Part shown: positions 1-64,000 of the stretch, one piece after another | Position numbering within the stretch: the first letter of the stretch is position 1 | Layout of the letters: each line of letters starts with the position of its first letter | DNA from: Photobacterium phosphoreum | Lineage (GTDB): Bacteria > Pseudomonadota > Gammaproteobacteria > Enterobacterales > Vibrionaceae | DNA: 64,000 nucleotides | Assembly: GCF_002954725.1 (NCBI RefSeq) | Contig: NZ_MSCQ01000001.1 | Span: forward strand, 1,399,442-1,463,441 | Reading direction: 5' to 3' | Notes under the pieces: generated by a model | Told to the model about the DNA's origin: nothing | Databases searched by the model: none | What the model saw: the letters and a program-made list of their open reading frames with translations, nothing else | Program-made: the position numbers and the translations under genes

Positions 1-23
1 AGCCTTTATGGCTGCTTTTTTTT
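1..23 (+). terminator. Partial terminator of a gene left of the window
   Basis: A short AGCC/GGCT stem is followed directly by eight T residues. The window cuts the left arm, so the stem was probably longer. It would end a plus-strand gene lying before position 1. Confidence 0.5.
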
Positions 24-373
24 ACACTGTATTACCGCCCTCATACTTATCTATTGCGTAACTCTCTCTACGTTTTCACTATCGTTATAATGAAATAAAT
101 ATCCCCTATAAGAAATAATATCATTAGTATCCAACAATAAATCACCTTACATACATGATTACGACATAATGACTAAATAATCATTTCATGAAAATAGTCA
201 AATATGCAATTTAAGACATTTTTATACCTTTAAATGCTAATGCACATTTTACGTTTGCTTATTGTTAAATAAAATCATCAAAAACCCATTCTATAACCTA
301 CCAAATCGTTAAAAATTAAACAATTAAGTAACATAATGCTTTTTTTTTACATTTTACTTGCATAAGATATCGT
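24..373. other. AT-rich gap before the art operon
   Basis: About 350 bases of AT-rich DNA with several A and T runs. I see no gene, RNA or clear repeat in it. Its right end must carry part of the art promoter: TTGCAT at 358-363 could serve as a -35 box for TATATA at 383-388, with a rather long 19-base spacer. Confidence 0.4.
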
Positions 374-411
374 GGTGAGTAGTATATAAATTAAGTGACA
401 ATTAATGCAGT
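374..411. promoter_or_regulatory. Candidate tandem ARG boxes (ArgR sites) before artP
   Basis: The 18-base site at 394-411 keeps TGA, the central A/T bases, AT and CA of the known ArgR consensus (TGAATnnnnATTCA), with about three mismatches. A weaker 18-base match at 374-391 lies two bases upstream, close to the usual tandem spacing of ARG boxes. The sites overlap the likely -10 region (383-390) and end 8 bases before the artP start, as expected for arginine repression. The assignment rests on consensus matching by eye. Confidence 0.42.
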
Positions 412-419
412 ATTAGAGC

Positions 420-1148
420 ATGAGTATTCAAGTAAGTAATATCAATAAATTTTACGGCCAAAACCAAGTACTGCATGATGTGAGCTTTACTTGTAACACT
501 GGCGAAACCCTCGTTTTATTAGGTCCTAGTGGTGCGGGAAAAAGCTCACTACTTCGCGTTTTAAATCTTCTTGAAAATGCAGCCAATGGTGAATTAACCA
601 TTGCTGAAAATGTGTTTGATTTTTCTAAGCCAATTTCAGAACAAAAAGGTTTAGCTTTAAGACGTAAAGTAGGCATGGTGTTTCAACAATATAATCTTTG
701 GCCACACAAAACAGTGATCGAAAATTTAACCGAAGCACCTATAAAAGTATTAGGCGTAGATAAAGCGACCGCTAAACAACAAGCACTGGATATTTTGACA
801 CAATTGCATCTCGCAGATAAAGCAGACGCATGGCCATTACAACTCTCTGGTGGACAACAGCAACGGGTTGCGATTGCTCGTGCATTAATGATGAAGCCTG
901 ACGTGTTGTTATTTGATGAACCAACCGCGGCACTTGATCCAGAGATCACCAGTCAAATCGTTAAGATCATCAAAGATCTCAGTGGTACAGGAATAACCCA
1001 AGTTGTTGTTACCCACGAAGTAGATTTTGCAAAAAAAATTGCAAGTCACATTTTATACATGGAAAACGGTCGCGTTGTTGAACATGGTAGCCATGCCTCT
1101 TTCGTTACCCCAAAAACCACCCAATTTGCAGAATACCTTAACCATTAA
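420..1148 (+). CDS. artP: Arginine ABC transporter ATP-binding protein ArtP
   Basis: Cytoplasmic ATPase of the ArtPQMI arginine importer; it powers uptake through the ArtQM channel. All ABC motifs are visible: Walker A GPSGAGKS (residues 35-42), Q-loop FQQYN near 88-92, signature LSGGQ (142-146), Walker B LLFDEP (163-168) and H-loop His199. At 242 aa it has the same length as E. coli ArtP, and many stretches agree with that protein. It is the first of four co-directional genes, with gaps of 61 and 3 bases and then a 4-base overlap, so a single operon is likely. The Shine-Dalgarno before the ATG is weak (AGAG). Possible ArgR boxes sit just upstream. Confidence 0.96.
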
Positions 1149-1209
1149 TAGGTGTCCTTTTTAAAGCCGCGTAGATAGAACTACGTAATAAACCGCATGG
1201 AGTATAGCG

Positions 1210-1944
1210 ATGAAGAAAATTTTATTAGCCGCAATGATTGGTCTAGCATCTGGTCACGCAATTGCACAAGATCTTAAATTTGCCACTGAAGCTACTTACG
1301 CACCGTTTGAATACATGGATGCGAACAATCAAATTCAAGGCTTTGATATTGATATCGCTAAAGCATTATGTTCAGAAATGAAAGCAACCTGTACCTTCCA
1401 TAATCAAGCATTTGATAGTTTAATTCCTGCGCTTAAATTCAAGCGTTATGATGCCGCTATTTCAGCGATGGACATTACCGAGGCACGTCAACAACAAGTC
1501 AGTTTTAGTAATACCTATTATGACAATGCCGCCGCGTTTGTATCATTAAAAGGCCATGTTACCGATCAAGCGGCATTAAACGGTAAGCGTGTGGGTGTTC
1601 AAAATGGTTCAACTCACCAGAGCTATATTACCGATCAAATGCCAGCAGTTACTGCTGTGCCTTATACCAGCTATCAAGATGCATTTATTGATATGCAAAA
1701 TGGCCGTATTGATGCGGTATTCGGTGATACAGCAGTTGTGGCTGAATGGTTTAAAAAAGGTAATGGTGACAAACTTTCTTATGTCGGTAAGCCAGTGACT
1801 AATGCTAAATATTTTGGTAATGGTTTTGGTATTGCGGTAAATAAAGATAACCAAGCATTAGTAAAACAATTCAATAAAGCGCTGGCAGCTATAAAAGCAA
1901 ATGGTCAGTACCAAGCAATCTTTGAACAGTATTTTGGTAAGTAA
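1210..1944 (+). CDS. artI: Arginine-binding periplasmic protein ArtI/ArtJ
   Basis: Periplasmic solute-binding protein that delivers arginine to ArtQM. A Sec signal peptide covers residues 1-19 (MKK start, hydrophobic core, cleavage after HAIA). The mature part has the type II amino-acid-binding fold features: ATYAPFEY near the start, GFDIDIAKAL, the ligand-contact segment SAMDITEAR, and the hinge-lobe motif GRIDAVFGDTA. The length of 244 aa fits ArtI/ArtJ (243 aa in E. coli). E. coli has two binding proteins flanking artQM, but only one is present here, between artP and artQ, so I cannot tell ArtI from ArtJ by specificity. The start has GGAG seven bases upstream. Confidence 0.93.
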   Translation: MKKILLAAMIGLASGHAIAQDLKFATEATYAPFEYMDANNQIQGFDIDIAKALCSEMKATCTFHNQAFDSLIPALKFKRYDAAISAMDITEARQQQVSFSNTYYDNAAAFVSLKGHVTDQAALNGKRVGVQNGSTHQSYITDQMPAVTAVPYTSYQDAFIDMQNGRIDAVFGDTAVVAEWFKKGNGDKLSYVGKPVTNAKYFGNGFGIAVNKDNQALVKQFNKALAAIKANGQYQAIFEQYFGK

Positions 1945-1947
1945 GTT

Positions 1948-2652
1948 ATGATATTAACGGGATATTCACAATCCCTGCTAGAAGCCAGCTGGATGACAAT
2001 CCAGCTCGCTTTTGTCAGTTTAGCGGTAGGGTTAGTTTTAGCGATGTTATTTGCAGTCGGCGAAATGTCACGTTATCGTGCTATCGCTTGGCCAACAACA
2101 TTTATCGTGACTATCCTTCGTGGTCTGCCTGAACTATTAGTAGTACTTTTTATTTTTTTTGGTTCAGGCCAAATTATTTATTACATCACTGGCGAATTTA
2201 TTGAAATTAGCCCTTTTTTATCGGGTGTTATTGCGTTATCACTGATTTTTGCATCATACGCTGCTCAAACGATACGGGGGGCATTAAAAGCCGTCCCTAA
2301 AGGTCAACAAGAAGCAGCCAATGCTCTGGGTATCAGTAAACAACGCACTTTTTTCAGTATTATTTTACCGCAAGCTGTTCGCCATGCATTACCTGGGTTA
2401 ACCAACCAATGGCTAGTATTATTAAAAGATACCGCTCTAGTTTCGTTAATTGGTGTTACTGATCTATTAAAACAAGCCCAGTTAGCATCTGCAGCCACCC
2501 ATGAAAGTTTCACTTGGTATGCTACAGCTGCGGCAATATATTTAATCATTACCTTAATTACTCAACGCATTATTAAAATAATCGAAAAGAAATTCAGCGA
2601 GCAAGATGGCTCTAATGGTATAACAAATAAAAGCCAAGGAACGATCGCATGA
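1948..2652 (+). CDS. artQ: Arginine ABC transporter permease ArtQ
   Basis: Inner-membrane permease half of the arginine importer. It has about five hydrophobic segments. The EAA loop (QEAANALGIS...ILPQA, residues about 115-140) contacts the ArtP ATPase. At 234 aa it is close to E. coli ArtQ (238 aa), and the HisM/HisQ-type permease fold is clear. It starts 3 bases after artI stops, and its last 4 bases overlap the artM start, which indicates translational coupling and 1:1 assembly with ArtM. Confidence 0.94.
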   Translation: MILTGYSQSLLEASWMTIQLAFVSLAVGLVLAMLFAVGEMSRYRAIAWPTTFIVTILRGLPELLVVLFIFFGSGQIIYYITGEFIEISPFLSGVIALSLIFASYAAQTIRGALKAVPKGQQEAANALGISKQRTFFSIILPQAVRHALPGLTNQWLVLLKDTALVSLIGVTDLLKQAQLASAATHESFTWYATAAAIYLIITLITQRIIKIIEKKFSEQDGSNGITNKSQGTIA

Positions 2653-3320
2653 ATGAACAAAATTTTTGGCTGATGGTACAAGGGTTAATTACTAGCCTTG
2701 AATTAACCGCTGCATCTTTATTTGTCGGCTGTAGTTTAGCTTTATTAATGACGGCAAGTTTAATATTACGTACTCCAATTATTCATTGGATAAGTCGCGG
2801 TATTATTACCCTATTTACAGGCACACCATTATTAGTACAAATATTCTTAGTCTATTATGGTCCGGGGCAATTTGAGGTTATTCGTCAAAGCTTCTTATGG
2901 GATTGGTTAAGCCAGCCGTGGTTTTGTGCAATGCTTGCATTAGCATTAAATACTGCGGCTTATAGTACTCAGTTATTTAAAGGTACGTTTGATGCAATAC
3001 CTAAAGGTCAGTGGCATGCTTGTCGAGCATTAGGCATGAATACTAAAGCAACCCTCGGAGTATTATTACCTTTTGCTATTCGTCGTGCTGTGCCTGCCTA
3101 TTCAAATGAAGTTATTTTAGTATTTAAAGGTACATCACTCGCAAGTACGATCACGATTATGGACATTATGGGTTATGCACAACGCATTAACGCTCAGACC
3201 TATGACACTTTAACCGTATTTGCAGTTGCTGGTGCATTTTATCTGACAGTTAATGGATTACTAACACTCGTTTTCCGTGTATTTGAGAAAAAAGCACTCG
3301 CATTTGAAACAGCACGTTAA
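2649..3320 (+). CDS. artM: Arginine ABC transporter permease ArtM
   Basis: Second inner-membrane permease subunit, pairing with ArtQ. It has about five transmembrane segments, the LFTGTPLLVQIF motif typical of polar amino acid permeases, and an EAA-type loop (WHACRALGMN...LLPFA) in which the usual EA pair is replaced by HAC. It is 223 aa (E. coli 222 aa). The ATGA overlap with artQ and the terminator 30 bases after its stop make it the last gene of the operon. Confidence 0.94.
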   Translation: MNEQNFWLMVQGLITSLELTAASLFVGCSLALLMTASLILRTPIIHWISRGIITLFTGTPLLVQIFLVYYGPGQFEVIRQSFLWDWLSQPWFCAMLALALNTAAYSTQLFKGTFDAIPKGQWHACRALGMNTKATLGVLLPFAIRRAVPAYSNEVILVFKGTSLASTITIMDIMGYAQRINAQTYDTLTVFAVAGAFYLTVNGLLTLVFRVFEKKALAFETAR

Positions 3321-3349
3321 CGGTATTATTACCAATAATTCAGCCAATT

Positions 3350-3376
3350 AAAAAGCCGACATTATGTCGGCTTTTT
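3350..3376 (+). terminator. Rho-independent terminator of artPIQM
   Basis: GCCGACA/TGTCGGC stem with a TTA loop, flanked by A5 and T5 runs. Being A/T flanked on both sides it could also stop transcription of the minus-strand gene that ends at 3408. Confidence 0.9.
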
Positions 3377-3407
3377 AATCACTGGATATATAAATATATA
3401 TCATAAA

Positions 3408-3644
3408 TTAATGACTTAGTTTGGCATTAATCTTTAATACCATTTGTGAATTAGTATTTTGTACTACGTCAATTCTATTCTCTTTAATATGAGAAAATTG
3501 CGATAATAATAACGCAAGTTCGTCTTTCATGAGTTGTAGATGACGTGACGTTCTATGGCGGGTAATTTCGCTGACAAGCCTTTGCTTTGCTTGTGATGCA
3601 GTTGCTACCTTCTCAGACTTCTTTGAGCGAAAGAAGAAATTCAT
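3408..3644 (-). CDS. MinE-like protein (divergent, orphan)
   Basis: A 78-aa protein that aligns with MinE, the topological factor that drives pole-to-pole oscillation of MinD. Visible parts: an amphipathic membrane-targeting start (MNFFFRSKKS, compare MALLDFFLSRKK of E. coli MinE); the MinD-contact helix region with AKQRL followed by a basic stretch; a leucine-rich helix (LMKDELALLLSQF); and a last strand VLKINAKL matching LELNVTL. It is about 10 aa shorter than typical MinE and clearly diverged. No minC or minD lies nearby, and normal minCDE is expected elsewhere in the genome, so this is probably a paralogue. The family call is by eye from the pattern along the whole length. Whether it binds MinD is unknown. 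It converges with the art operon. Confidence 0.7.
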   Translation of the reverse strand: MNFFFRSKKSEKVATASQAKQRLVSEITRHRTSRHLQLMKDELALLLSQFSHIKENRIDVVQNTNSQMVLKINAKLSH

Positions 3645-3907
3645 CGTTAATATCCTTATTATTTATGACTCCTTATAAAGTATTAGATTATGCCTAAAAA
3701 TGCTATCAAATAGTTTAATATTTATGACCTTGTTATAATAAAGTATCCACTATAGAACTATTTACTCTATAAATTATGCCAATCTCCTTTCAAAAAAATC
3801 CTCTTATTACATTATCAACGATATATAGACTCAAACAAAAGGCGCTACTTTATCAATAATAATACCTTGAACCGTTGATTAATTAACTATGCCACTTCAA
3901 TCAATCG

Positions 3908-5110
3908 CTATATTGAATTTTGTTCTTTCGGACTAAAGCGCACCGTAAGGCCATGCTCTTTATCTTTATCATCATCAATAACAGTGAGGAATAAACACGG
4001 TATGCCCATCGCAGCCATAAACCAAAATACATTAATATCACTGTGATGGTAAATCCACCCACAAGCAGCAGAGACTAATGCCAATGCAAATCCAGCCGGA
4101 ATCGCATGGTAAAGAGCTTGTAGCCCCATATAATTATGGCATTTATTCTCTTCAACATAACGAACTGACGATAAAATCGTACCTGAAAAAGTAATACCAT
4201 GCAGAATCTGACACACAATAAGCACTGGTAATTCTGTTGAGTAAGCCATTAACGCCCAACGGATAACAACAGAAATCGCTGCTAATTTAAATAATGACTT
4301 AACCTGCCAATTAGAAAACGCTTTACGGCTAATGAAATAGAAAACAATGACAGAAATTGTTGATAGGCTCCATAAATAACCGATAACTTCTGTGCTATAT
4401 CCAGCATCTTTCCAATAAATAGCGCTAAAGAAATAATAACCACCATGGCTACCCTCAAGTAATGAGGCGACTAAAATAAATACTAAGGTTTTCTTATCAC
4501 ATAACACTTTAATAATATTAATTTTATCTGTTTTTTTATGATTACATTTCATTGGCACTGATGGTTTAATCATTGTGCCTAAGAACGTAACAAATAAGCC
4601 CAACGCACCTAAAATAGGCACAGCCGAAATACCCCAGTGTGTAGTAATTAATCCCATTGATGCTGATGCGACAGTCAAAGCAACCGCTCCCCACAAACGG
4701 GTATAACCATAATCTAACTGTCTATCTGCTGCATAATGATTTGAAATAGCATCTGATATTGCGACCGCAGGTCCAATAGCTAAATTAAACAAAATAATCA
4801 AAATAGCGAGGGCCCAGAAATTTGCTTTTAATTCACCAATGTAAATAAAAGAAATAAAGCCTAAAACACCAAGAAACATTGACCATCGAAGTGCTGGGAT
4901 TAAGTGCTCAACCTTATGAAAAAGTGGTGTCAGCGTAAAATTGATAATGCAACGAGAAGTTAACCCTAATCCAACCAACATGCCAATATCAGCATCCGTT
5001 ATCCCTAACTTTTCTAACCATAATCCTCTAAAAGGTAAATAAACACCGTAAGCAAAAAAAAACGTAAACTGGTAAATGGACATCCATATCGCAGGTCGAC
5101 ATTGAAACAT
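3908..5110 (-). CDS. MFS permease, HcaT (3-phenylpropionate transporter) family
   Basis: Inner-membrane permease of 400 aa with about 12 hydrophobic segments. It follows E. coli HcaT along its length: FFAYGVYLPF at the start, the TM4-5 region with AISDAISN, LDYGYTRLWGAVA, the cytoplasmic loop near residue 190, then GGYYFFSAIYWKDAGYS and ILHGITFS. HcaT belongs to the MFS_1-like/LacY-related group and is proposed to carry 3-phenylpropionate, but substrates of marine homologues are not established and no hca catabolic genes are near. It is a stand-alone gene. The first ATG is used because it aligns with the HcaT N-terminus and has AAGAG upstream. Confidence 0.82.
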   Translation of the reverse strand: MFQCRPAIWMSIYQFTFFFAYGVYLPFRGLWLEKLGITDADIGMLVGLGLTSRCIINFTLTPLFHKVEHLIPALRWSMFLGVLGFISFIYIGELKANFWALAILIILFNLAIGPAVAISDAISNHYAADRQLDYGYTRLWGAVALTVASASMGLITTHWGISAVPILGALGLFVTFLGTMIKPSVPMKCNHKKTDKINIIKVLCDKKTLVFILVASLLEGSHGGYYFFSAIYWKDAGYSTEVIGYLWSLSTISVIVFYFISRKAFSNWQVKSLFKLAAISVVIRWALMAYSTELPVLIVCQILHGITFSGTILSSVRYVEENKCHNYMGLQALYHAIPAGFALALVSAACGWIYHHSDINVFWFMAAMGIPCLFLTVIDDDKDKEHGLTVRFSPKEQNSI

Positions 5111-5427
5111 AAAATAAGCAACTCTTCTTTAGAATATTAAACAATCACCCCAACAGTAACGTAAATTATTATCATTTACATATGGCAATTTTGAGTAATA
5201 TCCTATTCATCATTAAAAATAAAATTGTCACAACCTCGTCTATTTTTCGTTTTTTTATTTAAAAACATTTAAATGCAGCCCTGACAGTCCTACTTTTAAG
5301 AATCAACACCCCACTGTTTTATCAATCTAACATTCCAAAAAAACATCACATCTTCTATCTTTAAAGAGCATTTTTTAACCACCTACACTTTTACTAACAA
5401 CCGTAATGATAAAAGTGAGTATCAGTA
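5111..5427. other. Gap between hcaT-like gene and the oxidase cluster
   Basis: A 317-base AT-rich divergent gap that must hold promoters for both flanking genes. I looked for an FNR/Anr box (TTGATnnnnATCAA), expected for a cbb3-type oxidase, and did not find a convincing one. No RNA or repeat is evident. Confidence 0.35.
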
Positions 5428-5790
5428 ATGACAAAAAACTTACGCGTAAAATTACGACTTATTCTCTATACGCTACTCTTTCCGATAACAGCGTTCGCAA
5501 CAGAAGTGGTCGCTGAAACACAATTTTCACTAGGAAAGGAAAAGGCTATCGTGTGTATGACCTGTCATGGGGTTGACGGCATTTCCACAATCGATACCTA
5601 CCCCAATTTACAAGGGCAAAAGCAGGCCTATTTTATCGCAGCCCTTAAAGCCTATAAGTTGCGTCAGCGTAATGATGGGTTAGCTATTCTCATGCATGCC
5701 CAAGCTGATGTTCTGAGCGATAAAGACATGCAGGATATTGCATTTTATTTTAATCAAGTGAAGTCAACCCCTGTAAAAAGTGATGATTAA
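5428..5790 (+). CDS. Small periplasmic monohaem cytochrome c
   Basis: A 120-aa c-type cytochrome. A signal peptide covers about residues 1-29 (basic start, hydrophobic LILYTLLFPITAFA). The single haem site CMTCH is at 43-47, followed by GVDG, as in class I cytochromes of the c4/c5/c553 type. The segment GLAILMHAQ supplies a likely Met axial ligand. It lies 87 bases before ccoN on the same strand, so it is a plausible soluble electron donor for the oxidase encoded next. Confidence 0.86.
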   Translation: MTKNLRVKLRLILYTLLFPITAFATEVVAETQFSLGKEKAIVCMTCHGVDGISTIDTYPNLQGQKQAYFIAALKAYKLRQRNDGLAILMHAQADVLSDKDMQDIAFYFNQVKSTPVKSDD

Positions 5791-5820
5791 TATCAGCATT
5801 ATTGGTTGACATAAATAGGT

Positions 5821-5848
5821 GTGATTAGTTTTTTGATATCACTTTTTT
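5821..5848 (+). terminator. Weak stem-loop between cytochrome c and ccoN
   Basis: GTGAT/ATCAC arms around a 12-base loop, followed by T6. The stem is only five pairs. It may attenuate read-through rather than end the transcript. Confidence 0.3.
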
Positions 5849-5877
5849 GACCAATAACACAGTCAAAGGTTTTTGGA

Positions 5878-7299
5878 ATGGATATTCAATACAATTATAA
5901 AGTGGTTAAATACTTCATGGTCACCAGTGTTATTTGGGGACTCATCGCAATGACGATTGGAGTAATATTAGCCGGGCAACTTTATTGGCCAGCGCTGAAT
6001 TTAAACTCAGAATATTTTCAATTTGGTCGCTTACGTCCATTACACACCAATGGTGTTATTTTTGGCTTTGTGGTTAATATTCTAATGGGTACTTCTCTTT
6101 ATATTGTGCAACGCACCTGTAAAGTACCCTTGTTTAATCACAGTTTATCTTGGTTTGTTTATTATGGTTGGCAACTGGTATTAATACTGGCTGTGATCAC
6201 CCTTCCGCTTGGTTTTACCACCTCAAAAGAATATGCAGAACTTGAATGGCCAATTGATATTTTAATTGCGGTTATTTGGGTACTTTATGCCATTTTATTT
6301 TTTGGCACTATCGCTAAAAGAACGGTCTCCCATATCTTTGTCGCTAATTGGTTTTATGGCGCTTTTATTATCGTGATTGCGATGATTTTTATTGTCAATA
6401 ATCTTGAGTTACCGGTCACTTTTTGGAAGTCATACTCAATTTATTCCGGCGCGGAAGATGCAATCGTACAATGGTGGTGGGGCCATAATGCGGTCGGCTT
6501 TCTTCTTACCGCAGGTATTATCGGCATGAACTACTACTTCATTCCTAAAATATCTGAACGGCCTATTTATTCTTATCGCTTATCCGTGATTCATTTCTGG
6601 GGTTTAGTTGGCTTTTATACGTGGGCAGGAACACACCATCTTATTTATTCATCAGTGCCCGATTGGTTACAAAACCTTGGGATAGTTATGTCGTTGATTT
6701 TATGGTTGCCATCATGGGGTGGTGCGTTTAATAGCATTATGACCTTGCTCAACAATAAACCAAAACTCAAACATGATTATATTATGTGGTTCTTTTTCTC
6801 TGCCATCGTTTACTACGCTTTAGCCACTTTTGAAGGCCCTTTGCTGGCAATTCGATGGTTTAACATGATTGCCCACAACACTGATTGGATCATTGGGCAT
6901 GTACATTCAGCCGCGCTGGGTTGGGTTGGCATGTCAGCTATTGCGGTCTTTTATTACTTTATTCCGCGGCTTTGGGGCCACCAGCAATTATGGTCAAATC
7001 GCTTGGTTAAATGGCATTTTTGGTTTGCTCATATAGGCATTCTCATTTATGCCGTCGCCCTGTGGATTGCAGGTATTGGTCAAGGTTATATGTGGTTACA
7101 GCAAGAACCTAATGGCAGCTTAACCTATAGCTTTGTGGATGCGATGAATTTTTCTTCGCCATGGATGCTCGCGCGTTTCATTGGCGGTGTCAGCTTTGTG
7201 CTGGGTTTATTATTAATGATATATAACCTTTACCGCACGCTTAAACAGCCCTTAGCAGCAGTGTCCTCAACCGAGGAGGTCAATGACCATGCTAAATAA
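5878..7299 (+). CDS. ccoN: cbb3-type cytochrome oxidase subunit I (CcoN)
   Basis: Catalytic subunit of a C-family haem-copper oxidase that reduces O2 at the inner membrane. All expected metal ligands are present at positions shifted only by four from the Pseudomonas stutzeri enzyme: His56 and His343 (haem b), His203, His253 and His254 (CuB), His341 (haem b3). The cross-linked Tyr (Tyr247) and the Glu near the active site (Glu319) are also kept. It has about 12 hydrophobic segments and 473 aa, as is usual for CcoN. Its 3' end overlaps ccoO, and no ccoQ or ccoGHIS assembly genes lie in the cluster, so assembly would depend on factors encoded elsewhere. Confidence 0.95.
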   Translation: MDIQYNYKVVKYFMVTSVIWGLIAMTIGVILAGQLYWPALNLNSEYFQFGRLRPLHTNGVIFGFVVNILMGTSLYIVQRTCKVPLFNHSLSWFVYYGWQLVLILAVITLPLGFTTSKEYAELEWPIDILIAVIWVLYAILFFGTIAKRTVSHIFVANWFYGAFIIVIAMIFIVNNLELPVTFWKSYSIYSGAEDAIVQWWWGHNAVGFLLTAGIIGMNYYFIPKISERPIYSYRLSVIHFWGLVGFYTWAGTHHLIYSSVPDWLQNLGIVMSLILWLPSWGGAFNSIMTLLNNKPKLKHDYIMWFFFSAIVYYALATFEGPLLAIRWFNMIAHNTDWIIGHVHSAALGWVGMSAIAVFYYFIPRLWGHQQLWSNRLVKWHFWFAHIGILIYAVALWIAGIGQGYMWLQQEPNGSLTYSFVDAMNFSSPWMLARFIGGVSFVLGLLLMIYNLYRTLKQPLAAVSSTEEVNDHAK

Positions 7300-7897
7300 A
7301 GATTTCACGCAATCGGTGTTTATTCTCATTATTTCCACCGTTATTGTTGCCAGTTTTTCCTTTTTAGTTTGGGTATTACCGGCTTTTTTTTATCAAGATA
7401 AATTGATTGCGGAGTCGAGTGCAAAACCCCTCACCGCACTCGAAGTCGAAGGACGTGATATCTACATCAGTGAAGGTTGCCACACTTGCCATACAATGAT
7501 GGTGCGACCCTTAGATGCCGAAGTAAAGCGTTATGGCCGTTATAGCCGCGAAAGCGATGATATTTATGAGTTTCCAAACCTGTGGGGTTCTAAACGTACT
7601 GGTCCCGATCTCACTAATCTTGGGCGAAAATACTCTGATGAGTGGCATGCTATCCATCTTAATAATCCTCGCCATGTCGTACCCACATCAATTATGCCCG
7701 CTTACCCGTGGTTATTTGAACAAGTGCTTGATGGTGAAGATACAGAAGACAAACTCAAAGCATTACGCATGCTAGGCGTACCTTATAACGTTCGAGAAAT
7801 ACAACAAGCTCGTCTGGCAGTTAAAGGCAGCACCAAAGCCGAAGCACTGATTGCCTATTTACAAAGTTTGGGACAAGATCAGGGAATACAGCAATGA
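7289..7897 (+). CDS. ccoO: cbb3-type oxidase monohaem subunit II (CcoO)
   Basis: Membrane-anchored monohaem cytochrome c of the cbb3 oxidase; it passes electrons to CcoN. One N-terminal transmembrane helix (about residues 8-33) is followed by a periplasmic domain with the haem site CHTCH (64-68). Then come the CcoO hallmarks MMVRPLDAEVKRYGRYS, WGSKRTGPDLTNLG, YSDEWH and SIMPAYPWL, the last giving the Met ligand. I start it at the ATG at 7289 because the strong GGAGGT at 7275-7280 is eight bases upstream. An ATG at 7283 is only two bases from that site. Translation would be coupled to ccoN, whose stop lies inside this gene. Confidence 0.93.
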   Translation: MLNKDFTQSVFILIISTVIVASFSFLVWVLPAFFYQDKLIAESSAKPLTALEVEGRDIYISEGCHTCHTMMVRPLDAEVKRYGRYSRESDDIYEFPNLWGSKRTGPDLTNLGRKYSDEWHAIHLNNPRHVVPTSIMPAYPWLFEQVLDGEDTEDKLKALRMLGVPYNVREIQQARLAVKGSTKAEALIAYLQSLGQDQGIQQ

Positions 7898-10092
7898 ACA
7901 CTTTCTGGAGTAACTGGGTTATTGTATTAACCTTAGTCTTTCTGATTTTTATGCTTATCGTTGTCGTGTATTACTGGCGAAAAAATCATACTGCCGATAA
8001 AAATAAAACAGTTGATAGCTTTGATAATATTAAAGAAAATGATGCAGCAGTACCTAAATTGTTACTGTTTTCCTATTTTATCGCTTTTGTATTCGCGGCG
8101 GGCTTTTTCGTGCTTTATCCTGGTTTAGGTAATTGGCAAGGGCTGATGGACTGGAAATCAACCAGTGAAGCGACTCAACCTCACTCTACCGACTTAAAAA
8201 AGCAAATCGCCCAAGCGAAGCTAAGTGGAAGTTCATACCAACAACTCAGTCAAGATGCAACGATCGTCAGTGCTGGTGACGCACTGTTTCAAACCCATTG
8301 TGCAGCCTGTCATTTAAGTGAAGCTGAAGGCCAAACACATTTTCCTAATCTGTCTGATGATGTATGGCTTTATGGTGGTACTGATAAAGACATTCATTAT
8401 TCTATTACTAAAGGTCGAAATGGCGTAATGGCTGGTTGGAAAACCATTTTATCCGCCGAAGAGATTGATCATGTCGCTACCTATATTGCCTCTTTGCAAG
8501 CTGATCGTATTATTTCTGCTCCCGCTTTTGCATTACAACAAGGGAAAACGGTATTTAATAATAACTGCACCAGTTGCCATGGCAGTAATGCGCAAGGTAA
8601 TCAACTGCTCGGTGCACCCAATTTAGCCGATAATATCTGGCTTCATAATGGCAGCATTGAGGGTATTACTCATACCATTAATAATGGCTTAAATAACGTT
8701 ATGCCTGCGTTTGCCAACCAACTTTCAGATACTGAAATTCAAGCACTTGGCGCTTATATTCGCCATCAATATACCGTTCACGCCAATAAAGTCGCTCAAT
8801 TAGATAAAGCGTTAATCACTAAAGGCCAATATTTAGCCTATGCGGGTGATTGTGTTGCTTGCCATACCGGTGAAGGGGGGGAGTTATTTGGCGGAGGATT
8901 AGGCTTTGTCACACCGTTTGGCACCATGTATTCAACCAATATATCATCACACCCTGAATTTGGGATTGGCACTTACACCTATTCGGAGTTTTATGATGCG
9001 CTGCATAAAGGTAAGGGGAAACACGGCTATCTCTACCCTGCTATGCCTTACTCTTCTTATCAATATGTGACAGATGCTGACACGCAAGCATTATGGGCAT
9101 ACATGCAATCACTCAATTACGTTAACACCCGTAATCGTGACAATCAGATGATGTTTCCTAGTAATATTCGCTTAGGTTTACTCGGTTGGAACATCGCCTT
9201 TCTTAATACCGACCCACTTGAATATCCTGCTGATAGCACTGAATCTTGGCGTCGCGGTAAATATTTAACCATGGGACTAGGCCACTGCTCTGAATGTCAT
9301 ACTCCAAGAAATATTGCCCAAGCTTTAATTGCCGATAAACTGTTTCAAGGTAACTTAATTGATGGCTGGATGGCGCCTGATATTACCGCCACAGAGCTTT
9401 ATCAAGATCGCTGGAGTATTAGCTCACTGACTGATTTTCTAAAAACAGGTCATTCAGAAAAAGGGACTGCGTTTGGTGGCATGGCCGAAGTGGTAAAAAA
9501 CAGTACCCGCTATTTAACCCGTGAAGATGTCAGTGCTATTGCTGAATATCTCATTACTGGCGATAAATATAACGTCCTTGATAAATCTGTTGGACAACTC
9601 AATCCTCCCGGTTTTGGTGATTTAATTCCGGCACAAGTTAATGTTCAGAATCCTGATTTGAGCGAGTCATCAACCGTACCAACACCAGAAACACTAAAAC
9701 AAGAGCAACAACTTTATGGACTGTATATTCAAACATGTGGTGCTTGCCATGGTCCTGATGGTAAAGGTCGTGTAGGCATAGCTCCTACTCTGCTTAATAA
9801 CGGCATAATTATGCATAAAGACCCTTATGACACTATTGCTGTCACCATTCGTGGCCTTACCCCAAACTATTTAGAACAAGAAATAGATTTCATGCCAATG
9901 AGCAGCTTTAACACCGTATTAAATGATGCCGATTTAGCACAATTAATTACCTTTGTACGTCAGAAATTAGGCGGCAGAGACATTCCCGTCACAGAAGCTC
10001 AAGTCACCAAAATTCGTAAAGATCTTATCAAAGCGGGATTTGCTGGCAATATTCACAATCTGACTCAGCCTATGAATAATACCCCTGAATAA
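7894..10092 (+). CDS. Five-haem CcoP fused to a dehydrogenase-type tri-haem cytochrome
   Basis: A 732-aa protein with five CxxCH sites: 136-140, 225-229, 320-324, 465-469 and 615-619. Residues 1 to about 290 are a normal CcoP: two transmembrane helices, the linker LYPGLGNWQG, and two haem domains. From about 305 the sequence changes to the tri-haem cytochrome subunit of membrane alcohol/gluconate/aldehyde dehydrogenases (AdhB type): GDCVACHTG, FGTMYSTNIS, YPAMPYSSY, HCSECHTPRN, then the last haem with CGACHGPDGKG. Ordinary CcoP has about 300 aa and two haems. The gene overlaps ccoO by 4 bases (ATGA), so it belongs to the oxidase. No dehydrogenase catalytic subunit is encoded nearby. The fusion is read in one uninterrupted frame. 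Confidence 0.92.
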   Translation: MNTFWSNWVIVLTLVFLIFMLIVVVYYWRKNHTADKNKTVDSFDNIKENDAAVPKLLLFSYFIAFVFAAGFFVLYPGLGNWQGLMDWKSTSEATQPHSTDLKKQIAQAKLSGSSYQQLSQDATIVSAGDALFQTHCAACHLSEAEGQTHFPNLSDDVWLYGGTDKDIHYSITKGRNGVMAGWKTILSAEEIDHVATYIASLQADRIISAPAFALQQGKTVFNNNCTSCHGSNAQGNQLLGAPNLADNIWLHNGSIEGITHTINNGLNNVMPAFANQLSDTEIQALGAYIRHQYTVHANKVAQLDKALITKGQYLAYAGDCVACHTGEGGELFGGGLGFVTPFGTMYSTNISSHPEFGIGTYTYSEFYDALHKGKGKHGYLYPAMPYSSYQYVTDADTQALWAYMQSLNYVNTRNRDNQMMFPSNIRLGLLGWNIAFLNTDPLEYPADSTESWRRGKYLTMGLGHCSECHTPRNIAQALIADKLFQGNLIDGWMAPDITATELYQDRWSISSLTDFLKTGHSEKGTAFGGMAEVVKNSTRYLTREDVSAIAEYLITGDKYNVLDKSVGQLNPPGFGDLIPAQVNVQNPDLSESSTVPTPETLKQEQQLYGLYIQTCGACHGPDGKGRVGIAPTLLNNGIIMHKDPYDTIAVTIRGLTPNYLEQEIDFMPMSSFNTVLNDADLAQLITFVRQKLGGRDIPVTEAQVTKIRKDLIKAGFAGNIHNLTQPMNNTPE

Positions 10093-10243
10093 CGGAATAA
10101 TATGCAACAGTAAAAAGAAAACATCTAGCTAACCGATTGAAACAACGATCAGTTAACGGACTTGATTGAATTTAAACCTATTACACATTTAAGCATGTTT
10201 TTTATTGCTTGTGGAAAATATCTAGGTATAGTCGAATCTTAAT

Positions 10244-10420
10244 CCTTTGAGTAGAGGCGCGCTGCCTAAGAGTATTCGGTTGGAGGGAGATCCCCAATGA
10301 AAACCGAGGAAAGGAGTCAGCGCCGAAGTGATTATTGAGTCATCAATAGTCGCTGGTTTTGCATTTAAGAAATGCAAAACTGCCATAGTTATTTTTTGTC
10401 TATGGAGCGCTACCCTGAGG
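10244..10420 (+). ncRNA. Lysine riboswitch (L box) aptamer
   Basis: The conserved core is easy to read: GTAGAGGCGCG at the 5' side, AAGAGTA, a GGAGGGAGAT stretch, GAAAACCGAGGAAAGG, GCGCCGAAG, GTCGCTGG, and the closing GGAGCGCTACC. These match the five-helix lysine aptamer known from lysC leaders. CCTTTGAGTAG (10244-10254) can pair with CTACCCTGAGG (10410-10420) to form P1. It lies about 80 bases upstream of a NhaC-family transporter, a known L-box target in gammaproteobacteria. Confidence 0.93.
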
Positions 10421-10469
10421 GATAAGAAGTATTATTTCTCAAGAAATCTGTTTCTCTATCCTTTCGGTA

Positions 10470-10502
10470 GATCTCCACCTTATTATAGGTGTTTAAGAGA
10501 TC
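10470..10502 (+). promoter_or_regulatory. RBS-sequestering hairpin of the lysine riboswitch
   Basis: GATCTC-CACCT (10470-10480) pairs with AGGTG (10487-10491) and GAGATC (10497-10502), with a TATTAT loop and a TTTAA bulge. The 3' arm carries both possible Shine-Dalgarno elements and ends one base before the ATG at 10504. There is no T run, so control is probably at translation initiation. The hairpin also argues for the ATG at 10504 over the in-frame GTG at 10489, which lies inside its 3' arm. Confidence 0.75.
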
Positions 10503-10503
10503 C

Positions 10504-12090
10504 ATGAATCTAATCCAATATTCTGATTCCCTGTTATCAGTGGTACCTGCACTACTGGCAGTTATTCTTGCAATTACTACCCGCCGCGTTTTGTTATCTT
10601 TAGGCGCAGGTATTATTGCAGGATCAATCCTTCTAAATAATTACAACCCACTCGCAGCACTACAATATCTTTTACATCAAATTCTTGGCTTAGTTTGGGC
10701 TGATGGCGCTATCAACACCAGTAACGTTAACATGTTGTTATTTATGTTATTACTCGGTGGTTTGATCAGCTTAATGACCGCAACAGGTGCAACTAAGGCA
10801 TTTGCTGAATGGGGTGTTCGCCGCTGTAAGGATCGTCGTAGCGCGAATATCTTAACCGGTATGATGGTGTTTGCTTTTTTCATTGATGACTTCTTCCACA
10901 GCTTATCTGTGGGCCCTATTTGTCGTCCAGTGACTGATCGCTTTCAAATTTCACGTGCAAAGTTGGCTTACTTGCTCGATTCAACGGCAGCACCTGTATG
11001 TGTAATTACCCCTATTTCATCATGGGGTGCTTATATCATTGCTATCCTTGGCGGCATTTTAGTCACTAACGATATTACTGAAACAAGCCCTATTTCATTG
11101 TTCGTACAAATGATTCCAATGAACCTGTACGCAGTGTTTACCTTATTGATGGTACTTGTGGTTATCACATTCCAACTTGATATTGGCCCGATGCGCAAGC
11201 ATGAAGAGCGTGCACGTGAAGGTCAACTTTGGGATGAATCAAAAGGTCATCCCAAAGGACTAGAAATCACCACCGAAGGTGAAGGTAATGGCACCATGAT
11301 TGATATGGTATTGCCTATTCTAACACTGACTGTTTCTAGCGTTGTGTTTATGATTATCAGTGGTGCTGACGTATTAGCCGCTAAAGGTCTGGCATTTAGC
11401 TTAATTGGCTCAATTGAACATACTGATGTCGGTTCATCATTAGTGTATGCAGCGTTATGTAGCCTTGCAGTATCTATCATATTGGCACTGCGCTTAAAAC
11501 TACCACTAAAGACATGGTTAACAGCAGCACCTCAAGGTGTTCAAGCAATGATGCCTGCTATTATCATTCTGTTATTTGCATGGACTATTGGTACTGTTGT
11601 TAGCGACATGCAAACAGGTCAATACTTAGCATCATTAACGAAATATGGTTTACCTGTTGAATTACTGCCTGCATTAGTATTCTTACTTTCATGTGGCATG
11701 TCTTTTGCGACCGGTACTAGCTGGGGTACATTTGGTATCATGCTGCCATTAGCGGGTGATATGGCGATTGCAAGTGACGTGAACCTATTAATGCCGATGC
11801 TATCAGCAGTATTAGCAGGTTCAGTATTTGGTGATCACAGTTCACCGATTTCAAGCACCAGTATTTTGTCTGCAACAGGCGCTGGTAGTCATCATATGGA
11901 TCACGTAATGACTCAGTTACCGTATGCATTAACGGTCGCGTTTGGTGCTTTCCTTGGCTACCTTGCAATGGGTATTACTGGCTCAACGATTATGGGTATC
12001 GCAGTAAGTGCCGTATGGTTCGTCGGTTGCTGTGTTTACCATGTACGCCAAGATAAGAAACAACAACAATTAGTGACGGCTACTAATTAA
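10504..12090 (+). CDS. lysW: NhaC-family transporter, predicted lysine importer LysW
   Basis: Inner-membrane permease of 528 aa with about 11-12 hydrophobic segments, of the Na+/H+ antiporter NhaC superfamily. Conserved polar patches lie in membrane segments: FIDDFFHSLSVGPICRP, TPISSWGAY, TGTSWGTFG and FGDHSSPISSTSIL. NhaC members under lysine riboswitches have been predicted to carry lysine (LysW). The L box directly upstream supports that role better than plain Na+/H+ exchange, though transport was not shown here. The ATG at 10504 is chosen from the leader structure; an in-frame GTG lies 15 bases earlier. A terminator follows, so the gene is monocistronic. Confidence 0.87.
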   Translation: MNLIQYSDSLLSVVPALLAVILAITTRRVLLSLGAGIIAGSILLNNYNPLAALQYLLHQILGLVWADGAINTSNVNMLLFMLLLGGLISLMTATGATKAFAEWGVRRCKDRRSANILTGMMVFAFFIDDFFHSLSVGPICRPVTDRFQISRAKLAYLLDSTAAPVCVITPISSWGAYIIAILGGILVTNDITETSPISLFVQMIPMNLYAVFTLLMVLVVITFQLDIGPMRKHEERAREGQLWDESKGHPKGLEITTEGEGNGTMIDMVLPILTLTVSSVVFMIISGADVLAAKGLAFSLIGSIEHTDVGSSLVYAALCSLAVSIILALRLKLPLKTWLTAAPQGVQAMMPAIIILLFAWTIGTVVSDMQTGQYLASLTKYGLPVELLPALVFLLSCGMSFATGTSWGTFGIMLPLAGDMAIASDVNLLMPMLSAVLAGSVFGDHSSPISSTSILSATGAGSHHMDHVMTQLPYALTVAFGAFLGYLAMGITGSTIMGIAVSAVWFVGCCVYHVRQDKKQQQLVTATN

Positions 12091-12110
12091 AAACAACCGT
12101 TATTAACGAT

Positions 12111-12174
12111 AATCCCCGTTCGTTTTCGTGCTTATTTGATTTATTCTATAGCACGAAACTGCGGGGATTTTTTG
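12111..12174 (+). terminator. Rho-independent terminator after lysW
   Basis: Long stem: AATCCCCG pairs with CGGGGATT, and the inner TCGTGC pairs with GCACGA around an AT-rich loop. It is followed by a T run. Confidence 0.85.
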
Positions 12175-12190
12175 ATCAGGAGATAAACAA

Positions 12191-12631
12191 ATGGAATATT
12201 TACACACTATGGTACGTGTCAGTGATTTGAATGCCTCACTGGACTTTTACTGCAATAAATTAGGGTTAATTGAAACAAATAGAAAAGAAAGTGAACGTGG
12301 GCGTTTTACGCTGGTCTTTTTAGCCGCGCCAGCTCAAGCAGAAGCGGCAACCCAGACTCAATCGCCACTGCTAGAATTAACCTACAATTGGGATACCGAA
12401 GCTTATAACGGCGGTCGCAATTTTGGTCATCTTGCTTTCCGTGTTGATGATATTTACCAATTGTGCCAACAGTTACAAGACAATGGCGTTATTATTAATC
12501 GTCCACCACGTGATGGTCACATGGCCTTTGTCCGTTCACCGGATGGTATTTCAATTGAATTACTGCAAAAAGGTGAGCCGCTATCCCCTGCTGAGCCGTG
12601 GATTTCACAAGCTAACATTGGCGAATGGTAA
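12191..12631 (+). CDS. Lactoylglutathione lyase family (glyoxalase I, VOC fold)
   Basis: A 146-aa vicinal-oxygen-chelate protein. It would convert the glutathione-methylglyoxal hemithioacetal to S-lactoylglutathione in the cytoplasm. The four metal ligands fall at the expected places: His5 (YLHTMVRV), Glu62 (LLELTYNW), His80 (NFGHLAF) and Glu123 (SIELLQ). It is slightly longer than E. coli GloA (135 aa), with an insert near residues 46-58 and a C-terminal extension. Many Vibrionaceae carry several GloA-like proteins, so this may not be the main glyoxalase I. AGGAG lies eight bases before the ATG. Confidence 0.85.
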   Translation: MEYLHTMVRVSDLNASLDFYCNKLGLIETNRKESERGRFTLVFLAAPAQAEAATQTQSPLLELTYNWDTEAYNGGRNFGHLAFRVDDIYQLCQQLQDNGVIINRPPRDGHMAFVRSPDGISIELLQKGEPLSPAEPWISQANIGEW

Positions 12632-12698
12632 GATTTACCCCATTCGCCCGCCACAGGTATTACTACTATGCCTGTGGCAAAACTGAATAACATAACCG

Positions 12699-13349
12699 CT
12701 ATAAAACGATAATACCTAAATTACTCAACAGCTGTTCTTGCTGCCAATCGGTAATTTGTACCCCTTCTAAAGAGACTCGGCGCACATCAACATCGTCTAA
12801 ATCGACATGACATAAATTAGCCTCTTTAAATATAGCCTGTTGCCATTGCTCACTTGAAAACTCTCCGCGACTTAAGTCAGAGCCTTTAAATGATACGCCA
12901 GTTAACGTAGCTCCACGCCAGCGGTTTTCAAATAACTCACATTTTTCTAGCATTACACTCTCGAAATTGGCATAACTTAAATCACAGCCAGAAATAAATG
13001 CCGAACAAAAGAAAGTGCTTTGAGTAATGTAATTAGCAAATGAGGCATAATAAAAATCAGCACCTTTAAGGTTACATTGACGCAATTCAACCCCGAAACA
13101 TTGGCCATTACGGAAATTTGCCATCGCTAGATTACAGCCTTTAAAACTGGCATCTTTTAGCTTCGCATACGCAAAACTACACCCTTCTGTTTCCCCTGCC
13201 TCAATAAAGTTACAATCAATAAAACAAGCATCGGTTAAATTGGCGCGTGAAAAATCACAGCGGTAAAACTGACACTGTTCAAAGGTTGCTTCGCTTAAAT
13301 CTTGATGCGTAAAAACTTCGCCATCAAATTGTTTTTTTGTAACATGCAT
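12699..13349 (-). CDS. qnr: Qnr-family pentapeptide repeat protein
   Basis: A 216-aa protein made almost wholly of pentapeptide repeats, A(D/N)LXX type, forming a right-handed beta helix. It follows plasmid Qnr proteins over its full length. Landmarks include CSAFISGCDLSYAN, LEKCELFENRW, the DLSRGEFS segment, and the C-terminal WQQEQLLSNLGIIV. Qnr proteins mimic B-DNA, bind gyrase and topoisomerase IV, and lower quinolone susceptibility. Chromosomal qnr genes in Vibrionaceae are regarded as sources of plasmid qnr. The ATG at 13349 is preferred over an in-frame TTG at 13352. I found no LexA box upstream, unlike qnrB. No mobile-element sequence flanks it, so it appears to be a resident gene. 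Confidence 0.88.
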   Translation of the reverse strand: MHVTKKQFDGEVFTHQDLSEATFEQCQFYRCDFSRANLTDACFIDCNFIEAGETEGCSFAYAKLKDASFKGCNLAMANFRNGQCFGVELRQCNLKGADFYYASFANYITQSTFFCSAFISGCDLSYANFESVMLEKCELFENRWRGATLTGVSFKGSDLSRGEFSSEQWQQAIFKEANLCHVDLDDVDVRRVSLEGVQITDWQQEQLLSNLGIIVL

Positions 13350-13580
13350 CAATCATTACTCTATATAGATATAAAACCTTAGGTCTATATTAATAATAAA
13401 AAACCATCGATTACCAGTAAAAAAAGTAGTGCGATTATTGTTTTTTTAGTTTTATTTAAATCGCCACACAAGCGAGACGTAACACCTCTCACACCCTTTA
13501 TTTTATCGTAATCACATGCCTGATTTGTTTTTTTACATACGTGCTACTATCGCAATATAAACCCTCTTAAAATTGACATA

Positions 13581-13632
13581 AAAAAACAGCCGCTGTTATT
13601 GATAGACTCTCAATAATAGCGGCTGTTTTTTC
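13581..13632 (-). terminator. Terminator of the cystatin-like lipoprotein gene
   Basis: A long near-perfect hairpin (AACAGCCGCT...AGCGGCTGTT, with further pairing toward the loop), flanked by A and T runs. It lies 40 bases past the stop of the minus-strand gene at 13672. Confidence 0.88.
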
Positions 13633-13671
13633 ATTCAAATAAGCGGTCAAATAGCGACCAGTTATAATGAA

Positions 13672-14064
13672 TTAATTTTTTACATCACAATTTGAAACGG
13701 CATTAGTTGTCTTATCTACAGACTCAACAGAATAAGTATTTTTTAAACTGCGGAAGACTTTTGCGGTATAAATGTCATTATTTTCAATTGAAAATGTCAC
13801 GTTGTAATTCATACCAGCAACAACTTGTTGAGTAACATGTAATACATTTTTTAACTGATGATCACCAGCAATGTCTTTTACAGCCGCTTGTGCAGCAGCC
13901 GTTACTTCAGGTGTGATCTCACCTTGCTGCCAACCACCAGTAATTGCTTGAGCATAATCACAACCCGTTTTCACCGTTGCCTCTTTCGTCGTTTTAATAT
14001 CTTGTGCACTACACGCCACTAACGCTAATGAACCCAAAGCAACCACTAGAAGTTTCTTATTCAT
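13672..14064 (-). CDS. Lipoprotein with a cystatin-like domain
   Basis: A 130-aa lipoprotein: signal peptide 1-17, lipobox LVAC with the lipidated Cys18. Asp is not at +2 (it is Ser), so outer-membrane sorting is likely. The mature part resembles cystatins: a Gly pair (43-44) before an alpha-helix-like segment (PEVTAAAQAAVKDI), then QQVVAG (79-84), which matches the QxVxG loop that inserts into papain-like proteases, then alternating strands. Cys35 and Cys126 could form a disulphide. This would be a periplasmic or surface cysteine-protease inhibitor, or simply a cystatin fold used otherwise. AAGGAAAAG precedes the ATG. Confidence 0.75.
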   Translation of the reverse strand: MNKKLLVVALGSLALVACSAQDIKTTKEATVKTGCDYAQAITGGWQQGEITPEVTAAAQAAVKDIAGDHQLKNVLHVTQQVVAGMNYNVTFSIENNDIYTAKVFRSLKNTYSVESVDKTTNAVSNCDVKN

Positions 14065-14155
14065 AACTTTTCCTTTTTATAGTAGACGTGTTTATAACAA
14101 CATAAAAACAGTGTTTATTGCAAATTTAATTGAAGAAATAAAAAAATATGCAAAT

Positions 14156-14497
14156 TTACACAACGTATTTACGATAAGATTGCTGATTGATATCTTCTAT
14201 CTCAACACTGAGTGCAATATCAGAATTAAACATAGCAGCAATATGGTGCAATAATACTTCTGATAGCATATCTTTTTGTTGTTCCGTACGGCCCGGCAAT
14301 ATTCTTAACGTAATATGCACAAATGGCTTTTCGTTAGTTCCGGTACGATAAAGCTCATAAGGAATAAGCCGAGTTTTAATGTCTTCTTCTTCAAAAATGC
14401 CTGAGCTAAAAACAGAAAAATGTGTGGTTGTCATTAGCTCATTTAAATCAATTTGAGTTTCTAAATCTTTTGCATATTCGACGATACAATGCGGCAT
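14156..14497 (-). CDS. 5-carboxymethyl-2-hydroxymuconate isomerase family protein
   Basis: A 113-aa member of the tautomerase superfamily, CHMI branch (HpaF/HpcD). The protein begins MPHCIVEYA; Pro2 becomes the catalytic N-terminal proline after Met removal, which fixes the start. FVHITLRILPGRT matches the FVHMTLKIGAGR segment of E. coli HpaF. CHMI acts in homoprotocatechuate degradation, but no other gene of that pathway is present here, so the substrate is uncertain. Stand-alone gene. Confidence 0.83.
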   Translation of the reverse strand: MPHCIVEYAKDLETQIDLNELMTTTHFSVFSSGIFEEEDIKTRLIPYELYRTGTNEKPFVHITLRILPGRTEQQKDMLSEVLLHHIAAMFNSDIALSVEIEDINQQSYRKYVV

Positions 14498-14656
14498 GTT
14501 GTTGATCCCTATTCAGTACGATTAATACTTTTGACGGTAGCACACAATAAATATCGTAACTGCCTAACATCACTAATATTAGTTCACTAAATTGGGTTTT
14601 AATTATCAATGTATCAATCTGTGATCAATGCCTTGCTTTAATGATACATTTTGATG

Positions 14657-15028
14657 CTAACCAATCACTTCAAACTTATCGTAAGTAAGACGAGCTTGAC
14701 CATCAGCTTGAAGTTGCCATACCTCTTTATGCACGACACCAAATGCTTTATTCATTGTCCAATCAGCCATCAAAATATAACCCGTGTCATTATCTGATTG
14801 CCATACCATATTGGTGTAATTAACATCTTTAAAACCTTGATCAATAATATTCTGCCAAAATGCTTGAATCGCTTTACGGCCTTCAAAAACACCAAAGGGT
14901 TGTGCTTCCATAATGGCATCTTCTGCATATTGAGCAGCACAACCAGCAGCATCTTGATGATTAAAGGCGATTTTCCAAGCTGAAATTCCATCTTGAGCAC
15001 GTACTAAAACTGACTGAGTCATCTTCAT
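14657..15028 (-). CDS. NTF2-like (SnoaL-type) small protein
   Basis: A 123-aa protein with the NTF2/SnoaL alpha+beta cone pattern: an N-terminal helix (AWKIAFNHQDAAGCAAQYAED), AIMEAQPFGVFEGRKAIQAFW, then four strands rich in aromatic residues. The family includes isomerases and binding proteins, and no catalytic residue set lets me name a reaction. The gene is divergent from a LysR regulator with a 113-base gap, a layout typical of a regulator controlling its neighbour. Two ATGs are possible (15028 and 15022). The SD AGGAAA is better spaced from the second. Confidence 0.7.
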   Translation of the reverse strand: MKMTQSVLVRAQDGISAWKIAFNHQDAAGCAAQYAEDAIMEAQPFGVFEGRKAIQAFWQNIIDQGFKDVNYTNMVWQSDNDTGYILMADWTMNKAFGVVHKEVWQLQADGQARLTYDKFEVIG

Positions 15029-15141
15029 TTTCCTGTCATTACTGAATATGTGATCATACTAGAAGTAAAATTAACACTGAAAAACAGATTAATAAGAAAT
15101 AACTGTTCTGTATAATCGAACAATAAACAAAGGGAATGCTA

Positions 15142-16005
15142 ATGAATAAGCTACGTTTAATGTCTATTTTTGTTGAAGTGGTAGAGTGCGGTTCAATCTC
15201 CAAAGCTGCAGAAAAACTTGAATTGTCTAAATCGGTAATCAGTTTGGCTCTTAAACAATTAGAGCAGGAATTGCACCTTTGCCTGCTCAAACGCACCACT
15301 CGAAAACAGACATTAACAACTGCTGGAAGCCGTTTTTACCTTCAGTGCGCGCAAATGACCCAACAAGCAGAAGCTGCATGGTTAGAAGCCTCTGAATTTA
15401 CAAAAATTCCATCAGGAATACTAACGGTGACAGCACCCCATGCATTAATGGGATCAATTGTTGTGCCCGCTCTAACAATGGCATTCAGTGATTATACTGC
15501 CGTAAGTTTGAATTTCATCAGTGATGATGAGCATGTGGATATTGTTCAGCAGAATATTGACTTGGCAGTTCGTGTTGGCGTATCAAAAAACTCTAATCTT
15601 AAACAACGTAAGATCGGGCAGTTTAGTGATGTGCTTTGTCATTCAAAAACGATGATGATAGATGCACAATCAGTGCCTTATATTGCACAACATTGGCAAA
15701 CAGAACCTATAATGCAATTGTTTTGCTGCCAGCAGCAGCAGCAAAAAATTCAATACCAAATAAAGCACCGCGCTAATACGTTATTTGATGTTGTAAGCCT
15801 ATTAGAAATGGGACTAGGAGTCGGTGTTGTACCTGATTTTATACTTAAACAAAATCAACGTCTTCAACCTGCAACAGACGCTTTACCGTCGATAGCCAAT
15901 CCAATTTATGTTTTACACCCATATCAAACACATGTTCCTTTAACCGTAACATTAGCGATTGCGGCCATTGAAAAGAAAATAAATGAAATCGTGACGAATC
16001 AGTGA
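15142..16005 (+). CDS. LysR-family transcriptional regulator
   Basis: A 287-aa LTTR. The N-terminal winged helix-turn-helix runs from about residue 1 to 60 (ECGSISKAAEKLELSKSVISLALKQLEQEL, then LKRTTRKQTLT). A substrate-binding domain follows from about 90 to 285, with VSLLEMGLGVGVVPDFI near its end. The ATG at 15142 has AGGGA six bases upstream; the in-frame ATG at 15136 directly abuts that site and is unlikely. It probably controls the divergent NTF2-like gene. The inducer is unknown. Confidence 0.88.
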   Translation: MNKLRLMSIFVEVVECGSISKAAEKLELSKSVISLALKQLEQELHLCLLKRTTRKQTLTTAGSRFYLQCAQMTQQAEAAWLEASEFTKIPSGILTVTAPHALMGSIVVPALTMAFSDYTAVSLNFISDDEHVDIVQQNIDLAVRVGVSKNSNLKQRKIGQFSDVLCHSKTMMIDAQSVPYIAQHWQTEPIMQLFCCQQQQQKIQYQIKHRANTLFDVVSLLEMGLGVGVVPDFILKQNQRLQPATDALPSIANPIYVLHPYQTHVPLTVTLAIAAIEKKINEIVTNQ

Positions 16006-16022
16006 TTTTCTTACCATATTTT

Positions 16023-16200
16023 CATATTTTGGACAGAATTCATGAGCATATCTTGGACTGAGCATATCTTGGACAGCCATATATTTTAGCATATCTTGAA
16101 CAGCCAAACCTTTTGACTCTTAAATAGCGCCCCAACATAGCATATCTTGGAAAGATATCTTGGACAGCCAAATATTTAAATTCTTAAATAGAGCCCCTAA
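16023..16200. repeat. Cluster of GCATATCTTGGACAGCCA-type repeats
   Basis: Six full or partial copies of a roughly 18-base unit with core CATATCTTGGACAGCCA lie at 16023-16036, 16046-16060, 16062-16080, 16089-16106, 16140-16151 and 16153-16170. Two of them (from 16089 and 16153) are followed by a second shared block, TCTTAAATAG-GCCCC, giving a longer unit of about 48 bases. The block lies downstream of the transposase gene. An inverted copy of TTGGACAGCCAT occurs at 17433-17444 on its other side. Confidence 0.85.
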
Positions 16201-16363
16201 AAAATAAACCATTCCACCAACAACAGACTCTTTTACTATAAAAATTGCAGCCTATTATTTAAATTTTTTCGTTAAATCTGTTCTATTCCCATATCTCAGG
16301 ATCGCCAATACCCACAATCCTGACGGTTCTTGCAGTATTTTTATCTGATTATAAGAAGCGTAT

Positions 16364-17371
16364 TTAATTAGGATGTAACTGGTGACTCGCAGACTTTCCT
16401 TTGCACCACTGCCCACCAATACGTTGTTTGAAAGCACACATTTGTGACCATTTACCACTTACATTGGCATAACGCTCCATAAATTGTTCACTATGCTCAA
16501 TCCAAGCATCTGCTGTTATTCCTAATTGTTGCAACATCTTTGGTTGGTTAGATCCAATAAAGCCTTTTTTGTCATTTCGAATACACCGACCAGTCCAGTC
16601 AATCAGTTCGAGATAATCGGTAAAAGCAAAATTTATTCCGGCTTTTTTAGTTTTATGCTCACCACTAACAAAGGGTAATAATTGAAAGTGACCTTTATTT
16701 GATGGTGATCGTTTAGCGGAAGTTTTCAGCTGCTGATATTCACGAATGCGCTGCTGAATCGAGGTAAAATCAGACTGTTCTAGTGACGGTGTAACACCAG
16801 CCCTGATCGGGTTTAAATCAACATACATCATGCACGATAATAATGCTTGTTCATCTAGTAATGCTTGAGATTTAAACCGCCCTTCCCAAAAAGCCCCTTT
16901 GCATTGATCTTCTTTATTGGCTTTTCGGGCTATTTCTTCATTAAGACAACGCATAAACCAGCTAATGCTACCTAATCGTTGTTGCCATTCAGCCACTAAA
17001 TTTGATAATGCTTGTTGTTTATCCGAGCCGATTTGCCCCTCTTTTAAGAAATCCACTGCAATAGGATGACCATTAAATAACTGTAACCAACGCGATATTA
17101 CCTCTTCAGGGGTTAACTTTTGTTGTTGCTCGGTATCTATTTTTAGCACCAAATGATAATGGTTACTCATCACAGCATAAGCACAAACATCAATACAAAA
17201 CACAGCTGCTAATTGTTTGATTTTATTTACTATCCAACCTCGACGATGGTGATAGTTTTTACCGTTATACGGATCGTCCCCACATAAATACGCACGACGT
17301 ACGCAGCGATTAATCACATGATAAAAAGGGGTAATTTGAGGCTCTATCAATTTCCGTCTTGAGATTGTCAT
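16364..17371 (-). CDS. REP-associated tyrosine transposase (Y1/HUH, IS200-like)
   Basis: A 335-aa member of the Y1_Tnp/RAYT group found widely in Vibrionaceae. Visible features: PFYHVINRCVRRAYLCG near the N-terminus, the HUH nickase motif in MSNHYHLVL, and the conserved GAFWEGRFKSQALLD and MYVDLNPIRAGV blocks. These enzymes nick single-stranded DNA at REP-like hairpins. RAYTs are usually single-copy and domesticated rather than active insertion sequences. I start it at the ATG at 17371, which matches family starts; TTG (17389) and ATG (17383) lie upstream in frame. Repeats on both sides (16023-16200 and 17433-17444) look like its cognate sequences. Confidence 0.88.
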   Translation of the reverse strand: MTISRRKLIEPQITPFYHVINRCVRRAYLCGDDPYNGKNYHHRRGWIVNKIKQLAAVFCIDVCAYAVMSNHYHLVLKIDTEQQQKLTPEEVISRWLQLFNGHPIAVDFLKEGQIGSDKQQALSNLVAEWQQRLGSISWFMRCLNEEIARKANKEDQCKGAFWEGRFKSQALLDEQALLSCMMYVDLNPIRAGVTPSLEQSDFTSIQQRIREYQQLKTSAKRSPSNKGHFQLLPFVSGEHKTKKAGINFAFTDYLELIDWTGRCIRNDKKGFIGSNQPKMLQQLGITADAWIEHSEQFMERYANVSGKWSQMCAFKQRIGGQWCKGKSASHQLHPN

Positions 17372-17432
17372 TAGTTTCACCATAAGCAACTTGAAGCTTA
17401 ACTATAGTAGCTCATGGTTGATGTGCAATGTT

Positions 17433-17444
17433 ATGGCTGTCCAA
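17433..17444 (-). repeat. Inverted copy of the TTGGACAGCCAT repeat
   Basis: ATGGCTGTCCAA is the exact reverse complement of the 12 bases at 16069-16080. Together they bracket the transposase gene and may mark the ends of the element. Confidence 0.7.
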
Positions 17445-17623
17445 TGTTTTTGTAACAAATACTTTCAATGCTTCAATTGAAAAATCAGAGACTTCCATTT
17501 ATACCCTTAAACTAGATAAAACACATAACAACTTACCAAAATTCGTTCTTTAAACACACTACAATATTCATCCCGCAATAATACAAAAAGCATTATAAAT
17601 CAGATACATTTTTAGTTATGAAT

Positions 17624-17764
17624 CCCGATAGTAATCACAAAATCGGGCGATTGCCGTTTAGTTTTCCATATCTATACCATTCAAGATTCCTGCGCGCGGA
17701 TAATAGATTCCCTATCGCCCTCGCGGGCATTCACTGTAGGGAATGACGGGGGTTGGCTTACATG
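17624..17764. repeat. GC-rich REP-like hairpin element
   Basis: Within an AT-rich gap there is a GC-rich block. It has a small hairpin CCCGAT/ATCGGG (17624-17647) and a larger nested one: ATTCCCTA (17707-17714) pairs with TAGGGAAT (17737-17744) around an inner GCCC/GGGC. It is followed by GACGGGGG. Its composition and structure are those of dispersed extragenic palindromes. The rest of the 493-base gap (17372-17864) holds no gene that I can see. Confidence 0.6.
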
Positions 17765-17864
17765 TCGCGGCAGATAATTATAGTGACGAATAAGTGATTT
17801 ATAGCCACGTAAATAATACAAGCCACCCTCGCCACTACCCTGCTTTTCATATTACAAAAACCAA

Positions 17865-18224
<360 letters not shown>

Positions 18225-18262
18225 TTAAGCACATTAATAATTGCTATACATACACGCATAGA

Positions 18263-18278
18263 GTGTTAACGTTTACAT
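18263..18278. promoter_or_regulatory. GalR/LacI-type operator before galR
   Basis: GTGTTAACGTTTACAT has the central CG and the half-site spacing of GalR-family operators (GTGnAAnCGnTTnCAC). It lies about 120 bases before the galR start and suggests autoregulation. Confidence 0.55.
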
Positions 18279-18397
18279 TACCAATTAAACATTGATTTAC
18301 AAACCATATCATTCCGAATTAGTTAGCTATATCACACCGTTAAATTGCCTTATTTACACAACCGTAGTTTAATAGCTAGAACAGTAAAGAGGTGATC

Positions 18398-19426
18398 ATG
18401 GCAACAATCAAAGATGTGGCGAAACTCGCCGAAGTATCTGTCGCAACCGTATCAAGGGTGATCAATAAATCCCCTAAAGCAAGTGAAGCTGCGATTAAGG
18501 CAGTAACGCAAGCGATGCAAACACTTGGCTATCGTCCCAATGCCAATGCACGCGCACTGGTGAGCCAATCAACCAATACTATTGGCGTCTTAGTCGGTGA
18601 CGTGTCGGATCCTTTCTTTGGCGCAATGATCAAATCGATCGACAATATTGCCCGTCAACATGGCAAGTATTTATTGATCGGTAATGGTTATCATAATGCA
18701 GATAGCGAACGTGAAGTGATCGAGCTATTGATCAATAACCGTTGCGATACGCTTATTATTCATAGTAAGAGTTTGTCTAATGCCGAATTAATTGCTTTTG
18801 CGAAAGAAGTGCCAGGAATGGTGCTGATTAACCGTTTTATTGCAGAAATTGCCGAGCGTTGTATTGCACTTGATAATCACCGTGGATCATATTTAGCGAC
18901 TGAGTTCCTGATTAAAAATGGCCACCAGCATATTGGTTATATTTGTTCAAATCACGATATTGAAGATACTGAACAGCGTAAGCAAGGTTATTTAGATGCA
19001 TTACAAGCATACCAATTAACTGCCCCACAAAGTTATATTGAGTACGGTACGCCAGATGAAGATGGTGGTGAAATGGCGATGACCAACCTTCTCGCCAAAA
19101 ACCTGCCAATAACGGCTATTGCTGCTTATAACGATTATATGGCTGCTGGCTGTTTATCTGTACTTGAAGACAATGGATTAACTATTCCCACTCAAATGTC
19201 ATTAATTGGGTTTGATGATGGTTTAATTGCTAAGTATCTCCATCCTAAACTGACAACAGTACGCTACCCGATTCAAATAATGGCAGAACAAGCGACTCAA
19301 TTGGCTTTTCAGTTAGCCACAGCAGCAAAACAATCTATGCCGCAGGTAGCAGAACCAGATTCAAGTATTACCCATACGTTTGTACCCACATTGGTTAAAC
19401 GATTATCCGTGGTAGAACATCAGTAA
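18398..19426 (+). CDS. galR: Galactose operon repressor GalR
   Basis: A 342-aa LacI-family repressor. The N-terminal helix-turn-helix and hinge (TIKDVAKLAEVSVATVSRVI..., then RPNANARALV) precede a periplasmic-binding-protein-like core with GDVSDPFFGAMIKSI, IGNGYHN and a SLIGFDDGLIAKYLHPKLTTVRYP end. It agrees with E. coli GalR (343 aa) along the whole length. D-galactose is the known inducer. The ATG at 18398 has AGAGG five bases upstream; the in-frame GTG at 18392 is inside that site. Operator-like sites occur before this gene, before galT and inside ebgA, which suggests one sugar-response regulon. Confidence 0.93.
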   Translation: MATIKDVAKLAEVSVATVSRVINKSPKASEAAIKAVTQAMQTLGYRPNANARALVSQSTNTIGVLVGDVSDPFFGAMIKSIDNIARQHGKYLLIGNGYHNADSEREVIELLINNRCDTLIIHSKSLSNAELIAFAKEVPGMVLINRFIAEIAERCIALDNHRGSYLATEFLIKNGHQHIGYICSNHDIEDTEQRKQGYLDALQAYQLTAPQSYIEYGTPDEDGGEMAMTNLLAKNLPITAIAAYNDYMAAGCLSVLEDNGLTIPTQMSLIGFDDGLIAKYLHPKLTTVRYPIQIMAEQATQLAFQLATAAKQSMPQVAEPDSSITHTFVPTLVKRLSVVEHQ

Positions 19427-19459
19427 TGTAGATCATGTCAGTCGATTAAGCATAAAGAA

Positions 19460-19496
19460 ACGACCATACAAGTGACACTGTCACCTGTATGGTCGT
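19460..19496. terminator. Hairpin between galR and ychN
   Basis: ACGACCATACA...TGTATGGTCGT stem with an inner GTGACA/TGTCAC pairing. It is strong, but no proper T run follows on either strand. It sits between convergent genes and probably terminates or protects both 3' ends. Confidence 0.6.
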
Positions 19497-19524
19497 CTTG
19501 TGTATTTAGCTTCGATTAGCTTGA

Positions 19525-19881
19525 TCAGAAAGTGAACACTTTATCAGCAGCAAGCGTCCATTCGGCTAAATCATCTAAGGTGGCAATAACAGCATCTTCA
19601 ATTAATGGTAACGCTGTTAATCCACGTGCAGCACAACAGGTTTTACAGAGCTTAACTTCACTACCTTGGGCTAAAACAATTTCAACCATTTGTTGAATAT
19701 CATAACCCTCAGAAGGTGATTGTTTTGCCAAGGCACAGGTTACGGCATCAGACATTAAAAAGATTTTCACCGCAACAGGTTCAGCTTCTTGCTCATTGAG
19801 TTTGATCGCTAAACGAAGTGCGTTGAATGGTCGTTCAGATCCATAAGGAGCATCATTAATTATCATTAGTATGGTTTGCAT
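19525..19881 (-). CDS. ychN: DsrE-family protein YchN
   Basis: A 118-aa member of the DsrE/DsrF/YchN fold family of small cytoplasmic sulphur-transfer-like proteins that form hexamers. It aligns closely with E. coli YchN (117 aa): NDAPYGSERPFNALRLA, FLMSDAVTCALAKQ, GYDIQQM, and VKLCKTCCAARG, which holds the conserved cysteines, ending in ADKVFTF. The precise role is not established even in E. coli. Stand-alone gene, convergent with galR. Confidence 0.88.
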   Translation of the reverse strand: MQTILMIINDAPYGSERPFNALRLAIKLNEQEAEPVAVKIFLMSDAVTCALAKQSPSEGYDIQQMVEIVLAQGSEVKLCKTCCAARGLTALPLIEDAVIATLDDLAEWTLAADKVFTF

Positions 19882-20114
19882 TATTATCTTACTCTCTATG
19901 AAATTTCGACCACTGTTTTACCATGAAACTGGTTTTCAGTAGTCATTTATGAATGTAAACCACACCTAATGTCTATTTTTTATTCTCAAGCGGTATTTTT
20001 TGTAATTTTAAACTTTTAACTACTGCAATAATTTGGCACATTAACGCCCTCAACGAGCAATTGTATGTTAAATGCAGTTGCCATAACCTAACCGTCATTT
20101 ACAGTGAGCATTCA

Positions 20115-20633
20115 ATGAGCCATCGCCTCCAACTAACTTCTGCCCCATCAGTGCTGTTTTTATTTGGCTTATCGGGTGCTGGAAAGTCATTTGTCGGTGA
20201 CGTAATTGGCGCACATCACGATTGGTTTGTTTATCATGCTGATGATGATCTTACTGATGAGATGCGTCAGATTATTGCAGCTAAGCAGCCGTTTACCGAA
20301 GAGATGCGAGATAAATTTTTCTGCCGTATCGTTGATAAAATTAACCATTATCGTGCTATTTATCCTCATCTGGTCATTACTCAGGGTGCTTATAAAAGAA
20401 AGCATCGTGACTACATTCGTCAGCAGATTAATAATCTAGAAATGATTTATGTGACAACGTCAGATATGTTGATTCACCAACGCTTAGAATATCGTATCAA
20501 CGGCATATCGAATGCCAGTGCTGAGGCAATTAAACATATTTTTGAAGTGCCCGACGAGAGCGTTAAGAAATTACATAACGTCGACGGTAAAGAAGAAATT
20601 ATCCAGCAACTTAATGCGTTTTATAATAAATAA
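20115..20633 (+). CDS. Small P-loop kinase-like protein
   Basis: A 172-aa protein with a clear Walker A GLSGAGKS (residues 18-25), an acidic DDDLTDEMR stretch and a YKRKHRDYIR segment. Its size and layout suit the gluconate kinase/shikimate kinase/AAA-33 class of small-molecule kinases. I cannot name the substrate. I use the ATG at 20115 (GTGAG six bases upstream). An in-frame ATG at 20061 would add 18 residues, including a Cys-rich stretch with no visible SD. It lies next to galM (convergent, shared terminator) in a sugar-related neighbourhood, so a sugar or nucleoside substrate is possible. Confidence 0.68.
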   Translation: MSHRLQLTSAPSVLFLFGLSGAGKSFVGDVIGAHHDWFVYHADDDLTDEMRQIIAAKQPFTEEMRDKFFCRIVDKINHYRAIYPHLVITQGAYKRKHRDYIRQQINNLEMIYVTTSDMLIHQRLEYRINGISNASAEAIKHIFEVPDESVKKLHNVDGKEEIIQQLNAFYNK

Positions 20634-20644
20634 GCACCAATAAA

Positions 20645-20673
20645 AAACCCACAACGCTAAGATTGTGGGTTTC
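20645..20673. terminator. Bidirectional terminator between kinase-like gene and galM
   Basis: AAACCCACAA/TTGTGGGTTT stem with an 8-base loop, flanked by an A run on the left and a short T run on the right. It serves the convergent genes ending at 20633 and 20689. Confidence 0.82.
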
Positions 20674-20688
20674 AGTCATTACTAAGCG

Positions 20689-21783
20689 CTATCGGAATCG
20701 ATAACTGGTTAAATAATGATAATGCTCATTGGGACGTAATATCGGATCATTATCCTGCCATTCAGGATGGTTCGGTGAATCAGGCAAAAACTGCGTTTCA
20801 AGCGCAAAACCACTGTGATCAGCGTACTCACCACCGATACGGTTAGGGCACCCTGCCAAATAATTCCCCGTATACAATTGCATTGCAGGCTTGGTGGTTA
20901 ATACATCCATCGTTAACGAGCCGTCAGTCGCGATCACGGTTGCACACGCTGTTGTTGCTCGACATACATCAGAGCGCAATACAAACGAGTGATCGTACCC
21001 TTTTGCTTGTTGCTGATCTGCATCGATTAACCAATCTTGATGAATCACTTTAGGCTGGCGGAAATCAAAGCTTGTTGCCTCAACCGCATTAAACTCACCC
21101 AATGGGATCCCTTGCTGATCTGTCGGTAAATAATGATCAGCGTTGATCGTTAACTGATGCGATAAACAATCATGCCCGCTATCAGCGCCTAACAAATTAA
21201 AATAACCATGATTGGTTAAATTAACAATTGTTGGCTTATCTGTTTCCGCACTGTAGCGAATCGTAAGTTCATTATTTTCAGTTAATGTATAGGTCACCAC
21301 AACCTGCAAGTTACCTGGAAAACCCATATCACCATCAGCAGATAACAACTTAAATTGCACTTCAGTAGCATTCAATTGCTGCATGTGCCAGCGACGTTTA
21401 TCAAACCCCGTTTCACCACCATGTAAACAGTTGCCATTTTGATTGGTCGATACTTGGTAATTCTCACCGTCTACATTAAATTTACCTGCCGCGATACGAT
21501 TAGCATAACGCCCAACCGTTGCGCCTAAATACGCCTGTTGCTGATAAAAATCATTCAGGGTACTTACCCCAAGCAATACTTCTCTGTATACGGTTTGGTG
21601 ATCCGCAGCAACTGGTACACAGCAGCTGAGCCACGTTGCGCCAATATCCATCAAGGTTACTGACATCCCATTTTGATTAACAATAGTAATCAACTTGGCA
21701 GGCAAACCATCCGTTGCCATATCAACAGTCATAGATTGATGTAACGCAATTGCATGTTGAGGTAGGTTATTTAACATACTCAA
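20689..21783 (-). CDS. galM: Galactose mutarotase (aldose 1-epimerase) GalM
   Basis: A 364-aa cytoplasmic enzyme interconverting beta- and alpha-D-galactose, the form used by GalK. Landmarks: GATVGRYANRIAAGKF, the catalytic His region VNLTNHGYFNL, and the catalytic Glu in GFALETQFLPDSPNHP. It is somewhat longer than E. coli GalM (346 aa). Last gene of a galT-galK-galM operon on the minus strand, 12 bases after galK. Confidence 0.93.
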   Translation of the reverse strand: MSMLNNLPQHAIALHQSMTVDMATDGLPAKLITIVNQNGMSVTLMDIGATWLSCCVPVAADHQTVYREVLLGVSTLNDFYQQQAYLGATVGRYANRIAAGKFNVDGENYQVSTNQNGNCLHGGETGFDKRRWHMQQLNATEVQFKLLSADGDMGFPGNLQVVVTYTLTENNELTIRYSAETDKPTIVNLTNHGYFNLLGADSGHDCLSHQLTINADHYLPTDQQGIPLGEFNAVEATSFDFRQPKVIHQDWLIDADQQQAKGYDHSFVLRSDVCRATTACATVIATDGSLTMDVLTTKPAMQLYTGNYLAGCPNRIGGEYADHSGFALETQFLPDSPNHPEWQDNDPILRPNEHYHYLTSYRFR

Positions 21784-21795
21784 TCGCCTTTTAAA

Positions 21796-22986
21796 TTACG
21801 CTTCAACCATAAGGTTTTCATTGATAACACCGGCACCCGCCATAGCTTTACACACATAAATAGTTGCTTGTAAGCCTGTTGCTGCCTGATATTTAGCATT
21901 CACTTCAGCGGTAATAGCGTCAACAAATGTCGGCGGTACTAGTGCCACAATACAGCCACCAAAACCACCGCCGGTCATACGTACGCCACCTTGATCGCCA
22001 ATAACACCTTTCACCATATCGACCAATGTATCAATTTCAGGAACGGTGATTTCAAAATCATCACGCATTGAAGCATGTGATTCAGCCATAAGCTCGGCAA
22101 GTACCGCCATGTTGCTATTACTCAAAGCAATGGCGGCAAGTTCAGTTCGCATATTTTCAGTGATCACATGACGCGCACGTTTAGCCACCATCACATCAAG
22201 CTCTGCTTCTCGCTCAGTAAACATGGCTAGTGTTACATCACGCAATGCCGGCACACCAAAGAAAGCTGCCGCTTGTTCACATTGTACGCGGCGAGTGTTG
22301 TATTCACTATCCACTAAACCACGTTTTTTATTAGAGTTAATGATCACCACTGCCATATCTTCAGGCATGGCAACAGCAGTTGTTACTAATGAACGGCAAT
22401 CAATCAGTAAAGCGTGGTTTTGTTCGCCTTCTGCCGAAATTAACTGATCCATGATGCCGCAATTACAACCGACAAATTGGTTCTCTGCTTGTTGACCATT
22501 AAGCGCTATCTCTTGCTGACTGATGCTAAGATCAAATAATGCTTTAAATGTTTGACCAATCACCACTTCAAGCGCAGCTGATGAACTTAAACCCGCACCT
22601 TGAGGAACATTGCCGCTAACAACAATGTCCGCACCACCCAACACATAACCACGATCTAATAAGCACTTAATCACACCACGGACATAATTAACCCACATGC
22701 ATTGTTGATCAAATTCAAGCGGCTGAGTGATATCAAACTGATTAACTTCATTGTCGTAATCAACCGCAACCACACGCACGATGTTATCGTCACGACGCGA
22801 AGCAGCGACTATGGCTTGATAATCAATCGCACAAGGAAGCACAAAACCATCGTTATAATCAGTATGCTCACCGATAAGATTTACACGCCCAGGTGCTTGA
22901 ATAATATGACTAGCTACATAGCCTAATACTGATGAAAAAACGGCAGATACGTTATCAATAAGGTGTTGAGTACGATTCGTTGTCAT
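21796..22986 (-). CDS. galK: Galactokinase GalK
   Basis: A 396-aa GHMP-family kinase that makes galactose-1-phosphate from alpha-D-galactose and ATP. The galactokinase signature [12 protein letters not shown] (33-44), the ATP-binding [12 protein letters not shown] (about 128-139), the catalytic Asp in CGIMDQ (Asp180), and the C-terminal [13 protein letters not shown] are all present. It is slightly longer than E. coli GalK (382 aa). Middle gene of galTKM; a 74-base gap separates it from galT. Confidence 0.95.
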
Positions 22987-23060
22987 TATTTTTACCTACT
23001 ATTACCAAGGGTTACCGTGTGGTAACGAAATTTATTAAATCAATAAAACCTATCTAGCGA

Positions 23061-24122
23061 TTAATCTAAATAGTGCACATCACTGACTGCGCGCAATTTT
23101 TCAGCGGCTTGTTCTGCGGTTAAATCGCGTTGACTTTCAGCCAGCATTTCATAGCCCACCATGAACTTTTTCACAGAAGCTGATCGCAGTAATGGTGGAT
23201 AAAACAGAGCATGAAGTTGCCAATGATCAGTCGAGGTGTCGCTAAAATTATTATCCGACTCAAAGAAAGGAGCGTAATGCCAGCCCATAGAATAAGGAAA
23301 TGAACACTTAAATAAATTATCGTAACGACTGGTCAGTTTTTTAATCGCTAACGCTAAATCATCACGTTGCGCAGATGTCAGTTCATCCATACGACGAATA
23401 TGGGTTTTAGGTAATAGCATGGTTTCAAAAGGCCACGCTGCCCAATAAGGCACCACCGCCAACCAATGCTCAGTTTCAACCACAGTACGAGAACCGTCTT
23501 CTAGCTCACTATTAACATAATCAACTAATAAGTTAGTGCCGTATTGCGCATAATATTCACGCAATAAGGTATCTTTACGGCTAATTTCATTGGGTAAAAA
23601 GTTATTCGCCCAAACTTGACCATGTGGATGTGGTTGTGAACAGCCCATCACTGAGCCTTTATTTTCAAACGCTTGCACCCAAACGTAATCTTGACCTAAC
23701 TCTTCTATTTGTTCATTCCATGTATCAACCACTTTACGAATAGCACCAACAGATAACTGCGGCAGTGTTTTACTGTGGTTAGGTGAGAAACAAATAACAC
23801 GGCTTAAACCACGCGCACTTTGGCAACGAAATAAAGGATTACTGTGTTCAGGCGCTGCGGGTGTATTCGCCGTTAACGCAGCATGATCGTTACTAAAAAT
23901 ATAAGTCCCCGTGTAATCAGGATTTTTATCACCAGAAACACGGGTATTGGTTGGGCATAAAAAACAAGAACCATCATAAGCAACATTTGATTCCGGTTGT
24001 GGCTGTTCATCAGCACCTTGCCACGGACGCTTAGCACGATGAGGAGAAACAAGTACCCACTGCCCTGTTAACGGATTATAACGACGATGAGGATGGTCAA
24101 TCGGATCAAAACATTCAGACAT
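23061..24122 (-). CDS. galT: Galactose-1-phosphate uridylyltransferase GalT
   Basis: A 353-aa Leloir enzyme that exchanges UDP between UDP-glucose and galactose-1-phosphate. Zinc ligands Cys53 and Cys56 (CFLC) and the active-site HPH at 165-167 (QPHPHGQ) match the E. coli enzyme, in which the second His is the nucleophile. It is the first gene of galT-galK-galM. galE, which usually heads the operon, is absent from this window and must be supplied from elsewhere. A GalR-type operator sits about 80 bases upstream. Confidence 0.95.
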
Positions 24123-24202
24123 AATAATTGTGCTCTTGTGATTCTGTAATGCTAAAAAGTCTAAATTGATTTTAGGTTTACTTCCGTGATCAATGACACG
24201 TT

Positions 24203-24218
24203 ATGTAAACGTTTCCAC
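24203..24218. promoter_or_regulatory. GalR/LacI-type operator before galT (galT-ebgR gap)
   Basis: ATGTAAACGTTTCCAC fits the GalR-family palindrome with central CG. It lies in the divergent gap between galT (start 24122) and ebgR (start 24467), nearer galT, so GalR probably represses galTKM here. Cross-control of ebgR is possible. Confidence 0.62.
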
Positions 24219-24385
24219 AAAAACAATAATTGGTGCCGATCCTCACAAATTAAGATCATCTTCATTGCTTATTTAAGCCCTATGGTTCAATACTTTTAAC
24301 GTATTTACACATTGCTTCCAATTTCAAGAATAAACATTCATTAACAAAAACTAAAGTATTCGAGTTTTTTACTAAATATAGATAG

Positions 24386-25444
<1,059 letters not shown>

Positions 25445-25467
25445 AATAACGCATTAATTTAAAACAT

Positions 25468-25498
25468 AAAAACGACATGAATGATGTCGTTTTTTTTG
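25468..25498 (+). terminator. Terminator after ebgR
   Basis: AAAAACGACAT/ATGTCGTTTTT stem with a GAATG loop and eight following T residues. It separates ebgR from ebgAC. Confidence 0.9.
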
Positions 25499-25637
25499 TA
25501 TTAAAAATATCAAACCTTTCAAAACAAGCGCGAGATCACTCAAATAAACCGCCGTGATTGTTTTTTTGTTGTCGACCTCACAAAGCTCAAAACAGAATGT
25601 GATCGAGTTAATACAAAAAAGTTTTACCTGTATTTTT

Positions 25638-25653
25638 TAGTAAAAGTTTACTT
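25638..25653. promoter_or_regulatory. Candidate EbgR operator before ebgA
   Basis: GTAAAAGTTTAC (25640-25651) has two 5-base arms, GTAAA and TTTAC, around two central bases. It lies about 45 bases before the ebgA start. It is the only LacI-like dyad I see in this gap. Confidence 0.4.
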
Positions 25654-25658
25654 AATAA

Positions 25659-29224
<3,566 letters not shown>

Positions 29225-29230
29225 CCCTCT

Positions 29231-29262
29231 ATAACCGCCAGTTAATCATCGCTGGCGGTTAT
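29231..29262 (+). terminator. Hairpin after ebgC
   Basis: ATAACCGCCAG/CTGGCGGTTAT stem of 11 pairs with a 10-base loop, but no T run follows. It more likely stabilises the ebgAC 3' end or partly attenuates read-through into the next gene. Confidence 0.5.
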
Positions 29263-29338
29263 ACAGCAGCAACAGCAATCCAAAAAAATAAAACATAAAA
29301 ACAATAACCTATGGTTTGGATTTAAACCAAACACATAG

Positions 29339-30808
<1,470 letters not shown>

Positions 30809-30835
30809 TTATTATCACTATAGTTATATTTCATC

Positions 30836-30866
30836 AAAGCCTTGAGTTTTCCCTCAAGGCTTTTTT
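30836..30866 (+). terminator. Terminator after ygjI
   Basis: AAAGCCTTGAG/CTCAAGGCTTT stem with a TTTTCC loop, then T residues. Confidence 0.92.
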
Positions 30867-31007
30867 ACATCTTAACAATCAAAAAACACAACCATTTAAT
30901 TACATCATCGTCACATTTTTACATTCATAATCTTAACTTTATGTGTTTAATGGCATATAGTAAAGTTTATTAGATTATAGATCTAACAGTACTTTAATAA
31001 GGATGTT

Positions 31008-34000
31008 ATGCGAAAAGCGCTAGGAACAGGTTTACTCTTCACTCTTTTATTACTGACTTTAACCGTAATAAGCGCTGTTACTTATAATCATCAAAATAAT
31101 GACGAAACAATCAATAAAATAAAAAACGAACAACGCCAGCAGCAGCATCAACAACAACAACACATTGCACAACAAATTAGTCATACGGTCTCTCACTTCA
31201 AACAGCTTGATTCCTATTTGAAACAACAGTCATGGCAACAAATACTAACACTCTCACAGCGTGATGATTTCATTAACTTTGCAAATAAAATATTCACTAA
31301 TAATACGACGTTAAATAGCATTAGTCTTATTGATTATAAAAATAGTTATCGCTTAAAGATTAGTACCGCAGTTAATAACAATATAACCGTTATAAACAAT
31401 AAAACGATCACTTCTATAACTGAATTAAATGATATTGATCACGCATTTTCACTGGCTGCCAATCAAACCTATATTAATGCGTCACCCCTGCCACTTAACT
31501 ATATTAATTATTATCAACACATTACTATTAATAACTATCAATGGGTTATAAAAATAGAACAGCAGAACCTACCACAGGTTCTCATTAATTTTTCAAATAG
31601 TGATTCCATATCACAACACTTTTGGATCATAAATAATAAAGGTCAAACTTTAATTAATACCGCTAAAAATAGCACATCTATGAATGATAACGACCACCGT
31701 TTTAAACGTCAGAATTTTTCATTGTGGCAACACATACAGCGTTATAATCATCATCAAATAATAAAAGAAAATAACCTTTATACCTATTCACCTCTTTTTA
31801 TTCCAACGAAATTAAAAGCAAGCGTTGATTTTAAATACGGTAATTTATCACCATGGGTATTGGTTTCAAAAGTTAACATTACAAATAATCACAGTATGTT
31901 AGCGTTTATTCAATACCCATTAAATCGATATTTTACTATTTTTATCTTAATCATTATTAGTGGTATTTTTTCACTACTCGCGTTTAGTTATATTAATCGT
32001 CAAAAAACTGAAATCAGTCGTATCAATAGTGTTAGAGACACAACACTTCATCGCTATTATTCTTTAATAGAAAACACCGATTCTGGCATTATTGTCATCA
32101 ATAACAAGCGTAAAATAACAGCGATAAATTCAGCTGCAATAACTATTTTAGATCTAAAAAAAGATGCTCTTCATAAAAACATCATTTCACATATCTCAGC
32201 AATTAATACAAAAATAGATATCGTTGCACTATTAAAAAATATTGATAATCTCGCTTTTAATGATAAGAAAAAAATGCAATTAAAAATCAACACACCTCCA
32301 TTTAAACATTTAGAAATAATTGCCACAAAGATTAATAATAACGATGATAACATCATGCTACATATAATAGATGTCACTTCATGGGTTAAACGTGAGCAAC
32401 AACTTAAAGGCTTATCACGGGCCGTCGAACAAAGCGAAGAAGCGGTTATTATTACTGATAGATTTGGAGTCATTGAGTATGTTAATAGTTCATATGAAAA
32501 AAGCACAGGAGAAAGTTCTAGTGAGATCATAGGGATAAACAGTAAAGCCATTTTTAAACGTTATACTGATGACACTGATAAAATAGATGACATTCAATCA
32601 AAATTGAATCAAGGTCAAACGATTCAACGTATTATTTCACAAAAAAATAATGATACTGTACATTATATTGATAATACCATTTCACCTATTCGCGATAAAA
32701 ATGACCGGATCAGTAATTATATATCAACCAGTAAAGACATTACTGATCGTATCAATTATGAAAATGAATTACATCACCTTGCTCATTATGATCAATTAAC
32801 GGCACTCCCTAACAGAAACATGTTTATTACTGAAGTAGATAAATCACTTTTAAACGCTAAAAAAAATCAGGCGAAGATGTCTATATTAGTGATCGAAATT
32901 GATTTATTTAAAAAATTGCATGATTCATTAGGAAATGACAAAACAGAAAAAATATTGGTTATTATATCAAAGCGTATTCGATCAAATTTAAGAGAAGTTA
33001 ATCTTCTATCTCGCTTGAATAACAATCAATTTGGTATAATTATTCAATCTGTTCAGCAATCAAACTGTATCAATACACTAGCAACACGGTTACTCAATAA
33101 TATTCATGCGCCAATTAGCTATGATGGCAAACTAATTTCAGTATCAGCCAGTATTGGTATTTCACTCCAAACAAAGACAACCACAACTGCTGAACAAATC
33201 ATTAAAAATGCTAATATCGCTTTAAGCTATTCAAAAGATAAAGCTAAAAATCAATATTGCTATTTTAGTCCAGAAATGGAAACAGAAACGACACACAAAT
33301 TAGAGCTAGAATCTGAACTGCGAAAATCAATTAATACGGATCGCTATGAGTTTTACTATCAACCGAAAGTATTAGCGCACTCACATGCACTAACTGGTGT
33401 TGAAGCATTATTACGCTGGCGTGATAAAAATGGCCACTATCAAGCCCCTGTTGATATTATTCCGCTACTTGAATCATCTGGATTAATCCTTGAGGCGGGT
33501 ATATTCCTGATTGAAAAAGCCTGCTGTCAGCTTAAACAGTGGCAACAACAAGGACTCTATATAAATATGGCGATCAATATTTCAGCCCAGCAACTGCTTG
33601 AATCCGATCTAACGACAATTTTAAAAAGTGCGATAAAAAAAGCAGATTGCAACCCAGCCTATCTAGAACTAGAAATCACCGAAAGTGTATTAATGACTAA
33701 TATAGAATTAGCCTATCAAAAACTGATCGACCTTAAAAAGATTGGTATTAAGATCGCCATCGACGATTTTGGCACAGGTTACTCCTCGCTTGCTTACCTA
33801 AGTCGCTTTCCTATTAACATTTTAAAAATAGATCGCGAGTTTGTAAAAGAATTACCCCATAACCAAGATAGCATCACAATCATTAAAGCAATTATTGATC
33901 TTGCCCACAATCTTGGCTTAACCGTTGTTGCTGAAGGTGTTGAAAACATTAAACAAGTTACTTTCCTTGAACAAATTGGGGTTGAAGAGTTCCAAGGCTT

Positions 34001-34085
34001 TTATTTCAACAAACCTCTAACTTGTAGTCATTTCAATCGTCAATATTTATATCAAAAACAACAAATCTCAGATAACACTCTATAA
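31008..34085 (+). CDS. Membrane PAS-GGDEF-EAL protein (likely c-di-GMP phosphodiesterase)
   Basis: A 1025-aa inner-membrane signalling protein. One TM helix (about 7-27), a large Asn- and Gln-rich periplasmic sensor region (about 28-305), a second TM (about 306-328), two PAS domains (about 345-460 and 465-590), a GGDEF domain (about 595-750) and an EAL domain (about 775-1015). The GGDEF signature is degenerate: NNNQF at 671-675 in place of GGDEF, so cyclase activity is not expected. The EAL domain keeps EALLRW (799-804), NISAQQL, ELEITES, IDDFGTGYSS, LKIDREF, VAEGVE and QGFYF, the set needed for phosphodiesterase activity. It probably degrades c-di-GMP, with the dead GGDEF acting as a GTP sensor. 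AAGGA precedes the ATG. Confidence 0.9.
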   Translation: MRKALGTGLLFTLLLLTLTVISAVTYNHQNNDETINKIKNEQRQQQHQQQQHIAQQISHTVSHFKQLDSYLKQQSWQQILTLSQRDDFINFANKIFTNNTTLNSISLIDYKNSYRLKISTAVNNNITVINNKTITSITELNDIDHAFSLAANQTYINASPLPLNYINYYQHITINNYQWVIKIEQQNLPQVLINFSNSDSISQHFWIINNKGQTLINTAKNSTSMNDNDHRFKRQNFSLWQHIQRYNHHQIIKENNLYTYSPLFIPTKLKASVDFKYGNLSPWVLVSKVNITNNHSMLAFIQYPLNRYFTIFILIIISGIFSLLAFSYINRQKTEISRINSVRDTTLHRYYSLIENTDSGIIVINNKRKITAINSAAITILDLKKDALHKNIISHISAINTKIDIVALLKNIDNLAFNDKKKMQLKINTPPFKHLEIIATKINNNDDNIMLHIIDVTSWVKREQQLKGLSRAVEQSEEAVIITDRFGVIEYVNSSYEKSTGESSSEIIGINSKAIFKRYTDDTDKIDDIQSKLNQGQTIQRIISQKNNDTVHYIDNTISPIRDKNDRISNYISTSKDITDRINYENELHHLAHYDQLTALPNRNMFITEVDKSLLNAKKNQAKMSILVIEIDLFKKLHDSLGNDKTEKILVIISKRIRSNLREVNLLSRLNNNQFGIIIQSVQQSNCINTLATRLLNNIHAPISYDGKLISVSASIGISLQTKTTTTAEQIIKNANIALSYSKDKAKNQYCYFSPEMETETTHKLELESELRKSINTDRYEFYYQPKVLAHSHALTGVEALLRWRDKNGHYQAPVDIIPLLESSGLILEAGIFLIEKACCQLKQWQQQGLYINMAINISAQQLLESDLTTILKSAIKKADCNPAYLELEITESVLMTNIELAYQKLIDLKKIGIKIAIDDFGTGYSSLAYLSRFPINILKIDREFVKELPHNQDSITIIKAIIDLAHNLGLTVVAEGVENIKQVTFLEQIGVEEFQGFYFNKPLTCSHFNRQYLYQKQQISDNTL

Positions 34086-34188
34086 GAGTGTTCTCTTATT
34101 TAACGTTGTAGCTTATTATTAAAGATATACGCCATTTTATTGTTAATCATAAGTGGATTCTTTTTTGATTACTTTGTAGGACGTCACA

Positions 34189-34530
34189 ATGAGTTTTAGT
34201 GATCACTTAGATAACTTTATTAAGCAACGGGAACAATTTGGCCACCAGCCAAATCGAATGCAAAAGCGCAATTCTTATATTGTCGTTGACGCAACAGATC
34301 AGAGCAAAGCACGTGAAGCTATGGCAAAAGAGCAAGAACATGCCACCTTACGTGCAGAGCAAGAAACAAAACAATATCATCAACGTATTCGTGGCCGCTG
34401 TGTACTCCCTAGTGAAGCACAAGCACAACAACAGCGTCAAAATGATACTCGCCCAGCAGATCCAGATCGCATTGCATACATTCAACAACTGAAAAAAGAG
34501 CTCAAACTAAAAAAATATAACACTGAATAA
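34189..34530 (+). CDS. Hypothetical charged, Gln-rich protein
   Basis: A 113-aa protein that I do not recognise. It has no signal peptide or membrane segment. It is rich in Gln, Arg, Lys and Glu. The region from about 38 to 66 (ATDQSKAREAMAKEQEH...) and the C-terminal IAYIQQLKKELKLKK look helical or coiled-coil, and the middle (EAQAQQQRQNDTRPADP) looks disordered. AGGA eight bases before the ATG, and a terminator just after the stop, support it as a real gene. It follows the GGDEF/EAL gene by 103 bases on the same strand. No function is proposed. Confidence 0.7.
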   Translation: MSFSDHLDNFIKQREQFGHQPNRMQKRNSYIVVDATDQSKAREAMAKEQEHATLRAEQETKQYHQRIRGRCVLPSEAQAQQQRQNDTRPADPDRIAYIQQLKKELKLKKYNTE

Positions 34531-34536
34531 CCTTGT

Positions 34537-34561
34537 GCTCTTAGAAAAAGAGCCTTTTTTA
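34537..34561 (+). terminator. Terminator after the hypothetical gene
   Basis: GCTCTT/AAGAGC stem with an AGAAA loop, then C and a run of T. Confidence 0.75.
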
Positions 34562-35388
34562 CCTGATATATTCTTTTAGTGTCATTTTATCTTAATGATA
34601 GCGGTATTCTATTATCGTTATCATTAAGGTTATTCTCTTATTCATATAGCTTTTTATTACGATTCTTTTTCCTTTCTGATCTTTGTTGTCGATTATGCAA
34701 GTAAAGCAATGCAAGATTATTATTCTCACCCAATGAGATAATATCTCATAAACAATCGTTCATATTGAACTAATTTATCTTACCTATAGCTAATTATCTT
34801 TCCAAAATATTCATCAATAAAAAAATTCACTCACCTTTTATTGCTAATAACCGCAAAAAAAGCCTCTATTTGCTATTTTGTACAATGTTTAATAACTTTT
34901 TTTGTTTTTTTATCCCTCTTTTTCAAAGCCTAACCAATAGGATATCTATTACAAACCCTATTTTCTCAGATAATGAGAATTAGCACTTTTTTTTATATTA
35001 CATTCACGACAACTAAATTTTCAATTTAACCTTTGCATTACAGCCTTTAAATAAAAAGAATGCCGTACCCTATACTAAAAAAACATTTAAAATAAAATAT
35101 AACACCTTGATTATGAAAAATTAACAGCACAAGAGAAGTAAAAAAACGCACACTCAATTATGTTTATATTGATAATAAACACTAAAACACAATAAGATCG
35201 AACAACTAACAAAAAGAACCAAAAATTTAACAATAAACCATATAAAAAAACGACTACTCAATAATATCTAAATAGATAAACCGTAAAAACACCAACCATC
35301 TAACACGCTAGCAATTAAATAGCAATATGGTAAGAATGCCTTTTTGGAGTTAAAATTAGCACCAAAGAAGTAAAAAAGAAGATTTTAA
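34562..35388. other. Long AT-rich gap before gltS with three dyads
   Basis: An 827-base gene-free stretch, very AT-rich with A runs toward its right end. It holds three dyads. CTTAATGATAGCG (34591-34603) pairs with CGTTATCATTAAG (34616-34628) with one mismatch. ATGAGATA-A-TATCTCAT (34733-34749) is a perfect palindrome. TTCTCA/TGAGAA (34963-34979) surrounds GATAA. The last two share the words TGAGA/TCTCA and could be operator sites for a regulator of gltS. I see no ORF or known RNA family. Confidence 0.45.
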
Positions 35389-36615
35389 ATGACCACAACT
35401 ATTCATGTTAATGAGCTCGAATCATTGCTCATCGCAATAATCGTGCTTTTTCTTGGCTACTTTATTAATACTAAAGTCAAGATTTTAAGAAAGTATAATA
35501 TTCCAGAGCCAATTGTTGGCGGACTTGTCATTGCTTTTATTATCACCTTTTTCCATTTCCAAGGTTTTGACATTAATTTCAAGTTAGGTATGCAAGACAC
35601 GTTAATGCAAATGTTCTTTGCAACTGTAGGACTTGCAGCAAGCTATAAATTGTTAATGAAAGGCGGTTCACGTGTATTCCTATTTTTAGGGGTAGCGACA
35701 GTCTTTATCATTATTCAAGATGCCGTCGGCGTAGGTATGAGTAAGGCGCTAGGTTTAGATCCGTTACTTGGCCTTATTGTTGGTTCAATCACTCTTTCAG
35801 GCGGTCACGGTACGGGTGCTGCTTGGTCACAAACTTTTGCTACCGACTATGGTCTAAATACGTTAGAACTATCAATGGCGGCTGCAACGTTTGGTCTGAT
35901 CATGGGGGGTATCATCGGCGGGCCAATTGCACAACGATTAATCAATAAGCATAAGTTAAAATCTGATTTTGGTGAAAGTGGAAATCATCACATTGAACAC
36001 CCAGACTTAATCACTTACAGCGATCGTGAAGAAGACCGCATAACCTCTAAAAATACTATTGAAGTATTATTTATTTTATTGGTTTGTGTTGCAGGTGCAT
36101 CGCACTTTAAAGACTTTATTGATGGACTTGGCATCAGTGCATTACGTATTCCTGAATTCGTGTATGCCTTATTCATTGGTGTCTTTATTACCAATGTCTG
36201 TGAAGGCACTAAGTGCTATAAAATCAACAAAGAAACCGTTGATGCCCTTGGTACCATCTCATTGTCCTTATTCTTAGCAATGGCACTGATGAGCTTGCAT
36301 CTGTGGGAACTGATGGATTTGGCCATGCCAATGTTGATTATTCTTGCAGTTCAGACGGTGGTATTAGGGCTGTTTACCTATTTTGTTACGTTCCGCGTAA
36401 TGGGCAGTAACTATGACGCCGCGATTATTGCTGGCGGTCACTGTGGCTTTGGTATGGGCGCAACACCAACAGCAGTTATGAACATGGGTTCATTAGTGTC
36501 AAGAAATGGTCCATCACCACAAGCTTTCATGGTTGTGCCTATCGTTGGTGCTTTCTTTATTGATATCACTAACCTGCTAGTACTTCAGGGTTATATTAGT
36601 TTTCTTGGTCACTAA
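35389..36615 (+). CDS. gltS: Sodium/glutamate symporter GltS
   Basis: A 408-aa inner-membrane carrier that imports glutamate with Na+. It follows E. coli GltS (401 aa) along its length: KYNIPEPIVGGLV near the start, the re-entrant loop motif ITLSGGHGTGAAWS, AAATFGLIMGGIIGGP, and the second repeat motif GGHCGFGMGATPTA followed by FMVVPIVGAFFIDITN. The two GG-rich motifs mark the inverted repeat halves of the ESS family. A long AT-rich leader precedes it and a strong terminator follows, so it is probably monocistronic. Confidence 0.95.
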   Translation: MTTTIHVNELESLLIAIIVLFLGYFINTKVKILRKYNIPEPIVGGLVIAFIITFFHFQGFDINFKLGMQDTLMQMFFATVGLAASYKLLMKGGSRVFLFLGVATVFIIIQDAVGVGMSKALGLDPLLGLIVGSITLSGGHGTGAAWSQTFATDYGLNTLELSMAAATFGLIMGGIIGGPIAQRLINKHKLKSDFGESGNHHIEHPDLITYSDREEDRITSKNTIEVLFILLVCVAGASHFKDFIDGLGISALRIPEFVYALFIGVFITNVCEGTKCYKINKETVDALGTISLSLFLAMALMSLHLWELMDLAMPMLIILAVQTVVLGLFTYFVTFRVMGSNYDAAIIAGGHCGFGMGATPTAVMNMGSLVSRNGPSPQAFMVVPIVGAFFIDITNLLVLQGYISFLGH

Positions 36616-36641
36616 CACTAACAACGCGTTCTAATACATTG

Positions 36642-36697
36642 AAAAAAGGGAAGATACTTTTTCTATTTATAGTTAAAGCATATCTTCCCTTTTTTTG
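36642..36697 (+). terminator. Terminator after gltS
   Basis: AAAAAAGGGAAGATA pairs with TATCTTCCCTTTTTT across a long AT-rich loop with further AAA/TTT pairing. It ends in a T run. Confidence 0.87.
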
Positions 36698-36914
36698 TTT
36701 TAAAACTATTAACCGCTAGCCTCTTTGTAAGTTTCACCCTCACTTTTTTGCTGTTTTGTAACAAGGAATGTCTGACTAATATCATATTTTTTTTATGTTG
36801 TTACACTCCGCGCTCTTTCTAAAGTTTGACTTTAGTCATCATACTAAATCATTCTCTTATCGTTGTTTTTCTCTTTAATTTAACAACGCTAAGAATCAAT
36901 TAATTGAGTTCTCT

Positions 36915-38138
36915 ATGAAAAAATTTGATCGAGCTATACAGATCCTAGTAGCAGGTTTCTGTATCAACTTATGTATGGGTATCCTTTATGCTTGGAGTGT
37001 GTTTAAAAAAGCACTCGTTGTCGATTTAGGCTGGTCGAATGCGGACGCATCACTGCCTTACACTGTTGCAATTATTACTTTTGCTTTATCACTATTAGTT
37101 GCAGGTATTCTTCAAGATCGCATGGGCCCACGCCGCGTACTTATTCTGGGTACTGTAATGGTTGGTTTAGGCATGATCGTATCAAGCTTTGCAACCACAC
37201 CAATGATGTTAGTGCTTACGTTTGGTGTTATGACAGGTAGCGGCATCGGCTTTGGTTACGCTTGTTTAAGCCCATCAGCAATGAAATGGTTCCACCCTTC
37301 GAAAAAAGGATTGGTTAACGGTTTAATTGCGGCAGGTTTTGGACTGGCGGCAGTTTACTTAGCACCACTAACATCAACACTGATTGCTGAATATGGCATC
37401 AACACTAGCTTCCTTGTTTTAGGTATTGCGGTATTGGTTATCGCTGTGCCACTCGCATTTACCATTAACAATCCACCAGCGGGCTATGTTCCTGAAGCAC
37501 CAGCGGGTTATAAATCAACATCAACTAAGCCTGCTGATATTAATTGGCGTGGCATGCTAAAAACACCACAGTTTTACTCATTATGGGTAATGTTCGCATT
37601 TGCTTCAGCTGCGGGTTTGATGATCATTGGTAATATTACGTCTATTGCAGCAACACAAGCGGACATCACTGATGCCGCTTACCTGGTTGTAATTCTAGCT
37701 ATTTTCAACTCTGGTGGTCGTGTTGCAGCAGGTATTATGTCAGACAAAATTGGTGGCGTTAAAACACTGATGATTGCTTTCGTAATGCAAGGCATCAATA
37801 TGGTGATGTTTGCTACATTTGACTCTGAGTTCACGCTAATTATTGGTGCCGCTGTAGCGGGTGTTGGTTACGGTACATTATTGGCTGTATTCCCATCAAT
37901 TATTGCTGATTTCTATGGTCTGAAAAACTACGGTGCTAACTATGGTGTACTTTACACCGCATGGGGTGTAAGTGGCTTTATCGGTCCTGTTGTTGCCGCA
38001 TTCGCTGTTGATACGACGGGCACTTACACATTGGCTTATACGGTGTGTTCTGTAATGATCGCGGTTGCCGTTGTATTATCAGTTATCACTAAAAAAGTAG
38101 ATACTGAAGCGCTAGAGAAAAAACTCGCTACGGCATAA
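36915..38138 (+). CDS. MFS transporter, OFA (oxalate/formate antiporter) family
   Basis: A 407-aa permease with 12 hydrophobic segments. OFA-type features: NLCMGILYAWSVFKK in TM1, LQDRMGPRRVL as the TM2-3 loop, GIGFGYACLSPSAMKWFHPSKKGLVNGL in TM4-5, and GVGYGTLLAVFPSI...FYGLKNYGANYGVLYTAWGVSG in the second half. E. coli YhjX is a family member that responds to pyruvate. Substrates in the family include oxalate, formate and other monocarboxylates. The actual substrate here is unknown. It is a single gene with its own promoter gap and terminator. Confidence 0.87.
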   Translation: MKKFDRAIQILVAGFCINLCMGILYAWSVFKKALVVDLGWSNADASLPYTVAIITFALSLLVAGILQDRMGPRRVLILGTVMVGLGMIVSSFATTPMMLVLTFGVMTGSGIGFGYACLSPSAMKWFHPSKKGLVNGLIAAGFGLAAVYLAPLTSTLIAEYGINTSFLVLGIAVLVIAVPLAFTINNPPAGYVPEAPAGYKSTSTKPADINWRGMLKTPQFYSLWVMFAFASAAGLMIIGNITSIAATQADITDAAYLVVILAIFNSGGRVAAGIMSDKIGGVKTLMIAFVMQGINMVMFATFDSEFTLIIGAAVAGVGYGTLLAVFPSIIADFYGLKNYGANYGVLYTAWGVSGFIGPVVAAFAVDTTGTYTLAYTVCSVMIAVAVVLSVITKKVDTEALEKKLATA

Positions 38139-38142
38139 TCAC

Positions 38143-38170
38143 TATTTAGCTTAAAATATTTAGCTTAAAA
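38143..38170 (+). repeat. Perfect 14-base tandem duplication
   Basis: TATTTAGCTTAAAA occurs twice in direct succession (38143-38156, 38157-38170), just after the MFS gene and before its terminator. Confidence 0.9.
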
Positions 38171-38172
38171 AT

Positions 38173-38198
38173 AAAGCCCAACATCACGTTGGGCTTTG
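38173..38198 (+). terminator. Terminator after the OFA-family MFS gene
   Basis: AAAGCCCAAC/GTTGGGCTTT stem with an ATCAC loop. The T run after it is short and broken. Confidence 0.8.
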
Positions 38199-38409
38199 TC
38201 GTTTTACTTACGGCTATTACAACCTTATTTGTCTGATCTCCCATAATCATCACTGCATACGCTTTATTTCAAACCAATTCCCAACAAAACTAGACCTTTA
38301 TATATATTTTCCTATACTTGTATTTGTTAATGTATTGTTAACGGCTTATTAATTATTAAGTTAGTAACGACATATTGCTTTAACTATTGACCAGACAAGG
38401 AAGGTACTA

Positions 38410-39441
38410 ATGGCTAAAAAAATAACAGGTGTATTAGCAATACTTGCCGCATCTGCCACTCTATTTGCAGCGAATGTAAACGCCGCTGACAGCACACTTG
38501 ATAAAGTTAAAAAACAGGGTTATGTCCAATGTGGTGTCAGTGCTGGCTTACCTGGGTTTTCAAACCCTAACGCTAAAGGTCAATGGGAAGGTCTTGATGT
38601 CGAATTTTGTCAAGCTATTGCTGCAGCAACATTAGGTGATAAAACCAAAGTTAAATATATTCCTCTCACTGCCAAAGAACGTTTTACCGCCTTACAATCA
38701 GGTGAAATTGATATTTTGTCACGAAATACTACGTGGACACTGCACCGTGATACCTCTCTTGGCCTTAATTTTACTGGTGTAAGCTATTATGATGGTCAAG
38801 GCTTCATGGTCAAAAAAGACATGGGAATAAAAAGTGCTAAAGAACTTGATGGTGCAGCTGTTTGTGTGCAATCAGGTACGACAACAGAGCTTAATTTAGC
38901 GGATTACTTTCGCGTTAATGGCATGAAATATAAACCTGTTGTCTTTGATACTGCACCTCAAACATCAAAAGGCTTTGATTCTGGACGCTGTGATGTACTC
39001 ACCACCGACCAATCAGGCTTATATGCTCTACGCTTAAACCTCAAAGATCCAACATCAGCCGTCGTTCTTCCAGAGATCATTTCTAAAGAACCACTCGGGC
39101 CTGTTGTTCGTCAAGGTGATGATCAATGGTTCAATATTGTACGTTGGACACTGTTTACTATGATTAACGCTGAAGAATTTAATGTTACCTCAGCCAATGT
39201 TGAACAACTTAAAAAAGACTCAAAAGATCCCACTATCCGTCGCTTAATTGGCCTTGATGGTCCTAAAGGTAAAGGACTAGGATTAAATGATGATTGGGGT
39301 TTCCAGATAATTAAACAAGTCGGTAACTATGGTGAAAGCTTCCACCGTACTGTGGGTTTAGGCTCCCCACTTAAAATTGAACGAGGATTAAACGCCTTGT
39401 GGACCAATGGTGGTATTCAATACGCGCCACCGATTCGTTAA
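38410..39441 (+). CDS. aapJ: General L-amino acid-binding protein AapJ
   Basis: A 343-aa periplasmic binding protein. The signal peptide spans about residues 1-25 (cleavage near NVNAA). The mature protein has the long type of amino-acid-binding fold typical of AapJ/BztA: VKKQGYVQCGVSAGLPGFSNPN, GLDVEFCQAIAAA, LQSGEIDILSRNTTWTLHRD and the C-terminal LNDDWGFQIIKQVGNYGE. AapJQMP systems import a broad range of L-amino acids, notably glutamate, aspartate and glutamine. GGAAGG precedes the ATG. A stable hairpin separates it from aapQ. Confidence 0.93.
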   Translation: MAKKITGVLAILAASATLFAANVNAADSTLDKVKKQGYVQCGVSAGLPGFSNPNAKGQWEGLDVEFCQAIAAATLGDKTKVKYIPLTAKERFTALQSGEIDILSRNTTWTLHRDTSLGLNFTGVSYYDGQGFMVKKDMGIKSAKELDGAAVCVQSGTTTELNLADYFRVNGMKYKPVVFDTAPQTSKGFDSGRCDVLTTDQSGLYALRLNLKDPTSAVVLPEIISKEPLGPVVRQGDDQWFNIVRWTLFTMINAEEFNVTSANVEQLKKDSKDPTIRRLIGLDGPKGKGLGLNDDWGFQIIKQVGNYGESFHRTVGLGSPLKIERGLNALWTNGGIQYAPPIR

Positions 39442-39465
39442 TAACAACTATTAACAAATACAAAA

Positions 39466-39484
39466 GGGAGCTGTCATAGCTCCC
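39466..39484 (+). promoter_or_regulatory. Intercistronic hairpin between aapJ and aapQ
   Basis: GGGAGCT/AGCTCCC stem of seven pairs with a GTCAT loop and no T run. Hairpins at this place in binding-protein operons typically protect the upstream mRNA, giving more binding protein than permease. Confidence 0.6.
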
Positions 39485-39516
39485 TCTGTACATCTCAATG
39501 GATATGAGGATGTTGT

Positions 39517-40716
39517 ATGGAAGTCCCCTCAAAGACGAATAGATCACAGACAAAATCTCGTCATCAAGACCTGTTTTATAATCCTACTTTTCGCGCCGTA
39601 ATATTTCAAATTGTTGCGGTAGCGGCTCTGGCTTTTTTCTTTTATAGCATCATCAATAATGCATTAACTAACCTTGAAACACGTGGTATTGCGACTGGTT
39701 TTGATTTTCTTAGTCAAGAGGCAGGATTTGGTATTGGTTTAACGCTTATCGATTATGATGAAACCTTCAGTTATGGCCGAACATTTTTTGTTGGCTTGCT
39801 TAATACCGCGTTAATTGCCGTTCTTGGTGTCATTCTCGCGACAGTTTTAGGTTTTATTATCGGTATTGCCCGCTTATCACCTAACTGGTTAGTCAGTCGT
39901 TTTGCAGCTTTCTATATTGAAATTTTTCGTAATATTCCCTTATTACTGCAAATTTTCTTTTGGTACTTTGCAGTATTACAGGTTCTACCCTCGCCAAGAC
40001 AAAGCCTCCAGTTTGGCGACAGTATTTTCCTTAATGTACGCGGTTTATCAGTACCAAGCCCTGTTTTTGAACAAGGCTCTAGTATGATATTTATCTCACT
40101 GCTTATCGCGTTAATCATAGCAATGAGTTATCAATATTATGCAAAGAAAAAACAACAAAATACGGGTAAACAATCTCCAGTATTGATTGTAAGTCTCGCG
40201 GTTATTATCTTACTACCGCTATTGGCTTTCTTTGTTAGTGGCAAGCCGATCAGTATTGATTACCCCGCGCTCAAAGGATTTAACTTCAGTGGTGGTATTA
40301 CAGTGTTACCAGAGCTCGCCGCATTGTTACTCGCACTCAGTATTTATACCGCGTCTTTTATTGCTGAAATTGTTCGATCTGGCATTAATGCCGTCAATCA
40401 TGGTCAAACTGAAGCCGCTGAAGCATTAGGATTAACCCGTAATAAAACATTGCGCTTAATTGTGATCCCACAGGCCATGCGGATCATCATCCCTCCCCTT
40501 ACCAGCCAATATTTAAACCTCACTAAAAACTCCTCGCTTGCAATGGCAATTGGTTATCCTGATTTAGTGTCGGTATTTGCTGGCACCACCCTCAATCAAA
40601 CAGGGCAAGCGATTGAGATTATCGCGATGACAATGGCGGTTTATTTAAGCCTAAGTCTCATCACATCACTGCTGATGAATATCTATAACAAAAAAATGGC
40701 ACTGGTTGAGAGGTAA
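39517..40716 (+). CDS. aapQ: General L-amino acid ABC transporter permease AapQ
   Basis: A 399-aa inner-membrane permease. It has the N-terminal extension typical of AapQ/BztB. The conserved permease part is split: LNTALIAVLGVILATVLGF and FRNIPLLLQIFFWY come before a long insert (about residues 150-260), and the EAA loop (QTEAAEALGLTRNKTLRLIVIPQAMRI) comes after it. GAGGA lies six bases before the ATG. The gap to aapM is two bases. Confidence 0.93.
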   Translation: MEVPSKTNRSQTKSRHQDLFYNPTFRAVIFQIVAVAALAFFFYSIINNALTNLETRGIATGFDFLSQEAGFGIGLTLIDYDETFSYGRTFFVGLLNTALIAVLGVILATVLGFIIGIARLSPNWLVSRFAAFYIEIFRNIPLLLQIFFWYFAVLQVLPSPRQSLQFGDSIFLNVRGLSVPSPVFEQGSSMIFISLLIALIIAMSYQYYAKKKQQNTGKQSPVLIVSLAVIILLPLLAFFVSGKPISIDYPALKGFNFSGGITVLPELAALLLALSIYTASFIAEIVRSGINAVNHGQTEAAEALGLTRNKTLRLIVIPQAMRIIIPPLTSQYLNLTKNSSLAMAIGYPDLVSVFAGTTLNQTGQAIEIIAMTMAVYLSLSLITSLLMNIYNKKMALVER

Positions 40717-40718
40717 CC

Positions 40719-41810
40719 ATGAGTAAACATCAATTTCTTCCCGATTTAGCCCCACCCGCTAACACTGTGGGCATAATAGGATGGTTACGCCAACATCTTT
40801 TTTCTTCGTTTTTAAACACGATTATCACCCTCATTTTAGGTTATTTTGCTGTTATCGGTGTCTGGGGGATCCTTGATTGGGCATTCATTAATGCAAACTG
40901 GCAAGGTAACTCTCGCGATGCCTGCACACTAAGTGGCGCATGTTGGACATTTATTAAAGTACGTTTTGATCAATTCATGTTTGGCTTCTACCCCAGTACC
41001 GAGTTATGGCGACCTAAATTATTTTATGCCACTTTAGCCATTTTTATTACTTTACTCGCTTACGAAAAAACCCCTCATCGCGGTTGGATTTGGCTATTTT
41101 TCGTTAATATTTATCCATTTATGGCAGGATTTTTACTGTACGGTGGCATTGCGGGTTTACCTGTTGTCGAAACACACCTTTGGGGCGGCTTACTGATCAC
41201 CTTAGTTATTGCCATTATTGGTATTGTCGTATCGTTACCCATCGGGATTGTATTAGCCCTTGGCCGCCGATCAGAAATGCCGATTATTCGTAGCATTTGT
41301 ACGGTCTATATTGAAATTTGGCGCGGAGTCCCATTAATTACAGTCTTGTTTATGGCATCAGTGATGTTACCGCTGTTTTTAAGTTCTGAATTAGAAACCA
41401 ATAAGCTCATCAGAGCCTTAATTGGCGTAGTGCTATTTAGTGCTGCTTATATGGCAGAAGTGATTCGAGGTGGTTTACAAGCTATCCCTAAAGGCCAATA
41501 TGAAGCCGCAGATGCTTTAGGGCTAAGCTACTGGCGTAAAACCTACCTTATTGTGTTACCACAAGCGTTAAAAATCACTATTCCTTCGATTGTAAATACC
41601 TTTATTGGATTGTTTAAAGACACCAGTCTGGTACTTATTATTGGTATGTTTGATGTATTAGGCGTTGGACAAGCCGCCAACAGTGATCCTGAATGGCTAG
41701 GCTTTGCTACTGAAAGCTATGTTTTTGTTGCTTTCGTTTTCTGGATTTTTTGCTTTAGTATGTCTAGATACAGTATCTATCTAGAAAATAAATTACATAC
41801 TGGACACTAA
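40719..41810 (+). CDS. aapM: General L-amino acid ABC transporter permease AapM
   Basis: A 363-aa inner-membrane permease that pairs with AapQ. It has an N-terminal extension with two or three extra hydrophobic segments. The standard amino-acid permease core follows: [31 protein letters not shown], and the EAA loop [26 protein letters not shown]. The SD GAGAGG lies in the aapQ end. aapP follows after 19 bases. Confidence 0.93.
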
Positions 41811-41829
41811 CATTAGCAAGGATTGCATA

Positions 41830-42603
41830 ATGAAAAATACTAATGACACCACCGCTAATTCTGATAACACGCAGTGGGTGATCGAATTAGCGGATGTAAA
41901 CAAATGGTACGGTCAATTTCACGTTCTTAAAAACATTAACTTACAAGTGCGTAAAGGTGAAAAAATCGTTATTTGTGGTCCATCAGGATCAGGAAAATCG
42001 ACCATGATCCGCTGTATTAATTATTTAGAAGAACACCAACAAGGAAAAATTTCAGTTACAGGGCAAGACATTACCGGAGATTTAAAAAATATTGAGCTGA
42101 TCCGCAAAGAAGTCGGCATGTGTTTTCAGCATTTTAATCTCTTCCCTCATCTTACAGTCTTAGAAAACTGCACCTTAGCGCCTATTTGGGTTAAGAAAAT
42201 GCCAAAAAAAGAAGCGAATGCGCTAGCAATGCAATATTTAGAGCGGGTTAAAATCCCAGATCAAGCGCACAAATACCCCGGTCAACTTTCAGGTGGACAA
42301 CAACAACGGGTCGCGATTGCACGTTCATTATGCATGAACCCACAGGTGATGTTATTTGATGAGCCCACTTCGGCGTTAGATCCTGAAATGGTACGTGAAG
42401 TATTAGATGTGATGGTTGAGCTTGCCAATGAGGGAATGACAATGTTGTGTGTAACCCATGAAATGGGATTTGCACGCCAAGTTGCAGATAGAGTTATATT
42501 CATGGATCAAGGTGAAATCATTGAAGAAAATAACCCCCAAGACTTTTTTGATAATCCAAAATCTGATCGAACCCAACTTTTTTTACAACAAATATTGCAC
42601 TAA
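41830..42603 (+). CDS. aapP: General L-amino acid ABC transporter ATPase AapP
   Basis: A 257-aa ABC ATPase. It has Walker A GPSGSGKS (about 54-61), the Q-loop FQHFN, signature LSGGQQQR, Walker B VMLFDEP and H-loop THEMGFAR. It belongs to the GlnQ/HisP polar amino acid group and is the last gene of aapJQMP. Compared with ArtP in this window it carries a 12- to 15-residue N-terminal extension, as AapP proteins do. No clear terminator follows within 60 bases. Confidence 0.94.
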
Positions 42604-42830
42604 TAGTATAAAATACCACCATCAATATGAACACTAAGTGATGAAATATTTGGTTACAACTTAACAATAAATAGTCATTACTGCCGTAAGTATTTTAATC
42701 TTCAAACACTTATAATGTGCTTCATGGCAAACAAATCACTCTATAATGAGGCTTAGACTTGCAATTTATAGTGTTTAGCCTCATATATAGCTCTAATAGA
42801 ATTAACATAACTACCCTAAGGGGAGCACTT

Positions 42831-43499
42831 ATGAACGAACGTATGGTTAATCGTGACAGCGGTTACGCAGGCGTATTGTCAACCAATAAGGTTTTACGTA
42901 ACACTTATTTCTTACTATCGCTAACATTGTTGTTCTCTGCTGTTGTTGCAGGTATAGCAATGGTTATGCATTTACCCCGTGTTCACTGGATTGTGACACT
43001 GGTTGGTTTCTACGGCTTAATGTTCTTAACTGAACGTAATCGCGATAGCAGCTTAGGCCTTGTATTCGTATTCGCACTAACTGGTTTTATGGGTTACACC
43101 CTCGGCCCGATCCTGAATATGTATATGGGTGCTGGCATGGGTGACACTGTAGTAACAGCCCTTGGTGGTACTGCACTGACATTCTTTGGTTGTTCAATTT
43201 ACGCACTAACAACTAAGCGTGATTTATCATTCCTTAACGGCATGCTAATGGCTGGTTTTATCGCAATCCTTGTTGTAATGGTTGCGAATATCTTCCTAAA
43301 AATGCCAATGTTGTCGTTAGCAATTAGCGGTATGTTTGTATTATTCTCATCTGCGGCAATTTTATTGACTACACAGTCAATCGTTCGTGGTGGTGAAACA
43401 AACTATATTTCAGCAACAGTGACATTGTATGTTTCTATCTACAACCTGTTCTTGAGCTTGCTTCAGATTCTTGGTGTTGTGAATAGCAACGACAACTAA
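42831..43499 (+). CDS. yccA: BAX inhibitor-1 family membrane protein YccA
   Basis: A 222-aa inner-membrane protein with seven hydrophobic segments, of the Bax inhibitor-1/LFG family. It agrees with E. coli YccA (219 aa): STNKVLRNTYFLLSLTL, LVGFYGLMFLTE, GPILNMYMGAGMGD, and the end GGETNYISATVTLYVSIYN. In E. coli YccA is a substrate and modulator of the FtsH/HflKC protease. The ATG at 42831 has AAGGGGAG upstream. An upstream in-frame ATG at 42759 would add 24 unconserved residues. It opens the conserved yccA-tusE-acyP-rlmI neighbourhood. Confidence 0.94.
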   Translation: MNERMVNRDSGYAGVLSTNKVLRNTYFLLSLTLLFSAVVAGIAMVMHLPRVHWIVTLVGFYGLMFLTERNRDSSLGLVFVFALTGFMGYTLGPILNMYMGAGMGDTVVTALGGTALTFFGCSIYALTTKRDLSFLNGMLMAGFIAILVVMVANIFLKMPMLSLAISGMFVLFSSAAILLTTQSIVRGGETNYISATVTLYVSIYNLFLSLLQILGVVNSNDN

Positions 43500-43543
43500 T
43501 CACTAGTTATTAATTGCTTATATTTAGCGATAAATCATGAAAG

Positions 43544-43570
43544 AAGCCTGCCTTGATGCAGGCTTTTTGT
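43544..43570 (+). terminator. Terminator after yccA
   Basis: AAGCCTGC/GCAGGCTT stem with a CTTGAT loop and a following T run. It separates yccA from tusE. Confidence 0.88.
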
Positions 43571-43634
43571 TTTTTACTTGCAGGTAGACCTACGAATCAC
43601 TATTCTTGCTGCGTTAGCAATAAAGAGGTCTATC

Positions 43635-43964
43635 ATGCTTGAATTTAACGGTGTACAAATCGACACTGACGCCCAGGGTTATCTTAAAAATGTTGATGAT
43701 TGGTCTGAATATTTAGTTGCATTACTTGCAACAGAAGAAGCGATTGAATTATCTGAAGCGCATTGGGAAGTTATTCGCTTTGTTCGAGAATTTTACCTTG
43801 AATTTAATACTTCACCTGCGGTTAGAATGCTTGTAAAAGCAATGGCAAAACAATACGGTGAAGAAAAAGGCAGTTCACGTTATCTGTATCGTTTATTTCC
43901 TAAAGGCCCAGCAAAGCAAGCTACTAAACTTGCTGGATTACCTAAGCCTGTGAAGTGTATTTAA
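43635..43964 (+). CDS. tusE: Sulphur carrier protein TusE
   Basis: A 109-aa DsrC-family protein. It accepts sulphur from the TusBCD complex and hands it to MnmA for 2-thiolation of tRNA wobble uridine. The C-terminal GLPKPVKCI carries the conserved sulphur-carrying Cys108, as in E. coli TusE of the same length. [20 protein letters not shown] and [18 protein letters not shown] are nearly invariant family blocks. Only the single C-terminal Cys is present, as in TusE; sulphite-reductase-linked DsrC has two. The start at 43635 has AAGAGG upstream; the longer reading from 43578 runs through that site. Confidence 0.95.
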
Positions 43965-44043
43965 GATATCATTCTAAAAACCAAACATAGCGACAACAAC
44001 TTACTTTATGTTTGGTTTTCTTTTAAATACTAATGATATCGCG

Positions 44044-44316
44044 TTAATTCATTTTAAACCCATCTTGATGCTGCCAGGCTAATGTTTCCGTTGTTAGCTG
44101 TTCAACCGTTGCTGTTTTGGGGCCATGCCGTAGCCAATCAATTAACGTATCAATATTCACCTGCTCCCCACACGCTAAGACTTCAACACTCCCATCAGCC
44201 AAATTTCTAGCGTACCCCGTCAAATCAAGCATCAACCCTTGATGAGCAGTATGAAAACGAAAACCCACCCCTTGTACATGCCCTATTACTCGCGTTTTCA
44301 CACAACATCGCGCCAT
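44044..44316 (-). CDS. acyP: Acylphosphatase AcyP
   Basis: A 90-aa ferredoxin-like enzyme that hydrolyses acyl phosphates. The active-site loop GHVQGVGFRFHT holds the catalytic Arg20, and the catalytic Asn is Asn38 in GYARNLADGSVEV. Length and motifs match E. coli YccX. It converges with tusE and is divergent from rlmI, the same set of neighbours as in E. coli. AGGGG lies six bases before the ATG. Confidence 0.94.
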   Translation of the reverse strand: MARCCVKTRVIGHVQGVGFRFHTAHQGLMLDLTGYARNLADGSVEVLACGEQVNIDTLIDWLRHGPKTATVEQLTTETLAWQHQDGFKMN

Positions 44317-44539
44317 GATAACCCCTATATATTGTTATATCGCCCATGGCATTATTTTAGTCAAATAATAGCAACAGACTGATCGTTAACTCACAAAATC
44401 TATTGATGCGATGATCAAGTAACGTCGTTTATTTAACACCCAATAGCGGTTTTATATGCCGACTTAGACGTTTTCATTTGATTTTACGTAGCCAGAGCAA
44501 CATAATACGCCCCCACTCGAACTCCATACTGGGCATGTC

Positions 44540-45730
44540 ATGACAGCTTCTATTTATTTGGTAAAAGGCCGTGAAAAATCACTACGCCGTCGCCACCCTT
44601 GGATTTTTTCTCGCGGTATTGATCGTGTAGAAGGAAAACCTGAACTCGGCGAAACCGTTGATGTTTACGATAACAAAGGCGAATGGCTAGCACGTGGTGC
44701 TTATTCTCCACAGTCTCAAATTCGCGTTCGCGTATGGACATTCAACAAAAATGAAGCCATTGACGTTAACTTCTTTGTTAACCGCCTTAATGCCGCACAA
44801 AGTCTGCGTGATGTCTTAGCGGCTCGCGATGGTCTTACTGGCTACCGCTTAATTGCGGCTGAATCTGATGGTCTTCCTGGTATCACTATCGATCGATACC
44901 AAGATTACTTAGTTTGTCAGTTATTAAGTGCTGGTGCTGAAGCACAGCGCGACGTACTGATTGAAGCATTACGACAGTGCTACCCTAGCTGTAATATTTA
45001 CGAACGCTCAGATGTATCTGTTCGTAAAAAAGAAGGCTTAAAACAACGTACAGGCGTTCTACACGGTGAAGAGCCGCCTAAGTTTGTTACTATCGAAGAA
45101 AATGGCGTTAAAATTAACGTTGATATCGTTGGTGGTCACAAAACAGGTTTCTATCTTGACCAACGTGATAGCCGCGAAGCATCCGTTAAGTATGTCAACG
45201 GTAAGCGCGTACTAAACTGCTTCTGTTACACTGGTGGTTTTGGTTTATACGCTCTAAAAGGCGGCGCAAGTGAAGTTATTAACGTTGACGTTTCTCAACC
45301 AGCACTTGATACAGCGCAGCTTAACGCAGAAATGAATGGTTATCCGGTTGAAAATGCACAGTTTGTAAACGCTGATGTGTTTAAATTACTGCGTGAATAC
45401 CGTGAACGTGGCGAGCTGTTTGATGTTGTTATCATGGATCCACCTAAATTTGCTGAGTCTAAATCTCAGCTCGTAGGTGCTTGTCGTGGTTACAAAGATA
45501 TCAACATGCTAGCAATGCAGATCCTAAACCCGGGCGGCATGTTATTAACATACTCTTGCTCAGGTTTAATGGATAACGGTCTATTCCAAAAAATCATTGC
45601 AGATGCTGCACTTGATGCGCATCGTGAAGTGCAGTTTATTGAGCGTTTCAGCCAAGCAGCTGATCACCCGCTAGACAGTGCTTATCCTGAAGGTTTCTAC
45701 CTTAAAGGCTTTGCGTGTTACGTCAAGTAA
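44540..45730 (+). CDS. rlmI: 23S rRNA m5C1962 methyltransferase RlmI
   Basis: A 396-aa enzyme that methylates C1962 of 23S rRNA using SAM. It has an N-terminal PUA domain ([19 protein letters not shown]), a central EEHEE-like domain ([23 protein letters not shown]), and a Rossmann SAM domain with [15 protein letters not shown], the acidic NVDVSQPAL and the catalytic region [10 protein letters not shown] and TYSCSGLM. It has the same length as E. coli RlmI. A terminator lies 26 bases after the stop. Confidence 0.96.
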
Positions 45731-45756
45731 GCACTTATTTAGCCTAGATATACATC

Positions 45757-45783
45757 AAACCCAGTCGACGCTGGGTTTTTTTA
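45757..45783 (+). terminator. Terminator after rlmI
   Basis: AACCCAG/CTGGGTT stem with a TCGACG loop and a T run. Confidence 0.88.
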
Positions 45784-45910
45784 TGCCAACAAAACGGTTA
45801 TTGATCCATTAAATTCGATAGTTATTTGTCAATGCAGTAATTATCAGAATACAATAGCCTCACTATGCTTAATACACATTATTCATTCTACGCACTCAAA
45901 AGGAATCGAC

Positions 45911-46543
45911 ATGAAACTACGTACAGCCCTACTTTCTTTAGCTGCGTGTAGCATTAGCTTTTCATCATTTGCTGATGTAACACTTAACCTACCACAATCT
46001 GCTGAACTGGTTCTCGTCAATGGCGTTAATGCTCAAGGGAATGCTCCCCAAACATTGAATAACGGTAACAACCAAATCGCTTTTCGTTACGATAAAAACT
46101 ACCGTGAAAATGGTGATACCCACTTATTTCGTTCCGAAGTAGTTGTAATGACATTCGCTGGTAATGATGCGACGTATACTCTTCAGCTACCGAAAATTTC
46201 AAGCGCTTACCAAGCACAAAAATTCAACAGTCAACCGACGCTACATTTATTAGCGGCAGATGGCAGTGAAGTGGCCTTTAAACATGATGTATTGATCAAA
46301 GACGGCCTTCAAATTAGTCGTAATTTTCAACAAGAAATTGCACAATATAACTTAAGTAAAGCCCCTGCAGCATTAACTTCTGCCATTACTGCTAATGAAA
46401 TGCAACGAGCACAACAGCAAGTAAGCCCTGTAGAAAAGGCGGGAGAAATAGACCAAGATTACGTCACTAAGATGTTGAATTATTGGTATAATAAAGCAGA
46501 TACAGCAACTCAAAAACAGTTCAAGAAAAGTATTAATAACTAA
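45911..46543 (+). CDS. YccT-like (DUF2057) secreted protein
   Basis: A 210-aa protein with a Sec signal peptide (about residues 1-21, cleavage after SFA). The mature part matches the DUF2057/YccT family: VTLNLPQSAELVLVNG, NNQIAFRYDK, YTLQLPKI, then a C-terminal LNYWYNKADTATQKQF that parallels LKYWFKLADPQTRNTF of E. coli YccT. In enterobacteria YccT (CsgI) has been linked to inhibition of curli assembly, but no curli genes are here. yccT is near rlmI in E. coli too, so the neighbourhood is conserved. AAGGAA precedes the ATG. Confidence 0.8.
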   Translation: MKLRTALLSLAACSISFSSFADVTLNLPQSAELVLVNGVNAQGNAPQTLNNGNNQIAFRYDKNYRENGDTHLFRSEVVVMTFAGNDATYTLQLPKISSAYQAQKFNSQPTLHLLAADGSEVAFKHDVLIKDGLQISRNFQQEIAQYNLSKAPAALTSAITANEMQRAQQQVSPVEKAGEIDQDYVTKMLNYWYNKADTATQKQFKKSINN

Positions 46544-46636
46544 CGATTTTTCGTCTGATACCTCATTGTGTGTCAGCAACTACCAATTCAGAATTAACAA
46601 ACTTTCCTTATTATATATCCCAGCATCTAATAATAA

Positions 46637-46691
46637 GGGAAGTGGTCACCTCCTCAAGTCATCACTTTTCCCATTGCCGATGATGACCACT
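46637..46691 (+). other. Overlapping alternative hairpins in the YccT-LDT gap
   Basis: GGGAAGTG (46637-46644) can pair with CACTTTTCCC (46663-46672), while AGTGGTCA (46641-46648) is fully complementary to TGACCACT (46684-46691). The two stems share bases and exclude each other, as in switch-like RNAs. No known RNA family is recognised. Confidence 0.35.
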
Positions 46692-47281
46692 AAAGCACCA
46701 ATCATTAACTTCTTCTATCGATAACCACCGTTAAACGTAGTGATAACAGTTAGAGTAACTTTTTTGATATTTAACCTATACAACAGCACAGATATTATTA
46801 ATAGTATCTACGTGTTGTCGCTTAATAAACTGAACAACATAAATAATCATTATTTCTTTTTCTTCATCTTATATTCAGGTTTATTTGTTTTTGTTTTCTT
46901 CCCTCTTTACTTATTTTTCTTTATATTCCTATTTTATTATTATTTTTAATATTTTTAAAATGTTAAAAAACTAAAGCAAAATATAAAAAATAATATTAAA
47001 ATCAATAAATTAAAATAATAAATCACTTTGTGAGCGAGCTTTTTTTAGCTTCAGATTAATCTAACTTCATTGCGTTAATTAAATGATGTTCATATTAATA
47101 AGCCTTTGTTATCCATGATTAAATTAAACCTTAATTTAGCAAAAAACATATTAATAATATCTACAGACTACGCATGCAATACCATTAAAATCTTCTTTTT
47201 TTATTCTTATTTATGATAAAGTACCTCCCATGCTTAATTGCTAACCAGTTCTGAAACCTCTTTAAGAATAGAACGAATTAA
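46692..47281. other. AT-rich gap with a T-rich tract
   Basis: Gene-free as far as I can tell. From 46850 to 46955 the plus strand is an almost pure T tract with scattered C and A. This creates a chance reading frame at 46740-46949 that has no SD and looks like translated poly-T. From 46956 to 47020 the plus strand turns A-rich. The last 60 bases before 47282 should hold the promoter of the L,D-transpeptidase-type gene. Confidence 0.45.
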
Positions 47282-47917
47282 ATGAAAAAAGTTATTTACC
47301 TATTTCTATTAATGGTATGTCTTTTACCATTAACAGCGTCTGCACATGTTCTCAATACTGAGCATAAAAATACAGACATCGTCGCTGATTATGTTTATCA
47401 AAAAGCCGACTTAAAAGGCAAGATTGATTACAATGTATTCAAAAAGGCTTTTGTTGCTTACAATAAAACCCGTGGGAAAAAGAAATCTTTATTAACGATT
47501 ATTGATTACAGCAAGCCTTCTACCGAAAAAAGATTTTATGTTATTGATTTAAAATCGAATAAGTTACTTTATCGTACTTATGTATCACATGGCGAAAACA
47601 GCGGTCTCTTAATGGCGGATGAGTTTTCTAACCGTGTTAATTCACACAAAACGTCACTAGGTACGTTTTTAACTGAAGGTACATACAATGGCGGTAATGG
47701 CTACTCATTAAAACTGAATGGGTTAACTCGAGGCGAAAATGATAACGCACTAAAACGCTTTATTGTTATTCATGGTGCCAAGTATGTTTCTAAGTCATTC
47801 ATAAAACGTAATGGTTATCTTGGTCGTAGTTGGGGTTGCCCTGCAATTCCAACCTATTTAACAAAGAAAATAATTAATACGATTAAAGGCGGTAGTGTTA
47901 TTTTTGCTTACGCGTAA
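47282..47917 (+). CDS. L,D-transpeptidase catalytic domain protein (murein, periplasmic)
   Basis: A 211-aa protein with a signal peptide at about 1-21 (LLPLTASA). The C-terminal catalytic part has VIHGAKY (His164) and GRSWGCPA with Cys186, the His/Ser-x-Gly-Cys pattern of YkuD-type L,D-transpeptidases in the variant called murein L,D-transpeptidase catalytic domain family. The region KRFYVIDLKSNKLLYRTYVSHG and SLGTFLTEGTYNG fits that variant. It probably works on peptidoglycan stem peptides or cross-links. No LysM or peptidoglycan-binding domain is attached. The SD is weak (AAGAA). Confidence 0.85.
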   Translation: MKKVIYLFLLMVCLLPLTASAHVLNTEHKNTDIVADYVYQKADLKGKIDYNVFKKAFVAYNKTRGKKKSLLTIIDYSKPSTEKRFYVIDLKSNKLLYRTYVSHGENSGLLMADEFSNRVNSHKTSLGTFLTEGTYNGGNGYSLKLNGLTRGENDNALKRFIVIHGAKYVSKSFIKRNGYLGRSWGCPAIPTYLTKKIINTIKGGSVIFAYA

Positions 47918-47932
47918 TACACCTCTTTAAAT

Positions 47933-47968
47933 AAAAAGCTTTTAGTCGTAAGATTAAAAGCTTTTTTT
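47933..47968 (+). terminator. Terminator after the L,D-transpeptidase-type gene
   Basis: AAAAAGCTTTTA-type arm pairs with TAAAAGCTTTTT around a short loop. It ends in a T run. Confidence 0.85.
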
Positions 47969-48060
47969 GTATCTAAGATTTCACAATATTAAAGCTGGAT
48001 ATTTGATCGTATGCTTAATTAATCACTATTAGCAAGATATCAGAGAGTACAGGAATTAAT

Positions 48061-48633
48061 ATGAATAAAGCCTTAGTTATCATTGACTTCATTAATGACA
48101 TTGTCGATAAAAATGGTAAAATACCAAGCTGTGCGGAACAAGTCAGTGCTCATCATGTCATTCATAACGCCAATATTGCGATACAATGGGCAAGAGAAAA
48201 CAATGTACCTTGTATCTTTATCAAAGTTGGCTTCCAATCCAGTTATCTTGAATTACCCCATCAATCACCAATGTTCGGTAAAGCACAACAGTATCGAGCA
48301 TTAGAATTAGGTCATTGGGGCACAGACTTTCACCCAGATCTTAATGTAACAGAACAAGATATGGTGATCATAAAATCACGCGTCAACCCTTTCTATAACA
48401 CAGCATTAGATAGCGTCTTACGTGCCAATGCGATAACGGATGTGTACTTTTGTGGTGTAAGCACGTGTTGGGCGATTCAATCCGCCGTTCGAGATGCCCA
48501 TGATCGTGATTATTGTGTCCATATTATCAGTGATGCTTGTACCTCTGCGACAGAACAAGATCATCAGCGTTCTTTGGCTATGCTCGCAAGGATCGCAACC
48601 TTACACCAAGCAAAAACACTCACTCATCTATAA
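48061..48633 (+). CDS. Isochorismatase-family cysteine hydrolase
   Basis: A 190-aa alpha/beta hydrolase-like protein of the isochorismatase superfamily (nicotinamidase, RutB, YcaC relatives). The catalytic triad is visible: Asp9 (VIIDFINDI), Lys105 (VIIKSRVNPF) and Cys136 (FCGVSTCWAIQSAVRDAHDRDY). The substrate cannot be named; the C-terminal part (SDACTSATEQDHQRSL) is typical of the amidase-like branch. Stand-alone gene with AGGAA before the ATG. Confidence 0.87.
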   Translation: MNKALVIIDFINDIVDKNGKIPSCAEQVSAHHVIHNANIAIQWARENNVPCIFIKVGFQSSYLELPHQSPMFGKAQQYRALELGHWGTDFHPDLNVTEQDMVIIKSRVNPFYNTALDSVLRANAITDVYFCGVSTCWAIQSAVRDAHDRDYCVHIISDACTSATEQDHQRSLAMLARIATLHQAKTLTHL

Positions 48634-48835
48634 TAGCGAAGAATAAAGACAATAGTGGATAATAAAGACGCTTTAAGCTCATGGATATAGCCTCTTTATA
48701 CAGAAACTAGAACCATACCAACGCGATACTCGTGAAGTTTAATTTATTTATAAATACTAATTTTTACCTTTTAGATAATCATAACCACCTTCAACAAAGG
48801 TAAATATGAAAAAATCATTCACAAACAATAGACAC

Positions 48836-48869
48836 AAAAAAAACCGTGACGTCATGTCACGGTTTTTGT
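48836..48869 (-). terminator. Terminator of the small gene at 48885
   Basis: AAACCGTGAC/GTCACGGTTT stem with an ATGAC-type loop, A and T runs on both sides. It lies 15 bases past the stop of the minus-strand gene. Confidence 0.88.
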
Positions 48870-48884
48870 AGTAGAAAACATGAC

Positions 48885-49154
48885 TTAAATATCATCTTCC
48901 CAAGGCATATCAGGCAAAGCAACAAGGTTTTCACGGTAACGTTTTAAATCAAACTTACCGTCATTTTTCATCACGTCAAATACTTCAATAGAAAGTGCAC
49001 AAGCAATCATCTGCACCGCTTCATCACGTGCAGTACCTGTCATCATCAAGCGCATTAACGTTTCTTTAACCACTAATGGGTTACCATCAGCTAACTGATT
49101 TTCTACTGTTTCAACTAGCATATCGCCAGTCATAATTTCTTCGTTTTCCATCAT
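48885..49154 (-). CDS. Hypothetical small acidic helical protein
   Basis: An 89-aa acidic protein, all helical by appearance, with no signal or TM segment. The pattern VENQLADGNPLVVKETLMRLMMTGTARDEAVQMIACALSIEVFDVM recalls short domains seen at the ends of some DUF1841-type proteins, a loose resemblance only. It ends with the acidic MPWEDDI. Two adjacent ATGs (49154 and 49151) are possible; AGG in the leader fits the second slightly better. The strong terminator supports a real, separately transcribed gene. Function unknown. Confidence 0.72.
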   Translation of the reverse strand: MMENEEIMTGDMLVETVENQLADGNPLVVKETLMRLMMTGTARDEAVQMIACALSIEVFDVMKNDGKFDLKRYRENLVALPDMPWEDDI

Positions 49155-49226
49155 AAACCTATTTGAATTATTTCAATCATGCGTAATTTAACATAGGGAA
49201 TTATTACCACAAAATAATTGCCTGTT

Positions 49227-49895
49227 TTACAGCGTATTAATCGATAATTTATCTTTAAATAGCACGTCTAATAATGGTTTTGCTGCGACCATTGAATTAA
49301 AGGTATGATCAGCATCAGTATTGATTAATGAAGGATGTGCGTTAATTAATAAACAATAAATATCAGCATTTTTTGCTGATTGTAACCCCGTTCGACTATC
49401 TTCAATAGCAACAGCCTGATGAGAGTTGACTTTCATTGCTTGGCAAGCCTGTAAATAGACATCAGGGGATGGTTTATTATTGATGACTTCATAACCACTA
49501 AATACTTGGTCAAATAGATCTAGCCAACCATGTTGCTTCAATACACCTTCAACATAATCTCGCGGCGCACCAGTAACAACGGCCATTGGTACTTTTCCTG
49601 AAAAAGCGTTAAGCACATCATCAACCCCAGGCAATGCAGGAATACCCTGCTGACGAATTTTCGCCTCTGTTAACGCTTCCATTTCAGTTGTAATTGTTAC
49701 GGTATCTACATTAAGTTGATAACTATCAATAAAATGCTTAGCAATTTTCGGCCAAGTAACACCTGCATAATATTCAATAAAATCTTCAGCTGTCAGTGTT
49801 ACACCATACGTCGCTAAATAGGCACTCCAGTTATCAGCATGAAACGTTTCAGAATCAACCAGCGTACCATCAAAATCAAAAAAAAGAGTTTGCAT
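49227..49895 (-). CDS. HAD-superfamily phosphatase (beta-phosphoglucomutase-like)
   Basis: A 222-aa HAD subfamily IA hydrolase. Motif I DFDGTLVDS (nucleophile Asp7, acid/base Asp9), motif II VTGAP, motif III Lys in NKPSPDVY and motif IV IEDSRTGLQSA are all present. A C1-type helical cap lies between about residues 15 and 85. Similar E. coli enzymes (YfbT, YniC) dephosphorylate sugar phosphates. The actual substrate is unknown. Confidence 0.87.
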   Translation of the reverse strand: MQTLFFDFDGTLVDSETFHADNWSAYLATYGVTLTAEDFIEYYAGVTWPKIAKHFIDSYQLNVDTVTITTEMEALTEAKIRQQGIPALPGVDDVLNAFSGKVPMAVVTGAPRDYVEGVLKQHGWLDLFDQVFSGYEVINNKPSPDVYLQACQAMKVNSHQAVAIEDSRTGLQSAKNADIYCLLINAHPSLINTDADHTFNSMVAAKPLLDVLFKDKLSINTL

Positions 49896-49979
49896 TACTT
49901 ACCAAATAACATTGTATATAAATAAAAAAGCTGTCTTTATAATATTCTCATGTTATGAATAACAGCCATATCGTAATCA

Positions 49980-52931
49980 CTATTGTACATCTAAAACCAT
50001 ATTCTGATTGCGCTCTTTGAGTATAGTAATTGCATCATCAATCGTCACTGCAGGGCTATAGTAGAATCCTTGAATATAATAACATGACATCTCAGATAAA
50101 ATATCTAATTGCGCTTGTGTTTCAACACCCTCAGCAACAACCTCAATCTTTAATTTCCGACTAAGATCGATAACCAATGACACCAACATTTGACTCTCTT
50201 TACTGTGTTCAATATCAACAACAAAGCTTCGATCAATCTTAATAAGATCGGGTTTAATATCAATAATGGCAGCTAACGATGAATAACCCGTACCAAAATC
50301 ATCTAATGAAATCGCAATACCACGAGATCTAAACGCCGAAAGAATATCAATAATGTTTTTACCGTCATCAAGAGCTGTTGATTCAGTAATTTCAATCATT
50401 ATCGCGCTATAAGGCAAGTTATAGTTATTGATTGTTTCAAAAATATATTCTTGATTATGTTGTGAAAACTCTTTCACTGAGTGGTTAATTGAAAAAACGA
50501 CATCGGTAAATCCACTGCGATGAATACGATCTAAATCAGCACACGCTTTTTCAAAGACTAATTGGCCTAACATACCAATTAAACCGTAACGTTCTGCAAT
50601 AGGAATAAAGATCCCAGGACAGATGAAGCCCTCTTGATCATCATACCAACGTGCTAATGCTTCAAATTTACACACTCTGCCCGTTTTATTATCAACAATC
50701 GGTTGATAGTAAACTTTTATTTTTTTAGTGTTGATCGCAGATTTTAATTTATCGCGTAATTTTAATTTACTAATATATTCATGCTGTAATTGTTGGTCAT
50801 ATACACAAACACCATTACGACCGAGCCATTTTTGTTCATACATCGCATAGTCAGCATTCTTAAGTAAAGCTTGGTGCGTAGTACCACTTTCAGGGTACGA
50901 TGATATACCGATGCTAATAGTTAAATTTATATCAATATCATTACATTTAATCGGCTGTGAAATAATATTCACTAATTGATTAGCAATACCTTGAGCATAA
51001 TTAATATCTTGCTCTTTAATTAACACCGCATATTCATCACCACCATAACGACAAATAACACTGTGCTCACACACTGTCTCTCTAAGAATAGTAGCCACTT
51101 TTTGTAACACTTTATCACCGAAATCATGCCCGTAAAGATCATTAAAAATCTTAAAGTCATCAAGATCAATAAATAAAAGTGAGCACACTGACGCCGGTGA
51201 ATTATCTGCTGATACATCATTAATTTGATCGATGTATTTTTCTACTTTTTCAATAAAACGGCGACGATTCATTAACCCCGTCAGGGTGTCATTATTTGCT
51301 AATAGTTTTAATTTCTTTTCAGTTTTCTTGCGAGAGCTAATATCATGAAAAACACCAACATAATTAATCACATTATGATCATCTTCAATTTTATTGATTG
51401 TCATCTCTTCTGGGTAAATGACACCGTCACTACGTCGATTATGCAACTGTCCTTGCCACGTCCCTTGTGTTTCAAGGCTACGCCACATTTTCTGATAAAA
51501 GGCTAAATCATGATAGCCTGATGCTAATATACGAGGGTTTTTACCAATAACATCATCATGACAATAGCCTGTTACTTTTTCAAAGGCTTTATTAACTGAA
51601 ATTATATTATTATCTTTATCGGTTATCACAATACATTCAGACGTATTATCGTAAACTGTTTTAGCAAGGGTTAATTGTTGTTCTGCCATTACGGTATCTG
51701 TTATATCAATTAAAATACCAACAACGCGGTTATAATGATGACTACTGCTAGATTCTATAATATTACCTTTACAATTAAACCAACGACAAATTTTATCATT
51801 GCTGCCTGATTGTAATCTAAATTCAACATCAATAGAGGTTACGTCACCATTACGTAAATTGGAAAAACATTTAATAACAGCAGATCGATCATTTTTATGA
51901 ATCATGATAATCCAATCATAAACACTATTAACATTAGTTTCATTTATACCTAAAATATCCCAAAACTTAGGTGATGTTAATAATATTTTTGTTTCTAAAT
52001 TATATTCCCATATACCTTCCGTAACGGCATTATATGTTACGCTTAATTTATCAGATGCTTGATCTAATTTATTTGAAAGATAATAAAATTCGGTAATGTC
52101 TTGTACAATACCTTTGACTAAGGTTGCAATGCCATTTATATCACGTAGTATATGACAATGTTCGCGTAAGTATTTATTTTTACCTTCGGCTAAAACAATT
52201 CGATAAATAACATTATAACTCATGCTATTGCTATCTAGCATATCACGTCTTAACTCAATAACTCGAGTACGATCATCAGGGTGAATATATTGATTCGTCG
52301 TTGTCTCGTTAGGCGTAAAACTCTCAGCCTCACATTGAAATATTCGATAGATTTCTTTACTCCAATAAGCACTACCCGTTACGATATCAACATGAAAATT
52401 ACCAAATTGAGCTTCTTGTTGACATTCTTCCATTTCACAAAGCAATTTTTTTTGCTCTGATAGCAATGCTAAATATTGCACATCAGAACCAAGAATATCA
52501 CCAAGAACTTGACACCATTCACCATGCTGTTCTTCAGAAAAAAAATAAGGATGTTCAAATAAGCATCCAATAACACCTACAATTTCTCCACGTCTAGAAA
52601 ATATAGGTATACCAAGATAATGTTGTAATAAATAAGGAGTAATTATCTGATTAAATGGATATGTATGTGGAATATTATTAGAAAAAAAATAAGGTTTTCC
52701 AGAAGATATCATCTTTTCACAAAGAGAGTTATTAATTAAATATGTGAATACAGGATTCGAAAAATGATCTTCAATAGAATAAGCTAAAGATGTCGCTTTA
52801 TGCTGATTTTTATCAAAGTAAGCAATATAACAATGTGCAGGCTGTAACGTTTCATACACAGTATGAAGTGCTTCTTGTATAAACTCACTACCATAACTGT
52901 TTCGTTTTAGTGCTTTTAATGTTGTAACCAT
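49980..52931 (-). CDS. Soluble GAF-PAS-GGDEF-EAL protein
   Basis: A 983-aa cytoplasmic c-di-GMP enzyme without membrane segments. Likely order: GAF (about 1-165), three PAS/PAC units (about 165-290, 290-410, 415-535), GGDEF (about 540-700) and EAL (about 715-970). Both catalytic signatures are intact: GGDEY at 630-634 in RYGGDEYAVL, and EAL at 757-759 in FEALARW, with ITESTALDD, SLDDFGTGYSS, LIKIDRSF and VAEGVET downstream. It could act as cyclase, phosphodiesterase, or switch between them through its sensors. AT-rich DNA surrounds it, and it appears monocistronic. Confidence 0.92.
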   Translation of the reverse strand: MVTTLKALKRNSYGSEFIQEALHTVYETLQPAHCYIAYFDKNQHKATSLAYSIEDHFSNPVFTYLINNSLCEKMISSGKPYFFSNNIPHTYPFNQIITPYLLQHYLGIPIFSRRGEIVGVIGCLFEHPYFFSEEQHGEWCQVLGDILGSDVQYLALLSEQKKLLCEMEECQQEAQFGNFHVDIVTGSAYWSKEIYRIFQCEAESFTPNETTTNQYIHPDDRTRVIELRRDMLDSNSMSYNVIYRIVLAEGKNKYLREHCHILRDINGIATLVKGIVQDITEFYYLSNKLDQASDKLSVTYNAVTEGIWEYNLETKILLTSPKFWDILGINETNVNSVYDWIIMIHKNDRSAVIKCFSNLRNGDVTSIDVEFRLQSGSNDKICRWFNCKGNIIESSSSHHYNRVVGILIDITDTVMAEQQLTLAKTVYDNTSECIVITDKDNNIISVNKAFEKVTGYCHDDVIGKNPRILASGYHDLAFYQKMWRSLETQGTWQGQLHNRRSDGVIYPEEMTINKIEDDHNVINYVGVFHDISSRKKTEKKLKLLANNDTLTGLMNRRRFIEKVEKYIDQINDVSADNSPASVCSLLFIDLDDFKIFNDLYGHDFGDKVLQKVATILRETVCEHSVICRYGGDEYAVLIKEQDINYAQGIANQLVNIISQPIKCNDIDINLTISIGISSYPESGTTHQALLKNADYAMYEQKWLGRNGVCVYDQQLQHEYISKLKLRDKLKSAINTKKIKVYYQPIVDNKTGRVCKFEALARWYDDQEGFICPGIFIPIAERYGLIGMLGQLVFEKACADLDRIHRSGFTDVVFSINHSVKEFSQHNQEYIFETINNYNLPYSAIMIEITESTALDDGKNIIDILSAFRSRGIAISLDDFGTGYSSLAAIIDIKPDLIKIDRSFVVDIEHSKESQMLVSLVIDLSRKLKIEVVAEGVETQAQLDILSEMSCYYIQGFYYSPAVTIDDAITILKERNQNMVLDVQ

Positions 52932-53116
52932 AAATAATCAGTAGCCTAAGCAATATATCTAGAAAAACAATTATTCTTATACTACATACGAATAATAACC
53001 GTTCTAATATACCGTATATATCCATATAAACAAAGATATGTACTATTAATACTAACATTTATTTAATATCTTTTGATGGATATCAGTTTAACATTAAAAG
53101 CCTTAATTAAATGAAC

Positions 53117-54349
53117 TTAAATAGACACTGGATTAGTATGACTACGCGGTAACCATAATGAAATAATAGTAGTCATTGCAATAAATACAAACGCAATCCA
53201 CAAACACATTGAAAGACCATAAAGCTGATAAACTGCGCCTGAAAGCAATGTTCCAATTAAACGTCCCATGGCATTTGCCATATAATAAAAACCAACGTCT
53301 AAACTTACACCGTCCCCTTTCGCATAACTCACAATTAAATAAGAGTGTAATGAAGAATTAATTGCAAAAATAGCACCAAAGATCATTAACCCAATAACAA
53401 TAGTAAATTCAGGATACCAATTAAATTGTAATGCTAATGCAATTGCACCAGTAACAAGAGCCAAGATACTTGCCCACGCGAATGCAGCAAGTCCATCAGG
53501 TACAACTCCGGCAGCTTTACCCGTAATTCTAGGCGCAATACTTTGTACTACACCATAACCAATAACCCATACGGCAAGGAAACTACCAACGAGCACGTAA
53601 TCCCAACCAAATACTTGCCCTAAATATAATGGTAATGCAATCACAAACCACACATCACGCGCACCAAACAGAAACATTCTTGCGGCTGATAATATGTTGA
53701 TACTACGACTTTTTGAAAATATTTGGCTAAATTTCACTTTGTTTTTAGCTTTACCTAAGTCTTTATCAAGCCATAATAAACTGCATACAAATACAACCGT
53801 TAATACACACGCCATCAAAACAACCGCACCTTGAAAACCAATCAAAGCCAGTAATGTGCCACCTAAGAAAAAGCCAACACCTTTAAGTGCATTTTTTGAA
53901 CCTGTGAGCAATGCAATCCATTTATACAATGCACCTTGCTGATCGTTAGGCACTAACGTTTTAATCGCACTTTTAGCACTCATTTTATTCAGATCTTTAG
54001 CAATACCCGATAAGGCCTGAGCAAACATCACCCATATAACAGTTAAGTTTACTGATGGTACAGCCAACATTAACAACGCGATTACCTGCATAAACAAACC
54101 GATATTCATCGTCTTATTTAAACCTAAGCGAGCACCAAGCCAACCACCAATAAGATTCGTTACCACACCAAAAAATTCATAAAATAAAAATAATGACGCG
54201 ATTTCTAATGGGCTATAACCTAGTTGGTGAAAATGCAGCACCACCAGCATGCGTAATGCGCCGTCAGTTAAAGTGAAGTTCCAATAATTAAACGTCACTA
54301 GCATATATTGGCGCACGCCATTAGGCAGTTGGCTAAGCTTTGCTAACAT
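53117..54349 (-). CDS. arsJ: Organoarsenical efflux MFS transporter ArsJ
   Basis: A 410-aa MFS permease with 12 hydrophobic segments. It has the ArsJ hallmarks at the N-terminus (GVRQYMLVTFNYWNFTLTDGALRMLVVLHFHQLG) and SGIAKDLNKMSAKSAIK in the TM4-5 region. ArsJ exports 1-arseno-3-phosphoglycerate, made when GAPDH uses arsenate; the unstable product then breaks down outside the cell. The GAPDH gene directly upstream is the expected partner. I start at the ATG at 54349, which gives the family length and has GAGAGT upstream. An earlier ATG at 54403 would overlap the GAPDH end and add 18 unrelated residues. Confidence 0.93.
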   Translation of the reverse strand: MLAKLSQLPNGVRQYMLVTFNYWNFTLTDGALRMLVVLHFHQLGYSPLEIASLFLFYEFFGVVTNLIGGWLGARLGLNKTMNIGLFMQVIALLMLAVPSVNLTVIWVMFAQALSGIAKDLNKMSAKSAIKTLVPNDQQGALYKWIALLTGSKNALKGVGFFLGGTLLALIGFQGAVVLMACVLTVVFVCSLLWLDKDLGKAKNKVKFSQIFSKSRSINILSAARMFLFGARDVWFVIALPLYLGQVFGWDYVLVGSFLAVWVIGYGVVQSIAPRITGKAAGVVPDGLAAFAWASILALVTGAIALALQFNWYPEFTIVIGLMIFGAIFAINSSLHSYLIVSYAKGDGVSLDVGFYYMANAMGRLIGTLLSGAVYQLYGLSMCLWIAFVFIAMTTIISLWLPRSHTNPVSI

Positions 54350-54392
54350 AAAAATACTCTCTAACTTATTATCAATTTTTACTGTTAGCTGA

Positions 54393-55391
54393 TTAACAAC
54401 CAACTTTACGAATTAATTCTGCAGTACGAGTGGCATAGCCCATTTCATTGTCATACCACGCATAAATTTTAACCATCCGTTGATTTACAACCATGGTTGA
54501 TAGCGCATCAATAATAGTTGAACGTTGGTCACCACGATAATCAACCGATACCAAAGGTCGTGTTTCAAAGCCTAAAATACCATCCAATTCATTTTCTGAT
54601 GCTGCCTTTAATAGTTGGTTCACTTCATCAATGGTGGTATCACGTTCAACATCAAAAATAATGTCCGTTAATGACGCGTTTGCAAGTGGCACTCGCACTG
54701 CATGACCATCAATTTTACCGGCTAACTCTGGAAAAATTTCAACAATCGCTTTTGCAGAACCTGTTGTGGTAGGGATTAAACTCATACCACATGCACGAGC
54801 ACGTCGCAGATCTTTATGCGGCGCATCTAAAATAGTTTGAGTATTGGTTAAATTATGAATGGTTGTAAAAGACGCCTGTTTAATTCCAAGATGTTCATGG
54901 ATCACTTTAACAACAGGCGCTATACAGTTTGTAGTACAAGATGCAGCAGTCACAATACGGTGTTTCTCAGCATCAAATAAATGATCGTTAACCCCAACCA
55001 CAACATTCAATACACCCTCAGCTTTTACTGGCGCAGAAACCACTACCCGCTTTACGCCCTGCTGTAAATATTGATTAAGGTACTGAGTATCACGGTGAAC
55101 ACCTGTCGCTTCTAATACAACATCACAACCAGACCAATCAACATCTGCAAGCTGTTGTTGCTGACAATAATCAATCGCTTGGCCATTAATCTGTATTTGA
55201 CCATTATTAACAGTGACCGCATGTTCCCAACGTCCTTGGATAGAATCAAACTCAAGTAAATGTGCCAAGGTCTCAACATCACCTGCAACGTCATTAATTA
55301 ATACAAATTCGATCTCAGGCCAATCAAACGCAGCCCGTAATGCTAAACGACCAATACGTCCAAACCCATTAATTCCAACTTTAATTGTCAT
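54393..55391 (-). CDS. gap: ArsJ-associated glyceraldehyde-3-phosphate dehydrogenase
   Basis: A 332-aa GAPDH. It has the NAD-binding start [13 protein letters not shown], the catalytic Cys152 in [20 protein letters not shown] and the C-terminal [21 protein letters not shown] accepts arsenate in place of phosphate, yielding 1-arseno-3-phosphoglycerate for ArsJ. Its place directly before arsJ (43-base gap) marks it as the arsenic-dedicated copy rather than the glycolytic enzyme. The start at 55391 is spaced seven bases from AAGGA. An adjacent ATG at 55394 is also possible. A reading from 55463 would add a hydrophobic tail-like extension, without support. Confidence 0.92.
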
Positions 55392-55430
55392 CATCTTTTC
55401 CTTGTTGTGACACACTATACATCTTAGTAA

Positions 55431-55442
55431 CCATATATATGG
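55431..55442. promoter_or_regulatory. Palindrome before the GAPDH gene, candidate ArsR site
   Basis: CCATATATATGG is a perfect 12-base palindrome about 40 bases upstream of the gap start, where a promoter operator would lie. The core ATATATG also occurs in the promoter of the arsenate reductase-ArsR fusion gene (56933-56942, minus strand). Confidence 0.35.
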
Positions 55443-55518
55443 AAAATCAAATATAACAGCCACAAAAAAGAAAATAAACCTTTTTATCTTAACTACCTTC
55501 CAGTGTGCCTAAAAACAA

Positions 55519-55542
55519 AAAACCCCGCATCAGCGAGGTTTA
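55519..55542 (-). terminator. Terminator after the phosphatase gene
   Basis: Read on the minus strand, AACCTCGC pairs with GCGGGGTT (one mismatch/wobble) around TGAT and is followed by T6. It splits the cluster into two transcripts: fusion-phosphatase and gap-arsJ. Confidence 0.75.
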
Positions 55543-55578
55543 ATGATAAATTCTTAATGGTGATTATCTATTGGTGCA

Positions 55579-56085
55579 CTAATTCCACTGTGCAATATAA
55601 TCAATGTGTGGCTGACGCGTAAAAGCCCCTGGACGTTGTGCCTGAATAACTGCGATTGTCTCTTCTAAAGGCTTACCACGAGCAAGTAAGATACGTGCGG
55701 CTAATAATCCAGTGCGACCCGATCCACCTTTACAATGCGCAACCACAAATTGACCATTATTAAGCGCTATTTGTGCAGCATCATTAGCACGTTGCCATTT
55801 AGCTTCAAACTCAGCAGTTGGTGCACAATCATCTTCAATCGGCACATGAAACCATTGCATACCCAATAATTTACACGCTTCGGCTAATAATTCGATACCT
55901 TGATCAGGTAAATCACCGTGTTCTAGCGCCGTTAATACTACTGTTGCTCCCGCCGCCTTTAACTGACGCAGACTAGTGATTGCATTGACACCTTTCGTGC
56001 CAGGACATGGCGTTAATAGCAAGCCGCCTTTAGTCGGGGTTGATTCATTTAATGCTAGTGTCCAAACGGGATGTTGATTGTCCAT
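55579..56085 (-). CDS. Dual-specificity-type protein phosphatase in the ars cluster
   Basis: A 168-aa cysteine phosphatase. The P-loop HCKGGSGRTG gives Cys118 and Arg124 (HCX5R), with a likely general-acid Asp in IEDDCAPT (85-86). It resembles the CDKN3/kinase-associated phosphatase-like bacterial group (LTPCPGTKG, TALEHGDLPDQG). It lies 14 bases after the arsenate reductase-ArsR fusion gene, apparently in one operon, so it may serve arsenic resistance, for example by acting on an arseno- or phospho-compound. That role is inference. Such a P-loop can in principle bind arsenate. Confidence 0.85.
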   Translation of the reverse strand: MDNQHPVWTLALNESTPTKGGLLLTPCPGTKGVNAITSLRQLKAAGATVVLTALEHGDLPDQGIELLAEACKLLGMQWFHVPIEDDCAPTAEFEAKWQRANDAAQIALNNGQFVVAHCKGGSGRTGLLAARILLARGKPLEETIAVIQAQRPGAFTRQPHIDYIAQWN

Positions 56086-56099
56086 AATAGTAACAACTC

Positions 56100-56885
56100 C
56101 TACTCTATTATACTGTTAATTGATTGTGGTTTTTTTCTGTTTTTTATTGCACTTAAACGTATTTTTTCTTGATTAATCAATGCTGGTTGACCATTGCGTA
56201 CAGTATCAAATATGTGGCGGATCCATAGCGGTAAATCGGGAGGAAAATGATAAAAAATCCATACCCCTTCACGTTGGTCATGTAATACACCACTATCACG
56301 TAATAAGGCTAAATGACGAGAAACTTTAGGCTGACTTACCTGCAACGCTTTGGTTAAGTCTCCTACAGATAAAGCAAGTTCATCATGAATCAGCATCAAA
56401 ATACGTAATCGTAACGGATCACTCATGATTTTAAATAACTCAACAGCCCCAATAGTGTCAGATTGATTATCACCATTTAGCATTAAAAATAATGCTATCT
56501 TGGCTTTTAAGCCATCAAAAACATCATAGAACCCTTGAGAGCCAGATTGCGGCTTAGGATCTTTAAAATCCCAATGAATTAATGCATCAGAATCAGGAAA
56601 AAGTGCACATTCTTTACTGGCTTTATCACATAACGTTATCACCACATCAAAATGTTGATTTTGTAAACTTGATGCCAAGACACTGGTTAAATTATCTGAA
56701 TTAACATTATGATAATTCAATACTTCATATACTCGAGGATCAACGCTTTCAGGTGCCATCCCCGCACTCATTATTTCAAATTTATCGATGGTGGCTGTAC
56801 TGTCTCGGCACATATGACGCATCAATGCTTCTGCAAGTTGCGAGCGAGCGGAGTTACCAGTACAAAGAAACAAAATACGTTTCAC
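56100..56885 (-). CDS. Arsenate reductase (LMW phosphatase type)-ArsR fusion
   Basis: A 261-aa two-domain protein. Residues 1 to about 138 are a low-molecular-weight phosphatase-type arsenate reductase: P-loop CTGNSARS with Cys8 and Arg14, Asp109 in FKDPKP, and the redox pair Cys86/Cys93 (TLCDKASKEC). This spacing matches Cys10-Cys82-Cys89 of the thioredoxin-coupled ArsC of plasmid pI258. Residues about 143-235 are an ArsR/SmtB winged helix (LFKIMSDPLRLRILMLI, VSQPKVSRHLALLRDSGVL). The E. coli ArsR arsenite site ELCVCDLC is here ALSVGDLT, and the whole ArsR domain has no Cys. The start is GTG with AAGGTG upstream. First gene of the cluster. Confidence 0.93.
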   Translation of the reverse strand: MKRILFLCTGNSARSQLAEALMRHMCRDSTATIDKFEIMSAGMAPESVDPRVYEVLNYHNVNSDNLTSVLASSLQNQHFDVVITLCDKASKECALFPDSDALIHWDFKDPKPQSGSQGFYDVFDGLKAKIALFLMLNGDNQSDTIGAVELFKIMSDPLRLRILMLIHDELALSVGDLTKALQVSQPKVSRHLALLRDSGVLHDQREGVWIFYHFPPDLPLWIRHIFDTVRNGQPALINQEKIRLSAIKNRKKPQSINSIIE

Positions 56886-56915
56886 AAAACACCTTATTTA
56901 ATAACCGTTGAAAGC

Positions 56916-56946
56916 ATTATAATATACGACAAAGCATATATAACAA
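56916..56946 (-). promoter_or_regulatory. Promoter of the arsenate reductase-ArsR gene
   Basis: A perfect -10 box TATAAT (minus strand, 56921-56916) lies about 30 bases before the GTG start. TTGTTA (56946-56941) is a possible -35 with a 19-base spacer. An imperfect dyad, ATATGC...GTATAT, sits between them and could be the autoregulatory operator. Confidence 0.45.
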
Positions 56947-57003
56947 GGTTCAGGCGTTTAAAAAAGTGATCAATATGACTTACTGTCTTCCTTTACATCG
57001 CCA

Positions 57004-57612
57004 TTAACGAGCGATATCTAATTGATTACCACTCACACCATTGGTTCTAAACCAACCAGCAATACTAAATCGTTTCTGTGTTGCAGGAAGTACTTCATGT
57101 GGAAACAGTTCAGATAAGAATACGACTAACCGTCCAGCTTGAGGATCTAACGTCGCTAATTCATTATCCTCTAAATCATACATTTTAAGACATCCACCAT
57201 GTTCAGGCTGCCAATCGTCATTAAGATAAAAAACGGTCGTTAATTTACGGTTTTCTTGACCACGGAAACAATCTAAATGCTTTTGATAAAAATCACCTTG
57301 TTCATATTTAGCAAAATGTGCTTCATACTCAAATAAACCCAAGAAAAAATGACGATTCACTTCCATTCGAATATCATTCATTCGTTGTAAAAAATCAGCA
57401 ATAGGTGGTCCCATGTCAGATGATAACCATTGAATTTTATCGCTTCTAATCGCTTTTTTAGTCATATATTCATCATTACGACCAATACCAGCTTGACTCC
57501 AATCAGCGGGAATACAAGCCTTCAAATCCTTGACTTCATCCTGAGTCAAAAAGTCATCCCAGACAAACCATCCTTGGGTAAATAAAGCATCAATAAGTTT
57601 GCCGTAGTTCAT
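57004..57612 (-). CDS. 2-oxoglutarate/Fe(II)-dependent oxygenase
   Basis: A 202-aa prolyl 4-hydroxylase-like (SM-20/EGL-9 type) oxygenase. Iron ligands: His112 and Asp114 (KHLDCF) and His172 (FPHEVLP). Arg181 (KRFSIAGWF) would bind the 2-oxoglutarate C5 carboxylate. Tyr/Leu-rich strands (TTVFYLNDDW, GGCLKMY) complete the double-stranded beta helix. In bacteria such proteins hydroxylate protein prolines, EF-Tu in Pseudomonas PPHD for instance. The target here is unknown. Stand-alone gene. Confidence 0.88.
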   Translation of the reverse strand: MNYGKLIDALFTQGWFVWDDFLTQDEVKDLKACIPADWSQAGIGRNDEYMTKKAIRSDKIQWLSSDMGPPIADFLQRMNDIRMEVNRHFFLGLFEYEAHFAKYEQGDFYQKHLDCFRGQENRKLTTVFYLNDDWQPEHGGCLKMYDLEDNELATLDPQAGRLVVFLSELFPHEVLPATQKRFSIAGWFRTNGVSGNQLDIAR

Positions 57613-57873
57613 AATCGTTCCAATGCGAAAGAAGAAAACGTTATAAGGGCAGACACACTTTACGACAAATCACAAAAATCATCATAACTATGAATTTTTT
57701 TTCTTAAATAGGCGATGACATATACAATATTAGATTCAGCCGTTGATTAATCCAAACAGATAGTGATTAATACGATATAAGCATAAAGTTTATTAAACGC
57801 TCATCACGTATTAGACAAAAAATATTGATTAATACGTTAATTTACAGGTTTAAATGTATGGGAAACCGTTGTT

Positions 57874-58731
57874 ATGAGCGATAAAAATCGCGGATTATTA
57901 TTGGCTTTTATTGGCATAATGATACTGAGTTTTGACAGTTTATTTGTAAAGCTATCAAATTCCACGGCATGGAATGTGCTTTTTTGGCGTGGTGCATTTC
58001 AATGTATCGTCTTAGTGATTGTTCAATTGCTTTATAATCGTAAGCAATTTAGCGCTGAAATCTCACGTCCTTCTTTATCCATTTTAGGATTAGGCTTTAT
58101 TTTTGCGGCTTCAACAGTCTGCTTTATTGAGTCCCTACATTATACCCAAGTGGCAAGTACTCTTGTTATTATTAATACCGCCCCTTTTTTTACTGCTATT
58201 TTAGGGTTCGTATTCTTAAAAGAAAAACTCAAATGGCCAACATTACTGGCTATCGGTATTGCAACCAGTGGTATTTGGATCATCTTTGCTTTTGCACCGG
58301 CAGGCGGTCAATGGGTCGGTAATCTATTAGCATTAATTACTGCATTAGCAACGGCTATCTATTTAGTTGCTATGCGTAAAACAAAAGGGGAACAAGCAGC
58401 AAATATTCTGATTGTGGCAGGCTTTATGATTGCAGTCTTTGCTTATATTAAAGGGGCGCAACCGTTTTCACTTTCACATATCCAGATGCTGTATCTATTA
58501 ATATTAGGAGGAATAGTCGTTCCTGGTTCTTATCTGTGCATTTCAAAATCAACGGCTTATATTCCAGCGGCCCAAACCAGCCTCATTTTACTAATGGAAA
58601 TTCTATTAGGTCCACTGTATGTGTTTTTAGTTATTGGTGAACAACCCTCTTTAAATGATATTTTAGGTGGTGCAATTATTTTAATCACATTAGGCATCTA
58701 TACTGTTTGGGATATTAAGCAGTCTGCATAA
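57874..58731 (+). CDS. EamA/DMT-superfamily permease
   Basis: A 285-aa inner-membrane transporter with ten hydrophobic segments in two EamA repeats (about 7-140 and 148-280). The repeat signatures are FFTAILGFVFLKEKLKWPTLLAIGIATSGIW in the first and LILLMEILLGPLYVFLVIGEQPSLNDILGGAIIL in the second. DMT permeases export or import metabolites; nothing in the sequence names the substrate. It is divergent from the oxygenase gene across a 261-base AT-rich gap. Confidence 0.87.
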   Translation: MSDKNRGLLLAFIGIMILSFDSLFVKLSNSTAWNVLFWRGAFQCIVLVIVQLLYNRKQFSAEISRPSLSILGLGFIFAASTVCFIESLHYTQVASTLVIINTAPFFTAILGFVFLKEKLKWPTLLAIGIATSGIWIIFAFAPAGGQWVGNLLALITALATAIYLVAMRKTKGEQAANILIVAGFMIAVFAYIKGAQPFSLSHIQMLYLLILGGIVVPGSYLCISKSTAYIPAAQTSLILLMEILLGPLYVFLVIGEQPSLNDILGGAIILITLGIYTVWDIKQSA

Positions 58732-58757
58732 TAACTATCACGCCCTAATAAAATTAC

Positions 58758-58780
58758 CGCCGTTGGGATTTACAACGGCG
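58758..58780. terminator. Hairpin between convergent DMT and RNA methyltransferase genes
   Basis: CGCCGTTG/CAACGGCG stem of eight pairs with a GGATTTA loop. There is no T run on either side, so it may be a weak or Rho-assisted stop. Confidence 0.5.
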
Positions 58781-58808
58781 ATAATCTATCAATCTTGTTA
58801 TTAAAAAT

Positions 58809-59321
58809 TTATTTAACGTTTACACGCAGATTATTTTTATTATCACGATTTTGGCGAATATGTTCATCACTCTGGGTAATATTTTCTTGTTTCGCAAGGC
58901 GATCATACAAAACAACATTGACTGATGCTGCTAAGTTCATACAACCTACCGTTGGTACATAAACAACATGATCGGCTCTATCTGCAACATCTTGTGAGAT
59001 TGAACCATCTTCAGGACCAAAAATATAAATCGCTTTTTCTGGATGTTGAAAATAGGGTAACAATGTTGCTCCCTCTGCGAAGTCAACACACACAATCTTC
59101 ATATCTTGTGGAAGATCATCAAGCATTGATTCAACACCAGATAAGGGGATCGTCTGTGCCATTTTCTTAGTATCTGTCTGAAACTTCGCAGCTTTATCGT
59201 AACGGGTTCCCGTATAAATAACAGCATCAGCTTTATAACAGCCAGCAGCTCTGAGTACAGCACCGATATTGGTTGGACTTTTAGGATTACTTAATCCAAT
59301 GATTACTGATGCATCTTTCAT
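58809..59321 (-). CDS. SpoU/TrmH-family RNA methyltransferase
   Basis: A 170-aa SPOUT methyltransferase. The three family motifs are present: motif 1 NIGAVLRAAG, motif 2 IYIFGPEDGSIS, and motif 3 VPTVGCMNLAASVNVVLYDR, which form the knotted SAM site. It should 2'-O-methylate a ribose in tRNA or rRNA. The short length and the GPEDGSIS form are typical of a small stand-alone group without the N-terminal RNA-binding domain. The exact target is not assigned. Confidence 0.89.
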   Translation of the reverse strand: MKDASVIIGLSNPKSPTNIGAVLRAAGCYKADAVIYTGTRYDKAAKFQTDTKKMAQTIPLSGVESMLDDLPQDMKIVCVDFAEGATLLPYFQHPEKAIYIFGPEDGSISQDVADRADHVVYVPTVGCMNLAASVNVVLYDRLAKQENITQSDEHIRQNRDNKNNLRVNVK

Positions 59322-59440
59322 CTCAGGAATACCTTATTGTTTAACTTCACAACAAATATAAATAAAGATGTCATTATACTAAAATTGTAACTTTGCAGAA
59401 AGAAGTAACCACCGTTAACGCTACCATCCGACCCATAAGC

Positions 59441-59475
59441 AAAAAAGCCTCACTCTTTTGAATGAAGCTTTTTTT
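59441..59475 (-). terminator. Terminator after the hypothetical gene at 59548
   Basis: AAAAAAGC and GCTTTTTT arms with an imperfect inner stem (TCA/TGA), A and T flanked. It lies about 70 bases past the minus-strand stop. Confidence 0.7.
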
Positions 59476-59547
59476 AAAAGAATCGCTGTTGAAATTCTAT
59501 ACGAAAGAAATTAACTCAACCTCGATAATTACTATAACCGATAATAA

Positions 59548-60045
59548 TTAATTGACGTTATTATCCACTAAATGATGACATAACCAACCTAACGATAAAT
59601 CTTCAATGGCTTGCTGTATCGATGCGTCTATCTTTTGTGCTTCATCGCCATTATACATATCAAGAATAGTGGTAAAAAAGGGCATATAAGGCATTGTTGA
59701 AATATACACTTTCTTATCATCAGCAGTAGCGATCACTTCAATATCATAGGCATTTAAATGACGTGAGTCTTGATCTGTAATGTGCACTAAATTAAAGCGT
59801 ATAATATTGGCATCTTTCGAATCAATGGTTGCACGATACCCTATTCGATTTTCATCATCGATCAAATGATAGCCCCCATCAGCCAGCGCTATTCCTTTTT
59901 CAATCAACATCGATAACATGTCGGCTCGATCAGAAGAAACATTGATAACTAATGCTGACTCATCTGAAAAATCATCAACAGATCCCTCTTCAATATCATC
60001 ATCAAATATAGATCGGGTGTAGGTTGTTACGACATGATTCAGCAT
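59548..60045 (-). CDS. Hypothetical protein next to acr3
   Basis: A 165-aa soluble acidic protein that I do not recognise. There is no signal peptide, TM segment or nucleotide-binding motif. An acidic start (DDDIEEGSVDDFSDES) is followed by an alpha+beta pattern (ADMLSMLIEKGIALADGGYHLID, then IIRFNLVHI, YDIEVIATADDKKVYISTMPYMPFF). It lies 160 bases downstream of acr3 on the same strand and has AGGATT nine bases before its ATG plus its own terminator. A link to arsenic is only positional. Confidence 0.72.
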   Translation of the reverse strand: MLNHVVTTYTRSIFDDDIEEGSVDDFSDESALVINVSSDRADMLSMLIEKGIALADGGYHLIDDENRIGYRATIDSKDANIIRFNLVHITDQDSRHLNAYDIEVIATADDKKVYISTMPYMPFFTTILDMYNGDEAQKIDASIQQAIEDLSLGWLCHHLVDNNVN

Positions 60046-60205
60046 GCTTGTAATCCTAATGTTCAGTTTAATATAAATAAATTAAGAGAGAAGATAGGGT
60101 TATACTGGATTACATTTTATCTGCAACACAAATTATAAAATCCAGTAATAAACACCCTAATTCTTCTCAATTTATTATTTTAATATACACGTTGATTTAA
60201 AAGAA

Positions 60206-61261
60206 TTACGGATAGTATTTTTGTTTCATTCTCAGTGCGACATTAACCAAAGCAATTAACACTGGCACTTCAACCAAAGGACCAATTACCCCAGCAAATG
60301 CTTGATCTGAACTCAATCCAAACACTGAAATAGACACTGCAATCGCTAATTCAAAATTGTTGCCTGTGGCTGTAAAAGCAATAGAGGCATTCTTGTCATA
60401 AGGAATACCCATTTTCTTACCGACAAAGAAGCTAATAAAAAACATTAGAACAAAGTAAATAACCAGTGGCACAGCAACACGGAAAACATCCATTGGTAAG
60501 GCTAAAATCATATCGCCTTTAAGGCTAAACATCAGCACAATAGTGGCTAGTAGCGCAATTAACGTAATAGGTGAAATACGAGGAATAAACACCTCGTTGT
60601 ACCATTGATCTCCTTTTTTAGCGACCAACCATTTACGACTAATAAAACCCGCAAGGAAAGGAATACCAAGATAAATAAGAACACTCTCTGCAATATCTAT
60701 AATAGATATATTAATAGCAAAACCCTGATAACCAAATAATGGTGGTAATACCGTAATAAACAACCACGCCATAACACTGTAAGTCAGAATTTGAAATGCG
60801 CTGTTTAATGCGACCAATGTAGCGCCATATTCTTTATTTCCACCACCAATATCATTCCAGACTAATACCATCGCAATACAACGAGCTAAGCCGATAAGAA
60901 TAATCCCCACCATGTAACCGGGATGATCACCAAGGAAGGTTAATGCTAAAACAAACATTAAAATAGGACCAACAATCCAATTCATGACCAAAGATAACGT
61001 AAGGGCTTGTTTATCTTTGGTTACTTTTCCCATTAATCCATAATTTACTTTTGCAAGAGGAGGATACATCATTAAAATCAAACCAATCGCCAACGGAACA
61101 TTGGTTGTTCCAACCGACATCGCTTGATTCCACTGAGACACTTCAGGAAAAATAGCGCCGATCCCCACCCCAATGATCATTGCAGCAAAAATCCATACCG
61201 TTAAGTAACGATCAAGAAACTGCATTTTATTATTTGGGCCATTTAAAACCTTTGTTGTCAT
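60206..61261 (-). CDS. acr3: Arsenite efflux permease Acr3
   Basis: A 351-aa inner-membrane carrier of the ACR3 family (BART superfamily) with ten hydrophobic segments. It expels arsenite by proton exchange. The conserved Cys128 ([13 protein letters not shown]) in TM4 and the TM9 segment [19 protein letters not shown] with its Glu are the known functional residues. The ATG at 61261 has GGAAGG five bases upstream and gives the usual start. An in-frame ATG at 61297 would extend it by 12 residues. It is preceded by arsR (108-base gap), with an operator copy in that gap. Confidence 0.95.
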
Positions 61262-61298
61262 AGTAACCTTCCAATTTTTATTATTTACAGCAACCAAT

Positions 61299-61317
61299 CG
61301 TTAATCGTCGAATAACG
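61299..61317. promoter_or_regulatory. ArsR operator copy 2, before acr3
   Basis: CGTTAATCG-T-CGAATAACG differs from the perfect palindrome upstream of arsR at one position. Flanking AATCGTTA/TAACGATT extends the dyad. It lies about 40 bases before the acr3 start. Confidence 0.75.
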
Positions 61318-61369
61318 ATTAATTATTATGAAAACATTCAATCTTGCTTATAAAGTGCTTAGTAAAACA

Positions 61370-61711
61370 TTAAGACAAGAACGATGAGAATTTAGCGTTA
61401 AATTTATTAAGTGCTTCACGATGAATGCGATAACACACTTTAGGTGGATTTGGCTCTGCTTTAATAAAATCAGCTTGTTTTAGTATCCGTAAATGCTCGG
61501 AAACCGTTGATTGCGCTAATCCTAACTCAGACACTAAATCGCTATTTAAGCAACTATCCATAGCATCTAAGGTATGGAGAATGTGGAGAATACGCAAACG
61601 CGCAGGATGTGATAATGCTTTCGCTTGCGCTGCTAACATTTGTTCATCATTAAGTTGTTGCGCTGTGGCTGTAAAGGAAACATCACAAGAACTCGAGCAT
61701 TTATTATTCAT
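61370..61711 (-). CDS. arsR: ArsR-family arsenic-responsive repressor
   Basis: A 113-aa winged-helix repressor of the ArsR/SmtB family. ALSHPARLRILHILHTL and the recognition helix ELGLAQSTVSEHLRILKQADFI are typical. Cysteines at 5, 9, 54 and 93 are available for arsenite. The N-terminal pair plus Cys54 recalls the Cys15-Cys16-Cys55 site of Corynebacterium ArsR rather than the CVCDLC site of E. coli ArsR. It heads the arsR-acr3 unit and should repress it through the two palindromes at 61727-61745 and 61299-61317. AGGTG lies eight bases before the ATG. Confidence 0.92.
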   Translation of the reverse strand: MNNKCSSSCDVSFTATAQQLNDEQMLAAQAKALSHPARLRILHILHTLDAMDSCLNSDLVSELGLAQSTVSEHLRILKQADFIKAEPNPPKVCYRIHREALNKFNAKFSSFLS

Positions 61712-61726
61712 CTGTTCACACCTAAC

Positions 61727-61745
61727 CGTTAATCGTCGATTAACG
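61727..61745. promoter_or_regulatory. ArsR operator copy 1, before arsR
   Basis: CGTTAATCG-T-CGATTAACG is a perfect 19-base palindrome (9-base arms, one central base), 16 bases upstream of the arsR start. The near-identical second copy in front of acr3 is strong support for an operator. Confidence 0.82.
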
Positions 61746-61763
61746 ATACATCAGCTTTACTGA

Positions 61764-62208
61764 TGATGCAACAATCACTTTATTAAACAATGAGATTTAC
61801 TTTCACTATTTGAAGAAACCTAGAATTGGCTCTTTTAAGTCTACTCTTTTATAACTTGGCGTAGGTTACTTTTATGGTGACTTATCATTATCTCCAATAT
61901 TTTTTTTATTGATATATTATTGATTTAATATTAATAAAATCAAATAATTAACATCATTCAAAATAATATTAATATAATTACCAACAAAAATAACTGTACA
62001 AAAAATGAACAACTGCTATTATCTGTCTCGTTCTGTTGTTCAGGACGTTATTAAATGCACCACCAAGTAACAGTTAAACCTTCAGCTACATCAACGTTAT
62101 CGTTTTGTACTTCAGTGTTTCCCTTGTTTTGGCAGTAACATTAATAATTTAACCACTTAATACATCGCATTTTAGCGGTTAATTAATCACCTATATAAGG
62201 GACATCAC
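61764..62208 (+). other. AT-rich gap and 5' leader of the cold shock gene
   Basis: From 61764 to about 62000 the DNA is very AT-rich and holds no gene. From about 62010 the composition becomes more balanced and probably includes the promoter and a long untranslated leader, as is usual for cspA genes. I cannot place the transcription start. No T-run terminator is seen. Confidence 0.35.
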
Positions 62209-62421
62209 ATGTCTAATACATCTACTGGTTTAGTAAAATGGTTTAACGAAGAGAAAGGTTTTGGTTTTATTACTCAAGACAATGGCGGTGCGGACGTATT
62301 CGTTCACTTCCGTGCTATAGCTTCTGAAGGCTTCAAGACATTAGCTGAAGGCCAGAAAGTGTCTTTTGAAGTAGAACAAGGCCAAAAAGGTCTACAAGCT
62401 GCAAACGTTGTAGCTATCTAA
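62209..62421 (+). CDS. Cold shock protein, CspA family
   Basis: A 70-aa single-domain nucleic-acid chaperone with an OB fold. RNP1 (KGFGFIT, about 16-22) and RNP2 (VFVHF, about 30-34) are both present, with [13 protein letters not shown] at the start and GLQAANV at the end. It binds single-stranded RNA and DNA and melts structure at low temperature. Several paralogues normally exist, and I cannot tell which one this is. AAGGGA lies eight bases before the ATG, and a terminator follows. Confidence 0.95.
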
Positions 62422-62443
62422 TTTATCCCCGTTGATAAATAAT

Positions 62444-62472
62444 AAAAATGCTGGCTATGGCCGGCATTTTTT
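62444..62472 (+). terminator. Terminator after the cold shock gene
   Basis: AAAATGC-GGC pairs with GCC-GCATTTT with a single mismatched pair and a TATG loop. A T run follows. Confidence 0.88.
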
Positions 62473-62751
62473 ATGCCTGCGATTTACCTCTACGTTTGTT
62501 CATTACTAATTGCGATGATCTACATAAACCAGAATGTCTCTTTCAAAGTAAAACTGTTTTTACTGATAAACCTATATAAAAGCATACTCTCAGCCATATA
62601 TTTAGCTAAAATACTAAGAGGTTTGTATTTTTGTAATACTGACCAAACACTAAGAATACTGTATTAAGATAATACTTATTTTATATATCTTACTTAAATC
62701 CAGTTTTAAAGGTTATAGCGTATTTAATGCTATTTATCATCACTGTATAGG

Positions 62752-63981
62752 ATGAGTTCATTGAATTTTGTTTTAGATAATATCGGCACAGTAACGTTAT
62801 TTTTATTACTGTTTACTTTTGTTGTTAGTTGGTTATTTCGCTCTAAAGAGTTTGCTATCATTAGAGGCGTTATTTTAACTGTTTATAGTTTAGTTTTTGT
62901 TACTTTATTTGACACTTTGGTTAGTTTCATCCCTCCTTTGATTATATTACTTTTATATAGTTTGGTATTTATAGACACCTTGCTTCTTATTCGACCAAAG
63001 ATGCAACCTCTTTGGGTTCGAGTTTTGATAAATTGGCCTGGGCAATGGTTTTTAGGTGCAACGATAATCGCCTTCCCTTGGGCAATATGGGTACTATTGT
63101 TTAAGAGTGCTGATTTTTTGTATATCCCTTATATACTTGGTTTAATCGGTATATTACAAAATTTCCGTATCACTGAAGAATGTATTTTTATCGATTTGAA
63201 TGATAACGAACAGCCATCACAACTGAGCCGCTTAAAATTAGCGCCACCAAATTCAAATAATAACGACACACTGCAAATTATCCAGTTAACCGATCCGCAT
63301 TTAGGCCCATATATGTCTGTTGCTCGACTTCAGCATATTTGTAAAAACGCAGTCGATAAACAACCGGATCTTATTTTATTAACGGGCGACTTTTTGACCA
63401 TGGAGTCAAAAGGATCAGTACAAACACTGTCACAATCACTCCAACCATTAAAAGAGTATAGCGGCAAGGTGTTTGCTTGTATGGGCAACCATGATTACGA
63501 AGCGCCTGAAATAGTAAAGGTAGCCTTAGCTAACAATAATATTACTTTGTTGATAGATGAAGCCCTGATAGTACAAACTCGACTTGGCCCAGTTGAAGTT
63601 ATTGGCTTTGATTCTCACTCTAAAGATAGAAAACTTAAACTCAGTAACGCAATCAAAAGCTTACCTAATGAAAAGAATATCATCGCAAGTATTGCTATGC
63701 TTCATGATCCAACTCACCTTTCAGATCTGCTTCTAGCCAGCCACCCTACAGATTTATTCTTAAGTGGTCATACACATGGTGGTCTTATGGGATTAGTCAG
63801 TTTAGGATTAAAAACGACGGTAATCAGCCTATTTTCAAAATCGCCAGATCATGGCTTGTGGGGAATTGATAATACCAAGTTATATGTGCATCGAGGTACT
63901 GGTCATTATGGCTTTCCTTTTCGGTTAGGCGTACCCACAGAGCATAGTGTTATCAAAGTTAGATTAAAGAAATCAAAATAA
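62752..63981 (+). CDS. Membrane-anchored metallophosphoesterase
   Basis: A 409-aa protein of the YaeI/YkuE type. Four or five hydrophobic segments (about 10-140) are followed by a calcineurin-like phosphoesterase domain. Metal ligands: TDPHLG (Asp181, His183), TGDF (Asp213), GNHD (245-248), LHDP (His318) and GHTHGG (339-344). Enzymes of this group include a lipid A-related pyrophosphatase (LpxH-like fold) and YaeI, and the substrate is not set here. The ATG at 62752 starts a complete protein that ends 19 bases before the window edge. No clear SD is seen. Confidence 0.88.
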   Translation: MSSLNFVLDNIGTVTLFLLLFTFVVSWLFRSKEFAIIRGVILTVYSLVFVTLFDTLVSFIPPLIILLLYSLVFIDTLLLIRPKMQPLWVRVLINWPGQWFLGATIIAFPWAIWVLLFKSADFLYIPYILGLIGILQNFRITEECIFIDLNDNEQPSQLSRLKLAPPNSNNNDTLQIIQLTDPHLGPYMSVARLQHICKNAVDKQPDLILLTGDFLTMESKGSVQTLSQSLQPLKEYSGKVFACMGNHDYEAPEIVKVALANNNITLLIDEALIVQTRLGPVEVIGFDSHSKDRKLKLSNAIKSLPNEKNIIASIAMLHDPTHLSDLLLASHPTDLFLSGHTHGGLMGLVSLGLKTTVISLFSKSPDHGLWGIDNTKLYVHRGTGHYGFPFRLGVPTEHSVIKVRLKKSK

Positions 63982-64000
63982 TATTAACAGTAATAGTACA

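Follow-up and report, generated by a model that had tools for sequence, protein, structure and literature searches.

The window, a stretch of 64,000 nucleotides from Photobacterium phosphoreum, contained at 5428-10092 a cassette of four genes for a cytochrome c, CcoN, CcoO, and a five-haem protein (Table 1). A preliminary description of this DNA, which had recognized a cbb3 cluster of overlapping genes with a normal CcoO and a small cytochrome c in front, was correct in all of its gene coordinates: ccoN and ccoO overlap by 17 bases, ccoO and the ccoP fusion gene by 4 bases, and a gap of 87 bases separates the cytochrome c gene from ccoN. Since the overlap of 4 bases leaves no space for ccoQ between ccoO and ccoP, the absence of this gene was also confirmed; CcoQ, not co-encoded with the other subunits here, is dispensable in some species. 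As described previously, the cassette contained no catalytic subunit of a dehydrogenase (PQQ, FAD-GMC, or Mo), and no partner dehydrogenase was found among the 20 ORFs scanned of the 24 (at least 250 aa) listed for 16000-64000. One of these 20 ORFs was GAPDH-like, and another gave no match.

Table 1. Genes and protein parts of the oxidase cassette in the window.
Feature	Position	Strand	Description
Cytochrome c gene	5428..5790	+	Mono-haem, c554/c4 type; 120 aa, one CxxCH; first gene of the cassette
ccoN	5878..7299	+	Catalytic subunit of cbb3-type oxidase; TIGR00780, 612 bits, over cut-off
ccoO	7283..7897	+	Mono-haem subunit; FixO, 1e-65
CcoP::AdhB fusion gene	7894..10092	+	732 aa, five haems
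CcoP part	7894..8763	+	Two haem c domains (CxxCH at 136 and 225) and, by eye, two membrane helices; residues 1-290
AdhB-type tri-haem part	8809..10041	+	Residues ~306-716; CxxCH at 320, 465, and 615

In CcoN, the residues H56, H203, H253, H254, H341, H343, and Y247 were invariant in all 33 rows of an alignment (the row of G115 without its first part). They are presumably the ligands of haem b, haem b3, and CuB and the cross-linked Tyr, roles that were assigned by positional offset relative to the enzyme of P. stutzeri and that agree with the complete ligand set described at first. Structure 3mk7_A was among the matches, and this ligand set, CcoO, and a di-haem CcoP place the cassette in the cbb3 class. 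It was the only cbb3 oxidase of the window's genome: a genome search detected no standard ccoNOQP, contrary to the earlier assumption that such a set would be available for comparison. It was not, however, the only cytochrome c oxidase, a candidate interpretation that was rejected because L016 reads (by eye) as caa3-type CtaC/CtaD/CtaG. The assembly factor CcoG was over the cut-off in all 35 cassette-carrying genomes ("carriers") with a further ccoN. Of the 13 carriers whose only ccoN match at 1e-60 was of the cassette type, 11, including that of the window (G000), gave no CcoG match over this cut-off. The absence of both CcoG and the standard ccoN while the cassette stays offers a way to test which assembly factors cbb3 oxidases need.

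The fusion protein contained all five CxxCH motifs claimed for it. TIGR00782 matched residues 35-290 with a score over the cut-off (225 bits, whole protein), in keeping with the assignment of residues 1-290 to CcoP, and this part also matched structures 8snh_G and 3mk7_C. Residues 285-709 matched tri-haem cytochrome subunits of known structure from glucose, fructose, alcohol, and aldehyde dehydrogenases (8hdd_B, 2e-61; 7w2j_C, 8e-61; 8gy2_B, 2e-58; 8gy3_A, 8e-51). The resemblance to AdhB noted by inspection was therefore substantiated by search and, judged from homology over its whole length, the C-terminal module (~306-715) is a complete AdhB-type tri-haem cytochrome. Structure predictions were poor (pLDDT of 36.0 for the single protein and 38.5 with an 11-sequence alignment) and unfit for a fold search.

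An intact five-haem ORF was present in 31 of 32 further loci, so that the fusion did not arise by chance or from an assembly error; in the exception (L057 of G115), it was split into two overlapping frames, and ccoN also had a stop. In an alignment of 32 fusions (the window's protein in, G115 out), all five CxxCH motifs were invariant, as were M179, M270, M384, M530, and M669, which by their position we take as putative sixth haem ligands. The tri-haem module was more strongly conserved than the CcoP part, and formed one clade in the tree. These results supported a conserved fusion cassette under strong constraint: a naturally evolved, widely kept joint of two respiratory modules that usually occur apart.

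Mapping of the domain architecture across genomes detected the cassette in 48 of 150 sampled Vibrionaceae, and both its gene order and the position of the cytochrome c gene before ccoN were the same in 32/32 further loci, with differing surroundings. The fusion occurs in some marine Photobacterium and Vibrio; the closest named relatives were Photobacterium. No fusion was found in other genomes of the class (0/368; E<=1e-110) or outside Vibrionaceae in a draw from the phylum (0/388; E<=1e-95, the top two or three candidates per genome being scored). Among 961 matching records of a plasmid collection, coverage of the query reached 80% or more in 2, which were both from Vibrio. Fusions that are weaker or of separate origin could escape these searches. 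A search of the upstream regions of 33 loci for regulatory boxes was uninformative: it gave no FNR or ArcA-like match, and a relaxed pattern for CRP matched in 2 loci. The only fused CcoPs met in the open-access literature searched (subscription papers being mostly outside this scope) were those of Neisseria and Rhodobacter, and no five-haem or AdhB-fused CcoP was found there; the natural AdhB-fused CcoP is a variant without an earlier description in that literature.

AdhB-type cytochromes serve three enzyme classes, according to PMC9171043, and the preliminary description had proposed that the fusion wires a periplasmic dehydrogenase directly to the oxidase. In a somewhat unlikely version of this reading, the enzyme docking on the arm would be a Mo aldehyde dehydrogenase in some carriers and a member of an unsearched class in others. 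The homology of the module to dehydrogenase cytochromes over its length and the conservation of its haem-3c docking domain argue for it, as do the nearest neighbours of the module in the sampled tree, the AdhBs of Vibrionaceae Mo-dehydrogenases (with long branches and few outside rows); that of the same genome was 42% identical. The Mo enzyme (counted at E<=1e-40 as the family of that in the window's genome) was found in 13 of 150 Vibrionaceae, and was commoner in carriers (8/48) than in non-carriers (5/102; Fisher p 0.027, uncorrected, including for kinship). In the carrier G129, its operon was the divergent neighbour of the cassette. On the other hand, such adjacency was found in just 1 of the 8 carriers with both, the Mo enzyme had its own AdhB in all 12 loci read, and it was missing in 40/48 carriers. 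It was the only one of the searched classes in the window's genome, likewise with its own AdhB.

None of the other classes was constant across the 48 carriers either. A GMC oxidoreductase of any kind was present in 33 and missing in 15, including the window's own genome, and a motif check of 10 GMC loci revealed no Tat small subunit; a 129-aa CxxCH frame lay on the minus strand in one of them (L119). PQQ alcohol dehydrogenase was over the cut-off in 0/48 carriers vs 17/150 Vibrionaceae overall; sub-cut-off matches (141-164 bits, frames of ~790-797 aa) in the carriers G011, G030, and G077 are perhaps another PQQ enzyme. The small subunit of gluconate dehydrogenase (PF13618) was found in 0/150. 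Ten carriers (G103, G042, G093, G125, G029, G049, G061, G122, G128, and G035) had no GMC, PQQ-ADH over cut-off, PF13618, or Mo enzyme of the family counted above at E<=1e-40. The partner of the arm in several species cannot be a usual dehydrogenase among those looked for. The proposed wiring retained the conserved AdhB-type fusion, the adjacency in G129, and the Mo enrichment in its favor, but was not supported as a general rule, and no conserved unlinked GMC, PQQ, or molybdenum dehydrogenase was found within the classes searched.

Because many carriers lack the canonical dehydrogenases, quinone remains as one known partner of the module, and Gluconobacter ADH oxidizes ubiquinol. A doubtful alternative is that a quinone-reactive region of the arm oxidizes ubiquinol and passes electrons to CcoP, with cbb3 working on the quinol pool without bc1. 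According to PMC9171043, dehydrogenases with the tri-haem subunit have ubiquinone as their acceptor, and the ADH complex has one ubiquinone site of high affinity and another for its oxidation-reduction; the "bypassing quinol" of the preliminary description was not supported, as dehydrogenases with the AdhB module react with ubiquinone. The 1c-2c connecting segment (residues 414-436) was conserved, and was partly common to dehydrogenase cytochromes. However, all carriers kept the bc1 Rieske protein, and strong 3c conservation would be left unexplained. The C-terminal tail from the third CxxCH was 118 and 123 residues in two fusions vs ~140 (obtained by subtraction) in ADH/FDH cytochromes of acetic acid bacteria, and was still shorter in Vibrionaceae Mo-AdhBs (100-106). 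No residue-level quinone site of AdhB-type cytochromes was found in the literature consulted. It also appears unlikely that capture of AdhB made cbb3 an oxidase of quinol (or another non-cytochrome donor) respiring without bc1, which in part of Photobacterium replaced the standard cbb3 without CcoG. Whether a terminal oxidase can be fed directly, without bc1, becomes testable in these easily grown marine bacteria.

We tentatively favor, with well under even confidence, a role of the arm in taking up electrons from a constant protein partner, most plausibly a c-type cytochrome. The cassette would then function as a cbb3-type O2 reductase whose CcoP bears a covalently attached tri-haem arm. Electrons would enter at 3c, the C-terminal haem domain of this periplasmic arm, and pass via 2c and 1c to the CcoP haems, CcoO, CcoN, and O2. 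The donor would be the same protein in all carriers, not a dedicated dehydrogenase, and its first candidate is the c554/c4-like cytochrome c of the cassette. The travel of this gene with the oxidase genes (32/32 loci) and the lack of a constant class among the dehydrogenases searched were both counted for this proposal. The cytochrome (PF00034, 4e-7; signal-like start by eye) had c554 (2zzs, 1e-22), c552, and c4 as its closest solved relatives; the c4 sequence 6q2u recurs in entries 8smr/8snh, together with cbb3 subunits. The bc1 Rieske protein was over the cut-off in 149/150 Vibrionaceae, including 48/48 carriers, and a reduced cytochrome c pool is, therefore, likely; for the same reason, the idea of carriers without bc1, in which the arm is a replacement, was rejected.

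According to PMC9727119, the glucose dehydrogenase of B. cepacia has its haem-3c domain docked on both the catalytic subunit and the small subunit. This domain had a mean pairwise identity of 64% in 9 diverse fusions, compared with 39% in 5 diverse cytochromes of Mo-dehydrogenases; the difference was smaller for haem-1c domains (72 vs 60), and the docking domain of the fusion has not decayed. The contact-equivalent positions 614, 620, 626, 629, and 668 were invariant (617 in 31/32 and 666 in 30/32), and the residues of the fusion at 614, 626, and 668 occurred in no more than 10% of the 16 cytochromes of dehydrogenases compared, and we read them as suggesting a constant, re-specialized partner. 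Against this, contact positions were not significantly richer in invariants than the rest of the domain (5/11 vs 37/105, p 0.52), and three extra haems are needless for a c4-type donor. Cytochrome c distances agreed a little more closely with those of the CcoP haem part than with those of 3c (partial r 0.441 vs 0.385), so that the cytochrome may simply feed CcoP; the correlation of its distances with each domain indicated no docking site.

An opposite flow, in which electrons from bc1 reach CcoP as usual and are handed on by the arm to a different acceptor in the periplasm, is improbable. Its direct precedent is the tri-haem CcoP of Neisseria, proposed with nitrite reductase in PMC2924362; however, AdhB relatives take electrons from partners at haem 3c according to PMC9727119, and no acceptor gene travelled with the cassette in the loci read.

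The cassette resembled cbb3 oxidases (CcoNOQP) in CcoN, CcoO, the di-haem CcoP part, and the conserved ligand residues, but differed in the missing ccoQ, the tri-haem-extended CcoP, its own cytochrome c, and retention in the 11 genomes without CcoG over the cut-off. With AdhBs of glucose, fructose, gluconate, alcohol, and Mo aldehyde dehydrogenases, it shared three haem c domains; unlike them, the module was joined to CcoP without its own start, accompanied by no catalytic subunit, and marked by invariant residues of its own. Parallels for a donor-type cytochrome fused to the CcoP C-terminus, which were counted for the favored input role, were the c5 domain of Neisseria (PMC2924362), which is a single haem in another taxon with the above proposed nitrite reductase path, and c4-like domains in a sister cassette of G110. 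Together with AdhB, they suggest that this terminus is a socket for electron-carrier modules. An electron carrier was also tethered there in the engineered c1-CcoP-cy fusions of Rhodobacter capsulatus, which are man-made with a mono-haem cy domain; these complexes function in vivo according to PMC7876108. The four-haem CcoP-c4 variant of G110 (L065:15697-19166) had a pair of c4-like haem domains, assigned by eye and by BLAST against the cassette cytochrome c, instead of AdhB, and no relative of that cytochrome in front. Its CcoN was the nearest lineage to that of the cassette in the 150 genomes (65-67% identical), and in G011 (L101) the variant was in two frames.

The four genes of the cassette (see the table) lay at the coordinates assigned to them in the preliminary description, with overlaps of 17 bases (ccoN/ccoO) and 4 bases (ccoO/ccoP). 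The third oxidase subunit did comprise 732 aa with five CxxCH motifs, at residues 136, 225, 320, 465, and 615: residues 35-290 matched TIGR00782 (225 bits), in agreement with the N-terminal CcoP claimed for it, and a domain search revealed that residues 285-709 (the arm) were homologous to tri-haem dehydrogenase cytochrome subunits, as also proposed, including the known structures 8hdd_B (2e-61), 7w2j_C (8e-61), 8gy2_B, and 8gy3_A. The small cytochrome c in front of ccoN is a 120-aa protein of the c554/c4 type, the start of which looked signal-like by eye.

Features and their coordinates
Feature	Location	Genome or source	Remark
Cytochrome c	5428-5790	window
ccoN	5878-7299	window
ccoO	7283-7897	window
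ccoP::adhB	7894-10092	window
Lysine riboswitch	10244-10420	window	RF00168, 141 bits
Galactose genes with LacZ; two large PAS-GGDEF-EAL proteins	20689-28772, 31008-34085, 49980-52931	window	ordinary
Mo aldehyde dehydrogenase-like operon holding the AdhB paralogue	L004:7777-12415	window's genome	other contig
Sister cassette	L065:15697-19166	G110
Sister cassette	L101:4635-8103	G011	CcoP spread over two frames
Cassette with frame breaks	L057:5594-10219	G115
Mo operon with own AdhB, divergent next to cassette	L058:7411-17098	G129	sole case among loci read
Tri-haem AdhB as C-terminus of protein annotated molybdopterin-binding	L102:3457-7149	Azospirillum plasmid
Tri-haem AdhB as C-terminus of 781-aa ORF	L103:4816-7161	Pseudomonas plasmid

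Among 150 Vibrionaceae genomes drawn evenly, the fusion was detected in 48 (47 in a single frame; split in G115), the same 48 carriers also having the fusion-type ccoN (75-100% identical), and 13 of them gave no other ccoN match at 1e-60. At a strict threshold, it was found in none of 368 class and 388 phylum genomes outside the family. The order cytochrome c-ccoN-ccoO-ccoP::adhB was kept in all 32 further loci, with neighbours varying between lineages. The best named relatives (86-92%) were from Photobacterium malacitanum, kishitanii, aquimaris, piscicola, and iliopiscarium, which make up the phosphoreum group, followed at 71-73% by P. angustum, P. lucens, and unnamed species. The fusion is a real, conserved architecture and a variant of cbb3 oxidase. 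In G115, ccoN and ccoP of the cassette contained frame breaks and a ccoG match elsewhere in the genome a stop, reflecting either decay or poor sequence.

A tri-haem CcoP is already known in Neisseria (PMC2924362), and CcoP fusions in Rhodobacter are engineered constructs (PMC7876108). An AdhB-fused or five-haem CcoP was not found in the open-access literature searched, including passages of PMC10715153, PMC6692554, and PMC3669370, and the architecture is apparently undescribed. A sister cassette in G110 and G011, with CcoO and a CcoN ~65% identical, differed in its four-haem CcoP, in which the extension consisted of two c4-like haem domains. In the two plasmid proteins, the AdhB module seems to be joined to a dehydrogenase rather than an oxidase.

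In 32 intact fusions, the haem part of CcoP diverged more (mean p-distance of 0.38) than the three haem domains of the tri-haem part (0.27, 0.31, and 0.34). The tri-haem parts formed a single clade (100/100; 50-row tree), and a single fusion event is likely. In this tree, which had long branches and just six further rows, the clade adjoined the AdhBs of Vibrionaceae Mo-dehydrogenases; this family as the source of the arm is less certain than the single event.

The preliminary description had the arm wired to a periplasmic dehydrogenase. AdhB-type cytochromes are found with dehydrogenases of the PQQ, FAD-GMC, and Mo classes, for which ubiquinone is the electron acceptor (PMC9171043). PQQ alcohol dehydrogenase exceeded the cut-off in 17 of the 150 genomes and in none of the 48 carriers; matches below it in three carriers (G011, G030, and G077; 141-164 bits, frames of ~790-797 aa) are perhaps membrane glucose dehydrogenases. 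PF13618 was absent from all 150. A GMC enzyme occurred in 33 carriers and not in the window's genome; a motif check of ten fetched GMC loci revealed no Tat small subunit and a single CxxCH frame (129 aa, minus strand of L119). Mo aldehyde dehydrogenase of the family in the window's genome (E<=1e-40) was present in 13/150 genomes and 8/48 carriers (association with the fusion at p 0.027, kinship ignored), accompanied by its own AdhB in 12/12 cases read; the single AdhB paralogue of the window's genome was 42% identical to the arm. Ten carriers had none of these, the search covering PQQ alcohol dehydrogenase over the cut-off, the gluconate-type small subunit PF13618, GMC enzymes, and only the close relatives (E<=1e-40) of this Mo enzyme. 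Since none of these classes was constant either, a canonical dedicated dehydrogenase does not appear to be the general partner. Wiring to a dehydrogenase is possible in some species, because of the Mo enzyme association and the adjacency in G129 (one of the eight carriers with both), and does not look like the rule. In three genomes of the window's genus (G068, G082, and G087), all with the Mo aldehyde dehydrogenase, neither ccoN (at 1e-60) nor CcoG (at its cut-off) gave a match.

The third-haem domain of the cytochrome in B. cepacia glucose dehydrogenase docks onto both the small and the catalytic subunit; the distance between its haem and the iron-sulphur cluster is 7-8 A (PMC9727119). In the fusions, the domain showed strong conservation: identity was 64% among nine diverse fusions vs 39% among five Mo-dehydrogenase and 34% among four GMC cytochromes, and 72, 60, and 55%, respectively, in the haem 1c domain; ratios were compared because overall divergence differs. 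At 614, 626, and 668, positions that align with contacts, the fusions carried invariant residues of their own; contact positions as a set were not enriched for invariance (p 0.52). We read the third-haem domain as a docking surface that was retained and re-specialised for one and the same protein partner. The c554/c4-like cytochrome is favoured as the candidate donor since its gene was the only other one common to all loci read; this case is circumstantial, and a distance test gave no support.

CcoG exceeded the cut-off in all 35 carriers with a further ccoN and in none of 11 of the 13 with the fusion type only (G000, G042, G056, G095, G103, G107, G109, G117, G119, G123, and G127). If the oxidase is active in these 11, its maturation would proceed without CcoG. 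The window's genome (4.55 Mb, five contigs) had no second cbb3-type ccoN; a bc1 Rieske protein was present, and a di-haem cytochrome (read as c4) and a caa3-type oxidase were apparent by eye. Downstream of the cassette, the lysine riboswitch precedes a transporter gene starting near 10489 and read as NhaC-like, an ordinary arrangement.
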